64,000 nt of DNA from Deroplatys truncata (Eukaryota > Arthropoda > Insecta > Mantodea > Mantidae). This document shows, one piece after another, positions 1 to 64,000 of the stretch. The notes beneath the pieces were generated by a model, which saw nothing but the letters and a program-made list of their open reading frames with translations, was not told the DNA's origin and ran no database searches. Position numbers and translations under genes: made by a program. Positions within the stretch are counted from its first letter, which is position 1, and every line of letters starts with the position of its first letter. Location of the stretch: NCBI GenBank assembly GCA_030765065.1, contig CM060978.1:54340421-54404420 (forward strand), written 5' to 3'.

Positions 1-756
1 TGGCACCATCTTGCTGGAACCAGATGTTTCTGAGATCCATACCATTCAATTGAGGCCAAAAATAGTCCCTTATAAGAGCCCGGTATCTTTCCCCATGACA
101 GTTAGAGCTGCTCCATCTTCATCTTGGAAAAAATATGAACCAATGATTCCACCATACCAAAATCCACACAGTACCCTTTTGGAGATGAAGTGGTCGTTCT
201 TGTATCTTCATTGGATTGTGATTGCTCCTATAACGTAATTTTGTTTCTCAATACAACCATCCATCCAAAAGTGGGCTTCGTCGCTGAAGATGATTTTTCG
301 ACAAAAAACCGGGTCAGCTTCCAATCGTTCCACAGCCCAGTCAGCGAATACACGGCGCAACCTATGGTTCTTTGTCTTCAGTTCTTGAGTTAACACCATT
401 TTGTAAGCGTGAAACTTCAAGTCTAGATGCAGAATTTGCCAAGTTGTGGTCGGCGAAAGCCACATTTCTTGCGCTCGACGAGCAATTGATTTGTTTCCAT
501 TCTCGCGTACACTCTCACGAACAGCGCCTATGTTTTCGTTGGAGCGCTTACGTCGATTACGTACAGGCGTTCTTTGATCGCTGACAAAATCACTTCTTTC
601 AAATTTATCGATCAAACGCCGAATCATTCCCTTGCAGGGACGATTATGCACACCGTAAGCTTCACGCAATACACGGAAGGTTTGGCGAATAGATGATCCA
701 TTTTGATAATAAATTTTCACAATTTCTACGCGTTGCTGAATGCTGTAACGTTCCAT
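1..756 (-). pseudogene. Mariner-like transposase (DUF4817 type), broken, runs off left edge
   Basis: Would cut and paste its own transposon as a DDE-type nuclease in the nucleus. The ATG at 756 opens 182 residues starting MERYSIQQRVEIVKIYYQNG, a helix-turn-helix N-terminus typical of the DUF4817 mariner-like group, followed by a second helix-turn-helix stretch (RRAQEMWLSPTTTWQILH). The first catalytic aspartate is in IIFSDEAHFWMDG. The frame is lost near 208. GFWYGGIIGSYFFQDEDGAA follows in another frame, and YRALIRDYFWPQLNGMDLRN then IWFQQDGA (second catalytic aspartate) in a third, ending at the window edge. At least two frameshifts therefore make it inactive. The family is recognised from memory of its motifs. 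The right terminal inverted repeat, if kept, lies in 757-840, but I could not define it. Confidence 0.85.
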
Positions 757-845
757 GGCTATTTGTCAATAACAACTGTAACTACATGAAAAAAATGACT
801 GTTACTCAATAACGACGGCAGCTATCACATGTTAAAGATAAGAGA

Positions 846-1200
846 TACTCGTGTGAAACTTGGACATTAAAAACTAGGGGAAAAACGAGGTTGGAAGCAG
901 CCCAAATGAGATTCTTACGATCATTGTTGGGAATTAGTAGAAGAGATAGGGTTAGGAGTACTGTAACAAGAGAACAGCTAGTGGAAGAAAACATTAATGA
1001 AGAAATACAGGTGTACCAAAAACGTTGGAAAGAAATGTCTTACGAATGCCCCCTTCAAGGTACCCACACAAGCTTTATTTTGCAGACCTTCAGGAAGAAG
1101 CGTTGGACGACAACGGAGCAGATGGAGTGACCAGTTTAGTAGCTTCGGAACAGGTCGAAAGGCCTAAACCTTGAATGGAAGAAGAAGAGGAGGAGTTACA
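846..1200 (+). pseudogene. LINE reverse-transcriptase C-terminal tail
   Basis: 5'-truncated end of a non-LTR retrotransposon polyprotein. The frame opens YSCETWTLKTRGKTRLEAAQ and continues MRFLRSLLGISRRDRVRST, then TVTREQLVEENINEEIQ. This arrangement (ETWTL, then MRFLR..LG..RRDR.R.T..RE.L) is characteristic of the region after the RT domain in many arthropod LINEs. A frameshift near 1055 moves the rest, including a GRRSVGRQRSRWSDQF-like block, into another frame. The copy ends in an AAG/GAG-rich stretch at about 1170-1195, as these LINE 3' ends often do. The clade is not determined. Confidence 0.75.
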
Positions 1201-1654
1201 GATGGTGATATGAATGTAGCGCATCAGATTGTTTTTAAACTATAGAACCGGCTGTGTGCACCCGGCAATTAACTGTGTAAATCCCTGAGTGTGATTTACG
1301 TGCTCACATCGCTGTCAAGAAGGTGTTACAGAGCCGTATATCCGGCAGGTTTGTCTTAACTCCCATTTGGCATTGTCAGTTTGCGCCATAAATAACAGGC
1401 TACCAACTCTTGACTTTCAGAGAACAAGTTTTCAACCATTGGATGTGATCGTGTGCAAGGTCAGGTAGCCTTTTATTTTTCTGATAACATTGACCTTGAT
1501 GAGGCAGACTTAGAGAGTTTACTGGAATAATGTATTCACCTACGTCTCTGGAGCTTGCACGTAGCAAAACTGAAGTGGATTATTGCAGTGAGGAATAAAT
1601 ATAGACAAAGATGTAAAAATATTTCTTTTTTTTTAATTTTTTCGTTTCCGCTAC
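1201..1654. other. Unassigned AT-rich sequence
   Basis: No reading frame, repeat match within the window or RNA gene was recognised between the LINE tail and the first family H copy. Confidence 0.5.
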
Positions 1655-3242
1655 TTGCCTATAGTAACTAGAGGAAATATTGCATTCTATAAAAAAAATT
1701 TATACCGAGATTTCACTGGTAATACACATTTTGAGGTCCTCGATATAAAATAAAGCATTTTAGAAAAAAAGATCCCGCGCGTGTGTGTATTGAAGTTCAA
1801 CATCTAAGGATGTGCCACTAAGATTTTCAAAACTAAAACATTTTAATTATTCCTTAATTTCCCACAAGTAGCTAATGATTTTGATTAAAATACTATATTC
1901 TTGAAATATACGAATCCAATAAAATTAAATGTTGAAGTTATTTTGTTGTAGGAGTTTGCACCACGATTTGAGCGTCAATTTGAAGTAGGTTGTATTGAAG
2001 GAGTTGTATTATATTCCAACTCTTGGGGAGCCGAACTTGTAGTAGTTGCAACAGCACGTATGGTAAACAATTTCCGGTAGCCTTTGCCCCAAGTTTAAAA
2101 AAATATTAACTTTGTAATTTGACTGTTTATTTAAATATTTATGTTTGCCTCTGCTGCGTCAGTATTTATTTTAGATACATGGATGTCTTGACAGGGTTGT
2201 GATACGACTAAGAATGTAGGCTTACAAAGATTTTAAGTTTTAATTCACTGCTTTTTTATTAATCCTTGACACAAATTAAATAGCAGTTCACTGATATAGA
2301 GAGCTGTGAGACTCTTTTTATTAATTAATTACACTTTTTAACACAAACTTATTTTTCTCCTCGCACGAATACATCTTATATTTCTTGAGGACACTTTTTA
2401 CTACTTGTTAGTAACTGTCTGCAGGCAACTGAATTCTAGATTTGTTGTAAATGTGTCTCCTTTTCAGTTTCTGATTGGCTAATCCTACTCCAATAGAATA
2501 CCTTCATTTAACTAAAGATTCTTCTGGTTGTTGATTGGCTATTTTATAAACTGTCCCTAGAATTACATTATTGTTGCTCCAATAATGACTAGTAACATTA
2601 TTAAACATTCTTAAATTCATTATTGCCTCAAGGTTACCTCATTGTTACCTCATTGTTGGCAACTTTTAACTTATTATTCTCACAGCTCCTACATTATTAA
2701 ATTACGTAATGCACTCATATAACATTATTAAACATGTTTACAGTAATATAAGCATATGCAATGACGGTTACATACATTTTACAAATTATTACATACATAT
2801 TGCTTCAAGGCGGGCTATTATTGAATTTACATATTATATAATTTGACTGAAACCATTCAAGTGTTAAAAATACTGCCTCAATGTATATCTTGAATTTTTC
2901 TGTAAATACACTGAATTCCTTTTCATTCTGAATACTTTTGTACAATTGGTAAACCGTAAAACACCGTCTTTGTTATTGGTTTTGAATTGATTTGAATTTT
3001 TTAAGTGGTAAGTCGCTATTCGCTTTTTCTCGTAGTCCTACAAAGAACAGGGTGTTTCAAAGCTATCATAAAGCGATGTGCTTTCTGACTTACGCTTAGC
3101 TACTGCATTCTTCTTATACCTACAACGAAATGTGTCATGAAAGTTTATTTCTATTGACAAGCAAGACAGAAGAAAAACTTATTGTAAGAATAGTTTCTAG
3201 AATAGTATAGAAAGCAATATAAATGCAACATATCGGATTTAT
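1655..3242 (-). repeat. Family H copy, old, split by family G copy 1
   Basis: Diverged family H copy in minus orientation. Left part 1655-1932 contains the recognisable blocks ACCGAGATTTCAC, TTTTGAGGTCCTC and GATTTTGATTAAAATA. The sequence resumes at 2881 (TGTATATCTTGAATTTT, then ATTGGTAAACCGTAAAA) after a family G insertion and ends near 3207-3242 with a weak match to the TCTGATG terminus. The part between about 3000 and 3200 is too diverged to align by eye. Confidence 0.6.
1933..2880 (+). mobile_element. LTR-like repeat, family G copy 1
   Basis: One of five copies in the window of a roughly 0.9-1.0 kb repeat recognised by GGGGAGCCGAACTTGTAGTA, TGCCTC-GGC/TGCGTCAGTATT, TATAGAGAGCTGTGAGA, ACCTCATTGTTAGCAAC, CACAGCTCCTACATTATTAA and a TACTGCCTCA end. 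This copy starts TG and ends CA and is flanked by a 4-bp duplication, ATGT, inside an old family H copy. Read on the minus strand it has CCAAT-like and TATAAAA-like motifs. A solitary LTR of a retrotransposon is the most likely identity. It carries no coding region. Confidence 0.6.
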
Positions 3243-5894
3243 TTCCTTTTTACCAAGTTTTATCTTAAAATCGCAAATTGTCCTTCGAGTCTGCCACAAC
3301 CAAACGATATTCAAAGGATAAATATGCGAATAAACATGAAGGACAGGAGAGATATAATTACTGGATGATTACCACTTCCTCAATAATCAAGCCGTGATTG
3401 GTTAACATCAAGCCATTCTTAAATGCTGTTCATCCATATCGTGCTTACCTCATATGAGGTATAGGAATTCTCAAGCAGTTAGCTTTAAGTCATCTACACC
3501 CAAACTATTACCTACAAGAATGCAAAACACCGGCGGTCAAAGGCCAATAACAGATACAACCGGTCCTAGTGCTGTCTGCAAACGCCGAAATACGAGGGGT
3601 AGGGGTGATTCGTTAACTACATGTCCCTGCCTGTAGTCCAGTAAAAGTTTAATCTTACTTCCTTCCGGCTTGGCTTTAATGCTTACAAATTCCTATGCCT
3701 CATAAAATGAAGATATTTTATTCTAATATTTGCCTACAAGCAATAGATGAAAAGAAATTTATGGTAGGAGGGGAAGTTCCCATACTGGTTGTTGAGATTT
3801 TCTTCTTACTAGAAACATTTTCGCTCTAAGCAATAGAGCATATTCATGCAATGTGTCACTTCTGCAAGAAATAACAAAGTAGTACAGTCCGGTGCCGATG
3901 CCTTTGGTTTCCTATAGTGTTTTTCTTTATTTAATGTTGGTAGAATCCCCATAACAGTTGTGTTTCACATCTAACCTGATGGACTAATCTCTTATTGGTT
4001 TGAACAAAGCGAGCAGCGAAAGAGGTAAGAAACTGGAAGCATTTCACCTGAATGGCTGCAAGGTACTCGCCAAGTCTGACGGTGTGTTATTAGTTTGATG
4101 TAAAAAGTCCGACAATGAAACCCTAACGAATGAACAGTGGTCGATTTGTGGCTCAGGAGCGAAGGAATTCGGGGAGGGTTTAAGACAAACATTATGCAAC
4201 AGATGTTTATTTTTGTCTTTTGGAGTTTATAAGCTACAAGCTAAGTCATATAAAACTACACCTTAAAATTAAGTGCATGCAAATCATAAGGGCGCACTTT
4301 AACTATAAGTAATTAACAAAGTGAGGTGTTTGGATGAAATTGGCTTGTAAACAATGTCATATATATTTTTTTTGAACGGAACAAAGGATATGGAAACTAA
4401 ACCGAAAATTATTGTCCTTAATGGGCAATGTTCTAGCGCAGCGAGGGCTGCGGAGCTATGAATAATGCAGTCCGCAGGACACCAGTAGCTTAAAAAAAGC
4501 ACAACGGGATACAACGCAAAATTAAATGACATAATATGAAAGAAGCAATTTAATAAATAATGTTTACAGGAGAGATAAAAGAGTATTTTAATTTGAATGA
4601 CTCATTTAATAGGTTGGGACATTATGCAGTTCTAATAATAATTGTTTACAAAGCAGCAAAAGAAATCTAGATATGGATTTTGAATTATAAAGTGTCACAA
4701 GCAAGCCTGGCAAAGAAAACTGAGTTATACAAAATGAATACGTAAAACGAAAAAGCATCACAAATAAGTGAACAAATATAGCATTTTTTTCACTGCTTGA
4801 AAAGGGTTGGTAACCTCTTTATATCTCGTTTCTTGCAAAACTCTAAAAATAAAATGTATATAAGGTAATACTAATTCTGAATTAACTATGGAAAGGTAGA
4901 ATCAGAATAAGAAATTCATGCCATAATCGGGATTCAAATCACTGATCTTCAGCTTCCCGTACTGCTGAACTGCGATATCGATATGACAGAACTTTATGAA
5001 ATTATCCATGTGACTCAATTTTTCCCGTAAAACACAAGGCATCCTAACTTCTCTTGAGATTAATATATCCCAATGCCGACGTACATACTTTTTCACTCTG
5101 ATTTTACCTTTCCAGTCTAGGGGATAACAATTAATAAAACTGAATTGATTTTGTTTCCTCAACGAACCTAAAACTGCCTTGCATTCTAGCCTCTGGTGCA
5201 CATCCGCCATCGCGAAAAAAAGGCTATGCAAAAGCCTCAATCAACTTGAGTTGCTAGAACTTTGGTAAAGGGTGGTGTGCATCCATGAATGGGGAGGATT
5301 TGGTTTACGAATCCATTACCAGTGTGAGCAGATGGTTGCAGGTATGTTAGGAGCTATCTTCGAGGTTGAAGCAATAGGTGAACAATAAAACTTCTTGCTC
5401 ATCCTGTTCGTTCCGTTCAATTAGAGTTATATGTTGCATATTATTCCTTCACTGTTGTTCAAATATAGTAGTGGTATCAAGTGCAACTCATTCTCATTAA
5501 CAACATGTAATAAACCTAAGTGCAAGAGCTGATTGCAGCAATATAATTATTACATCTCACTAATGACAACATAATCACAGTTAGCTGCTATTAAGAGACT
5601 AATAATTTGTAACGGCTGCAGATGAAGTAACAGTTGACAGTAAAGGCTATCTTGTGATTGATTAATCACGAACCATGTGACAGTCGTCTGGAGTGTAACG
5701 ACCTATCTGTGTGACGTCCACAGGAAGTACGAAAAAAAGCCTTAACGGTAATGAAGAACAGTACATGGCAAACTTTTTACATAGCAGTTTTTATAGAATC
5801 CAAGGAAGTGATTACTCGTGGTCGCAGAGTTCAAAACACCCATTGAACTTTATTATTCTACTTAAAGATTCGAAGCCCGTTTTGCTTTCTCAAT
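3243..5894. other. Unassigned AT-rich sequence (2.65 kb)
   Basis: No gene or repeat shared with the rest of the window was recognised. A 112-codon open frame on the minus strand (4902-5240, MRLLHSLFFAMADVHQRL...) resembles no family I know and has no supporting context, so it is not called. Confidence 0.5.
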
Positions 5895-6130
5895 TAGGTA
5901 CTTGCAGAAAGCGGAGAAAGTATAATATTCCAGCCAAAAATTCGAAACCGAGATTTCACTGGAAATACATGTTTTGAAGCCCCGAACCTAAAAGATAATC
6001 TTTATAAAAAGGTCCGTGCGTGTGAACAGCCCAAAATTTTTTTTAAGTTCAGTATCTTCCAAGCGTGCGACACGATTTTCAAGAACCCCCCAACCCAAAA
6101 TACCCTACATTGAGAAACGATAGTTATTTA
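5895..6130 (-). repeat. Family H fragment (GTAGAGAAAGT side)
   Basis: Diverged piece in minus orientation with ACCGAGATTTCACTGGAAAT, an ACATGTTTTGAAGCCCC block, a short GT-rich stretch, and TTCAGTATCTTCCA followed by GCGACACGATTTTCAAG. It abuts, head to head, the + copy that begins at 6143. Confidence 0.7.
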
Positions 6131-6142
6131 TTACCTCAAAAA

Positions 6143-7580
6143 TCTGATGTGTTACACTCGCACGACTTTCTCTACTCTTGTACAAACTATTTTTACAAAC
6201 GCTTATTCTTCATCTACTTCATGTTAACTAAGATAAACATTTGCTAAACATTCTTATTGCTAATTTTCTTGTTGGTGCAAGGGGAATATGGTAGGCTTTA
6301 AGCTATAGTCAAATCTTTTAAGAGCTGGTTGCTATGTGGAGCATTCCATTCTCTTTGTATGTCCAGGACATAAAAAAACCACACAACGAATTCCCATTTG
6401 AGAAAAAGCATAAGTATTGGAAAATTCAAACAAATAAGGAATATCTCGGCAATGGTTCACTCCACAAAATAAAATATGTATGACATAAATTGTGTGTTTT
6501 AACGAGATCTACATTTTTGTATAAAAATGTTGCCTATCTCTTACGGTTTATCATTTATGCAAAAGCCATCCCGAATTAAGGACTTTTAGGGCATTCTCAG
6601 AAAATTCAAGATGTATATTTCATTTGTCATGAAAATATCTTAAATATATATTTTAATAAAAATCGTTAGACCCAAATTTGAGAAAATCAAAATTTTCGAA
6701 AAATGTGCCATGTAAAGGGTAGTCTTGGGTAGGAAGATTTTCTTTAAAAACTTCGTGTCCCATCTTTGAAAGATACTGAACCTAAATAGCAAATGTGGTA
6801 TTTATCTGACTTTACGTTTTTGAGTTATGCTGTTCACAGACAGATAGACACACACAGGGATCTTATTCTAAAAAAGCTTTTTTTGGATTCAAGGGGCCTT
6901 AAAGCATTTCCGGTGAAATCAATTTTTTGAGTGGAATGCAATACTTCAGCTACCTATTATGCATTGTAGAGAAACTAAAAAACGAAAACTAATCTCCATT
7001 TGAGAACAGTATAAGTATTGGAAAATTTAAACAAATAACCAGGAATATCTCGGATATGGTTCAGACCACAAAATATAACAAATTGTCTGCTTTAAGGAAA
7101 TTTACATTTTTTGTATAGCAAAATTTTGTCTATCACTTACGGTTTACCAGCTTACCAGCTATGCCAAAGTCATTCAGAATGAAGAGGACTTTTGGGGACA
7201 TTTCCAGAAAATTCAAGATATACATTTGATTTGCCATTAAAATAGCTAAAAGATATGGAATTTTAATAAAAATCGTTAGAGCCATTTTTGAGAAAATCAA
7301 AATTTTCGAAAAATCTTCAATGTAAAGGGTACTCTGGAGTGGGGGGGATTTTCTTGAAAATCTTCGTATCGCAACCCTGGAAGATACTAAACTCAAACAC
7401 GAAGTTTGGTATTTATCCGACTTTTCGTTTTTGAGTTATGCTGTTTAAGTTAGACACAAAGACATGTTGCTTTATTTGGATTCAAGGCACTTCAGAACAT
7501 GCATTAATGTTGAAATCTCGGTATAGAATTTTATGTGGAATGCAATACTACCCTTGCTTACTATACGTAGTAGAAAAAGT
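6143..7580 (+). repeat. Family H copy with a duplicated 3' module (A-B-B)
   Basis: Begins TCTGATGTGTTACACTCGC after an A-run, with the internal ACTTTCTCTAC. The first copy ends at about 6975 (GTAGAGAAACT). After an A-run it restarts, not at the TCTGATG end but at the internal block equivalent to AACGAATTCCCATTTGAGAA, and runs again to GTAGAAAAAGT at 7580. The second pass is therefore a duplicate of the distal about 600 bp (module B). The substitution load suggests it is older than the array at 34-38 kb. Confidence 0.85.
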
Positions 7581-8200
7581 AATAACTTTTCGTAAAAATG
7601 GTTTGTAGCAACTGAATAAAAAGCGATGATTGGTATGGAATGTTGGGTGAACACATCAGGAAATACTTGATACAAACCGTATCAAGGACTTCAGTTGAAC
7701 TTCGACTAGATCTGTAGACCCATTTATTTCACGATAAAAGGCTAATGAACTCGAAAGTGTCAAATTGCATGCATTTAAATGGAATTTGTCGCTCCTTAGA
7801 GGTCATCGAAGTCAACTGTTGCTATCAGTCTTTGAATGTCCTAATTGAAAATATTTATATTCTGTTGTGCTGTCGGTGAATTGCATCTTACTGAAGAATT
7901 GGTCTTAGCTTCCGGAATATCTATTCGATGTTGCATTGGATACTTTCTCAGATTGAAATGTACTTGAACTTGTTTGAATGAAGGACATCAAGTATTGTGA
8001 CGTATGGTTTAGAAGTCTTCCCATGTTTGGATTGGTATTTTAAAAACTTGCAGCTTGATCAAATTCTTCAGTGGTGACGCACTGATTTATTACAAATAAA
8101 GTTAAATGAGGTTAAGTTTTCCTGTCTCGAACATCTAGCTATTGCGCTACAATTAAACATTCGATGCAGATATTTTACGTTTTGATATGTACTGGTGTTA
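7581..8200. other. Unassigned AT-rich sequence
   Basis: Nothing recognised between two family H copies. Confidence 0.5.
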
Positions 8201-8203
8201 AAA

Positions 8204-8945
8204 TCTTATGTGTTACACTCACATGACTTTCTCTACTCTTGTACAAACTATTTTTACAAACGCTTATTCTCCATATGCTTCATGTTAATCGAGATGTTAT
8301 CTTATTGCTAATTTTCTTGTAGGTGCAAGGGGAATTGGTAGTATTTAAGCGATAGTCAAATCTTTTAAGAGCTGGTTGCTATGTGGCGCATTCCATTCTC
8401 TTTGTATGTCCAGGACATAAAAAAATGAATAACGAATTTGAGAAAAAGTATAAGTATTGGAAAATTTAGGGGAATAACAAGCAATATATCGAAAATGGTT
8501 CACTCAACAACAAAAAATGTATATGACATTTTTGTGTAGTAATATTTTGTCTATTTCTTATGGTTTACCAGTTATGCAAAAGTCGTTCACAATGAAGAAT
8601 ACTTTCGGAGACATTCCCAGAAAATTCGAGATAACATTTCATTTGTCATGAAAATATCTTAAACATGTGATATTTTAATCAAAATCGTTAGAATCATTTT
8701 TGAGAAAATAGAAATTTTCGAAAAATTTTCCATGTAAAGGGTAATCTGGGGTGGGGGGATTTTCTTGAAAACCTTCATCTCTGGAAGATACTGAACCTAA
8801 ATACCAAGTTTGGTGTTTATCCGACTGTTCGTTTCTGAGTTATGCTGTTCACAGTCACACACCCACACACGGACATGTTTCTAAAAATGCTTTTTTTGGA
8901 TTCAGGGGGTCTCAAAACATATTTCCGGTAACATTTCAGTAACGA
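8204..8945 (+). repeat. Family H copy
   Basis: Begins TCTTATGTGTTACACTCAC, contains the internal ACTTTCTCTAC, the TGCAAGGGGAAT block, the CATGTAAAGGGTAATCTGGG block and a short CACACCCACACACGG microsatellite. It stops at about 8945, before the GTAGAGAAAGT end. Confidence 0.85.
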
Positions 8946-8959
8946 ATAGAAAAGCCATA

Positions 8960-9475
8960 AGAATACGAAATGTGTTATATAAGTGGAACATCTTTCTAAG
9001 ATTTTCAAGAACCTACCCTCATCCAAAGCTATAATCTACATGGAAAACCTTTCGTTATGAAACGATTTTATTTAAAATACCATACATTCAAGATGCTTAC
9101 ATGACTAATAAAAGGTATATCTGGAACTGTCTGCGAATAGCCCTGTGAAGCTTTCTTCATACTGAATGCATTTTGTATACTTTTACATAGATGCTACACC
9201 GTAAAAAATAGACGAACTTATTACGCAAATTAATTGGAATATCCTTAAAACACACAATTTACGTCAAACTTTTCGTAGCATTAACTATTTCCGGGATATT
9301 TGTTATTGGTTTCAATGTTTAAATACTTATACATCTTTGCTTCCTCTACAGTACCTAGTAGATAGATGGAGCGTTTCATTTTACTCAAAATTTGATATAG
9401 AGATTTCACCGGAAATACATGTTTTTAGGCGCCCGAATTCTAAAAATCTTTTTTTAGAGAAAGGTCCTATGTAGG
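8960..9475 (-). repeat. Diverged family H fragments
   Basis: Minus-orientation remnants. 8985-9340 keeps GATTTTCAAGAACC, CCTCATCCAAAG, TAAAACACACAATTTACGTC and TTTCCGGGATATTTGTTATT. 9345-9475 keeps the GTAGAGAAAGT-side blocks (TTTCACCGGAAATACATG). They could be one rearranged copy or two. Confidence 0.55.
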
Positions 9476-9689
9476 AGTATATTAGGTTAGCTGCAACGAA
9501 TGTCGGAAACGAAGGAATGATGTATGCAAAGTTCATAAAAAAAATCACAAAAATATATAACGGATATGCAGAATGTATCATAATTAATAGCGCAAACTTA
9601 AAGGGTTCAAAGTATATGATAACAGAAGCAAAAAAGTTCCAGTAAACATAGGTCCGCAAACAAGCCGTGTGCAAGATTTATTATTGTAA

Positions 9690-10080
9690 ATTTGTGGTTA
9701 TGAGCCGCCACTGACGTGAATTGATGTTACACTTGAGCAACATTGGAGTATGTTGTACATGCATGATGGAGCACCGGCGCATTCTGCTGCTACTGTAAGA
9801 AGACAAAGTGGAGATATGGTCCAAGGTGGATAGGTCGAAGAGGATCTTTACCTTGGCCTCCGCGATTCCTGATCTCAATCCTTTGGATTTTTCTGCATGG
9901 AGTCACCTCAAAAGTGTAGTTTATACAACTCCTTTGATACCGTTGGTGCAGAGAATTGTACGTGCTTACCAAGAATTCTGGAGATCCGGGGGAGTGGGTT
10001 GAAAGAATTCGAAACTTACTATAGAGATGAGTGCAGTATTGCATTCAGATGCAAGGAATGACACTTTGAACACCTTTAAC
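9690..10080 (+). pseudogene. Mariner-like transposase C-terminal fragment
   Basis: Contains, in several frames, the second half of a DDE transposase: VVHAWW/MHDGAPAH-type sequence around the second catalytic residue (gatggagcaccggcgcat), SLPWPPRF/IPDLNPLDFSAWSHLKSVVY carrying the third catalytic aspartate, and a final WVERIRNLL-type block. The order and spacing match the C-terminus of DUF4817-type mariner transposases. It is a different subfamily from the copy at the left edge. The N-terminal half is missing and there are several frame breaks. Confidence 0.75.
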
Positions 10081-11370
10081 AGGGAAGAGTGTACAGTATT
10101 AATAACATGTAAAATACTAAAGTACAATTGTATTCCTTGTCAAGTTAAGCTATGAGTGTATTTTGAGGCAACTTAGAATGGCAATTATTAAACGAAAAGT
10201 GTACTTTTCAAATTAATTTGTATTAATTAGGACGATGTTGCTTAATGAAGGCAGTGGCGGCTTGTATATAAAGTTCTTTGAATGCAATGGATCAGTTTTT
10301 CAAGTTTCTCATGGCATGCAAAGTGCCTACAAGTGTCTCTAGTGGGTAGAGAAAGTCATATGAATGTAACATATTGGATAGTTTTCGTCATTGCTGTTCC
10401 ACCTGTATACCAGCTGAAAAATTCATTTCGGGAAAGATTCTTAAAACGTTAAATAACCTGCATTCATCTGGAACATACGAGGGCTAAAAGTTCCAAAAAA
10501 TATTTAAATGGCATTCAACGCCGACCAGAACTGGTAAGCAAGGCTTCAGTTTGAATGATAGTGATGCAAGCACATTAAAAGTATAAATTATGTAGCAATT
10601 AGGTAAGTAGTCCGTGTCTTATTTCTGGGATCACTCTTGTAATCATAACATGCCTGTTTAAGTAGTCAATTAGGCTTGCATAACTAGTGCAGGACAAATT
10701 GGAAAGTGCAAATCGAAAGCACTTTATGCTCGGCTGCTATCATTATCTCCTTAACTGCCCTATTATCCACACCAGTGAACGTATACACATACAGTGGTAT
10801 AACAATCTTGGATTTATTGTGAATCAAGACCAAAGCGCATCACTCGAAGGAGTTAATCCGAATAAATAACCAGTTTAGTGTGTATTATTCATTGAAACAC
10901 GTTATGTTACCCAACTGACCTTGGTCCAGTGTCTCACTGGACACTGGAAGATCAGAACTTGCATTGTTTTGGTGTATTCCTTGACAAACGCCTGCGATTA
11001 TACAGGGCTTTCGGTATAAGACTAGACCGCTGTCACGAGGTTTTGTGTCTGGGCAATTCCATCTGCCACACTCGAGCATGCCAGTACTCTGTCTTCGCTT
11101 CTTAAATCTGTATATAACATAACAAATGCTGGAAATAACTCACTTCTGCAGCTAAACAGGCATTATGCCGGGTAAATAGATTTTATTGACAGATTTATTT
11201 AGGTTACTAATGTTTATTTCATTTCGTGTTTCCCTTAAGCTACCCCAATATGTGAGTTGTTTGGTAGAGGGTATACACCAGAGGGGGACACCTCGCATAG
11301 TGTGCCTTACAGATCACTGAGCTACCACCTGAAGGAGATGGTTTATTACGAGTTGTTTGTTTATTTATTT
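10081..11370. other. Unassigned sequence with a family H end remnant
   Basis: At about 10340-10390 lies GGGTAGAGAAAGTCATATGA with TGTAACATATTGGAT, the TCTGATG-side end of a family H relative in minus orientation. The rest (10390-11370) shows no recognised gene or repeat. Confidence 0.45.
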
Positions 11371-13549
11371 AGTTCCACGTATGGACGCCAATTTGAAGTA
11401 GGTAGTTGCTGCTACGTATTGAAAGTCAGTTTGTAGATGCTGTATTATATTTCAACTGTTGGGGAACCGAACTTGTAGTAGTTGCAACCGCACGTATGGT
11501 ACCCGGTTTCTGGTAGCCTTCGCCCCAAATGTACTTTCAGGTGGCCTTTGCCCCAAGTTTAAAAAACAATATTAACTTTGTAATTAAAGTGTTTCTTTAA
11601 ATATTTAATATTTATGTTTGCCTCGGCCGCATCAGTATTATTTTAGAGACATGAATATCTTGGCAGACGTGATGCGACTAGGAATGTAGGCTTACACAGA
11701 TTATATTTTTTACTTCACTTCTTTTTATTAATCCTTGATACGATTTAAATAACAACTCACTGATATAGAGAGCTGTGAGATTCTTTTTACTAATTAATTA
11801 CTTTTTTTAACACACTTATTTTTCGTCTCACACGAATACATATTATATTTCTTGAGGACACTTTGCGTCTGGTTATGAGCACTGTTTGGAGGCAACTGAA
11901 TTGATTTCAACCGTCTAAACTTGTAAATTTCTGTATTTCAAGTCTCTGATTGGGTAATACTACTCCAATAGAATATATGCATTTAACTAAAGCTTTTTCT
12001 GGTTGTTGATTGGCTATTTTTATAAACTGTCACTAGAATTCCAAGAAACACAAGTAACATTTAAACTCTCAAATTCATTATTGCCTCAAGGTTACCTCAT
12101 TGTTAGCAACTTTTAACTTATTATTCTCACAGCTCCTACATTATTAAATTACGTAATGCATTCACACAGCATTATTACACATGAATACAATAATATAAGC
12201 ATATGCAATGACTGTTACATACATTTTACAAATTATTACACATGAATACAATAATATAAGCATATGCAATGACTGTTACATACATTTTACAAATTATTAC
12301 ACATGAATACAATAATATAAACATATGCAATGACTGTTACATACATTTTACAAATTATTACACATGAATATAATAATATAAGCATATGCAATGACTGTTA
12401 CATACATTTTACAAATTATTACACATGAATACAATAATATAAGCATATGCAATGACTGTTACATACATTTTACAAATTATTACACATGAATACAATAATA
12501 TAAGCATATGCAATGACTGTTACATACATTTTACAAATTATTACACATGAATACAATAATATAAACATATGCAATGACTGTTACATACATTTTACAAATT
12601 ATTACACATGAATATAATAATATAAGCATATGCAATGACTGTTACATACATTTTACAAATTATTACACATGAATACAATAATATAAGCATATGCAATGAC
12701 TGTTACATACATTTTACAAATTATTACACATGAATACAATAATATAAACATATGCAATGACTGTTACATACATTTTACAAATTATTACACATGTTTACAA
12801 TAATATAAACATATGCAATGACTGTTACATACATTTTACAAATTATTACACATGAATACAATAATATAAACATATGCAATGACTGTTACATACATTTTAC
12901 AAATTATTACACATGAATACAATAATATAAACATATGCAATGACTGTTACATACATTTTACAAATTATTACACATGAATACAATAATATAAGCATATGCA
13001 ATGACTGTTACATACATTTTACAAATTATTACACATGAATACAATAATATAAGCATATGCAATGACTGTTACATACATTTTACAAATTATTACACATGAA
13101 TACAATAATATAAACATATGCAATGACTGTTACATACATTTTACAAATTATTACACATGAATACAATAATATAAGCATATGCAATGACTGTTACATACAT
13201 TTTACAAATTATTACACATGAATACAATAATATAAGCATATGCAATGACTGTTACATACATTTTACAAATTATTACACATGAATACAATAATATAAGCAT
13301 ATGCAATGACTGTTACATACATTTTACAAATTATTACACATGAATACAATAATATAAGCATATGCAATGACTGTTACATACATTTTACAAATTATTACAC
13401 ATGTTTACAATAATATAAACATATGCAATGACTGTTACATACATTTTACAAATTATTACACACACATATTGCTTTAAGGCGGGATGTTATTAAATTTACA
13501 TATTATATAATTTGACTGAAATCATTTAGGTGTTAAAAACACTGCCTCA
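11371..13549 (+). mobile_element. LTR-like repeat, family G copy 2, enlarged by a satellite
   Basis: Same block order as the other G copies: CACGTATGGACGCCAATTTG, TGTTGGGGAACCGAAC, TATAGAGAGCTGTGAGA, TGCCTCAAGGTTACCTCATT, CACAGCTCCTACATTATTAA, and an ACTGCCTCA end at 13549. The segment near its end, present once in copies 1 and 5, has been amplified to 21 units (12179-13459), roughly doubling the copy's length. No coding region. Confidence 0.7.
12179..13459. repeat. 61-bp satellite array, 21 units
   Basis: Unit begins ACATGAATACAATAATATAA and ends TTACAAATTATTAC. Unit starts fall at exact 61-bp steps from 12179 to 13399 with no indels. Variants (GAATAC/GAATAT/GTTTAC; AAGC/AAAC) repeat as a four-unit block in units 1-4 and 5-8, i.e. 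a 244-bp higher-order repeat. The last unit carries the GTTTAC variant, like the single ancestral unit in family G copy 1. Confidence 0.97.
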
Positions 13550-13554
13550 CACCC

Positions 13555-13860
13555 CGCAGGAGGAAAGGATGAAGTGAAGGAACCACAAGAGGCCTCAGGC
13601 CACAGAGACGTCTAGTACACCCGACCCACTATTTGAGCTGCCAGCCTAGCTGCCCTCTAACGTCCACGGCAAAAGCTTTCCTTGCAGCAAGCAGTCTGTC
13701 CGACACCGCCATACACCACAAAACTTAAAAGCTTAACTGAAAGACGAGAAGCAAATGCAATTAATAGAAAATGAAGAAAAGGAAATTGTGACAGATGATG
13801 AACCACCCCAGCATTCGCTTTGGAGCAGGGAAAACCACGAAAACCCCAAGATTAGAGTGG
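13555..13860 (-). repeat. SINE-3 partial copy
   Basis: Minus-strand piece of the third tRNA-headed SINE: an AGGAGGAAAGGATGAAG block near its 3' side and CCCAGCATTCGCTTTGG with CAGGGAAAACCACGAAAA, as in the copies at 55.8 and 59.1 kb. The tRNA-like head is missing. The 112-codon frame over 13755-14093 straddles this SINE and family H and is not a gene. Confidence 0.6.
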
Positions 13861-13959
13861 GCACTATCGTTCTATCTTCAAATATAGATTCTATCTTCAT
13901 GGAGTCCTCTGCTTATGAGCTGTTGTGGAATCCTGTTGGAACAAAGAATGGTTGTTCTT

Positions 13960-15090
13960 CCGTCATGCTATATTCACACGACTTTTTCTACCCATTCAAC
14001 AAACTATTCTTACAAAACTTACTCTTCTGTCTGCTTCATGCTAATCGGGAAAGAAGATTTGCAGAATTTATTTTATTAGATATGTCCTTGTAGGTATACA
14101 GCAGGCTTAAGCGACAGTCAGATCTTTTAAGAGCTGGTCAATATGTGATAGCTTTGAAATTTTCTTTGCATGACCAGGAGGGGGGAATGGCGATTTTGCA
14201 GTTGAAAAAGTATAAGGAGGCGACGGCGTGGCCGAGTGGTTAGACGGCTTGCCGCCCACCAAGGCGGCACGGGTTGTATCCCAGGGAACCGTGGGATTTG
14301 TGGTGGACAAAGTGGTGCCTGGGCGGATTTTCTCCGTTTTCCCCACCGTTAATTCCACCATTTGCTCCATCAACGCCGTTCCTTTCATCAATTTCGCCTT
14401 CATTTCATATCATCTTCCCTCGCTCTCATACCTGCCTACTACCGATCTCCCATTCCAGGTTCTTCATTCTCTGATTCAGTGTTCGTCTGCTCCTCCACAG
14501 GCCTCTGATTCTAGGCACGGTTGTAAGTCCTAGGGGGCTATATATGAGGAGGCTAAGTAAGCAGAAAGTACAAAGTATTTGACAATTCAAAACAATAATA
14601 AAGAATATCTCTGAAATACTTAGATTCGCAAAAATTTTTACATGACAAATTGTGGATATAACGAGATCTGCATTTTTTGTGTATTAAGTTTTCGTCTCCC
14701 TCTTACTGTTCACAAGTTATAAAAAATTCACTCAAAATGAAGACGATTCCGCTGGTTATTTCCCAGAAAATTCAAGATATAAATTTTGCCATGTAATTAT
14801 CTTGAATCGTTATAGGGCCACTTTTGAGAAACTAAAAAATTTCCCAAAATGCCCATGTAAAAGGTAGTTTGGGCTGGGGATTTTATTGAAAATCTTCATG
14901 TCTAATCTTTGTAAAATAATGAGCTTGATACCAAGTTTGGTATACATCAGACTTCTCGCTTTTAAGTTATGCTCCTCTCCCCCCCCCACACACACTTCTT
15001 TCTAAAAATACTTTGTGTTCATGGGTCCTCAAAACATATATTTCCAGTGAAATATCGGTATTGAATTTTGAGGTAGAATACAACAATTTC
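13960..15090 (+). repeat. Old family H copy, split by SINE-2
   Basis: Diverged + copy: CACACGACTTTTTCTACCC near the start, AAGCGACAGTCAGATCTTTT, then (after the SINE at 14218-14555) GAATATCTCTGAAATAC, CCCAGAAAATTCAAGATATA, GATACCAAGTTTGGTATACA, a short CACACACA run and TCCAGTGAAATATCGG. The terminus is replaced by the foldback element at 15106. Confidence 0.75.
14218..14555 (+). repeat. SINE-2, tRNA-headed
   Basis: RNA polymerase III-type head: box A TGGCCGAGTGG at 14229-14239 fits the consensus, and box B is the weaker GGGTTGTATCCC. The head resembles a type II (Ser/Leu) tRNA. A body with GGATTTGTGGTGGACAAAG, GGTGCCTGGGCGGATTTTCT and CATTTCATATCATC follows, and the 3' part is TTGTAAGTCCTAGGGGGC. 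Flanks GAAAAAGTATAAG and GAAAGTACAAAG look like a diverged target-site duplication. Two more copies lie at 47.3 and 58.1-58.4 kb. Confidence 0.85.
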
Positions 15091-15105
15091 TCTGGTTCAC
15101 AACCT

Positions 15106-15853
15106 GGCTGGTTCACAACCGCCCGAGAACGGTAACCAGAACGGAAACGAGAACGGGAATGCATATCGATCACAAAGTGAAAGTTGATTTTGCGCACTGG
15201 GATTTCATTTGTTTTTAACTGACCAATGATATTTTTTCACCTACTTCTAATTTAGCCAAGCCAACGTAAAAATTCGATAGAGTAAACATTATCTAATTGT
15301 ATATCCATTACATTTCCGATCCCTCTGCTTATGCCAAGCTTTCATTCCTTTATTTAATGGCATACATTAAAATCGTTTATTGTTCTTTTTTCATTTCCAC
15401 CGGTTTTAGCTGTTCTTTGTAGCTTTTGCCATTGTTTCTTAGGTAATAGCCAGTTTTGAGTTGCATATAAACAAACTACAAATGATCCCTTCACCATAGG
15501 AACCAACGCTGATTAGATTTGCGGGTGTCGGGATGAGGTTAGGAAGCACATTTACTACTAATTCCTTTAACTTTCATGTTTCCAGCTTGCGACTATAGAG
15601 AGCACTAGTGGCTGTTTCATGCCACGGCCGCCTAAAACAACTGTAGAGTGAAGAGTCTAATATGCACAATTGGGATCTAATATGCCGTGCCCGGGAACGA
15701 GAACGAGAAAGTTAAAAGTTGGGCAACACTTTTTTCCCGTTCCCGGGGCCCGGGAAGGCTTCCCGTCGATTGTGAACATTCCCATTTGAATATATGTATT
15801 TCAACTTTCTCGTTCTCGTTCTGGTTACCGTTCTCGTTGGTTGTGAACCAGCC
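15106..15853. mobile_element. Foldback/MITE-like element with ~45-bp terminal inverted repeats
   Basis: Left end GGCTGGTTCACAACC...GAGAACGGTAACCAGAACG (15106-15150) is the reverse complement of the right end (15809-15853) with few mismatches. A second inverted pair built on GAACGAGAACGAGAAAGTT (about 15693 and 15830) makes an inner hairpin. It encodes no protein, so it would depend on another transposase. It sits near the end of an old family H copy. No clear target-site duplication was seen, so the superfamily is open. Confidence 0.8.
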
Positions 15854-15912
15854 TTTACTATAGGTAGGAGTGGGTAGAGAAAAATTATGTGAGTGCAATA
15901 TAAGATTTTTTG
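15854..15912 (-). repeat. Family H end fragment (TCTGATG side)
   Basis: GGGTAGAGAAAAATTATGTG followed by AGTGCAATATAAGATTTT, matching the diverged TCTGATG-side terminus also seen near 10.35 and 45.37 kb. 15913-16200 holds nothing recognised. Confidence 0.5.
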
Positions 15913-16202
15913 CTCTCTCCGTAACGTACAGCAATGCGTATTTAAATACCACGACCGAAAGAATAACACAGAGAAACCAAATACATGGTATAAGTAAATA
16001 ACTTCCTAAATGAGACCTGTATGAATATAACAATGCAGCATATGATGCAAGAAGGCAACTACATATCTATAACACCACCACTTATCAGCAAGCCACTTTC
16101 TTACTAAATACGGCACCCACAGACTGGACACCGATACATGAAATAATTGGGAAAGGAAACGTTCTAGGAGTTTAGGATACCACGGCATTTGGACTAAAAA
16201 AA

Positions 16203-17093
16203 TCTGATGTGTTACACTCACATAACTTTCTCTACTCTTGTACACCTAATTTTACAAACGCCTATTCTCCATATGCTTCATGTTAATCGAGATATCGAGA
16301 TGCCAATCTTATTGATAATTTTCTTGTAGATGCAAGGGGAATATGGTAGCTTTTAAGCGATAGTCAAATATTTTAACGCTGGTTGCTATGTGTGGCATTC
16401 CATTCTCTTTGCATGTCCAGAACATAAAAAAAATGAATAACGAATTTGAGAAAAAGTATAAGTATTGGAAAATTTAAGGGAATAACAAGCAATATCTCGC
16501 AAACGGTTCACTCAACAAAAGAAATGTATATGACATAAATTGTGTATTTTAACGCGATCTACATTTTTCGTGTAGTAAACTTTTGTCTATCTCTTATGGT
16601 TTACCAGTTATGAAAAAGTCGTTCATAATGAAGAATACTTTTGGAGACATTCCCAGAAAATTCGAGATATACATTTTATTTGTCATGACAATATCTTAAA
16701 CATATGATATTTTAATCAAAATCGTTAGAGCCGTTTTTGAGAAAATTAAAATTTTCGAAAAATGTTCCATGTAAAGGGTAGTCTGGGGTGGAGGGATTTT
16801 CTTGAAAACCTTCGTGTCGCATCTCTGGAAGATACTGAACCTAAATACCAAGTTTGGTGCTTATCCGATTGTTCGTTTTTGAGTTATGCTGTTCACAGAC
16901 ACACACACAGACACACACACAGACACACACACAGACACACACACACACACAGACACACACACGGACATGTTTCTAAAAATGCTTTTTTTGGATTCAGGAG
17001 GTCTCAAAACGTGTATTTCCGGTGAAATCTCGGTATCGAATTTTTGGGTGGAATGCAATACTTCCCCTACTTACTATACGTAGTAGAGAAAGT
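16203..17093 (+). repeat. Family H copy, near full length
   Basis: TCTGATGTGTTACACTCAC at the start and GTAGTAGAGAAAGT at the end, both in A-runs. It has an extended GACACACACACA microsatellite at about 16900-16960. All blocks are in consensus order. Open frames across it run through the microsatellite and are not conserved in frame among copies. Confidence 0.93.
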
Positions 17094-17720
17094 AAAAATC
17101 TGGAGAATACCTCAGTCCGGGAGGACGGTCCTGACGGAATTTGGACCGCAGACCTCACGTTCACCAGTCCGTGCCTTCACAACTTCTGTTACCCGTATCG
17201 GTAGCAAGCCACTGAAGAATATGGTAAGGAATGCGACTACGCAACTAAGATAAAATGTGCGACACATGAGTAAAGCAATTTGACCTCGCGTTAAATAAGC
17301 TAAATAATGACTACCTTGCACTACATGGGTCGAGATTTTCAGTGCGTACAGACAGGCCTGGAATTTACGTAACATCTGCGCTCCGCAGAGGACATTAATC
17401 TTCCATCGACCAAATACGGATGGTGTTTTTGTACCCTACTATGCGTGTAATTTGAATAAGAAATTTAGAAACTCGCATGAATGATTAACTCTCTCTGCTA
17501 CCACGTGACATGCATTTTATTCTATAGCAAGGATGCCCAAATGTTGCATATTGCACGTTTTATGTGCTGGGCTGACATTTGTATAGTCGTGAATGAGAAA
17601 TAAATTTAAACTGTGCTCCTTTTTTGTGGTGTGGTGATCTGTTGGATGTATTACTTGTTGTTGTTATCTCCATACAGCCAGTCACTTGTGTAGCCTGTTT
17701 TGTTTATCTGCTTACACTAG
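17094..17720. other. Unassigned sequence
   Basis: No gene recognised. 17100-17260 is locally richer in G+C but matches nothing I know. Confidence 0.45.
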
Positions 17721-17769
17721 ATTCACTCTTAGGTTGATCCGCGGCAAAACAAACCCACGTGGTCAGTGC

Positions 17770-17787
17770 ACCGTGTTGCAACACGGT
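17770..17787. other. 18-bp perfect palindrome inside the left end of the transposon
   Basis: ACCGTGTTGCAACACGGT is its own reverse complement and lies just inside the left terminal inverted repeat. Such subterminal palindromes can be protein-binding sites, but no function is shown here. Confidence 0.7.
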
Positions 17788-18001
17788 ACCAATGCGCCCA
17801 GGAAAGTAGTCCCATGCTAATCTCTGAATTTTAGAATGAATCTATCCTTAAATAGTATAATATTCTATACAAGTACCTAAGGTTTTATTTAACGCTGATT
17901 TATACTGTAAAACAGAGCTACAAGTCCATTACGCAATTCGTATGAGTCACCTGACCTCCGGGTAGGCGCAGAATATTGTTTACAGCCAGAAACGAGCAGT
18001 T

Positions 18002-18436
18002 GTGTTTACTATCATGGCGGACGGTGAATTTGCTCTTGTTTTCGTCAAATTACGTAAAGAATTAGCATTGACTAGTGGTGAAAAAACAATAGTGTTGAAT
18101 CTTTATTATGAGTTATGTGAGAAATATCCAACACTTTCTGCGAAAGAAATGGTGAAATTAACTTCTGAGTTCACCGGTGTTTCGAATACAAGTATAAACA
18201 GTGCTTGTGCAGAAAAATCTGAAAAGAGAAAAGCAGTCACACCCGGAAAAAAAAGAAAGCATATGAAATACGCGATGCAGGAATGTAGTTATTTTGAGAA
18301 CAATGCAATTTGCGTAACAGTACACAATTTCTTTTTTAAAATGAGCCGCCAACAGTTAATAAAGTGCCGCTTCCAGAGAGCGAATAAATTAGGTTATCGT
18401 ATACCTGTTACTTTATTTTTCGCTCATTTATTTTAG
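18002..18436 (+). pseudogene. DDE transposase N-terminal region (truncated)
   Basis: Lies inside the 17721-18680 transposon. MADGEFALVFVKLRKELALT starts at the internal ATG 18014, which has the better context (ATCATGGCG). Then come SGEKTIVLNLYYELCEKYP, a helix-turn-helix-like segment (LSAKEMVKLTSEFTGVSNTSI), a basic linker SEKRKAVTPGKKRKHMK and AICVTVHNFFF. The order (helix-turn-helix, TPGKKRK, then a VHxFF segment) matches the DNA-binding half of a Tc1/IS630-type insect transposase family. After NFFFK a neighbouring frame reads NEPPTVNKVPLPES, so a frameshift is likely near 18340. The catalytic DDE half is absent. It could at most encode a DNA-binding fragment. Confidence 0.6.
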
Positions 18437-18680
18437 AATTAACTATTATTATATGTGCAAACTATCAATCTTATCACCTTTAACCCTTAACAGAATATGC
18501 TAGTCACCATTTCAGTTGTCGAAATAAGGACTCTTGTTTCTTTTTGCACTACGTGCCACTTGTACTCGCCACATGGTCTGAAAGTGTGACAGTATTTCTA
18601 GTGCGAATGGCGGAAGGATACATTATTGCTATGACTGGTCACCTGGGGTTTATTTTGACGCGGATCAACCTAAGAGTGAA

Positions 18681-19265
18681 TGCAGAGCAGTTAACTCTTT
18701 GTCGTTCCCGTTTATTTTTTTTCTCTATCAATTGAGGGCATGGTCGGCGGTTTGCCTTATGCGAGTGGTGGAAGGGGTTTTTACCGCATTGAAGGTACGG
18801 CGTGGTTACTACTGGAACGTCTGGAATGGACAGACGTTCATTCTGAGTGGAAGCATTTCTTGGATTTTGGTGTTCGCCAGTTTTGCTAATGTTTAGCAGT
18901 TTTAATTTTTCTTATCGACAAGATTTTATTAATTAGAAGGAGAGTTCTTTTTCCAAATTTTGCCTGCGGGGTTATTATTAAAAGGGCGTCGTTTGATGGT
19001 GGGAGTGGTGGGTGGTTGGAGTTTAGGGCACAAACCGAAAAATATCGTTTTTCAGGTAACTCGCAAGTGACTGGGTTAAAACATAGTTTTAAGTGTGTGC
19101 TTGTGCATTTTGTTTTTCTTAAATTTTATACATGGTAGTTGAAGTCACAGATTCCTCGCGATAAATGCAGGTGCGATTTAAGTACCTTATATTTCAACAC
19201 TACTCCCAAATTTTTTCTGTATCAGAAAAGTAAGATAACTTGTGAACATATAACATTTGCTATGT
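18681..19265. other. Unassigned sequence
   Basis: Contains short GT-rich text but no recognised gene or repeat. CAAGTGACTGG at about 19067 is the reverse complement of CCAGTCACTTG at about 17681, so a larger, weak inverted structure around the transposon is possible. Confidence 0.4.
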
Positions 19266-19269
19266 TTAT

Positions 19270-19399
19270 TACTTTCTCTACTACGTATAGTAAGTAGGGG
19301 AAGTATTGTATTCCACCCAAAAATTCGATACCGAGATTTCACCGGAAATATATGTTTTCAGGCCCCCTGAATCCAAAAAAAGCATGTTTGGAAACGTGT

Positions 19400-19432
<33 letters not shown>

Positions 19433-20108
19433 GGTCTCTGTGTGTGTCTGTGTGTCTGTGAACACCAAACTTGGTATTTAGGCTCAGTATCTTCCAGAGA
19501 TGCGACACGAAAGTTTTCAAGAAAATCCCCCCACTCCATATTACCCTTTACATGGAACATTTTTCGAAAATTTTAATTCTCTCAAAAATGGCTCCAACGA
19601 TTTTGATTAAAATATCATATGTTTAAGATATTTTCATGACAAATGAAACGTATATCTCAAATTTTCTGGGAATGTCTCCAAAAGTATTCTTCATTGTGAA
19701 CGACTTCTGCATAACTGGTAAACCATAAGAGATAGACCAAATTTTACTAAACAAAAAATGTAGACAGCGTTAAAATACACAATTTATGTCATACTTTTTT
19801 TTGTTGAGTGAACCATTTTCGAGATATTCTTTGTTATTCCCTTAAACTTTCCAATACTTTCTCTCAGATGGGAATTCGTTATTCATTTTTTATGTCCTGG
19901 ACATAAAAAGAGAATGGAATGCTCCACATAGCAACCAGCTCTTAAAATATTTGACTATCACTTAAAGCCTACCATATTCTCCTTGCATCTACAAGAAAAT
20001 TAGCAATAAGATTTACATCTCCATTAACATGAAGCATATGGAGAATAAGCGTTTGTAAAAGTAGTTTGTACAAGAGTAGAGAAAGTCATGTGAGTGTAAC
20101 ACAACAGA
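19270..20108 (-). repeat. Family H copy
   Basis: Minus orientation: ACTTTCTCTACTACGTATAG at 19270, a GT microsatellite at 19400-19460, and GTGTAACACAACAGA at the other end followed by a long T-run. Blocks are in consensus order. Confidence 0.93.
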
Positions 20109-20563
20109 TTTTTTTTTAGTCATAGTTGATATAGATGCATCCATTGACATGGAAGAATTGGGCATCATATTATTATAACACTTGTAAATTGTTATAAAAT
20201 TAAAAGCATTTTAATATGCTTTCCTGGAATACCGTTTTGTAACTGTATGGAACTGAAAAAGGTATACGAAAATGTAGAATTCTTTTTCAAATGATAGCGC
20301 CGATGATTTTTTTATAGTCCAAAAAAAACTATTAATTGGTTATATTCATTGGGAGATTAAATATTTCCTTTTCTATTACTATTGTTCTGAGCTTGCAAGT
20401 TCATTTATTGTGTGATGCTAGTTTTTAAAAAAATGGCACTTTTCAAGTGATCATTGCAGCTAAACGTAACAGTAAGATTCAATCGTCCAAGGTAACGCCA
20501 GATTCACCGGTTTAATGCAAGATAACAAAATAGCAACCGAGATCCCAAAGTCCAACTGAGAAA

Positions 20564-22260
20564 AACTGATAAAGAACAAATTCAAAACAAAATTTAAAAA
20601 TATCCTTTAGAAGAAATGTTAAATAAGCCATCTTTGTTTTCGAGTTTTTTTATATTAATTTTTGTTTGTGGAGTTAAAGTTTGCTTTACTGATTATTAAA
20701 GAATCTTTTGCATATTTTGTAGTATATTTATGAGGATTTGGGTTTAGTATTTATGATTTGAAAGCTAAATTTTGTTTAATTTAATGTTTGATTAACTTTT
20801 CCTTTTCCACTTTGAAACGTTTCGAGATATTTTGGTGTTACTAGTTGATAAGAATTTTGTAATAAGAAAAATCTTTTGTGTGGGGTTTTGATTATGTTCG
20901 TTATTTGGTGAAAATTGATGGTTAATGGTTATAGGTTTAACCGAGATATATTGATAAAGAATAAATATGAAAGAAAAATTTAGGAAATCCTTGAGAGGGA
21001 ATGTTAAATAAGATATATTTGTTTTCAAGTTTTAAATATTAATCTTTCTTTTTCGTTTTGATCAGTTAAAGTTTGCTTTATTGTGATCATCAAAGTTTTT
21101 TTGAGTTTTTCTCTTAGTAGTATATTTATGAGGATTTCGGTTTAGTATTTATGATTTGAATTAATGCTTTATTAATTTTTCCTTTTTACTTTCTCTACTA
21201 CGTATAGTAAGTAGGGGAAGTATTGTATTCTACCCAAAAATTCGATACCGAGATTTCACCGGAAATACATGTTTTGAGATCCGCTGAATCCAAAAAAAGC
21301 ATTTCTGGAAACATGTCCGTGTGTTTGTGTCTGTCTGTCTGTGAACCGCATAACTCAGAAACGAACAGTCGGATAAACACCAAACTTGGTATTTAGGTTC
21401 AGTATCTTCCACAGATGCGACAGGAAGGTTTTCAAGAAACCCCCCCCCAGATTACCCTTTACATGGAACATTTTTCGAAAATTTTAATTTTCTCAAAAAT
21501 GGCTCTAACGATTTTCATTAAAATATCATATGTTTAAGATATTTTTATGACAAATAAAATGTATATCTTGAATTTTCTGGGAATGTCTCCAAAAGTATTC
21601 TTCATTGTGAACGACTTTTGGTAAACTGGTAAACTATAAGAGATAGACAAAATTTTACTACACAAAAAATATAGATCGCGTTAAAATACACAATTTATGC
21701 CATATACATTTTTGTTGTTTAGTGAACCATTTTTAAGATATTGCTTGTTATTCGCTTAAATTTTTCAATACTTATTTTCTCAAATGGGAATTCGTTATTC
21801 ATTTTTTTTATCTTGGATATGCAAAGAGTATTAATCTGTGGCAAAGGGAATGGTGCTGCACCTAGCAACCAGCTATTAAGAGATATGTATGTGCTTAAAG
21901 GCTACTGTATTTCTATATTGCCCTTGTAAATATATATTCCCCTTACATCTACAAGGAAATTAGCAATAAGATAGAGACTGCAAATGTTTATCTCGATTAA
22001 CATGAAGTAGATGGAGAATAAGCGTTTGTAAAAATAGTTTGTACAAGAGTAGAGAAAGTCATGTGAGTGTAACACATCAGATTTTTTCACTTTGAAACGT
22101 TTCGAGATATTTTGTATTACTAGTTAAGAAATGTGCAATAAGAAAATACTTTAGTGTTTTTTTATCATGTTCGTTATTTGGTGAAAACTGATGGCTAATA
22201 GTTATGGATTTCATGGAAAAAAGCCACTGAAAGTTATCTTTTGAATTATATCACTGTTTA
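20564..22260. repeat. Local tandem duplication of a ~375-bp AT-rich unit
   Basis: Unit 1 (about 20564-20940) and unit 2 (about 20941-21182 plus 22088-22222) share TTGCTTTACTG/TTGCTTTATTG, AGTATATTTATGAGGATTT, GTTTAGTATTTATGATTTGA, CACTTTGAAACGTTTCGAGA and ATGTTCGTTATTTGGTGAAA. Unit 2 is interrupted by a family H element, which makes unit 1 its empty-site reference. No gene seen in the unit. Confidence 0.85.
21188..22081 (-). repeat. Family H copy with defined ends (894 bp)
   Basis: Minus orientation, ACTTTCTCTACTACG at 21188 to ACACATCAGA at 22081. It is inserted into the T-run of duplication unit 2: CCTTTTT, then the element, then TTTTTTCACTTTG, against CCTTTTCCACTTTG in unit 1. This fixes both ends and shows the T-run target. 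Confidence 0.95.
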
Positions 22261-23480
22261 TATTGGATCATATTTCCTGGGCCGCTCCATTCCTATCTTC
22301 GTTTCGGAGTTTTGGTTTGAATCTTAGCTTTCCTGTCCCCTACGGCATTTGTAAGGGCTTCCCTTTTCGTCTGGTCGGGGTTCCCTGCTGCAGACAAGTG
22401 TGTGTAGGCGGCTGCTTGGCTTCGGTCGCCTCCTCACTCTTATTCGTTTTTGGACGAGACCAGTCGAACCATTGCAGTGGCTGTTATCAAGTGTTCAACA
22501 AATTATGCATTTCTAGCATTATAAACAGATTATTATGATAGCTAAAATCTTGAATAATTTGGTCGTTCTAACACAGGTGCCATAATTGTTGCTTAGCAAC
22601 AATGATATAATAAACCTCTTGAAACGTATGCGTTTATAATGCATTTCATTATAATTCCTTCATCTAAAGCCTTCTGTAAACCGTTTCATTCCTTTTTGTG
22701 AGTGTTGGCAATAGAAACTATTACGTTTTGTCTTATAGACCAAACACTTTCCTTATTATTATATCTATAGTGCGTCTCGTGTTTAAAAGACACGTTAAAT
22801 AGAGCGCACTGTTGCCATATGTACTATATGTACGTTAGCAACTTTGGCGCCCAGCTGCGATAGGTCCACCAGTCTAATGTTATTTTGTGAATGATACACT
22901 ACCAAATAGTGAAATATCTGCACCGTTATTTAAGCCTATCGTAAGGTACGTCATTTTCAATTGCATTTTCTCCCTTTTCTTTGTATATACGACTTCACTG
23001 GCATAAAAATACCAAAGAAATATGAAGATAAAATAATGATAATAAAAGCTATAATTTGGTAGGGTAACATCACTGTTTACCCTTGATAAAATAACATTCA
23101 ACGTGAGAGGAATGTTTTTAAACAGCAAAGGATGAAGGATGCGCCGTACACAACTGTGTTTTATTTCATCATATTGCGTTCCGGTTTTTACTTTCTTTTT
23201 TGATTGCGTTTCATTCCTTCTTGTTTTATCGTATACACTACTATTTCTGAACACCCAGTAGCATTATCTGCTTATTTTACTGGCTTACTAACATAATTTT
23301 ACTTTAATAAGCCAACATCTTTATTATTATTTTGTTTTTTCTTAATTTATCAACGCTTCGTCTCTTCCTAGCCTCTCCCTCTATAACCATAAGTATTTAC
23401 GTAATATGTTAAATAACCTACATAGCACTTCAGAGTTCCACGTGCTATAAAGGTACACACTTTCTTTATTTTACAGGGGC
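22261..23480. other. Unassigned sequence
   Basis: 22263-22500 is richer in G+C with a 91-codon open frame of no recognised family. ATTGTTGC-tta-GCAACAAT near 22587 forms a small perfect hairpin. No gene or repeat match is seen. Confidence 0.45.
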
Positions 23481-23487
23481 ATTCAAG

Positions 23488-23750
23488 TCGTCCTCCGTGG
23501 ACTAGTGGTACCGTGCTAGCCTCTAGTTCCCAAGGTCGCGGGTTCTATCCCGGCGGAGTGCGATGGATTTTTTCGGGCGTAAAAATCCTTAGCATGGCTT
23601 CCTTCGGAAGGAAAGTAAAGCCGGTGGTCCCGTGTCGTAGATTTAAGGCACGTAAAGAGGCCTCTGAGCAAAACTACTGGTCTTTCATGCCCAATATAGA
23701 ATGGGACGCTAAGAACCACAGCAGTTAAAGAGCGTCCAAAAATAAAACTA
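23488..23750 (+). repeat. SINE-1, full-length tRNA-headed copy
   Basis: The head CCTCCGTGGACTAGTGGTAC carries box A (TGGACTAGTGG) and GGTTCTATCCC as box B. The body contains CTTAGCATGGCTTCCTTCGG, GTAAAGCCGGTGGTCCCGTG, a stem-loop around GTGTCGTAGATTTAAGGCAC and GAATGGGACGCTAAGAACC. It ends AGCGTCCAAAAATAAAACT plus an A-run, into which a family H copy is placed directly. Three other copies lie at 26.8, 28.1 and 58.4 kb. Confidence 0.9.
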
Positions 23751-23758
23751 AAAAAAAA

Positions 23759-25430
23759 TCTGATGTGTTACGCTTATTCTCCATATGCTTCATGTTTATC
23801 GAGATGTCAATCTTATTGGTAATTTTCTTGTAGATGCAAGGGGAATATGGTAGCTTTTAAGCGATAGTCAAATATTTTATCGCTAGTTGCTATGTGGCGC
23901 ATTCCATTCTCTTTGCATGTCCAGGACATAAAAAAAATGAATAACGAATTTGAGAAAAAGTATAAGTATTGGAAAATTTAAGGGAATAACAAGCAATATC
24001 TCGAAAACGGTTCACTCAACAAAAGAAATGTATATGACATAAGTTGTGTATTTTAACGCGATCTACATTTTTCGTGTAGTAAAATTTTATCTATCTCTTA
24101 TGGTTTACCAGTTATGCAAAAGTCGGTCACAATGAAGAACACTTTTGGAGACATTCCCAGAAAATTCGAGATATACATTTCATTTCTCATGACAATATCG
24201 TAAACATATGATATTTTAATCAATATCGTTAGAGGCATTTTTGAGAAAATTAAAATTTTCGAAAAATGTTCCACGTAAAGGGTAGTCAGGGTGGGGGGAT
24301 TTTCTTGAAAACCTTCGTGTCACATCTCTGGAAGATACTGAACCTAAATACCAAGTTTGGTGTTTATCCGACTGTTCGTTTCTGAGTTATGCTGTTCACA
24401 GACACACACGGACATGTTTCCAAAAATGCTTTTTACTTTCTCTACTACGTACAGTAAGTAGGGGAAGTATTGCATTCCACCCAAAAATTCGATACCGAGA
24501 TTTCACCGGAAATACATGTTTTGAGACCTCCTGAATCCAAAAAAAGCATTTTTGGAAACATGTCCGTGTGTGTGTCTGTGTGTGTGTGTGTCTGTGTGTG
24601 TGTGTGTCTGTGTGTCTGTGTGTGTGTGAACAGCATAACTCAAAAACGAACAGTCGGATAAACACCAAACTTGGTATTTAGGTTCAGTATCTTCCAGAGA
24701 TGCGACACGAAGGTTTTCAAGAAAATCCCCCCACCCCAGACTACCCTTTACATGGAACATTTTTCGAAAATTTTAATTTTCTCAAAAATGGCTCTAACGA
24801 TTTTGATGAAAATATCATATGTTTAAGATAATATCATGAGAAATGAAATGTATATCTCGAATTTTCTGGGAATGTCTCCAAAAGTATTCTTCATTCTGAA
24901 CGACTTTTGCATAACTGGTAAACCATAAGAGATACACAAAATTTTACTACACAAAAAATATAGATCGCGTTAAAATACACAACTTATGTCATATACATTT
25001 CTTTTGTTGAGTGAACCGTTTTCGAGATATTGCTTGTTATTTCCTTAAATTTTCCAATACTTATACTTTTTCTCAAATTCGTTATTCATTTTTTTATGTC
25101 CTGGACATGCAAAGAGAATGGAATGCGCCACATAGCAACCAGAGTTAAAATATTTGACTATCGCTTAAAAGCTACCATATTCCTCTTGCATCTACAAGAA
25201 AATTACAAATAAGACTGACATCTCGATATCTCGATTAATATGAAGCATATGGAGAATAGGCGTTTGTAAAATTAGATTGTACAAGAGTAGAGAAAGTCAT
25301 GTGAGTGTAACACATCAGATTTTTTTGGATTCAGGAGGTCTCAAAACATGTATTTCCGGTGAAATCTCGGTATTGAATTTTTGGGTGGAATACAATACTT
25401 CCCCTACTTAGTATACGTGGTAGAGAAAGT
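23759..25430 (+). repeat. Family H copy split by another family H copy
   Basis: The + copy starts TCTGATGTGTTACGC (a short internal deletion removes the first ACTTTCTCTAC) and runs to CAAAAATGCTTTTT at 24434. It resumes at about 25320 with TTTTTTTGGATTCAGGAGG and ends at GTAGAGAAAG at 25430, where a mariner has inserted. Confidence 0.93.
24435..25319 (-). repeat. Family H copy nested in a family H copy (885 bp)
   Basis: ACTTTCTCTACTACGTACAG to ACACATCAGA, inserted in the T-run of the host's AAAATGCTTTTTTTGGATTC motif, opposite in orientation to the host. It has a GT/CTGTG microsatellite at 24565-24630. Confidence 0.96.
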
Positions 25431-25431
25431 A

Positions 25432-26691
25432 AGAAGGTCATTCAAAAAGTGTTGCAAGTGTTATTGAAAAACGTATCCTCCCAATCCTTCAAAGTAGTCT
25501 CCATCTATCTCCACACACAGTTGCAGATTGTGCAAGCATTTGTCAAAAGCACTACGATACTCGGACTGAGGTATTGTCAACAGAGCTGAATTTATAGCCT
25601 GAGCAATGTCCTGCATTCGTTTAAAAGGTTTTCCAGTAATGCAATATTTCACTCGAAGAAACAGCCAGAAGTCTCACAGTACAACGTCAAGGCTATAGGA
25701 TGGATGGTCAAGCAACTGGACTTTAACGGCTTCCAGTTTCCTCAAATTTGCCGCTGTTCTGCGAGGAGACGCATTGCCATGCAAAAGTAAACGGCCTTGA
25801 AGCTCTGCCTTTGGACGCCGCCGCCTCAGCTCTTCAAATGAAGGATTCAAAACATGAGCCATAGCATCCTCCATTCGCTGTCATTCCTTCTAGCATGCAG
25901 TCAATCACTAAGGGTCCTTCATAGTTGAACACGGTGAGCATTCGCTTCCGAGAACGAAACATCTTGTCGACGAAAAACTGGTCTTGGATCAGTCTCATTT
26001 ACCCAGACACAATTCAGAGATTTACTTGGTGTGGTATAATAACAAAACCAACTTACATCACCAGTGCATACATCTGTCAAACGTTTAGGCTCACTAGGCG
26101 GAAATATGTTCAGCAGCCTCCTTGCACATTCCTTTCTTGTCTTTATTTGTTAGAGAATGCGGAACCCATTTTGCACAGATTTTTCGCGGCTTTAAATGTC
26201 CATGGAGTATACAATCAATGCTGTCAACACTGATACCGACCTCCATACTTAGCATTTCAATAGTATTATGTCGATTTTCCTCCGCCAAGTTCCTCATTCT
26301 TTGAATTTTCTTTCGTTCACAGATTGCAAAGACCGGCCAGAACGAGGGCTGTCTTTCAAAGTCTCTCGCCCTTCTTCAAATGATCAAATACATCTTGCAA
26401 TGGTATCAAATGAACTCACCTTATCACCATAAACAGCTAACAATCCTCATAGATATGGTTTGCTCTTTCACCTAGCTTGTAACATGTGAAAATGTAGAAT
26501 TTAATACATTTTCACCAGCAGGCCTGAACTCAAAAGAGACTGTACGACAATGAATATTAAAGTTTAAACTCGCACTTATTCATAGTTTGATAGCTTAAGG
26601 TTAATTGTTGCCAGCCGTATTAGTTACACTTTTGTAACCATTGTTGTCCAACAATGGCTAGGCTGGTTGCTATACTTTTTGAAGCCCCTCG
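25432..26691 (-). mobile_element. mariner element, about 1.26 kb
   Basis: Flanked by TA at 25430-25431 and 26692-26693. Imperfect terminal inverted repeats read inward: GGTCATTCAAAAAGTGTTGC on the left and, reverse-complemented, GGGGCTTCAAAAAGTATAGC on the right. The left TA is the last bases of a family H terminus, so the mariner is the younger insertion. Confidence 0.85.
25461..26480 (-). pseudogene. mariner transposase, broken
   Basis: Reading from 26480 down: FDHLKKG, KDSPRSGRS-type linker, then IQRMRNLAEENRHNTIEMLS (helix-turn-helix) and SIDCILHGHLKPRKICAKWV with PHSLTNKDKKG, the mariner signature KxCAKWVPH.L. Further on is GRLLLHGNASPRRTAANLRK, where the usual HDNA of the second catalytic aspartate reads HGNA, so that residue is lost. 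LLDHPSYSLDV follows, keeping the third aspartate, and the C-terminus ends FDKCLHNLQLCVEIDGDYFE. Several frames are used and the first catalytic segment is scrambled. It is inactive. Confidence 0.85.
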
Positions 26692-26837
26692 TATTAGTTA
26701 CTGCGTGATAAGCATAGAAACAGCAAATACTGGATTATGCTGAAAAACTCTTTAGAAATCTATAAAGCCTCTAAAAATGATATAATCGATAGAGAAAAAT
26801 ATTCTCCATAGTATAATATGTTCATTGCTGAAAATAA

Positions 26838-27078
26838 AAACTGGGTTCAAACCCAGCGGAGGGCGACGGATTTTTTCGGCCGTAAAAATTCTTAGCATGG
26901 CTTCCTTCGGAGGGAAATAAAGCCGGTGGTCCCGTGTTGTAGATTTACGGAACGTAAAAGAACCTCAAGCCTTATAAAGAGACCTCTGATCAAAACTACC
27001 GGTCTTTCACGCCCAATAGAGAATGGGACGCTAAGGACCAAACTGATTAAAGAGCGTCCATAAATAAAACTCAATTTA
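26838..27078 (+). repeat. SINE-1, 5'-truncated
   Basis: Starts within box B (GGGTTCAAACCC) and follows the SINE-1 body through CTTAGCATGGCTTCCTTCGG, GAATGGGACGCTAAGGACC and AGCGTCCATAAATAAAACTC. Confidence 0.9.
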
Positions 27079-28110
27079 ATTTAACATATAAAGTAACAAT
27101 CGAAATCTTCATTAATCGATGTCAATATGAATTACTATAAATTGAAAACTCATCTCAACTATTCCTACACGTAGATTATTTACGAACAGGCAGGGGGGTT
27201 TTAGTAAGTAAACCATCAAGTCAGGAACGCACTGAAGGTTAGTGGCGAGAGAAACGGAAGCGCTTGTGAACTTGCAGTGTTCTCTGTAAACAAATATGAT
27301 GTGCAGTTTGAAGGCCGTATACCCTACTTCGATAGCAGGCACGTAGTGGTGTGACAAACAGCTATTTTCGAGTAACGGTTATAACTAACAGATACAAAGC
27401 GTTAACCATTACATGTAACGGTTATCAATAACGATTAAGTTATTTGTTTTATGCTTATCACGTTACCAATTACTGAATAATATCGATATGGGCTTATTTA
27501 AATGCGCTTCTCTCCTTTTTCTGTCTTTTTCTCATTTCTTCTGTTTTTTTTTCTTTTCTTTATCATTACGGTGTTTCTTCTGTTTTACTTTTTACCGTTT
27601 ATTACCACAATTAATAGTACAATATACAACATAGATACAAACACCCTTGCCCAAAGCGAAACTCGAACCCTCAGTTTGACGGCGCACCGAAGCTATACAC
27701 TCGAGCGACCACGGCTACTAGGACCGGTGCTCTTAGCACGTGCAGATGGGAACAGCCGTGAGTAAATGTAAAAAATAATTACGTTCATCAAAACGAGGTC
27801 GGAAGATGCACATGTACAATATTAATAAAGAATATTCAACTTACATTTATGGTGTGTTGGGTAATGAGTTTTCAACTTCGAGTTTTGAATCGGGAAATAC
27901 TTTAACCCTGTCGTGTATCTGACGGCCTTTCATCTCTCTTTCTTCAATTTTTTAAAAGTTCTATTTAACCCCCATTTATACATTTTGTTAGTCAAGAATA
28001 GTTGATTATGTTACAAGTAAAACCACCTTTAAACGTGTGGTATATACTATTTTTAGACAGCGCTCGAATTTGTGAAATACAGTAATATTATATTGATTCC
28101 TAAACTAAGA
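27079..28110. other. Unassigned sequence with a tRNA-like fragment
   Basis: 27490-27610 is pyrimidine-rich. On the minus strand 27640-27770 has a SINE-head appearance (GTGGTCGCTCGAGTG as a box A candidate and GGGTTCGAGTTTCGC as a degenerate box B), possibly a fourth SINE. GTAACGGTTAT occurs twice, near 27373 and 27414. No gene seen. Confidence 0.4.
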
Positions 28111-28114
28111 AAAA

Positions 28115-28412
28115 ACTAATTGAGTTTTATTTATGGACGCTCTTTAACTACTATGCTCCTTAGCGTCCCATTCTAAATTTGGCCGTGAAGGACAGGAAAT
28201 TGTTCTCAGAGGCCTCTATCAGGCTTGAAGTTATTTTATGTGCCGTAAATCTACGGTACGGAGTCGCCGGCTTTACTTCCCTTCCGAAGGAAGCCATGCT
28301 AAGAATTTTTATGCCTGAAAAAAAATCCATAGCCCTCCGGGTTTGAACCCGCGAACTAGAGACTTGGGAACTAGAGACTAGCATCATGGTGCCCCTAGAC
28401 CACGAGAATTAC
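28115..28412 (-). repeat. SINE-1, full-length copy
   Basis: Minus-strand copy: head at about 28340-28410 (GTTCGCGGGTTCAAACCCGG on the minus strand includes box B), body with GTGCCGTAAATCTACGGTAC in plus reading, and an AAAACTCAATT-type 3' end at 28115. Confidence 0.88.
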
Positions 28413-28449
28413 GTTAAAAAAGCGAGATGTTGGATGTTTTGTTGATTCG

Positions 28450-28644
28450 CTAGCAGTCATTTTCAGCTAAATTATTTTCAACATGTTTTGTCTTACACCA
28501 AGCAATGTAGCGATTAAATGCTATACCTATCGTATTGGTTGCTGGATTTTTTTTAAGGTAGTCTAGCGTTATTCTTTCTATTGCTTCTGTAATTTCGGCT
28601 GACTCTTTCATTTCAGTTTCTTCTGAATTCACGATTTTCGCCAT
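28450..28644 (-). pseudogene. Possible tyrosine-recombinase N-terminal fragment
   Basis: 64 residues from an ATG at 28644: MAKIVNSEETEMKESAEITE, then AIERITLDYLKKNPATNTIG and IAFNRYIAWCKTKHVENNLA. The pattern xYLKKNPATNxxxxFNRYxxWCKxxxVENN is like the N-terminal SAM-like (arm/core-binding) domain of eukaryotic tyrosine recombinases (Crypton-derived and KIAA1958-like proteins). The catalytic R-H-R-Y domain is absent: the frame stops at 28450, and 40 bp beyond is a SINE-1. It may be a broken copy or a first exon. The match is by pattern only, so confidence is low. Confidence 0.3.
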
Positions 28645-28927
28645 TTAATCTTTATGTAGGTTGTAGTATATAAAAAAATAACGTTTTAGATCAAAGAAAG
28701 CTGCCAATATAACGTATAGGTTAACTCTACAACGAATTGTGATACATTGAAGTACGGCGATTTGTATTGTGAACAGATAATACGAGCGCCATTCGAAATT
28801 AATCATGTAAAAAAACAACGAAGAGTAAAACCTAATCAAACCCAGTCGAATTAGCGATAGTGATAGGTAGTGCGATAATCTAAAGCTCTTAGCTCGTGCG
28901 CACTGTATTAGTTCTTTTAGGCCATGT

Positions 28928-29106
28928 GTCCAAAAAATATCTTAAAACACGGTATTTTAATAAAGTGGTTGGAACCATTTTTGTGAAAATAAAAAATATT
29001 GCAGTATTTTTCATATAAAGCCTAGTTTTGGGAAGAGGAACTTTATTCCTAATCCTCGTGTTGCATGCCTTGAAAATATTGAACTCAATTATGAAGTTGT
29101 ATTTTA
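28928..29106 (+). repeat. Family H fragment left of family G copy 3
   Basis: Diverged + piece with AATATCTTAAAACACGGTAT, TTGGAACCATTTTTGTGAAA and ATTGAACTCAATTATGAAGT. The same element appears to continue at 31737-31797 (ATTACCAAGTTTGGTATTTA and CTGTTCACACACAGG) after the family G insertion, with about 20 bp present on both sides. Confidence 0.7.
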
Positions 29107-29232
29107 GGAGGAGTATTATTGTAGTTCAACTGTTGGGGAGCCAAACTTGATGAAGTAACTGCCGCACGTATGATACGTTTCCGGTGGCCTTTGCCCCAAC
29201 TTTACTTTCAAATTTGTATTTTTATGTTTCTT

Positions 29233-29272
<40 letters not shown>

Positions 29273-29655
29273 TATATATATATATTTATGTTTGCTTCGG
29301 CTGCGTCAGTATTAATTTGTAGAAACATGTATTTCTTAGCAGGGAGTGGTTCCGCTAAAGAATGTAGGCTTACACACATTATAATGTTTACTTCACTCCA
29401 TGTATTGATCCTCCACACGATTAAATATCACTTCACTTATATAGAGAGCTGTGAGATTGTTTATTAATTTGCACTTTTTTTAACACGTAAACTTTATAAT
29501 GAATTTTCGTCTCACACTGAATACGTATTAAAATTCTCGAGGACGCGTCTCGCGTCCAGTTAGGAACGCTGTCTACTAGCAACTGACTTCTACCGCCTGA
29601 ATTTTTTTTTATTTTTTTGGGGGGGGAGCAGGAATAAAGGTTTAAGGAAAAACAG

Positions 29656-29671
29656 ATATATATATATATAT

Positions 29672-29731
<60 letters not shown>
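29656..29731. repeat. (TA)n microsatellite in the LINE 3' region
   Basis: About 75 bp of nearly pure TA with one GA interruption. A second (TA)n lies at 29236-29286 in family G. Confidence 0.97.
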
Positions 29732-29733
<2 letters not shown>

Positions 29734-30064
29734 GTTATAGAAAGGAAAAAGGAAGAGGAAAAGAAGGATCTTGTTCAGAGGTGGCGCTATTTATTGGGGG
29801 CATAATTGGCATCGTGGTGGCTAGTACCGCCGAAGCAAACCTGCGGTTCGTGGGTAATTACTAAAAAACGGAGAGGTCCAAAGTGGATGGACATACTCCT
29901 CAGTGGGGAATAGGTAAAAGTCATGGCCGAGGCCCTGACAGTAACCTAGAAAACAGTGGTGGCTTAACAGTTGATGATGGTACCGAGCCCGGGCCTGTTA
30001 CCTCCGGGCATCGGAGTGTGGGTGGTGTAGAGTCGTCCCGCGTCGGTGGATGCGCACCCGGGCT

Positions 30065-31260
30065 TTACCTCCGGGCACGCGGATGAGGCGATGCGGCGTG
30101 AGGTGATGCAGCGTGTGGAGAGGGGTTGTCGAGATGATGGTGCAGGTTCCCCTCCATGCCTTTGTTGAGCTCCTGAAGGCGATCAAAACCGTCAGCCGTC
30201 TGGTTGCGGCTTTCCTCCATGAAGTCGAGTGCGTCTAGGTGTTGCTGTTGAATCTTGGAGAGTGCCTCTTTGTGGTGCTGCGTAAGTTGTTTTGTGATCT
30301 CTGCGTAGTGGCGATCTAGTTTCTTCATAGATTCTGCGTGTTCGGCGAAGTGGCTGTTGACGTTGTTGACGAGGCGTTTCTTGGTGACGTCGTGTGATTC
30401 GTCTATGATGCTGACGACCTCCGTGAACTGTGAGTTGAGGTGCTCTTCCAGGGCAGAGAGCCTGCTGGCAAGGTTTAGCACCTCAGCGTGAAGGTCCTGT
30501 ATGGCGTCGATGATGTTGGTGGTCTTGGTTGATTGCTGCTTGAGTAAGTCGTTGGCGTCTGCTATGTGTTGTTGTATCTGCGGTGAGTCGTTGTGAGATG
30601 GCGTGATGTTCTGCGTTGGCTCTGTGGTGTGCGGCGATGGTCTGCGTGGATAGAGTGGGCACGTGGCCTGACCAGTGAAATGCCCCTTGCCCCCGCAGGA
30701 GGCGCAGAAGCGGCGTCGTTGAGTCAGGTCGTGTGCCCGACATTCTGCAGTGAGTGTCCCGCTACCACAGTAATGGCAGCGGGGTGCGGCGTCGCATGTT
30801 GTGTCGGTGTGCCCGTACAGGCAGCAGCGGCGGCATGGCGTTGGGCGAACACTACGGCTGGCCTCGATCTGCAGGATTTGCCCTAATAAGGGCAGTCCTG
30901 CGCCGAGAGCCGCCAGTAATCGTCCTCTTCGATGAAGATGAGTCTGATGAATGGCGTAGGACCTCTGCTGTTCCTAATTCGCGTCGCCCTGGCCGCAGAC
31001 GGCCAAAAGCGCTGCGCGGCGGTGAGGAGTGAGGTCTCCGGTAGTTGTCTATGTACTCCCCGGACGACAGCGGAGTGGCGTGCGTGCACGCGGTTCTGCG
31101 GTGAGTGGTTGGCTGCGCTGATGGGAGAGGAGGCGCTGGATGCTTCGGCTGGCGGCGGCGAAGAGGCGGGAAGCTGGTCATCATCTTCGTCGGCGATGGC
31201 GATGGTTGCCTCGCAAGGAGCGGCCTTTGCGGCTGCGGCGGTTTTCTTCTTTCTTCCCAT
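30065..31260 (-). pseudogene. LINE ORF1 protein (Gag-like, CCHC zinc knuckles, coiled coil)
   Basis: RNA-binding ORF1p-like protein of a Jockey-superfamily-like LINE. It begins MGRKKKTAAAAKAAPCEATI and has an acidic, Pro/Ser-rich N-terminus. RIRNSRGPTPFIRLIFIEED then YWRLSAQ leads, after one frameshift near 30890, into GLPLLGQILQIEASRSVRPT. Next come three zinc-knuckle segments: CRRCCLYGHTDTTC (CX2CX4HX4C), CHYCGSGTLTAEC (histidine replaced) and CASCGGKGHFTGQATC. About 170 residues predicted as coiled coil end the protein (LASRLSALEEHLNSQF, KLDRHYAEITKQLTQHHKEA, LSKIQQQHLDALDFMEESRN). Total length is about 398 codons. In Jockey-type ORF1 the knuckles are normally near the C-terminus, so the long coiled coil after them is unusual. 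G+C is clearly above the surroundings. Confidence 0.85.
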
Positions 31261-31797
31261 GTTGTCTCGATGAGAGCACGAAGCGAAAGACCCCCGCCTG
31301 AATTTGCAAATTTCATCTATTTCAAGTCTGTGATTGGCTAATGCTACTCCAATACAATACTTGTATTTAACTTAAGTTGTTTCTGGTTGTTGATTGGCTA
31401 TTTATAAACTGTCTCAAAAATTACATTATTGTTGCTCCAAGTATTACTAGTATCATTATTAAACTTTCCAATTCATTATTGCCTCAAGGTTACCTCATTG
31501 TCACCTCATTGTTAGCAACTTTTGACCTATATTCTCACAGCTCCTACATTATTAAATTACATAATACATTCACATAACATTATTAAATATGTACATAATA
31601 ATATAAACATAATACAATGACTGTTACCTAAATTCTATATGTTATTTATACACACGTTGCTTCAAGACGGGCTGTTATTATATTTTATATTATATAATTA
31701 CACTGGAATCATTTAAGTGTTAAAAATACTGCCTCAATTACCAAGTTTGGTATTTATCAGACATCTTACTGTTTAGTTCTGCTGTTCACACACAGGA

Positions 31798-32597
31798 GTA
31801 TTGGTTATGCAAGTATATATACAAATGGTTTTCTTTATATCAGAAACTCTGGGCACAGCATGAAGCAAGTTTGGCCGTCCCTGCTACACAACGAAAAATT
31901 AGGTCAGTGATTGTCTCCTACTAAGATGAAGGGTACAATTAACCTACTCCATAGATATTGTACACGCAGCACTCCGTTCGTGCGCTACTCTGTTGTTTTA
32001 AGTTGATTGTATGGTTATTATAACACTGTTCATGCGAAGGCCATGAAAATTAAGTAGTGGTTAACATTGTACAAAGGTCATAACAAACACTATGCATGCA
32101 ACGAATGCGCTCTAGACTCCGTGGAGATACGTAGTTATATTTTACTAACAAGGATCAAACCTATTAGACAGGAGCACGCATGTCGCATGCGGAAGATAAA
32201 AATTACAGATGTAATTCGTAAAAGAATCTGCAACATTTGCGAAGAGAAGGGATCCTGGGTTGCAAGCTGTAGAGGCATGAAGAAATGGAGGAGAAATTGT
32301 TTACTACAATCCTTTATCGCATCGAAAAGAGAGTTAAGAGCATGTTGGGCGCTACTGTAAGGCAGGGATAAGTAAATATCTGCTTAAGAGAGCCTCTGGA
32401 ATGGTACTTTATATTTATGCTATTATACGTCATCCAGGTACTGCTATTACGCTCTTAACTTTCTTGGGTTTTCTTTGCCTAATATAAAAGTGCACAACAG
32501 TGTATCCAATAGGCTTTCCGTTTTATGTTTTGTTCTTGCTTAATCTGGTATAATTGAATATGTTTATCTTACTTTCTATTGTAATAGTGCCTTTTAT
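31798..32597. other. Unassigned sequence
   Basis: A 97-codon open frame (32067-32360, with CNICEEKGSW) was examined. It has no recognisable domain, no initiation context and no neighbours to support it. Confidence 0.45.
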
Positions 32598-32598
32598 T

Positions 32599-33500
32599 AC
32601 TTTCTCTAGTACGTATATAAGGAGGGGAAGTATTGTATTCCACCCAAAAGTTCGATACCGAGATTTCACCGGAAATACATGTTTTGAGACCCCCTCAATC
32701 CAAGAAAAGCCGTTTTGGAAACATGTCTGTGTGTGTCTGTCTGTCTGTGAACAGCATAATTCAGAAACAAACAGTCGGATAAACACCAAAATTGCTATTT
32801 AAGTTCAGTATCTTCCAGAGATGCGACACGAAGGTTTTCAAGAGAATCCCCGCACCCCAGATTACCCTTTACATGGAAGATTTTTCGAAAACTTCAATTT
32901 TCTTAAAAATGGCTCTAATGATTTTGATTAAAATATCACATGTTTAAGATATTTTTATGACAAATAAAATGTATATCTTGAATTTTCCTGGAATGTCTCC
33001 AAAAGTAATCTACATTGTGAACGACTTTTGCATAACTGGTAAAACATAAGAGATTGACAAAATTTTACTACACTTAAAAAGTAGATCGCGTTAAAATACA
33101 CAATTTATGTCATACAAATTTTTTTTGTTGAGTGAACCATTTTCGAGATACTGCTTGTTATTCCTTTGAATTTTTCAATACTTATTTTCTCAAATGGGAA
33201 TTCGTTATTCATTTTCTTTTTGTCTTGGATATACAGAGAGTATTAATCTGTGGCAAAGAGAATGGTGCTGCACCTAGCAACCAGCTATTAAGAGATATGT
33301 CTACGCTTAAAGTCTACTGTATTTCTATATTGCCCTTACAAATACAGAACAAGGGGAACATAGTACACCTTAAGCGATAGTCAAATATTTTTAGTACTTA
33401 TCGCTATATGTAAAATGTAATTCTCTTTGCATGTCAAAAGATCGTTTCTGCAAATGTTTATCTAGATTAATATGAAATAGATGAAGAATAAGAGCTGAGT
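32599..33500 (-). repeat. Family H copy with an inverted inner segment
   Basis: ACTTTCTCTAGTACGTATAT at 32599, consensus block order to about 33345. Then AACAAGGGGAACATAGTACA with AAGCGATAGTCAAATA reads in the opposite orientation (33350-33435), and ATGTTTATCTAGATTAATAT returns to minus orientation. The TCTGATG end is missing. Confidence 0.8.
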
Positions 33501-34275
33501 GCATACGGTCGCCTCCTACTCGTTTTAATGCTCAAATACACGCTATGTTCCACTAAAACCATAATTACTCACCTCTCAAATATGGAGTGGAGGATACCAC
33601 ATTCCAATTGCCTTGAAGAATTGATCCACACGATCTCGATGGTCCGTATAGGCTTTCCTAAACATTAATTTCGCTAAATATCAACTGTAATGCCTCATTT
33701 TCCTTTCATACGTAGGAACTTACATACTAACCTCCCTCCAAGATCTTTAAATATTCTGCGTATGCACTCCAGAATCAAAATCGACAAAGTTGACCGAATG
33801 AGTTACAATTTAAAACACTGATTCACGTTTATAGCACCTTTAAGTCTCTGTATTACGCTGTTCCAAAAACCACTGATTTACAAAACGTATATTTTCTCAT
33901 TTTTTGTTGTCTAATACTGACATGATTCCGGCAACGAAATAAATTAACCACGGCACCACAAATGTTATAATATACATTGCCTACTTAACACACAGTGAAA
34001 AACTAAGAAATCTCTTAAACCTTCAAGCAAACGAATAAATTCAGTTTCTCCAACCCTACATCTTCCACACTTGCACAAAACAGGTGCCCTCACATCGTAA
34101 GATGTACTTACTACTGCCATTACATGTGCTTCAGATTTGTTACAAAAGTGCTTCAAACCTCAAAATAAAGAAACATCGTTAATCCTAACGAAACAATCGC
34201 CCTCTACTGACACAATACTACTTCGAAACAAAAACATCATGTTAATTAAGTATTAGCTAGTGTGGCGGTTTGCTT
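33501..34275. other. Unassigned sequence
   Basis: Nothing recognised before the family H array. Confidence 0.5.
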
Positions 34276-34281
34276 AAAAAA

Positions 34282-37200
34282 TCTGATGTGTTGCACTCAA
34301 TGACTTTCTCTACTCTTGTACAAACTATTTTTACAAACGCTTATTCTCCATATGCTTCATGTTAGTCGAGATGTCGAAATGTTAATCTTATTGCTAATTT
34401 TCTTGTAGATGCAAGGGGAATATTGTACGTTTTAAGCGATAGTCAAATATTTTAATGCTGGTTGCTATGTGGCGCATTCCATTCTCTTTGCATGTCCACG
34501 ACATAAAAAAATCTGATGTGTTACACTCACATGACTTTCTCTACTCTTGTACAATCTATTTTTACAAACGCCTATTCTCCATATGCTTCATGTTAATCGA
34601 GATATCGAGATGTCAATGTTATTGGTAATTTTCTTGTAGATGCAAGGGGAATATGGTAGCTTTTAAGCGATAGTCAAATATTTTAACGCTGGTTGCTATG
34701 TGGCGCATTCCATTCTCTTTGCATGTCCAGGACATAAAAAAATCTGATGTGTTACACTCACATGACTTTCTCTACTCTTGTACAATCTAATTTTACAAAC
34801 GCTTATTCTCCATATGGTTCATGTTAATCGAGATATCGAGATGTCAATCTTATTGGTAATTTTCTTGTAGATGCAAGGGAAATATGGTAGCTTTTAAGCG
34901 ATAGTCAAATATTTTAACGCTGGTTGCTATGTGGCGCATTCCATTCTCTTTGCATGTCCAGGACATAAAAAAAATGAATAACGAATGTGAGAAAAAGTAT
35001 AAGTATTGGAAAATTTAAGGGAATAACAAGCAATATCTCGAAAACGGTTTACTCAACAAAAGAAATGTATATGACATAAGTTGTGTATTTTAACGCGATC
35101 TACATTTTTTGTGTAGTAAAATTTTGTCTATCTCTTATGGTTTACCAGTTATGCAAAAGTCGTTCACAATGAAGAATACTTTTGGAGACATTCCCAGAAA
35201 ATTCGAGATATACATTTCATTTCTCATGACATTATCTTAAACATATGATATTTTCATCAAAATCGTTAGAGCCATTTTTGAGAAAATTAAAATTTTCGAA
35301 AAATCTTCCATGTAAAGGGTAGTCTGGGGTGGGGGGATTTTCTTGAAAACCTTCGTGTCGCATCTCTGGAAGATACTGAACCTAAATACCAAGTTTGGTG
35401 CTTATCCGACTGTTCGTTTTTGAGTTATGCTGTTCACAGACACACACACACACAGACACACACACACACACAGACACACAGACACACACACAGACACACA
35501 CACGGACATGTTTCCAAAAATGCTTTTTTTGGATTCAGGAGGTCTCAAAACATGTATTTCCGGTGAAATCTCGGTATCGATTTTTTGGGTGGAATGCAAT
35601 ACTTCCCCTACTTACTATACGTAGTAGAGAAAGTAAAAATCTGATGTGTTACACTCACATGACTTTCTCTACTCTTGTACAATCTATTTTTACAAACGCT
35701 TATTCTCCATATGCTTCATGTTAATCGAGATATCGAGATGTCGATCTTATTGGTAATTTTCTTGTAGATGCAAGGGGAATATGGTAGCTTTTAAGCGATA
35801 GTCAAATATTTTATCGCTGGTTGCTATGTGGAGCATTCCATTCTCTTTGCATGTCTAGGACACAAAAAAATGAATAACGAATTTGAGAAAAAGTATAAGT
35901 ATTGGAAAATTTAAGGAAATAACAAGCAATATCTCGAAAACGGTTCACTCAACAAAAGAAATGTATATGATATAAGTTGTGTATTTTAACGCGATCTACA
36001 ATTTTTGTGTAGTAAAATTTTGTCTATCTCTTATGGTTTACCACTTATGCAAAAGTCGTTGACAATGAAGAATACTTTTGGAGACATTCCCAGAAATTTC
36101 GAGATATACATTTCATTTCTCATGACATTATCTTAAACATATGATATTTTAATCAAAATCGTTAGAGCCATTTTTGAGAAAATTAAAATTTTCGAAAAAT
36201 CTTCCATGTAAAGGGTAGTCTGGGGTGGGGGGATTTTCTTGAAAACCTTCGTGTCGCATCTCTGGAAGATACTGAACCTAAATACCAAGTTTGGTGCTTA
36301 TCCGACTGTTCGTTTTTGAGTTATGCTGTTCACAGACACACACACAGACACACACACAGACACACACACACACAGACACACACACGGACATGTTTACAAA
36401 AATGCTTTTTTTGGATTCAGGAGGTCTCAAAACATGTATTTCCGGTGAAATCTCGGTATCGAATTTTTGGGTGGAATGCAATACTTCCCCTACTTACTAT
36501 ACGTAGTAGAGAAAGTAAAAATGAATAACGAATTTGAGAAAAAGTATAAGTATTGGAAAATTTAAGGAAATATCAAGCAATATCTCGAAAACGGTTCACT
36601 CAACAAAAGAAACGTATATGACATAAGTTGTGTATTTTAACGCGATCTACATTTTTTGTGTAGTAAAATTTTGTCTATCTCTTATGGTTTACCAGTTATG
36701 CAAAAGTCGTTCACAATGAAGAATATTTTTGGAGACATTCCCAGAAAATTCGAGATATACATTTCATTTCTTATGACATTATCTTAAACATATGATATTT
36801 TCATCAAAATCGTTAGAGCCATTTTTGAGAAAATTAAAATTTTCGAAAAATGTTCCATGTAAAGGGTAGTCTGGGGTAGGGGGATTTTCTTGAAAACCTT
36901 CGTGTCGCTTCTCTGGAAGATACTGAACCTAAATACCAAGTTTGGTGTTTATCCGACTGTTCGTTTTTGAGTTATGCTGTTCACAGACAGACACACAGAC
37001 ACACGGACACACTGACACACAGACATGTTTCCAAAAATGCTTTTTTTGGATTCAGTGATTCTCAAAACATGTATTTCCGGTGAAATCTCGGTATGGAATT
37101 TTTGGGTGGAATGCAATACTTCCCCTACTTACTATACGTAGTAGAGAAAGTAAAAATGAATAACGAATTTGAGAAAAAGTATAAGTATTGGAAAATTTAG

Positions 37201-37618
37201 CGGAATAACAAGCAATATTTCGAAAACTGTTCACTCAACTAAAGAAATGTATATGACAAATTGTGTATTTTAACGCTATCTACATTTTTCGTGTAGTAAA
37301 ACTTTGTCTATCTCATATGGTTTACCAGTTATGCAAAAGTCGTTCACAATGAAGAATACTTTTGGAGACATTCCCAGAAAATTCGAGATATACATATCAT
37401 TTCTCATGACAATATCTTAAACATAAGATATTTTAATCAAAATCGTTAGAGCCATTTTTGAGAAAATTAAAATTTTCGAAAAATGTTCCATGTAAAGGGT
37501 AGTCTGGGGCAGGGGGATTTTCTTGAAAACCTTCGTGTCGCATCTGTGAAAGATACTGAACCTAAATACCAAGTTTGGTGTTTATCCTACTGTTCGTTTC
37601 TGAGTTATGCTGTTCACA

Positions 37619-37656
<38 letters not shown>

Positions 37657-38520
37657 TGTTTCCAAAAATGGTTTTTTGGATTCAGGGGGTCTCAAAACAT
37701 GTATTTCCGGTGAAATCTCGGTATCGAATTTTTGGGTGGAATACAATAATTCCCCTACTTACTATACGTAGTAGAGAAAGTAAATAAATAACCAATATTA
37801 GAAGAAGTATAAGTATTGGAAAATTTAAGGGAATAACAAGCAATATCTCGAAAATGGGTCACTCAACAAAAAAATGTATAGGACAAATTGTTTATATTAA
37901 CTCGATCCACATTTTTGTGTAGTAAAATTTTGTCTATCTCTTACCAGTTATGCAAACGTCGTTCACAATGAAGAACATTTTATTTGTCATAAAAATGTTT
38001 TAAACATATAATATTTTAATCAAAATCGATAGAGCCATTTTTGAGAAAATTAAAATTTTCGAAAAATGTTCCATGTAAAAGGTAATCTGGGGTGGGGAAT
38101 TTTCTTACAAACCTTCGTGTCACATCTCTGGAAGATACTGAACCTAAATACCAAGTTTGGTGTTTATCCGACTCTTCGTTTCTGAGTTCTGCCGTTCACA
38201 AACACACACACACAGACATATTTCCAAACATGTCTTTTTGGATTCAGGGGGTCTGAAAACATATATTTCCGGTGAAATCTCGGTATCGAATTTTGGGGTG
38301 GAATACAATACTTCCCCTACATACTATACGTAGTAGAGAAAGTCAAAACAAATAACTAATTCCCATTTGAGAAATAGTATTGGTAAATTCATACAAATAA
38401 CAAGGAATATCTCGGAAATGGTTCGCTAAACAAGAAAACTGTATAGCACATAAAGTGTGTGCTTTAATGACATCTACATTTTTTTGTGTAGCAAAACTTC
38501 GTCTCTCTTTATGGTTTAAA
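34282..38520 (+). repeat. Modular head-to-tail array of family H (A-A-A-B-A-B-B-B-B-B')
   Basis: Module A (about 230 bp) runs from TCTGATGTG to GGACATAAAAAA: starts at 34282, 34512, 34743 and 35640. Module B (560-660 bp) runs from ATGAATAACGAA to GTAGAGAAAGTAAAAA: starts at about 34974, 35870, 36521, 37156, 37782 and, partial, 38343. Every junction lies in an A-run that occurs at the start, at the A/B boundary and at the end of a complete element. Each B has its own CA microsatellite of different length. Several frames of 65-110 codons cross the microsatellites and are not genes. Confidence 0.95.
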
Positions 38521-38657
38521 AAGAACAACTTTCCGCGGCTTTTTTAAGAAGTGTGAAATTAAAATAAGGCCTAAATCGAAACATTTTTAAAATTTAGGAG
38601 CTGCCATATAAGATCAGTTCATCCTTATTATCCACTTTTATTTTTAAAATGCTTTTT

Positions 38658-39501
38658 ACTATCTCTACTACGTACAGTAAGTAAGGGAAGTATTGTATTC
38701 CACCCAAAAATTCGATACCAAGATTTCACCGGAAATATGTTTTGAGACACCCTGAATCCAAAAACAGCATGTTTGGAAACATGTCCGTGTGTGTGTGTCT
38801 GTGAACAGCATAACTCAGAAACGAACAGTCGAATAAGCACTAAACTTGGTATTTAGGATCAGTATCTTCCAGAGATGCGACACGAAGGTTTTCAAGAAAA
38901 TCCCCCACCCCAGACTACCCTTTACATGCAACATTTTTCGAAAATTTTAATTTTCTCAAAAATGGCTGTAAAGATTTTGATTAAAATATCATATGTTTAA
39001 GATATTTTCATGGCAAATGAAATGTACGAGTATATCTCGAATTTTCTGAGAATGTCTCCAAAAGTATTCTTCATTGTGAACGACTTTTGCATAACTGGAC
39101 ACCCATAAGAGATACATAAAATTTTACTACCCAAAAAATGTAGATCGCGTTAAAATACACAATTTATGTCATATACATTTTTTTTGTTGAGTGTACTATT
39201 TTCGAAATATCGCTTAAATTTCCAATTCTTTTTCCCTTAAATTTTCCAATACTTATACTTTTTCTCAAATTTGATATTTATTTGTTTTTGTCCTGGTAAT
39301 GCAAGAGAATGGAATACTCCACATAGCAACCAGCTCTTAATATATTTGACTATCGCTTAAAGCCTACCAATTCCTCTTGCATCTACAAGAAAATTAGCAA
39401 TAAGATTAACATCTCGATTAACATGAAGCATATGGAGAATAAGCGTTTGTAAAAATAGTTTGTACAAGAGAGAGAAAGTCATGTGAGTGTAACATATCAG
39501 G
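38658..39501 (-). repeat. Family H copy nested in family H
   Basis: ACTATCTCTACTACGTACAG to CATATCAGG, 844 bp, inserted in the T-run of an AAAATGCTTTTT motif (38648-38657). A + family H end resumes after it (39502-39600: TTTTTTTATTGGGAGCAGCT, ATTTCCCTGGAATCTCGG). Same target site and relative orientation as the nested copy at 24435. Confidence 0.88.
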
Positions 39502-39601
39502 TTTTTTTATTGGGAGCAGCTCAAAACTATTTCCCTGGAATCTCGGTATCAAATTCACGTGGGATACAATACTTCCTATAGGTAAGCAGTAGAATAAGTA
39601 A

Positions 39602-40052
39602 AACGTGCGGAATATGGGTAAATGAAAGGAACTATCTGCGATAGTCTTACCTTTTATTCATGATATGGAGTTCTAACGAGAATTCTATAGTTTACCGAAT
39701 AGCACCATCGTTTTTTAACACATCGTGATTTAATAGAAATGATCTTAATGTTTACATATATGGCAAGGTTACACTAACTGTATATACAACCATCGCAAAC
39801 GTTGAATCCCACTCGCAGTCATTTTATAAGCTTAACTGTACAGTTAACAAAGAACAGGAAGTTAATCGTGGAATCGAACATGCGTTCTCTCCTTGACGTC
39901 CTGACGTATGTGCCTGTGTCACCTATAGCCAATAGGAAGCACGGTGAACTATGTGAAAGTAATCAGCAGAACTTATAGGAAGTAAAAAGCCTTAATCCAA
40001 TGTCAGCAAGTCTCAGTTGAATATTTATATTTAAAAAGTACTTATATTACTT
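39602..40052. other. Unassigned sequence
   Basis: Nothing recognised. Confidence 0.5.
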
Positions 40053-41530
40053 CCTCTACCACGTACCAGTAGATAGAGTAAGTATTGCAAACCACCCAAA
40101 ATACATGTTTGTGGCCCCCTGAATACAAAAAAATTCTGATGCGTTGCATTCACAAGAGTGCACTTTCTCTACTCCTGTACAAACTATTTTTACAAACGGT
40201 GCAAGGGGAATATCGTAGGCTTTAAGCTATAGTCAAATATTTCAAGAGGTGGTTGCAATGTGGAGTATTCCATTCTCTTTGCATTTCCAGGACAAAAACA
40301 AATGAATACCGAATTTGAGAAAAAGTATAAGTATTGGAAAATTTAAGGGAATAACAAGCAATAGTTCACTCGAAAATAGTTCACTCAACAACAAAAATGT
40401 ATATGACATAAATTGTGTATTTTAAAGCGATCTACATTTTTTGTGTAGTAACATTTTGTTTATCTCATGGTTTACCAGTTATACAAAAGTCGTTCACAAT
40501 GAAGAATACTTTTGGAGTCATTCCCAGAAAATTAAAGATATACATTTCATTTCTCATGAAAATATCTTAAACATATGATATTTTAATCAAAATCGTTAGA
40601 GCCATTTTTGAGAAAATTAAAATTTTCGAAAAATGTTCCATGTAAAGGGTAGTCTGGGGTGGGGGGATTTTCTTGAAAACCTTCGTGTCGCATCTCTGGA
40701 AGATACTGAACCTAAATACCAAGTTTGGTGTTTATCCGACTTTTCTGAGTTATGCTCTTCACAGACACACACATAGACAGACAGACAGACACACACACAG
40801 ACACACACACAGGGGGACCTCAAAACATGTATTTCCGTTGAAATCTCGGTATCCAATTTTTGGGTCTAATACAATACTTCCCCTACTTGCTATACGTAGT
40901 AGAGAAAGTAAAAACGAATAACGAATTCCCATCTGAGGAAAAATATAAGTACTGGAAAATTCAAACAAATAACAAGGAATATCTCGGAAATGGTTCACTC
41001 CACAAAAAATATATCACATAAATTGTGTGTTTTAACGACTTTTACATTTTTTGTGTATTAAAATTTTGTGTATCTCTTACAGTTTACCAGTTAAGCAAAA
41101 GTTATTCAGAACGAAGAGGACTTTTGGGGACATTCCCAAAAAAAGCAAGATATATTTCATTTGCCATGAAAATATCTTAAACATATGATATTTTAATCAA
41201 AATCCTGAGACACATTTTTGAGAAGATCAAATTTTTCGGAAAATGTTCCATATAAGAGATAGTCTTGGGTGGGGGATTTTCTGGAAAATCTTCGTATCGC
41301 ATCTTTGCAAGATACTAAACCTAAATACCAAGTTTGGTATTTATCCGACTTTTCGTTTTTGAGTTATGCTCTTCAAAACACACAGACAAACACACCTTTT
41401 TCTAAAAAGCTGTGTGTGTGTGTGGGCGCGCGCGCGTGCGTGTGTGTGTGTGTGTGTGTGTGCACGCGCGTGTTTGTCTGAACAGCATAAATCAAAAACT
41501 TTGTATTTAAATTCAGTATATTCAGTGCCG
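40053..41530 (+). repeat. Compound family H locus (small inverted piece, full copy, extra B, inverted end)
   Basis: 40053-40130 is a minus-orientation end with an internal deletion. 40137-40910 is a + copy (TCTGATGCGTTGCATTCAC to GTAGAGAAAGT). 40917-41405 is an extra B module joined at the A-run (CGAATAACGAATTCCCATC). 41406-41530 is a minus-orientation piece starting in the microsatellite and reaching TTCAGTATATTCAGTG. The last junction joins two copies tail to tail at TTTTTCTAAAAAGC. Confidence 0.82.
41411..41472. repeat. Alternating purine-pyrimidine tract (GT/GC)
   Basis: About 60 bp of GTGTGT, GCGCGCGCGC and again GTGTGT with GCACGCGCG, broken only by one GGG. It is the only family H microsatellite here with a CG-rich core. 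Confidence 0.95.
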
Positions 41531-42470
41531 TACTTTTTGGTGATAATGATTTTAAAATTCCGTCTTTCATTTTACGAATTTCGCGTTTTTGAGTTGATAT
41601 TTAACAAAATTTCGTGATAAAAATACTTACGTTGCGCATTATGACGAAAAAGTATTAATGTACCTTACACTGTACGTACAAAAATAATATCACATATTAA
41701 ACATAATATGTATGCAAGTAAATTATATTATCATATCCTCATCATCATGATATCATCTAGTTGATTCTATATAAATTTAACTCAGCTGCTAATCGTAAGT
41801 TAATTTAAGGATCTACACCTACAGCCTAAGACAAAATAAAAGAGCAACAAACACCCAGAGAAAACAGTGCGATTCGGAAAATGTCGGAAGCATTTCCTGA
41901 CTCTGCGTTCACAATACACGATTTAATACCACCCTGCGTGCATTTCGAAAAAGTTCAAAAGAATGATACGAAAAAGAAAATTTCTGAAACAATAAAGAGG
42001 ACTGTTCCCCTATTTTAGTAAGATTACTAGGTTTATGATTAGGGGGAATTTTATTTAAATATATTTTAATTCTTATTGTATTTATTATTTATTCAAATAT
42101 CTTATGTTAGAGTATAACACTGAAGTTAAGTTGTGAAATGTGTGTGTGCTGTAGCTGGATGAACCTGGGTTCTAATCTTTCGCGTATGTTTTTAAATTTT
42201 AATTTGTTAAATATTTGGCAATGCCGGATGTTTTCCATGCATAGGGCATGTATTAATTTTAAGATTTATGCATAAAAACACAAACAGATTATCTTTTCGT
42301 TTTCAAAATAAGTGCCAAATTAGTAGGAATTCTAAAGTGAAGAACTAAACCAAACATTTAATTTACTTAATACTGCGTGCGCAAACTTTCTGCCCCATTC
42401 TTCAGCGATGAAGGCGCTGCCGTGATCATGCGCGCCTACCTCATAGTCTTGAAATTCTGCATGTTATGTT
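41531..42470. other. Unassigned AT-rich sequence
   Basis: No gene seen. A GGGTTCTAATCT word near 42168 resembles a box B but has no matching box A. Confidence 0.45.
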
Positions 42471-42474
42471 AGCA

Positions 42475-43480
42475 ATCATATGGCTGAGCGCACATATAAA
42501 GACGAAGCTACAAGGAGATCCCCTCTTACGTTAGTGAATGTTGCTGGATACTCTGTGTCGCAGGCTGCAAGACACTTGAAGTGCCTATACCTATGGCTAC
42601 GAGGGGGGAGCGGTTAACCAGGGGAGGGATTGTTCGTCATCAACCTGTTTCGGGTAGAAAACGTTTTTCCACTCCTCAGTAGGTCTCTGCACTTCTAGAA
42701 GAGACAGACAGCAATCTCTTCCAGCATGAGTCTACAATAAGAAGTAATTCTAATTTTCCTGGGTCGAATAGCACAGCCACAGTAGTTACGTTTGACTAGA
42801 GCAGGGCTCTTTGCCCGATGGCATCTAGAAAGCAGCGTCTTACTGACAATCACAGTTTATGTTGCAACGCATTTGCAGAAGAAAATAGCATAACCGGAAT
42901 AGGTTTATATTCACAGACGAGGTGACATTTCCATCTACAAATCGTGGAGAACAATTTGTCTACCGCCCAGAGGAAAACATTACGACACAAAATACGTGGC
43001 ACAAATGGATCGCCAAGGTCGTGTATTTGTGTCGTGTTGGGACTGGATATCATAAGATTGTCTAGGTGTGTTGTGGCAGCTTGGTGATACATTAAAACAT
43101 ACCAGCAGTATTAAGACATCCTCGAAAACATCATGGTTCCGTCTGTAAGAACTAGATATCCCGGTGGAATAACTGAATTCCAGCAGGATAACCATCCTGT
43201 CCCCACGAGTCAGCAGGTTTCAAACTGGTTCTCGCAAAGACAAGATATCACGGTGATTGACTGGCCTCCTTCCTCATCAGATTTGAATCCTATTGAAAAT
43301 GTGTGGGAAGAGGTGAAGAAAGTTTTGGAGACAAATTGACCTGCATTACAACACAAGACAAAAGAGGTTTTGTTGGATGAAATACCGGATGCTTCCAAGA
43401 AAGTATCCTCTCGTGAAAATTTAATTAGGTATTTTATCATCCATGTCCCATAGAATGAGGACAGTAATAGAAGTAGAGGG
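42475..43480 (+). pseudogene. Tc1-like transposase, heavily broken
   Basis: Reads in pieces: MAERTYKDEATRRSPLTLVN then VAGYSVSQAARHLKC (helix-turn-helix), FIFTDEVTFPSTNRGEQFVY (first catalytic aspartate), QMDRQGRVFV, EFQQDNHPVPTSQQVSNWFS (second aspartate, 43167-43220), then VIDWPPSSSDLNPIENVWEE (third catalytic residue and the Tc1 PxSxDLNPIEN signature, to 43310). Many stops and frameshifts. No terminal inverted repeats were found by eye, so the element's limits are open. The best preserved stretch is the 68-codon frame at 43133-43339. Confidence 0.85.
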
Positions 43481-43659
43481 TTTACACACACGACATTAAG
43501 TGAACTTTTATTTTTATATTGCTTTTTTTTCATTTAGGACTATAATGTTTACTTATTTCTTATTTAGTTTGAAAACGAAAAGGAGAATGTTTCAGTTTTT
43601 ATGTGTGAGCATAAATGCCTTGAAATCAAATAAGCCTCAGCAATTGGAAACTATAATAT

Positions 43660-43890
43660 GCGTAATTAACATTTGAGTTTCTCTGAAAAGAAAACTAAAA
43701 TTATGCTCCGTAAAGGAACCTCTGTAGGCCTCATTACTACGTACCTACTTAAAACCGCTCGGGTATCAGCGCATATTCAGTACTTGGGACTCGATATGCA
43801 AGGTGACAATAGAACCAAGCTAAAAGCACGCGTCCCGAGACACCATTGTGAACCGGCCGCGGAAACGATTTGGACTTTGACAAATATACG
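43660..43890 (+). pseudogene. LINE polyprotein fragment (region after the RT palm)
   Basis: FSEKKTKIMLRKGTSVGLIT, then TYLLKTARVSAHIQYLGLDM and GDNRTKLKARVPRHH, then AAETIWTLTNIR. The spacing FSxxKTxxMLxKG...IxYLGLxMxxD...H......A...L..I is that of R1/I-type LINE reverse transcriptases just after the catalytic core. Short, and without the YxDD box. Confidence 0.5.
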
Positions 43891-44273
43891 CTTCGAGAGT
43901 CTGCTCATTTCTTTATGGGTGTACATATGTATGGAATAATGCACTTAATTCCTGTTTACTTCAGCTATTTACTCAATGTCATCATTAAACTGCAACATAC
44001 GACAAGTTACAATGTTCTCATATTTCATGGAACATCGCTTGTCAGCAACTACTAAATGAAACTTGGAAGAGAATCTATCCTGTCCGCATTTGAGATTTGT
44101 AACAAATGGTTATGCGGTTTTGATTAAAACACCGTATATTTAAGATATGATAAATAAAGTGTATTCTGAATTTTCTAGAAATAGCTTGTGAGGTCATCTA
44201 TTCGAAAGGAATTTTGCATAATTTTTTATAACTGATAAACCATAAGAGATAGACAAAAACGTACTGCATACGT

Positions 44274-44835
44274 CACCGAGAAAGATGGCTCCGGCGGTTA
44301 TGTCTGTGGCCCGCATTCGGGAGGTCCCGGGTTCGATCCCCGGCGCCCGCCCACTCTAGCCTATGGGTTTTTCGTGATTTCCCCGGGTCGACAGACGAAT
44401 GCTGAGGTGCTTCATCTTCTACCACGATTCTCATTCCTCTCATTTCCTGTATCCATCATCTTCATTATTATCTGTTTCAGATCAGGACCAAGCGACGGTG
44501 TTCGGCGGGTTGCGGCTGGGCGGTGGCTTGCGCTCTGTGAAGGTTTCTTTCCTGGCGTCGCTGCAGTACCACTCAGAGGACTCTCCTCAGCATGGGGCTC
44601 TGCTCCGGGGTAGCCTGGAAGTTGGTGGCTTGTGGGCAGGGACCGTGTGGTGTCGAATGCGTTCTATCTGGAAACGTTAGTGACCCCATCCATGATTGCG
44701 CCCGTCGGGTCTCTCACCTCATCCCTTCCTCCCAGGGGTCACGTTGGAAGCACAATGGGCCGACTGGCCTGCGGGTGGTGTTCTGCCCAGTTCCGGGGCC
44801 CCTCCGTGGTACATACCTTTACCTTTAACTTTTAC
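44274..44835 (+). repeat. SINE-3, longest copy, tRNA-headed
   Basis: Head ACCGAGAAAGATGGCTCCGG with a box A-like segment and a perfect box B GGTTCGATCCC (44330-44340). The body includes GCCTATGGGTTTTTCGTGAT, AGCGACGGTGTTCGGCGGGT, CTCCCAGGGGTCACGTTGG and CCGGGGCCCCTCCGTGG, and ends GTACATACCTTTACCTTT. At about 560 bp it is long for a SINE. G+C is well above its flanks. Open frames inside it are incidental. Confidence 0.8.
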
Positions 44836-45124
44836 AGAGACATCTTTCCATTTTCTTACAAATGGTTGTAATGGTTTTGATTAAAAACCGTATATATAAG
44901 GTATAATGAAATGTATTTTGAATTTTCTGGAAATAGCCTTTGAAGTCCTGTATTCGAAAGAAATGTAGAATTGTTAACTTCTAGTCCTATCGTATGCTTA
45001 TCCTTTTATGCCTAACATGAAACCATTTCTGTGAACACTGATGTCAATTAACAAAAGTATATCGAAAATTAAGATTTTGCAAGAATAGTTTGTAGAAATA
45101 TGGGGAGGAGTGGCAGTAGAACAT

Positions 45125-45365
45125 ACGCAATTAGACCGCAATGGCCCTTTTTGCTTCTAACGTGACCCCTGGGATGAAAGGGGAGACCCGAAGGGCGACG
45201 ATATCCGGACGACGATGTGCGCTAGCAAGAACGGGGTCCCTAAATATCCCAGCATTGGCCTAACGACCCGGGGATACCACGAAACAAAACTATGGTCATA
45301 GTAGTAATCGAACCCTCTCAAGTGCGAGCCTCACTCGTTACCGCGAAGCCATCTCGCTCGGTAGA
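45125..45365 (-). repeat. SINE-3, partial copy
   Basis: Minus strand: head GAGCGAGATGGCTTCGCGGT, a box B region (GGGTTCGATTAC in minus reading), and a 3' block with CCCAGGGGTCACGTTAGAAG in minus reading. A duplication of GAGGAGTGG brackets it. Confidence 0.75.
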
Positions 45366-45400
45366 GGAGTGGGTAGAGAAAATCATATGAAATAATTTTC

Positions 45401-45740
45401 TATGGAAAGAGTTCACCGCTTTAGTTTGGAGCGACCTTTGTAATTCCACCTTCTGTCAAATATTTCCTCGTGTAAGTACATTGTGATATATAATGGTTCT
45501 AAAGTCCATCTCGCACCTGGCCTTTCACCTTGACCTTGGGAATCAGATAGCCCTTACCAAAGCTTATGTTTATCTCGAGATTGGAGATAAATATAAACAT
45601 AACATTGGTTCAGATCCAACAACTGTCCCAGTTTTCGGCGGCGCCGCTTATCTGCAAGTATTTAACAGCAGCGGAACTATTCTCCATGTTTCTGTAGCAG
45701 CAGGGAAGAGGTTGATTCGGCAGTTGAAATAGTTAGATAG
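45401..45740. other. Unassigned sequence with one 79-codon open frame
   Basis: 45493-45732 encodes MVLKSISHLAFHLDLGNQIA and so on, ending AAGKRLIRQLK. I recognise no family, and there is no splice or promoter context. Left uncalled. Confidence 0.3.
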
Positions 45741-45744
45741 TATC

Positions 45745-46752
45745 TTAAAATTATTTGCACCACGCTTTGGGCGACAATTTGAAGAAGGATTTTGCTTCAC
45801 GTATGGAAAGCCAATTGAAGTAGATTGTATTGAAGGAATAGTATTATATTTCAACTTTTGGGAGCCGAACTTGAAGTTCGTTGCAACCGCACGTATAGTA
45901 CCCGCTTTCCGGTAGACTTCGCCCCAAATGTACTTTCCGGTGGCCTTTGCCCCAAAGAAATGTTTAAAAATATTAAGTTTGTAATTTAACTGTTTCTTTA
46001 AATATTATATATTTATGTTTGCCTCGGCTGCGTCAGTATTATTGTTAGAGACATGTTTCTCTTTGCAGGGTTGTGGTGCGGCTGAAGAATGTAGGCTTAC
46101 ACAGATTATAATTTTACTTCACTCCTTTTATTAATGCTTGACACAATTTAAATAACACTTCACTGATATAGAGAGAGAGCTGTAAGATTCTTTTATTAAT
46201 TACTTGCACTTTTTAACACGTAAACTATTTTCGTCTCACACTGAATACGTATTAAATTTCTCGAGGATGTGTCTCGCGTCCAGTCAGGAACGCTGTCTGC
46301 AACCAACTGAACTGATTTCAACCGCATAAACTTGTAAATTTCTGTATTTCAAGTCTCTGATTGGCTAATCCTAGTCCAATAGAATACCTTAATTTAACTA
46401 AAGCTTTTTCTGGTTGTTGACTGGCTATTTTATAAACTGTCACAAAAAATTACATTATTGTTACTCCAATAATGACTAGTAGCATTATTAAACATTCTTA
46501 CTCATTACTGCCTCAAGGTTACCTCATTGTTAGCAACTTTTAACCTATTATTCTCACAGCTCCTACATTATTAAATTACGTAATACATTCACGTAACATT
46601 TTTGAACATGTATACAATAATATAAACATTTACAATGACTGTAATATACACTTTTTATATATTGTTACATACATGCTTCAAGGTGGGCTGTTATTGAATT
46701 TACATATTATGTAATTCACTGAAATTATTTAAGTGTTAAGAATACTGCCTCA
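45745..46752 (+). mobile_element. LTR-like repeat, family G copy 4
   Basis: CACCACGCTTTGGGCGACAA and CACGTATGGAAAGCCAATTG at the start, GGGAGCCGAACTTGAAG, TATAGAGAGAGAGCTGTAAG, CTGGTTGTTGACTGGCTATT, CACAGCTCCTACATTATTAA, and ATACTGCCTCA at the end. It carries one satellite unit only. No coding region. Confidence 0.75.
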
Positions 46753-47244
46753 CAGTTCACTTTCCATAGTCATAAATTACTATACGTAAATCTCCCAAAG
46801 TAAAATTTCAACTTTTTATATGGTGTTTACCTTCATATTTTTTTTAATTTCTGGACCGCTTACTTACAGTAGGTGGCGGGTTTTCACAAAAATGCACGTT
46901 TTGAGGTTCTCCAACGCAGTGTCAGTCAGTGTCGGATAGATAGTGCAAATGTTTCCGCATTGGAAAATTCTTCTTCTCGGTCCTGCACGATGGTAGCCTT
47001 CTTCTCACGCCTCAGGTGAGTGGAGTTCTCCCCGACTCCGCCAGAGAGAATCCTTCTCTGAGCAGCTCGGCGATGTGAACGGTTCTTTAAGCTTGGCATC
47101 GTTAGGGACCCCTGCGCGTCTTCGTGAACTGTCTGTCTGCAGTCTATAGCCTCCTGCTGTTCCTTCACTTTATCAGTCCCTCCTTGGGGGTTGGTAGCCA
47201 CAAAACATGACTCTCGCCCGAGAACAACTCAAAAGTTTTCTTTT
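46753..47244. other. Unassigned sequence, partly G+C-rich
   Basis: 46920-47210 is G+C-rich with a 91-codon minus-strand frame (GGVGENSTHLRREKKATIVQ...). It matches nothing I recognise and may belong to an unrecognised repeat. Confidence 0.35.
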
Positions 47245-47835
47245 TTATATTCGTTCAAAATGGCTCTAACGAGTTTAATTAAAGCCGTTATATTTGAGAT
47301 CGGCGCCATGGCCGAATGGTTACACCGTTCACCTCTCACCAAGGCCCGGGTTTAGTCCCTGGGATCCATGTGGGGTTTGTGGTGGACAAACCGGTGTCTG
47401 GGCGGGCTTTCTCCGGGTTCTGCGGTTTTCCCTACCATTCATTCCACCAATTGCTTCATCATACCTTTCATTTCATATCATCTCCTTCCTCGCCTCATAC
47501 CAGGCTTAGACCTGCACACCCATCCTGGCTGTTCTCTCTTATCCATAGTCTGTGCTCCCCGACAGGCGTCTGACCTACAAGCACCCGCTTGTAAGTCCTG
47601 GGGGCGTAAGTCCAAACAACGGGGAGGGTAATCAGAGAAAGAAGAACAACGTATTTGAGATACTGATATGAAAAATTTGGATTTTTCTATAAATACCCCG
47701 TGAAGTCTTCATTCTAAATGGATCCTCTATAATCTTGTATTATTGGAAAACCATTAGAGATAAACTTACTGCAAGTAAAATGTAGAGGCCACTAAAGTAC
47801 AGTTTGTGTTGGAATTAAGTCTTTGCGTTTTTGCT
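47245..47835 (-). repeat. Old family H fragment split by SINE-2
   Basis: TTCAAAATGGCTCTAACGAG to 47298 and again from about 47650 (GATATGAAAAATTTGGATTT, AAACCATTAGAGATAAACTT, AGTACAGTTTGTGT). Confidence 0.65.
47299..47640 (+). repeat. SINE-2 copy
   Basis: Box A TGGCCGAATGG, box B GGGTTTAGTCCC (degenerate), GGGTTTGTGGTGGACAAACC, GGTGTCTGGGCGGGCTTTCT, and TTGTAAGTCCTGGGGGCGTA at the 3' side. ATTTGAGAT occurs on both sides as a target-site duplication. Confidence 0.9.
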
Positions 47836-47842
47836 CTTTTTT

Positions 47843-48691
47843 GCTTTCTCTACTACGTATAGTAAGTAGGGGAATTATTGTATCCCACCCAAAAATTTGA
47901 TACCGAGATTTCACCGCAAATATATAATTTGAGACCCCCTGAATACAAAAAAAAAGCATTTTTGGAAGCATGTCCGTGTGTGTGTCTGTGTCTGTCAGTG
48001 TGTCTGTGAACGGCATAACTCAGAAACGAACAGTCGAATAAACACCAAACTTGGTATTTAGGTTCACTATCTTCCAGAGATGCGACACGAAGGTTTTCAA
48101 GAAAATCCCCCCACGCCAGACTACCCTTTACATGGAACATTTTTCGAAAATTTTAATTTTCTCAAAAATGGCTCTAACGATTTTGATTAAAATATCATAT
48201 GTTTAAGATACTTTTATGGCAAATGAAATGTATATTTCGAATTTTCTGGAAATGTCTCAAAAGTATTCTTCATTGTGAACGACTTTTGCATAACTGGTAA
48301 ACCATTAGAGATAGACAAAGTTTTACTACACAAAAAATGTAAATCGCGTTAAAATACACAATTTATGTCATATACATTTTTTTTTGTTGAGTGAACCATT
48401 TTCGAGATATTGCTTGTTATTCCCTCAAATTTTCCAATACTTATATTTTTTCTCAAATTCGTTATTCATTTTTTTTTGTCCTGTTAATGCAAAGAGAATG
48501 GAATACTCCACATAGCAACCAGCTCTTAAAATATTTGACTATCGCTTAAAACCTACCAATTCCCCTTGCATCTACAACAAAATTAGCAATAAGATTAACA
48601 TCTCGATTAACATGAAGCATATGGAGAATAAGCGTTTGTAAAGATAGTTTGTACAAGAGTAGGGAAAGTCGCGTGAGTTTAACACATCAGA
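47843..48691 (-). repeat. Family H copy, near full length
   Basis: GCTTTCTCTACTACGTATAG at 47843 to TTTAACACATCAGA at 48691, consensus blocks throughout, with a short GT/CTGTG microsatellite at about 47975-48008. Confidence 0.93.
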
Positions 48692-48857
48692 TGTTTTCCT
48701 TTGCGCCAGCTTGTTACTACGGTTTAAGAACACATGTTGGCGTAGCTGCTAGGGCCCACGGTTATCTAGAGGTCGGCGCCAGGCAGTCGGAGATAAACAA
48801 AGATAAGTAGCACTCTCGTTCGGCGTAAACACCAAAAGCGCTATCGGCAGATAACCA

Positions 48858-48973
48858 GAATTTTCTGGAAGTTTCTTTCCCCTCGCCTCCAGAACGTGTG
48901 TCCAGATAGTTCTAGAATCGAAGAGTCCATTGGTTATATAAACAAGCGTTCCTGCGAGAGGAACCAGTCAGTT
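48858..48973 (+). promoter_or_regulatory. Heat-shock-element-like array, TATA box and initiator
   Basis: GAAttTTCtgGAAgtTTC at 48858-48875 is four alternating units in perfect 5-bp phase, the recognition pattern of heat shock factor. TTCtaGAAtcGAA follows at 48910-48922. TATATAA is at 48935-48941, and an arthropod-type initiator TCAGTT at 48968-48973 lies about 30-35 bp downstream. Function is inferred from motif order only. Confidence 0.6.
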
Positions 48974-49129
48974 AGTGAGTGACTTGTCAAGTGCATTTCT
49001 GAGCAGCATCAAGTGCGGTTCTACAAGTGAGTTTGTGGCAACTGTGACGTGTAATAAGTGCTCTGCAAGGAGAGAGATTAAAGAAGTCTTTTGTTCGACA
49101 CCCCAGCGAGTGAACTGTCCCGAAGAACT

Positions 49130-49130
<1 letters not shown>

Positions 49131-49171
<41 letters not shown>

Positions 49172-49884
49172 TTTATTAAGTACTTATTATTACATTAATT
49201 ACGTAACACAGTCGCATGGGTCATAAGACCGTACATGCTCTCTAGAAAAATACCTGGTCTGTATACGTGACTTGCTAAATTGCCCAGAAACAAATATGTT
49301 TATAATCACCACATTATATATATAATTGAAAAACACTCTGAATCACAAACGCACACACACACACACACAAATCCTCAAGCACACAAATATTTAAAGAAAA
49401 TTTACATAAACACCTTATCTCTTAGTACACGTACTTCCATTAAGTAGGTGCCCAAGCTTGGCCAGTTTTGGCTGTTTAGAATCAAGTCCCAGCATGCTGT
49501 CCTCCGTCTGTTGGAAGCCAAAAATACTTCCGGTAATAATTTTTTTCCCTAATACTCTCCGTCTACACGCATGCTGCCAAAATATGCGTCCAGTCTTCTT
49601 GTTCCCCGCATAATGGGCAAATCCTCCACCCATCATCATCAGCAATCCTGCGAGCTTTCCACCCTTCCAACCTAAGCCATGCTATTCCCGTCCTCTGTTT
49701 TATACCTAATTCCAAAATATATGTTTCCTTACCCCACCTAGTTTTTATTTCATTTTGTAGCTGCAATGTTGATCTTTGTCTACATTCAGACTCTATTTTC
49801 TGCCTGTTTATATCACATAGTCGTCTTTTGACTTTTTACACGGCACTGTGTGTATTGTCATTACCCCTTTGCCAGATATCGCCG
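49131..49884 (-). mobile_element. 5'-truncated LINE with (ACT)n tail
   Basis: Flanked by GAAGAACTG at 49122-49130 and 49885-49893. The tail is (TAG)n in plus reading at 49131-49167. Coding remnant on the minus strand (about 49800-49420): IKTRWGKETYILELGIKQRT, GIAWLRLEGWKARRIADDDG, WRICPLCGEQEDWTHILAAC. The last block is the CX2C..H....C knuckle found at the C-terminus of many LINE reverse transcriptases. A frameshift follows, then IITGSIFGFQQTEDSMLGLD. The tail type suggests a lineage different from the other LINEs here. Confidence 0.87.
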
Positions 49885-50214
49885 GAAGAACTGGCTACGT
49901 TGTGCATACTACGTTACGCCGCTGCATCAAGAATGAAAGTGAAGTGACGGGGAAATTGAACTAGTTCACTTTAGTGAAGTGAACCGTGTGAACTAACTGA
50001 AGTCCCAGAGAAGTTGAACTAGATAAAAACATTGAGGTGACATTGAGAACTTAGAGAAGTGACAGTTGATAACTGGACAAAATCACACTACCATAACTTA
50101 AGTTGTTATGAATGTTACTTCCGCATGTTGTATGTAATTAAGCGCTTTATGCTTAAATGTACTTCAAGGCTGAGTAAGGTATATTATTACGTTGTTTTGT
50201 AATGTTATTTCCCA

Positions 50215-51172
50215 CACGTATGGAAGCCAATTTGAGAAGTAGATTTATTCATAGCTCCACGTATGGAAGCCAATTTGAAGAAGTTATTTTGTTGTAGGAG
50301 TTTTATTACAGCTCAGCTGTTGGGGAGCCGAACACTTGTAGTAGTTGCAACCGCACGTATGGTACCCGGTAACCTTCGCCCCAATTTTTTTAAAAATATT
50401 AACTTTGTAATTTGACTGTTTCTTTAAGTATTAAATATTTATGTTTGCCTCGGCCGCGTCAGTATTTGTTAGAGACACGTATCTCTTAGCAGGGCGTGAT
50501 GCGACAAGAATGTAGGCTTACACAGTTTATAATTTTACTTCACTCCTTTTATTAATACTTGATACGATTTAAATAACACTTCACTGATATAGAGAGCTAT
50601 GAGATTCTTATTATTAATTAATTGCACTTTTTAACACGTAAACTTCCTTTTCGTCTCACACGAATACACACTATATTTCTTGAGAACAATTTTTGCGTCT
50701 GCTTAGTAATGCTTTCTGCAGGCAACTGAATTGATTTCAACCGTTTAAACTTGTAAATTTCTATATTTCAAGCCTCTGATTTGCTAATCCTACTCCAATA
50801 GAATACCTGCATTTAACTAAACATTTTTCTGGTTGTTGATTGGCTATTTTAAACTGTCTCATAATTTACATTATTGTTACTCCAAGAATCACAAGTAGTA
50901 CTGTTAAACTTTCTTACTCATTATTGACTCCAGGTTACCTCATTGCTACCTCATTGTTAGCAACATTTAACTTATTATTTTCACAGCTCCTACATTATTA
51001 AATTACGCAATATATTCACATAACATTATTACACATGGATACAATAATATAAGCATATGCATTGACTGTTACATACATTTTACATACACATATTGCTTCA
51101 AGGCGGGCTGTTTGAACTTTCATATTATATAATTTGACTGAAATCATTTAAGCGTTAAAAATTACTGCCTCA
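50215..51172 (+). mobile_element. LTR-like repeat, family G copy 5
   Basis: CACGTATGGAAGCCAATTTG occurs twice at its start, then TGTTGGGGAGCCGAACACTT, TATAGAGAGCTATGAGA, GTTACCTCATTGCTACCTC, CACAGCTCCTACATTATTAA, one satellite unit and ACTGCCTCA. No coding region. Confidence 0.75.
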
Positions 51173-51232
51173 GGACCAATATTTGTTGTGAACAGAAGAA
51201 TTTCTTTTTATTTAAAATGTACAGTAATGTTA

Positions 51233-52461
51233 CACTACGTGATCAAAAGTATCCGGAAACCTGGCTGAAAATGACGTACAAGTTCGTGGCGCCCTCCATC
51301 GGTAATGCTGGAAGTCAGTATGGTGTTGGCCCACCTTGATGACAGCGTTCACTCTACACGCAGGCATCCTTTAATCAGGTGCCGGAAGGTTTCTTGGGGA
51401 ATGGCAGCCCATTCTTCACGGAGTGCAGAACTGAGGAGAGGTATCGATGTAGGTCGGTGGCGACTGGCACGAAGTCGGCGTTCCAAAACATCCCAAAGGT
51501 GTTCAATAGGATTCAAGTCAGGACTCTGTAAAGGTCAGTCCATTACAGGGATGTTATTGTCGTGTAACCACTCCAACACAGCCCGTGTAGTATGAACAGG
51601 TGCTCGATCGTGTTAAAAGATGCAATCGCCATCTCCGAATTGCTCTTCAGCAGTGGGAAGCAAGAAGGTGCTTAAAATAACAATGTAGGTCTTTGCTGTG
51701 ATCGTGCCACGCAAAACAACAAGGGGTGCAAGCCCCTCCAGGAAAAACACGACCACACCATAACACCACCATCTCCGAATTTCACTGTTGGCACTACACA
51801 CGCTGGCAGATGACGTTCACCGGGCATTCGCCATACCCATACCCTGCCATCAGATCGCCACATTGTGTACCGTGATTCGTCACTCTACACAACGTTTTGC
51901 CACTGTTCAATCCTGTAATGTTGACGCTCCTTACACCAAGCAAGGCGTCGTTTGGCATTTTCCTGCGTGATGTGTACTTATAAGCAGCCACTCGACCATG
52001 GAATCCACGGTTTCTCACCTCACGCCTGACTGTCATAGTACTTGGAGTGGCTCCTGATGCAGTTTGGCATTCCTGTGTGATGGTCTGGATAGATGTCTGT
52101 CTATTACTCTTTACGATCCTCTTCAAATGTCGGCGGTCTCTGTGAGTCAACAGATGAGGTCGGCCTGTACGCTTTTGTGCTGTAAATGTCCCTTCACGTT
52201 TCCACTTCACTATCAAATCAGAAACAGTGGACCTAGGGATGTTTAGGTGTGTGGAAATCTCGCGTACAGACTTCTGACACAAGTGATACCCAATCTCCTG
52301 ACCATGTTTGAAGTCCGTGAGTTCCACGGGACGTCCCATTCTGCTGTTTCACAATGTCTAATGACTACTGATAACGAGTACCAGGCAGTAGGTGGCACCA
52401 CAAGGCACCTAAGATGAAAAACGTATGTTTTGGGGGGTGACCGGATACTTTTGATCACATC
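51233..52461 (-). mobile_element. Tc1-like transposon with both termini (1.23 kb)
   Basis: Terminal inverted repeats GTGATCAAAAGTATCCGG: left from 51239, right as its reverse complement ending near 52457. Flanking TA is at 51231-51232 and 52462-52463. It encodes one transposase on the minus strand. The good preservation of ends and frame suggests a fairly recent insertion. Confidence 0.93.
51315..52339 (-). pseudogene. Tc1-like transposase, nearly complete, frameshifted
   Basis: Begins MGRPVELTDFKHGQEIGYHL at 52339. First helix-turn-helix is SVREISTHLNIPRSTVSDLI, then WKREGTFTAQKRTGRPHLLT with the GRP-type hook and RRHLKRIVKSNRQTSIQTIT, the second helix-turn-helix. A frameshift near 51930 leads to [20 protein letters not shown] (first aspartate), and [16 protein letters not shown] follows. 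Another near 51740 leads to [40 protein letters not shown] (second aspartate), then QSPDLNPIEHLWDVLERRLR (third catalytic residue) and a C-terminus at HQGGPTPY. Total about 340 codons, the usual length. At least two frameshifts and one or two stops. Confidence 0.92.
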
Positions 52462-52708
52462 TATAACTCATTTTGTACATCTATAACTCAACCGATACTG
52501 ATAATTCTGTCGCCACTGAAACTCATGCACAAAGATTATAAAACAATATTCCTAAATGATTAAAACAGTGAAAATTATTTACAATGCGTGGATATTAGAA
52601 TACGAACATAATCATAAAACAGCATTCTTGCGAAGAAGGTTTTGACTTTTTGTCGAGAGAGGAAAATGGTTGTTATTCCACAGAAAATGTGCAGAAAATA
52701 AGAAAACA

Positions 52709-53225
52709 TCTGATGCGATACATTCACACCAGTGTCTCTACCCTTTATCGTTTATTATTTTCCTATCTATTGCATTTTAATCCAAATAAATCTTTGCAGA
52801 AATAGCTACATTACACATTTCGTTATAGTTCAAAGAGAACAGCGATAGTCAGATTTTAAGAACTGGACGCTATATGCTGGTCTTAATCCGTACTGTTTCA
52901 ATGCAATCACGAGAAACAACTGAATGTTGAAAGAGACTGGCTTTATATTGAAACAATGCGAACCATTAATAAATTTACATTTCTTGTGTAGTACGTTTTG
53001 GTCTACTTGTTCTACAAGATTATAAAAAACGTTTCTTCAGAATGAAGAGGGTTTCAAAGGCTACTCCCAGAAAATTCAAGCTATACATTTTGTTATGTAT
53101 ATATCTTTAATACTCGTATATAGTATTTTAACCAAAATTGTTAGAGCCAGTTGTAGAAAATATAAAATTAAAAAATGTTCCATGTAATGCGTAGTTTGTG
53201 GTAGGGGGAATTTCTTGAGAAAAAA
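52709..53225 (+). repeat. Family H relative (subfamily 2), truncated
   Basis: TCTGATGCGATACATTCACA start, CTCTACCCTTTATCGTTTAT, ACAGCGATAGTCAGATTTTA, CCCAGAAAATTCAAGCTATA, GTTCCATGTAATGCGTAGTT. Same block order as family H but about a quarter of positions differ. It shares AAATAGCTACATTA and TATCGTTTATTA with the copy at 60.4 kb. Stops before the microsatellite. Confidence 0.78.
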
Positions 53226-53229
53226 GAAT

Positions 53230-53640
53230 ACAGATATTTAATTCCATACAATATATACACTAGTCAGCCACGATATGGGCGCATTCGGTGAGAAGAGGAA
53301 CTAAACGGTTACGGAACAAGTGCACGGGGCATCGGAAGAACAATCAGGTAAATAAAACATCCCCACTTCCTAGTTGTATTTACTAGCGAGTCTGAGGCGT
53401 ACAAATGTAGTAATGTTTTCATTGTGCAGCTGTGCATTCCCTATCGCCTTGCCCCTCACTCTACTCTGATCCATAGCTTTGATGACGTGCGTATTGTCAA
53501 CAAAAACAGTGGCACCCTCCTCGATGCGTATATATGTAACGCATTCTAACGGTACGATATGTATGATACCTACTTATGTCAAACCCTTTTAATCGCTCTT
53601 ACGTAGGATATATTAGTTTATAATTAACAACTGATATTAT
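53230..53640. other. Unassigned sequence
   Basis: Nothing recognised. Confidence 0.5.
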
Positions 53641-53641
53641 T

Positions 53642-54548
53642 ACTTTCTCTACTACGTATAGTAACTAGGGAAAGTATTGTATTCCACCCAAAAATTCAAT
53701 GCCGAGATTTCACCAGAAATAGGTACATGTTTTGAGACACCATGAATCCAAAAAAAGAATTTTTGGAAACATGTCCGTGTGTATGTGTCTGTGTGTGTGT
53801 TTGTCTAGTGTCTGTGAACAGCATAACTCAGAAACGAACAATCTGATAAACAACTTGGTATTTAGGTTCAGTATCTTCCAGAGATGCGACATGAAGGTTT
53901 TCAAGAAAATCCCACCACCTCAGATTACCCTTTATATGTAACATTTTTCGAAATTTTTAATTTTCTCAAAAATGGCTCTAACGATTTTGATTAAAATATC
54001 ATATGTTTAAGATATTTTCATGACAAATAAAGTGTATATCTTATATTTTCTGGGAATGTCTCCAAAAGTATTCTTCATTGTGAACGACTTTTGCATAACT
54101 GGAAAACCATAAGAGATAGACAAAATTTTACTACAAAAAATGCAGATCGCGTTAAAATACACAATTTATGTCATATACATTTTTTTTGTTGAGTGAACCA
54201 TTTTAGAGATATTGCTTGTTATTTCCTTAAATTTTTCAATACTTATTTTCTCAAATGGGAATTCGTTATTCATTTTTTTGTCTTGGATATGCAAAGAGTA
54301 TTAATCTGTGGCAAAGAGAATGATGCTGCACTTAGCAACCAGCTATTAAGAGTAATGTCTATGCTTAAAGGCTACTGTATTTCTATATTGCCCTTGTAAA
54401 TATATATTCCCCTTACATCTACAAGAAAATTAGCAATAAGATACAGTCTGCAAATGTTTATCTGGATTAACATGTAGTAGATGGAGAATAAGCGTTTGTA
54501 AAAATAGTTTGTACAAGAGTATAGAAAGTCATGTGAGTATAACACAGA
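53642..54548 (-). repeat. Family H copy, near full length
   Basis: ACTTTCTCTACTACGTATAG to GTATAACACAGAT. It shares a diagnostic inner variant with 21.2 and 32.6 kb (GGATATGCAAAGAGTATTAA, then TCTGTGGCAAAG), so these three form a sub-lineage. Confidence 0.92.
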
Positions 54549-54815
54549 TTATTTTTCTATGATTACAGATTATATGCAATTTCCAAATATTAAATATGGT
54601 AACCTCAGAGTAGGGTATGTTCGTATTCAGCAGTTACATCCTTGTTTTTCTTAATATTGATGTCAAGGGTTCATATGTTATATAAAATCTATACAACTTT
54701 GATGTATTAAATCATTACGGGATTAAAGAGATTACATCCATCGTGATTCAAAAATTACTCGAATTCAGATAATTATTTTTTCGCCCAAATTAAGGACGGA
54801 CTTAAATGGAAAAAA

Positions 54816-55616
54816 TCTGATGTGTTACACTCACATGACTTTCTCTGCTCTTGTACAAACTATTTTTACAAACGCTTATTCTTCATATGCTTCATATTAA
54901 TCGAGATGTTAATCTTATTGCTAATTTTCTTGTAGGTGCAAGGGGAATATGGTAGGCTTTAAGCGATATCAAATATTTTAAGAGATGGTTGCTATGTGGA
55001 GTATTCCATTCTCTTTGCTTTACCAGGAAAAAGAAAAGAAATGAATAACGAATTCCCATTTGAGAAAAAGTATTTGAAAATTTAAGGGAATAACAAGCAA
55101 TATCTCGAAAATGGTTGACATAAAATGTATATTTTAACGCGATCTACATTTTTTGTGTAGTAGCATTTTGTGTGTCTCATGGTTTACCAGTTATGCAAAA
55201 GTGGTTCACAATGAAGGTAACTTTTGGAGACATTCCCAGAAAATTCGAGATACACATTTCATTTGTCATGTAAATGTGTTAAAGATATTATATTTTATTC
55301 AAAATCGTTAGAGTCATTTTTGAGAAAATTAAAATTTTCGAAAAATGTTCCATGTAAAGGGTAATCTGGGGTGGGGGGATTTTCTTGAAAACCTTCGTGT
55401 CGCACCTAAATACCAAGTTTAGTGTTTATCCGACTGTTCGTTTCTGAGTTATGCTGTTCACAGACACACACACAGACACAAGGACATGTTTCCAAAAATA
55501 CCTTTTTTTATTCAGGGGGTCTAAAAAAAATATATTTCTGGTGAAATCTCGGTATCTATCTAATTTTTGGATGGAATACAATACTTCCCCTACTGGCCAA
55601 ACGTAGTAGAGAAAGT
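54816..55616 (+). repeat. Family H copy
   Basis: TCTGATGTGTTACACTCACA after an A-run to GTAGTAGAGAAAGT before an A-run, with the TGCAAGGGGAATATGGTAGG block and a short CACACACAGACAC stretch. Confidence 0.92.
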
Positions 55617-55699
55617 AAAAACTGACAAACAAAATACGTTACATTTTTTGTAAGTCTTATAAATTGAACTTTCCTCTTTAATTTGAAAAATATTTTAAC

Positions 55700-56012
55700 A
55701 TTATCAGTACGATCTAGCAGGGGAGCCTCGATAGGTTTCCCTCTAGCAGGGCCGAGAATAATTCCAAGTCGCAAGCCTCTGTGCCATTTGCCCGATACCG
55801 ACCGACCCACAGCCCCAGAGTCAACCTAAAACATGAAAGGGAAATGAAACGAGAAGAAATCAATGGTATAATACACTACTCCAGCATTTGCTTTGTGCCG
55901 ACCAGGGAAAACCACGAAAAACCCATGCTCAGAATGGGTGGCCACCGGGGATTCAACCCGGGACCTTCCTAATGAGAGCCTCACACGTTACCACGGAGCA
56001 TCTTGCTCGGTT
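55700..56012 (-). repeat. SINE-3 copy
   Basis: Minus strand: head ACCGAGCAAGATGCTCCGTG, box B GGTTGAATCCC (one change), and body with ATGGGTTTTTCGTGGTTTTC in minus reading. The part left of about 55850 is diverged. Confidence 0.7.
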
Positions 56013-56383
56013 TACCCAGTAACTCTTGAATGGGAAGGTAAGATACTTTGTGAGGAATTAATTAATAATCCCTAAAGTAATAAAAGAACAAATACAACTG
56101 CATCTAAGTAGACTGATATAGTGTTTGCTATTGTGTTTGCACGGGTACAGAACTGGTTAGTAGTAGGCCTTGAGTATTGGAGGCGTAACCTTCAAAGAAA
56201 AACAAGTATGCAATTAAATTATGTTCTCTTTTAACCTTTCGTGTTGTTCATTTTAATGTTAGAGGTAACAATGTTAAACAAACTTATAGAGGCATAAAGT
56301 TTACTTAACGTTTTGTCCGAAACCCACACGATACACAGATGGACTTAGAAGAGGGAGATTTTTTTTTATTTTTACTTTCTCTG
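56013..56383. other. Unassigned sequence
   Basis: Nothing recognised between SINE-3 and the next family H copy. Confidence 0.5.
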
Positions 56384-57176
56384 CTACGTACAGTAAGTAT
56401 GGGAATTATTGTATTCCATCCAAAAATTCGATACCGAGATTTCACCGGAAATACATGTTTTGAGACCCCCTGAATTAAAAAAAAAGCATTTTTGGAAATA
56501 TGTCCGTGTGTGTGTGACTGTGTGTCTGTGAACACCATAACTCAGAAAAGAACAGTCGGATAAACACCAAACTTGGTATTTAGGTTCAATATCTTCCAAG
56601 AAAATCCCCCACCCAAGATTACCCTTTACATGGAACATTTTCCAAAAAATTTAAGTTTCTCAAAGGTGGCTCTAACGATTTTGATTAAAATATCATATGT
56701 TTAAGACATTTTCATGAAAAAATGAAATGTATATCTCGAATTTTCTGGGAATGTCTCCAAAAGTATTCTTCATTGTGAACGACTTTTGCATAACTGGTAA
56801 ACCATAAGAGATAGACAAAATTTTACTATACAAACAATGTAGATCGCAATAAAATACAATTTATGTCATATACATTTTTATTGTTGAGTGAACCATTTTC
56901 GAGATATTGCTTGTTATTTTCCAATACTTCTACTTTTTCTCAAAATCGTTATTCATTTTTTTATGTCCTGGACATGCAAAGAGAATGAAATGCGCCACAT
57001 AGCAACCAGCTCTTAAAAGATTTGACTATCGCTTAAAACCTACCATTTCCCCTTGCATCTACAAGAAAATTACTAATAAGATTAACGTCTCGATTAACAT
57101 GAAGCATACGGAGAATAAACGTTTGTAAAAATAGTTTGTACAAGAGTAGAGAAAGTCTTGTGAGTGTAACAAAGAG
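56384..57176 (-). repeat. Family H copy
   Basis: ACTTTCTCTGCTACGTACAG to GTGTAACAAAGAG, in consensus order with several small deletions. Confidence 0.92.
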
Positions 57177-57239
57177 TATTTTTTACTCTATTTATTTTAC
57201 GTCGCTTTAACTCCTTGGCCATAACGGGACGGATCTGTT

Positions 57240-57530
57240 AGTGGATAACTCTTAGTACGATATGTGATGGACAGTTAGCCTTCTAGGTCTCATTCCTGTA
57301 ACCACCCGCTCCGTCACGTGTCACAGAGACCCTAGCGCATACCTAACGAATTTTCTACCTCGTGCCGTGCAGATGGAATTAAGGTGCCGTCCAGTCTAAC
57401 CGCCGCCTTCACACAGAAAGGCGGACAGTTAAGCCCTCTAGGTCTCAACCCTGTAACCACCTGCTTCATGCCGTGCAGATGGCGTTAGGGTGCCGTCCAG
57501 TCTAACTGCTTACATTGCTTGTAGACAGAT
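57240..57530. repeat. Short tandem duplication
   Basis: GACAGTTAGCCTTCTAGGTC...CCTGTAACCACC at 57269 recurs at 57423, and GCCGTGCAGATGG...GGTGCCGTCCAGTCTAAC at 57364 recurs at 57470. The first copy has about 48 extra bp. No gene recognised. Confidence 0.8.
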
Positions 57531-57639
57531 GGCATAGCATTCGGTATTACCACATATTTTTCATTTTTATATTGTTTTAGGCTTAAAATGGAACTTTGGG
57601 TTGTGGTATTACATATCCAATCCGGTATTTACCTTGGTG

Positions 57640-57757
57640 ACTGAGGGGAAACTACGAAAAAAAAACCTCACCGATTGGTCAGCCCAAGGGATTTGAACCC
57701 GGGACCTCCCGAATGCAGGCCATAGACGTTACCGCCTGAGCCATCCCGCTCGGTGGG
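57640..57757 (-). repeat. SINE-3 head
   Basis: Minus strand: ACCGAGCGGGATGGCTCAGG, CGGTAACGTCTATGGCC, box B GGGTTCAAATCCC. The body is cut after about 110 bp. Confidence 0.82.
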
Positions 57758-57789
57758 AAGATATTCCTGCTGTATTCTCACAAAACACT

Positions 57790-58070
57790 GCTGCTTGAAA
57801 AGAGAAGGGGATTTAATTTGTCTATTTGATTATGTAAAAGCCTTCGATAGTGTAAAAAGAAATGCAGTGTGGAATATTTTGAATGAAAAGCCTTTCTAAA
57901 TATTTAATAAGAGCTATAAAAAGTTTGTATATTGAAACAAAAATGATAATAAAAAGTGGAAATAAAATATCAAAAGATGGAATAAATCAAGGATTAAGAA
58001 TAGGGTGTCCTCTCTCACCCTCTATGGACAATGTCATTAAAGAATGACAGAATACTTTAAATCAAAATGT
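57790..58070 (+). pseudogene. LINE reverse-transcriptase fragment
   Basis: REGDLICLFDYVKAFDSVKR includes RT motif A with its catalytic aspartate, followed by NAVWNILNEKPF, a stop and frame change, then YLIRAIKSLYIETKMIIKSG, NKISKDGINQGLRIGCPLSP (motif B). The YxDD box is not present. Wedged between SINE-3 and SINE-2. A different, more AT-rich lineage than the ORF1-only LINE. Confidence 0.87.
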
Positions 58071-58071
58071 T

Positions 58072-58402
58072 CAATAGGCCCGCTGAATTTTCTCTGTTTG
58101 AGGACTTACAAGAGGATGCCTGGGGTCAGACTAATTGGATCGGATGTAACAGCCAGGATGGGTGATGGCCCTAAGCCTGGTATGAGCGCGAGGAAGGAGA
58201 TGTTATGGAATGACGGTGAAATGGATGAAAGAAAAGGTGATGATGCAGCTTTTGGTGGAATGAATGGCGGGGTAACCCGGAGAACCCGGAGTAAACCCGC
58301 CCAGATGCCGCTTTGTCCATCACAAATCACATATACGATTCCCTGGGATCGAAAATGGGCTGCCTTGGTGGGAAACAGGGGTCTAACCACTCAGCCATAA
58401 AC
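58072..58402 (-). repeat. SINE-2 copy
   Basis: Minus strand, head at the right: GGCTGAGTGGTTAGACCCCT in minus reading with box A, a degenerate box B, and the body with a GTCCATCACAAATC equivalent of the GGTGGACAAA block and ATGAAATGGATG-type repeats. Confidence 0.8.
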
Positions 58403-58404
58403 TG

Positions 58405-58646
58405 AGATTTATATATGGACGCTCTTTAACTGCTGTGGCCTTTAGCGTCCCATTCTATAGTGGGCGTGACAGATATGTACTTTTGCTCAGCGGCCTCTTT
58501 ATCAGGCTTGAGGTTCTTTTACGTGCCGTAAATCTACGACACGGGACCATCGCCTTTACTTCCCGCCATGCTAAGGATCTTTACGCCCGAAAAAATCCGT
58601 TATAGAAGCCAGCATGGTAACTACTACACCACGGAGGACGACCTAC
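58405..58646 (-). repeat. SINE-1 copy with damaged head
   Basis: Plus reading: TATGGACGCTCTTTAACTGC, TTAGCGTCCCATTCTATAGT, ACGTGCCGTAAATCTACGAC, GCCATGCTAAGGATCTTTAC, and the head CACCACGGAGGACG at the right. The box B segment is missing. Confidence 0.88.
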
Positions 58647-58759
58647 TTGTCCACGGCGTGGTGTTTTATAACTCCCATGTCCATCAGAAAAACTTGGTCT
58701 TTTCAATGGTGACAGGTAAAGGTACACACTAATATGGAGGACCCCCAAACAGGGGCAGA

Positions 58760-59226
58760 GCACCGCAAGCAGGCCAGTTGTCCCTTTGTATTTCTACCGT
58801 GACCTCTAGGAGGAAAGGGTAAGGATGACGATGTGGGCAAGCATGGACGGCTGCAGTTCAAACGCATCCGACGTCACCCAAGCGTCCGAAGGAGCGACCG
58901 CCCGAGAGTACCCGAAGGTGAGACCTAGCTGAGCAGTCCGACCAACTTCGGAATGAAACCTTCACATAGCGCACCTCCACCGCCCAGCCACAACATGCAT
59001 CACGCCTGGTCCTGTAACCCTGAAACAGGCGACAATGAAGGAAATTATGGGTACAGGAAATAAGGGACAGGAAAGCCGTGGTAAAAGGACTATCAACCCA
59101 GCATTCGCCTATCGCCAGGGAAAATCACGAAAAACCCATGGGTCAGAGTGGACGGTCGCCGTGGATCGAACCCGAGACCTCCTGAATGCGAGTCGCACAA
59201 GTTACCGCGGCACAACCTCGCTCGGT
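58760..59226 (-). repeat. SINE-3, near full length
   Basis: Minus strand: head ACCGAGCGAGGTTGTGCCGC, box B GGTTCGATCC intact, body with ATGGGTTTTTCGTGATTTTC, AGGGTTACAGGACC and the AGGAGGAAAGGGTAAGGATG (plus reading) 3' block. Confidence 0.82.
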
Positions 59227-59495
59227 TTAATGATAAAAATGCTATCAAAATTGGTTGAGTGATTTTTGAGATTACCCTTCATACATAAGCAGCTTTTCTC
59301 TCTGAAACGAGAAATAAAATTTGTATCTTCAAAGCTAATAAAAATTATAGCCCTGCCTGTTGTGTGAGGGATGCTGGATTCACTCTCGCTTGGGTGTGGG
59401 AATTTTTCTCTAGTCAAAGTTATTCCCTATCCTAACCCAGGGTCTGGAAGTACGAATAGGAATGTGAATGTGTGTGTGTGATCTAGTATAAAAAA

Positions 59496-60266
59496 TCTGA
59501 TGACACTCACATGACTTTCTCTACTCTTGTACAAACTATTTTACAAACGCTTATTCTCCACATGCTTCATGTTAATCGAGATATCGAGATGTTAATATTA
59601 TTGCTAATTTTCTTGTAGATGCAAGGGGAATTGGTAGGCTTAAAGCGATAATCAAATATTTTAACGCTGAGAATTTGAGAAAAAGTATAAGCATTGGAAA
59701 ATTTAAGGGAATAACAAGCAATATCTCGAAAACGATTCACTCAACAAAAGAAATGTATATGGCATAAATTGTGTATTTTAACGCGATCTACATTTTTTGT
59801 GTAATAAAATTTTGTCTATCTCTTATGGTTTACCAGTTATGCAAAAGTCGTTCACAATGAAGAATACTTTTGGAGACATTCCCAGAAAATTCGAGATATA
59901 CATTTCATTTCTCATGACAATATCTTAAACATATGGTATTTTAATCAAAATCGTTAGTCATTTTTGGGAAAATTAAAATTTTCGAAAAATTTTCCATGTA
60001 AAGGGTAGTCTGGGGTGGGGGATTTTCTTGAAAACCTTTGTGTCGCATCTCTGGAAGATACTGAACCTAAATACCAAGTTTGGTGTTTATACGACTGTTC
60101 GTTTCTGAGTTATGCTGTTCACAGACACACACACGGACATGTTTCCAAAAAGGTTTTTTTTTGGATTCAGGGGGTATCAAAACATGTATTTCCGGCGAAA
60201 TCTCGGTATCGAATTTTTGGGTGGAATACAATGCTTCCCCTATTTACTATACGTAGTAGAGAAAGT
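59496..60266 (+). repeat. Family H copy
   Basis: TCTGATGACACTCACATGAC start (5-bp internal deletion) to GTAGTAGAGAAAGT at 60266, flanked by A-runs. The module A/B boundary is deleted (about 59665). Confidence 0.92.
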
Positions 60267-60394
60267 AAAAACACCAAACAAGTCTAGAAATCCAACAAGT
60301 GTGTACGAGTTAACACCATACCCGATAAGGCAATATGACCCAAAAGTGAAAGGCCACCAATATGATCATAGCAGTGAAAGGTGGAGTATAAATG

Positions 60395-61114
60395 CAACAA
60401 CATTCACATAGCTTTCTCTATCCTCTATCGTTTATTAATGAATACACAAATCATTCTTCTCAAGCTTATTTTTCTATTTACTACATTTTAATACAAATAA
60501 ACCTTTGCACAAATAGCTACATTATGCATTTCGTTATAGATGCAAAGGGAACAGCGATAGTTAAATGTGTAAGAACTGGACCCTTAAAATTCCATGTTGT
60601 TTCCATCCAATCGCGATAAATAACTTAATGTTGAAAGGACTTTAAGAGAGTGACCAAGAAATGAACAATTCGAACCTTTAATAACGAATATCTCAGAAAC
60701 GGCTTACACCACAAAAACACTTATTTTAAATAAATTGTGTGTTTTAAAGAGATCAATATTTTTATGTAGTACGTTTTCGACTATCCATTAAGGTTTACCA
60801 GTTATACAAGATTATACAAAATTCCTTCCTAATGAAGGGGACTTCTTAGACTATTCCCCGAAAATCCAAGATACACATTTTATTTCTCATGTAAATATCT
60901 TTAATATGTGGTATTTTAAATCTTCGTGTCACATCTTGGTATTTGGCCGACTTTTAATTTTTGAGTTATGGTGTTCAGATATATAGACATGTTTCCAAAA
61001 ATGCATCATTTGAATTCAGAGCACCTCAAAACATGTATTTCCGGTGAAATCTAGATATCGAATGTTTAGATGGAATGCAATACTTCCTCCATCTACTACA
61101 CGTAGTAGAGAAAG
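60395..61114 (+). repeat. Family H relative (subfamily 2), most complete copy
   Basis: AACATTCACATAGCTTTCTC, TATCCTCTATCGTTTATTAA, GGGAACAGCGATAGTTAAAT, GAATATCTCAGAAACGGCTT, CATGTATTTCCGGTGAAATC and a GTAGTAGAGAAAGT end. The CA microsatellite is reduced to ATATATAGACATG. A further fragment, 62462-62570, has CATTCACATGACTTTCCCTA. Confidence 0.85.
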
Positions 61115-61375
61115 TAAAAAATTACCAAATGCTATGCATAAAAATAATGAAATATTAAAGTTCCTTTAAATTTCTTTTAAAATAGATTTCAACAGGCTTA
61201 GATATACAAATGTTACAATTCTGAAAACTGCAAAGGTTAGATTTTAGTTTAGGCAAAAATATTAATTTTGATAGCTTGACCCAAAAACTTCATTTCGTAT
61301 GTTTATACCTTATATTCAATGTTAAAACCATTGTGCTTCGGGATCTATGATCTTAGAAGCCAGGACATCAGAAAC

Positions 61376-62075
61376 TTTTTTTATTAATTTCTTATTGTCG
61401 CTTTAACAATAAAGTCATAACGCGACTACAATAAGTTACAATATATTGAAACAAATTACAACATTGATTATATAACATTATACAATTTTATTTCTTTTAA
61501 AAACCTTACTATATTGTGACAGATGTTTGGATCACTCAAGGCCACCGAGAGGTTAGCAGGAATACCACACTGAAGCGGATGAACATCGTAGATAGGGCAC
61601 TCTGCAACTATATGCTGAACTGTGAGAATGGAGTGACATGTAGGCTGATGATATTTTCCAAGCAGATATGAATGGGTAACTGCAGTATGTCCGATACGTA
61701 GCCTGGTGAGAAGTACCTGGTTACGACGAATTAGATGTTTTATTGGGTAACTGAAACTAGGATTGGAGCTTAAGGCGATTAGTTTACTATGTGGAACTCC
61801 AGTGTAGCTTCCATTTCTTACATATTTCATACTTGAGGAAATTTTGGAAGTCGTGACGAGGAACCTTGAGGTCGACCAGGCTTGGAGAGTGGCGTGTTGC
61901 TTCTTTACTGCTTCATCAGCTTTTTCATTTCCAGATATGCCCATGTGAGATGGTATCCACGTTAGTGTCACACGTTTATTGCTGGCTTTTATATCATTAT
62001 ACAGCTGTAAAATGTTCTGCACTACACAGTTTCTGGATGACTTCTGTTGTAGAGCTAGAATAGCGCTCACCAGAA
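61376..62075 (-). mobile_element. 5'-truncated LINE ending in an RNase H domain
   Basis: 200-codon open frame from about 62070 to 61468. VSAILALQQKSSRNCVVQNI begins inside the RNase H fold. RVTLTWIPSHMGISGNEKAD carries the late catalytic His and Asp of RNase H. A conserved C-terminal block follows: YPIKHLIRRNQVLLTRLRIG, HTAVTHSYLLGKY and ILTVQHIVAECPIYD, a knuckle-like motif. The stop is close to a 3' end with an A-run (T-run at 61378-61384). The early RNase H aspartates and all RT are missing by truncation. CATCAGAA and CACCAGAA at the two ends may be a target-site duplication. LINEs with RNase H belong to the I/Jockey/R1 side of the tree. The remaining frame is uninterrupted, so this is a relatively young copy. 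Confidence 0.88.
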
Positions 62076-62660
62076 GTTCTTATTTTCCTATGTCCTATAA
62101 ATCAGACTTAATTGAGAGATTTACTTACGTGGTGAATGAAATGTGTGACACACATTTACGTTGCCATGAAACCGTGGAAATTCTGCAACTCTTGTTTGGA
62201 AAACTCATCACGTCCACAGAACACGTGCGCATGCGTAACTCCGGGTAGCATTTGGCAAACACATGTCACCAATCTGATGAGATTTAATCTGCCTTGTGTT
62301 TCTCTCGTGAAATAAGCAAGAAAAGTTTAAGTCAGGGACAAAAGAACATGCAATTTTATTCTCTCTTCAAAACAAGGGAAAATTATCGTGAGAAAGGCAT
62401 ACTTGCTCTCAGACTGAAAGCAAATATATGCATGTTTAATGGGTTTTCTAACATTAATAGGCATATCTAACATTCACATGACTTTCCCTACCCTCTATCG
62501 TTTATTAGTGCATATTCCTACAAAAGCGTACTTTTCGAACTGTTTGCAACGTTGTCGAGTTCTACAACCCTAGAAAGGTGTTTGCAATATCCGTGTTATT
62601 GATAATTACTTAAAACCTCTGTGTGGTGTCACATAGTTACTACCGAAACTACACAGCCGT
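62076..62660. other. Unassigned sequence with a family H subfamily-2 fragment
   Basis: 62462-62530 matches the start of the copy at 60.4 kb. The rest is unrecognised. Confidence 0.45.
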
Positions 62661-62669
62661 TTGTGAAAG

Positions 62670-63999
62670 TTGCAACACCAAGAAGGAAATGCGTGAATTT
62701 ACTGAATTTAATAGCACAGGTTGGTTACTGACAATTAACAAATGATAAACTTTTCAAATCTACCCATGGCCTTTGAGCCCTAATATTCAGTATTTGATGT
62801 GTGGCCTCCATGCACTGCAATTAGATCTGCTATACGCCGTGGCATTGAACCAAAAAAGGTTCTGAATAACTTCCTGAAGGATTTCCTTCCACGCAGTTTG
62901 AATTCGAACCCACAAACCCGTGACGCACCAGTTGCCGAGCAACCATATCCCAGACATGTTCAAGGGGACATGTCAAGCGAACTGCAGGCCAGGGAAGCAA
63001 TGGTACTCGTCGCTCTTCAAAGAAGGTTGTACACTCCTCGCAATATGTGGCCGGGTACTGTCCTGTTGAAATTTGGCCTGTGGAGATGCCTGAAACAGGT
63101 GGAGTATCTCAGGCTCTACAACCACCTTTAGGTACCTGTTGCTGTTCAAAGTGCCCTCAATTCGTAGGAGGCTAGATGGTTGTTGTAACCAATAGCGCCC
63201 CAAACCATCACACCTGGTGTTTGTCCGTTATGCCACTCAACAATGCAGCCCTCCAGGTTGCGCTCACCACAGTACCGCCGGACACGAATGTGGCCATCGC
63301 TGTAGGACACGGTGAAGCGGGATTCGTCTGAAAAGACTACATTTTACCATTCAGCTCCCCAATGACGGTGTTCACGTACCCAGTGCAATCGGAGGAGCTT
63401 GTGGTTTCTGGACAATGGAACACAACGTAATGGCATGCATGCAACCAGTTCAACCTGCAGCAGACGGCGACGAACCGTTGATGTAGACAAGTTTACGCCT
63501 GTTGCAGTGCTCCAGCGTCGAGCCAACACTGTGGATGAAGCTGTACGGTCCGTTATGGCCATGTGGACAAGATGACGCTCATCTGGTGCTGTGGTCCAGT
63601 ACCGCTCTTCGCTGTGTACGACCTTCATCTATCCACTGCTTGCACACACGCATCACTGTCGTAGCAGCATGCCTTGTACGAGCCGAAATTTCACGGTATG
63701 ACAACCCCGCTCCCCGGAGACCGATCATTCTGTCCCGTTCGAACCCACTCACATGCCGATATGGCTCTCTTTGACGTCGACGAGGCATACTGACACTCAG
63801 TTTATTGTTTCCACCTTGTTTGACAGCTCTGCACTGACTACACTGGCGTAACACTGACTTTGTCGGACCGACACGAGATGGCTCTGGTCGGTCTACGTGT
63901 ACCCCATCTCTCTGCAAACCTAATCACGTATTGCTTACACACTCTTCTACACTTCCATCAATTTGGAGCTATTCGGGAAATTCTTTCTTGGTGTTGCAA
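62670..63999 (-). mobile_element. Tc1-like transposon with both termini (1.33 kb)
   Basis: TTGCAACACCAAGAAGGAAA at the left is matched by its reverse complement at the right (TTTCTTGGTGTTGCAA ending at 63999). The right flank lies outside the window, so the target-site duplication cannot be checked. The left flank is AAAG rather than TA. Confidence 0.9.
62780..63788 (-). pseudogene. Tc1-like transposase, complete length, several frameshifts
   Basis: Start at 63788, MPRRRQREPYRHVSGFERDR, chosen over the upstream in-frame ATG because this is the family's usual start. MIGLRGAGLSYREISARTRH is the first helix-turn-helix. Second DNA-binding segment: TASSTVLARRWSTATGVNLS and TSTVRRRLLQVELVACMPLR. 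The first aspartate is in NVVFSDESRF, the second in AKFQQDSTRPHIARSVQPSL, and the last catalytic residue in DMSPLEHVWDMVARQL. The C-terminus is MPRRIADLIAVHGGHT, with the stop at 62780. About 335 codons overall. At least three frame changes make it inactive. The family is widespread in arthropods. Confidence 0.9.
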
Positions 64000-64000
64000 T

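What the first reader, a model, noticed from the sequence alone, without database searches (positions are those of the whole stretch)
34282..38520. Family H grows into arrays by swapping modules at A-run hinges
The array is not a simple tandem repeat. It reads A-A-A-B-A-B-B-B-B-B', where A (about 230 bp) and B (about 560-660 bp) are the two parts of one element, and every junction falls in an A-run. A-runs exist at three places in a single copy (start, A/B boundary, end), so any of them can be joined. This is how an interspersed element could turn into a satellite. Rolling-circle replication with slippage, template switching or unequal exchange could each produce it.
Basis: partly seen in the sequence, partly recalled or inferred. 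Interest (0 to 1): 0.75.

Follow-up and report, generated by a model that had tools for sequence, protein, structure and literature searches.

The report
Jumping DNA nesting inside itself
A very common rolling-circle jumping element keeps landing in a run of A bases inside older copies of itself, so scattered copies turn into satellite-like arrays; it belongs to a known kind of element but shows that route unusually clearly.

Summary
The array is real: window 34282-38518 reads A-A-A-B-A-B-B-B-B-B(partial), every junction in an A-rich run. Read on the minus strand, A+B is a non-autonomous Helentron relative (HINE). An autonomous copy in the same genome, with a 2,324-codon open frame, begins with B (94.8% over 630 bp) and ends with the A terminus; it carries a Rep domain with the Helentron GSPHEH motif, a helicase C-terminal domain and an endonuclease match just below Pfam's cut-off. 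Exact genome-wide junction counts: A-B 43,164, B-B 15,156, A-A 10,734, B-A 8,182.

The arrays are best explained mainly by whole AB copies inserting into the A-run hinge of older copies (A[AB]B = AABB), not by slipping modules. Insertions that missed the hinge left an A-A junction keeping the first bases of B and a B-B junction lacking them: 29 of 91 checked A-A scars have the reciprocal scar downstream, 18 exactly one AB away (chance about 0.006); 62 had no exact partner. Unequal exchange later expands some arrays. A-excess and B-excess arrays are only partly explained.

The parts
34276..34511 (-). A unit 1 (outermost) with its A-runs; in Helentron polarity a 3' end module
   Evidence: most diverged of the three leading A units (0.049 from consensus)
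34512..34742 (-). A unit 2 with following A7 run
34743..34974 (-). A unit 3 followed by the A8 hinge run (34967-34974) at the A/B boundary
   Evidence: hinge pattern found 43,164 times genome-wide
34975..35639 (-). B unit 1 with A5 run; in Helentron polarity a 5' end module with palindromic 12-bp subTIR ACTTTCTCTACT
35640..35870 (-). A unit 4 with hinge run
35871..36521 (-). B unit 2
   Evidence: divergence 0.020
36522..37156 (-). B unit 3
   Evidence: divergence 0.031
37157..37786 (-). B unit 4
   Evidence: divergence 0.039
37787..38348 (-). B unit 5, older
   Evidence: divergence 0.081
38330..38518 (-). B unit 6, truncated after about 189 bases, least similar
   Evidence: 76% identity
38654..39505 (+). 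separate single AB copy in the opposite orientation beside the array
23770..25432 (-). AB copy split by another AB copy (24431-25323, opposite orientation) inserted in the T-run of its B module: built-in empty-site test
16203..17093 (-). typical single AB copy (A8 hinge, A5 end), for comparison

Best explanation
A+B is a non-autonomous element (HINE) of a Helentron, an endonuclease-bearing rolling-circle transposon. Its true polarity is the minus strand: B reversed is the 5' end, A reversed is the 3' end. It inserts without an evident target duplication into T-rich sites, in the orientation set by the T-run. Each copy carries such a run inside itself, at the A/B boundary. A new copy landing there gives A[AB]B = AABB, and repeats give arrays of the kind A..AB..B. 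Landing at the end run gives B-A joins. Landing in the opposite-strand T-run inside B gives an inverted nested copy. Shown: insertions at the hinge's edge (paired scars), the partner element and its ends, the target letters. Inferred: that un-scarred hinge joins arose in the same way; that copying can start at any nested B end and stop at any nested A end, which would move AAB or ABB composites and unbalance the counts; and that the first arrays then expand by unequal exchange (one case with edges inside modules).
For: Paired scars: A-A junctions with the first 3-4 bases of B (GGACAT-A7/8-TGA-AAAATCTG) number 114, and B-B junctions missing them (GAAAGT-AA-TAACG) number 123 (100 of each printed). 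In the region both lists cover, 29 of 91 A-A scars have a same-strand B-B scar within 4 kb downstream, against 1 upstream, 0 on the opposite strand and about 0.006 expected; 18 of the 29 are 831-932 bp apart (one AB), 4 are 1105-1127, 7 are other distances. Un-scarred joins: 31 of 68 A-A junctions have a same-strand B-B within 4 kb downstream, 0 upstream, 8 opposite-strand within 4 kb either side, 0.57 expected. Letter accounting: insertion adds 5 A in total both in the 7-A target inside B (7+5) and in the 2-A scar target (5+2). Pairing: at L030 outer A and outer B share the same two nearest single copies, and the nested pairing of outermost A with last B beats the crossed one at 9 of 10 array loci, 1 tie. 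Age: B divergence rises outward in 14 of 18 untied runs, 20 examined (p=0.011). Partner: 5' end; 3' end; domains; 15 of 16 long-frame copies followed by the same 3' end, 4,928-5,006 bp on.
Against: A-unit divergence shows no outward trend (9 up, 8 down of 17). Many arrays are unbalanced: of the seven other loci picked for matching A-A-A, five read AAABB (L008 is cut by the locus end) where a plain nest predicts AAABBB. B-B exceeds A-A genome-wide (15,156 vs 10,734), and two autonomous copies carry a double B at their 5' end (C9; C3), so some B-B joins need no nesting. 62 of 91 A-A scars had no exact partner; mutated partners would be missed. Scars are about 1% of A-A joins. Nested-versus-crossed differences are mostly small (0.02-0.26), and with the second A instead of the first it is 3 for, 2 against in five AAABB loci. 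Units of one array are slightly closer to each other than to other arrays (A 0.059 vs 0.063, B 0.051 vs 0.060), and in L007, L029, L032 and L033 some neighbours are nearest relatives.
Confidence: 0.86

Rival explanations
1. Module slippage or microhomology repair at A-runs: A and B are duplicated separately by replication slippage, template switching or end joining between A-runs.
For: Joins lie in A-runs. A similar microhomology route is proposed for a Xenopus MITE satellite (review PMC12628747, section read). Could account for AAABB and other unbalanced arrays. L007 has two adjacent A units only 0.005 apart.
Against: Does not predict the paired TGA / TAACG scars, nor A-A and B-B joins occurring together in that order, nor the outer A and outer B of L030 matching the same single copies. 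A units of one array are on average about as far apart as A units of different arrays (0.059 vs 0.063).
Confidence: 0.12
2. Rolling-circle concatemers: a copying circle that has lost its terminator makes strings with many 5' ends and one 3' end (Xiong et al. 2016, as described in PMC12628747), here A followed by many B.
For: Runs of B after few A exist (window ABBBBB part, L036 BBBB with its A side not fetched, L032 AABBBB). Polarity fits: B is the 5' end. Some neighbouring B in L032 are each other's nearest relatives.
Against: Does not make A-A joins or paired scars. B units in the window, L036 and L032 mostly grow older outward.
Confidence: 0.15
3. Unequal homologous exchange alone makes the arrays.
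For: L029: 2,277-bp higher-order repeat with about 1,000 identical bases between copies. C1:19.824-19.832 Mb: four B-A joins exactly 2,481 bp apart. C5:133.864 Mb: four scarred B-B joins exactly 603 bp apart.
Against: Needs a first duplication. Edges at L029 fade inside modules, so it does not place joins in A-runs. Most fetched arrays are short with dissimilar units.
Confidence: 0.08
4. Assembly artefact.
For: Arrays of near-identical units are hard to assemble; no reads were available here.
Against: Junctions are counted in thousands with exact letters; the places printed lie on contigs C1-C15, and the fetched ones have different flanks. Units in one array differ by several percent.
Confidence: 0.02

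Closest known systems
HINEs / DINE-1 (Helentron-associated interspersed elements), Thomas et al. 2014, PMC4067079 (abstract, first third of Results and passages read)
   Same: No coding capacity, T-rich insertion without target duplication, palindromic 12-15 bp subTIR, 3' palindrome, microsatellite core, Rep-helicase-endonuclease partner sharing the ends, very high copy number.
   Different: The parts I read do not report a T-run hinge inside the element used as its own target, nor A..AB..B nests. Here the second subTIR lies 22 bp, not 38-60 bp, from the 3' terminus.
Cg_HINE of the Pacific oyster, PMC7492417 (abstract and insertion-site section read)
   Same: HINEs that carry and spread satellite-like tandem repeats; T-rich targets; some insertions into other repeats.
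   Different: There the repeats are a central array inside one element; here whole modules with their ends are multiplied by nesting.
Transposon dimers from insertion-site preference (McGurk and Barbash 2018; known to me only through the review PMC12628747)
   Same: Tandem copies arise because the element favours a site that its own insertion supplies, then expand by unequal exchange.
   Different: There the site is the duplicated target at the edge, giving head-to-tail dimers; here it is inside the element, giving A[AB]B.
Rolling-circle amplified centromeric Helitrons in plants (Xiong et al. 2016; through PMC12628747) and tandem Helitrons in bat and silk moth (passage in PMC4067079)
   Same: Tandem arrays of a rolling-circle element with repeated ends.
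   Different: Attributed there to a lost or bypassed terminator; the paired insertion scars here show insertion.

Membership tests
Helentron / HINE | Autonomous partner with Rep (Helitron_like_N) domain | tested here: met
   PF14214: 152 matches in the genome (150 of 291 candidates scored), 0 of 14 control genomes; C9 copy E 9.2e-30
Helentron / HINE | Rep motif with S in GSPHxH (Helitrons have L) | tested here: met
   EFQMRGSPHEH in L046; rule from PMC4067079
Helentron / HINE | SF1/PIF1 helicase in the same frame | tested here: met
   UvrD-like helicase C-terminal domain PF13538, 30.5 bits, cut-off 27.4; the rest of the helicase was not read and no PIF1 model was hit
Helentron / HINE | Endonuclease fused after the helicase | tested here: met
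   PF14529 at residues 285-387 of the C-terminal 400, E 5.3e-6, but 26.7 bits is just under the cut-off 27.4
Helentron / HINE | Non-autonomous copies share both ends with the partner | tested here: met
   B 94.8% over 630 bp at the 5' end, A terminus 94% over 33 bp at the 3' end, both at the C9 copy; exact 3' end found after 15 of 16 long-frame copies on C1-C8
Helentron / HINE | Palindromic subTIR of 12-15 bp at the 5' end | tested here: met
   ACTTTCTCTACT...AGTAGGGGAAGT; z -2.25; at the tested pair 31 of 49 ends have T-A, 7 have C-G, 11 other combinations (best-partner search, so leaning to pairs)
Helentron / HINE | Second subTIR 38-60 bp from the 3' terminus | tested here: not met
   present but 22 bp from the T-run; the range was given for mite families, not as a rule for all
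Helentron / HINE | Short palindrome near the 3' end | tested here: inconclusive
   ATGTG...CACAT 5-bp stem, kept in the partner, but no more stable than shuffles (z -0.01)
Helentron / HINE | Insertion in T-rich sequence, no target duplication | tested here: met
   22 intact-ended copies: B side 5 or 6 A in 19, 2 A in 3; A side 4-9 A in 20, 1 A in 2; 5 A added in both known targets; a duplication made of A only cannot be excluded
Helentron / HINE | RPA gene in the autonomous element | not tested
   not looked for
canonical Helitron | 5' TC, 3' CTRR, insertion between A and T (recalled) | tested here: not met
   ends are ACTTTC and CACATCAGA inside T-runs
satellite DNA | Long homogeneous tandem array | tested here: inconclusive
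   this array is short and mixed; a few places show exact periods of 2,277, 2,481 and 603 bp

The most novel reading that the evidence does not exclude
The hinge makes every copy a preferred landing pad for the next, so the family is a self-targeting nester. Because any nested 5' end can pair with any nested 3' end, nests are themselves copied as new composite elements (AAB, ABB, AAABB), and insertion plus rolling-circle choice of ends, not slippage, writes the A..AB..B arrays and seeds satellites across the genome.
Probability: 0.5. Interest if true: 0.7.

Novelty: new variant of a known kind. Interest (0 to 1): 0.56.

Why it matters
How scattered transposons become tandem satellites is an old question that usually rests on end products. 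Here the first step is caught with its fingerprints: over a hundred off-centre insertion scars of each kind, about a third of the checked ones with the matching scar in place, and some ten thousand A-A and fifteen thousand B-B joins beside a Helentron with long open frames. That makes the route countable and testable in one genome. It also warns that module repeats joined at A-runs can come from insertion rather than slippage.

Tried and rejected
Rejected: A and B as two independent elements. In the random 200 kb no complete A stood alone; each was followed by B or by another A. Rejected: simple local tandem duplication as the main source of A-A-A. A units of one locus are mostly not each other's nearest relatives; exceptions are in L007, L029 and L033. 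Rejected: a cut-and-paste MITE, because no target duplication other than possible A bases is seen and the ends match a Rep/helicase element. Rfam at gathering thresholds gave nothing. Ten of the 28 frames of 150 aa or more were scanned: reverse transcriptase, Mos1-like, DUF4817 and sugar-transporter domains, no Helentron. A first pairing test by correlation to 17 single copies was too weak to use. The divergence trend held for B but not for A.

Limits: the random sample was drawn by seed from 12 contigs, only up to the largest coordinate then known, so C7, C12, C15, C16 and contig ends were not sampled; of 100 drawn places only the first 20 were fetched. Pattern counts require exact ends within 2-14 bases of each other, so they cannot see joins at other positions and undercount old copies. 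Counts of A5 in listings (77 of the 100 printed for B-B; 30 of the 60 printed with letters for B-A) were made by eye. The ten B-B loci fetched (L030-L039) are the ten best of 40 after the window's own. My notebook entry places the end of the Helentron frame in L044; that is wrong, the stop is at C9:66072101, and the second piece scanned lies beyond it.
Full report
What is there. Window 34282-38518 holds ten module units in one orientation, A-A-A-B-A-B-B-B-B-B, the last cut short. All nine joins lie in A-rich runs; the two outermost B-B runs are decayed. The window carries at least fifteen further copies besides fragments, and in 200 kb of randomly placed DNA the family covers 27.7 kb, 9.3 kb of it at 85% identity or more.

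One element, not two. In the random 200 kb, each complete A is followed by B, or by another A that is followed by B. A second form of A, about 270 bp long, shares its first 143 bases. In 22 copies with both ends intact (random, window and chosen loci together), the A side is preceded by a variable A-run (4-9 in 20 copies, 1 in 2), while the B side is followed by 5 A (15 copies), 6 (4) or 2 (3).

What kind of element. Read on the minus strand, the element starts at a T-run with ACTTTCTCTACT followed by its near-complement (a palindromic subterminal repeat). It ends with the same 12 bases in inverse sense, a short palindrome ATGTG..CACAT and a T-run. Thomas et al. 2014 (PMC4067079; abstract, first third of the Results and passages read) give this plan for HINEs, the non-autonomous partners of Helentrons. 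Two details do not fit well: the second subterminal repeat lies 22 rather than 38-60 bases from the 3' end, and the 3' palindrome is no more stable than shuffled sequence.

The partner. The genome has 152 matches to the Helitron Rep domain, many in long frames without stops. At C9:66.06 Mb a frame of 2,324 codons is preceded by TTTTTT-ACTTTCTCTACTACG..., that is B at 94.8% over 630 bp, then a second B at 90.9% over 636 bp. About 900 bases after the stop codon (C9:66072101) comes GTAGAGAAAGTTATGTGAATGTAACACATCAGATTTTTTT, the A terminus at 94% over 33 bp. The Rep motif reads EFQMRGSPHEH, with the serine that marks Helentrons. A helicase C-terminal domain is followed by an Exo_endo_phos_2 match (26.7 bits against a cut-off of 27.4). 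The same 3' end follows 15 of 16 long-frame copies (1,100 codons or more) on C1-C8, all 15 at 4,928-5,006 bp. L039, fetched as a B-B locus on C3, lies beside another such frame, matches the front of the C9 copy, and also has two B. So A+B is a HINE of this Helentron, and its polarity is B first, A last.

Census. Exact whole-genome counts of joins, with zero matches to the backward controls: A-B 43,164, B-B 15,156, A-A 10,734, B-A 8,182. The linker was left free in these patterns, yet nearly all printed linkers are A-runs, some with a changed base. The B-B linker is exactly five A in 77 of the 100 printed, the same as the element's usual end. These patterns cannot see joins away from module ends.

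How the joins arise. Three built-in empty-site cases show the target. In window 23770-25432, in L004 and in L008, an AB copy sits at a T-run inside another B, in the opposite orientation. In the window and L004 cases, where both edges were read, the target, CC-A7-GC in most other copies (some have six), becomes CC-A7-TCTG and GAAAGT-A5-GC: five A added and no other duplication. If an AB copy lands in the same way in the A7-8 run between A and B of another copy, the result is A-[A-B]-B with joins GGACAT-A7-TCTG and GAAAGT-A5-TGAAT. Those are the observed A-A and B-B joins.

Decisive test. Some insertions missed the hinge. At C3:18.62 Mb an A-A join reads GGACAT-A8-TGA-AAAATCTG, carrying the first bases of B, and the B-B join of the same block reads GAAAGT-AA-TAACG, missing them. 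Slippage has no reason to make such a pair; insertion at TGAA|TAACG must. Genome-wide there are 114 scars of the first kind and 123 of the second. Within the region both printed lists cover, 29 of 91 A-A scars have a same-strand B-B scar within 4 kb downstream. There is 1 upstream, none on the other strand, and about 0.006 loci expected. Of the 29, 18 are 831-932 bp apart, one AB; 4 are 1105-1127, one A more; 7 are at other distances. By locus it is 26 of 85. The remaining 62 scars had no exact partner in the list.

Supporting tests. On C1, 31 of 68 A-A joins have a same-strand B-B join within 4 kb downstream, none upstream; 8 have an opposite-strand one within 4 kb on either side, so copies do cluster; 0.57 is expected by chance. 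Of 92 A-B joins in the part of C1 that all three lists cover, 5 follow an A-A, 11 precede a B-B and 3 do both (Fisher p 0.011). Of the ten best B-B loci after the window's own (L030-L039, top of 40 scored), seven show two or more A before the B run. One shows a single A, one is the Helentron copy, and in one the A side was not fetched. At L030 the outer A and outer B have the same two nearest single copies, while the inner pair is nearest to the inner pair of L032. Across ten array loci the nested pairing of A and B fits better than the crossed one at nine, with one tie, mostly by small margins. Using the second A instead of the first in five AAABB loci gave three for and two against. B units grow older outward in 14 of 18 untied runs of 20 (p=0.011), but A units show no trend, 9 against 8.

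Second stage. At L029 a 2,277-bp block is repeated with about 1,000 identical bases and fades inside modules, the mark of unequal homologous exchange. Exact periods of 2,481 bp on C1 and 603 bp on C5 look like further local expansion.

What is left open. Five of the seven other loci chosen for A-A-A read AAABB, and B-B outnumbers A-A. Part of the B-B excess can come from the double B of the Helentron. Copying from an inner start to an outer end would give AAB and ABB composites, which fits the 1105-1127 bp scar pairs, but this is inference. Slippage or lost-terminator rolling circles (reviewed in PMC12628747, section 6 part 1 read) may add some units.

Known or new. HINEs carrying satellite-like repeats (PMC7492417, abstract and one section read), tandem Helitrons (passages in PMC5876387, and PMC4067079) and dimers from site preference (in PMC12628747) are known. 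I found no report of a HINE nesting in its own hinge in searches; these cover open-access papers only, and of most papers listed there I saw only the listing. I file it as a new variant of a known kind.

Noticed in passing
12171-13462: 61-bp tandem array, about 21 copies at 98% identity; no A/B family match falls there.
   Followed up: no
L043 1500-2500: The Helentron frame holds a run of near-identical charged repeats (KSERKRNKEYMEQAREDEEY-like units) between an N-terminal domain that Pfam calls Herpes_teg_N and the DUF6570/Rep part.
   Followed up: no
L045 328-1573 and L039 1351-2634: Two autonomous Helentron copies both begin with two B modules in tandem, so double B may be an old trait of the driver itself.
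   Followed up: partly
G000 C1:19824426-19831896 and C5:133864076-133865912: Exact periods of 2,481 bp (B-A joins) and 603 bp (scarred B-B joins): likely young satellite blocks of this family.
   Followed up: partly
L026, L028, L018, L019, L013: Less similar (66-80%) B relatives keep the GTAGAGAAAGT end while in several the palindrome partner changes with it (CTACC/GGTAG versus CTACT/AGTAG), hinting at earlier families.
   Followed up: partly
window 208-756, 51794-52339, 61468-62070: Remnants of other mobile elements: DUF4817 helix-turn-helix, Tc3/Sleeping-Beauty-like transposase, RNase H.
   Followed up: no
30000-32000: Stretch of about 50% G+C where most of the window has 29-46%, with overlapping open frames.
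   Followed up: no
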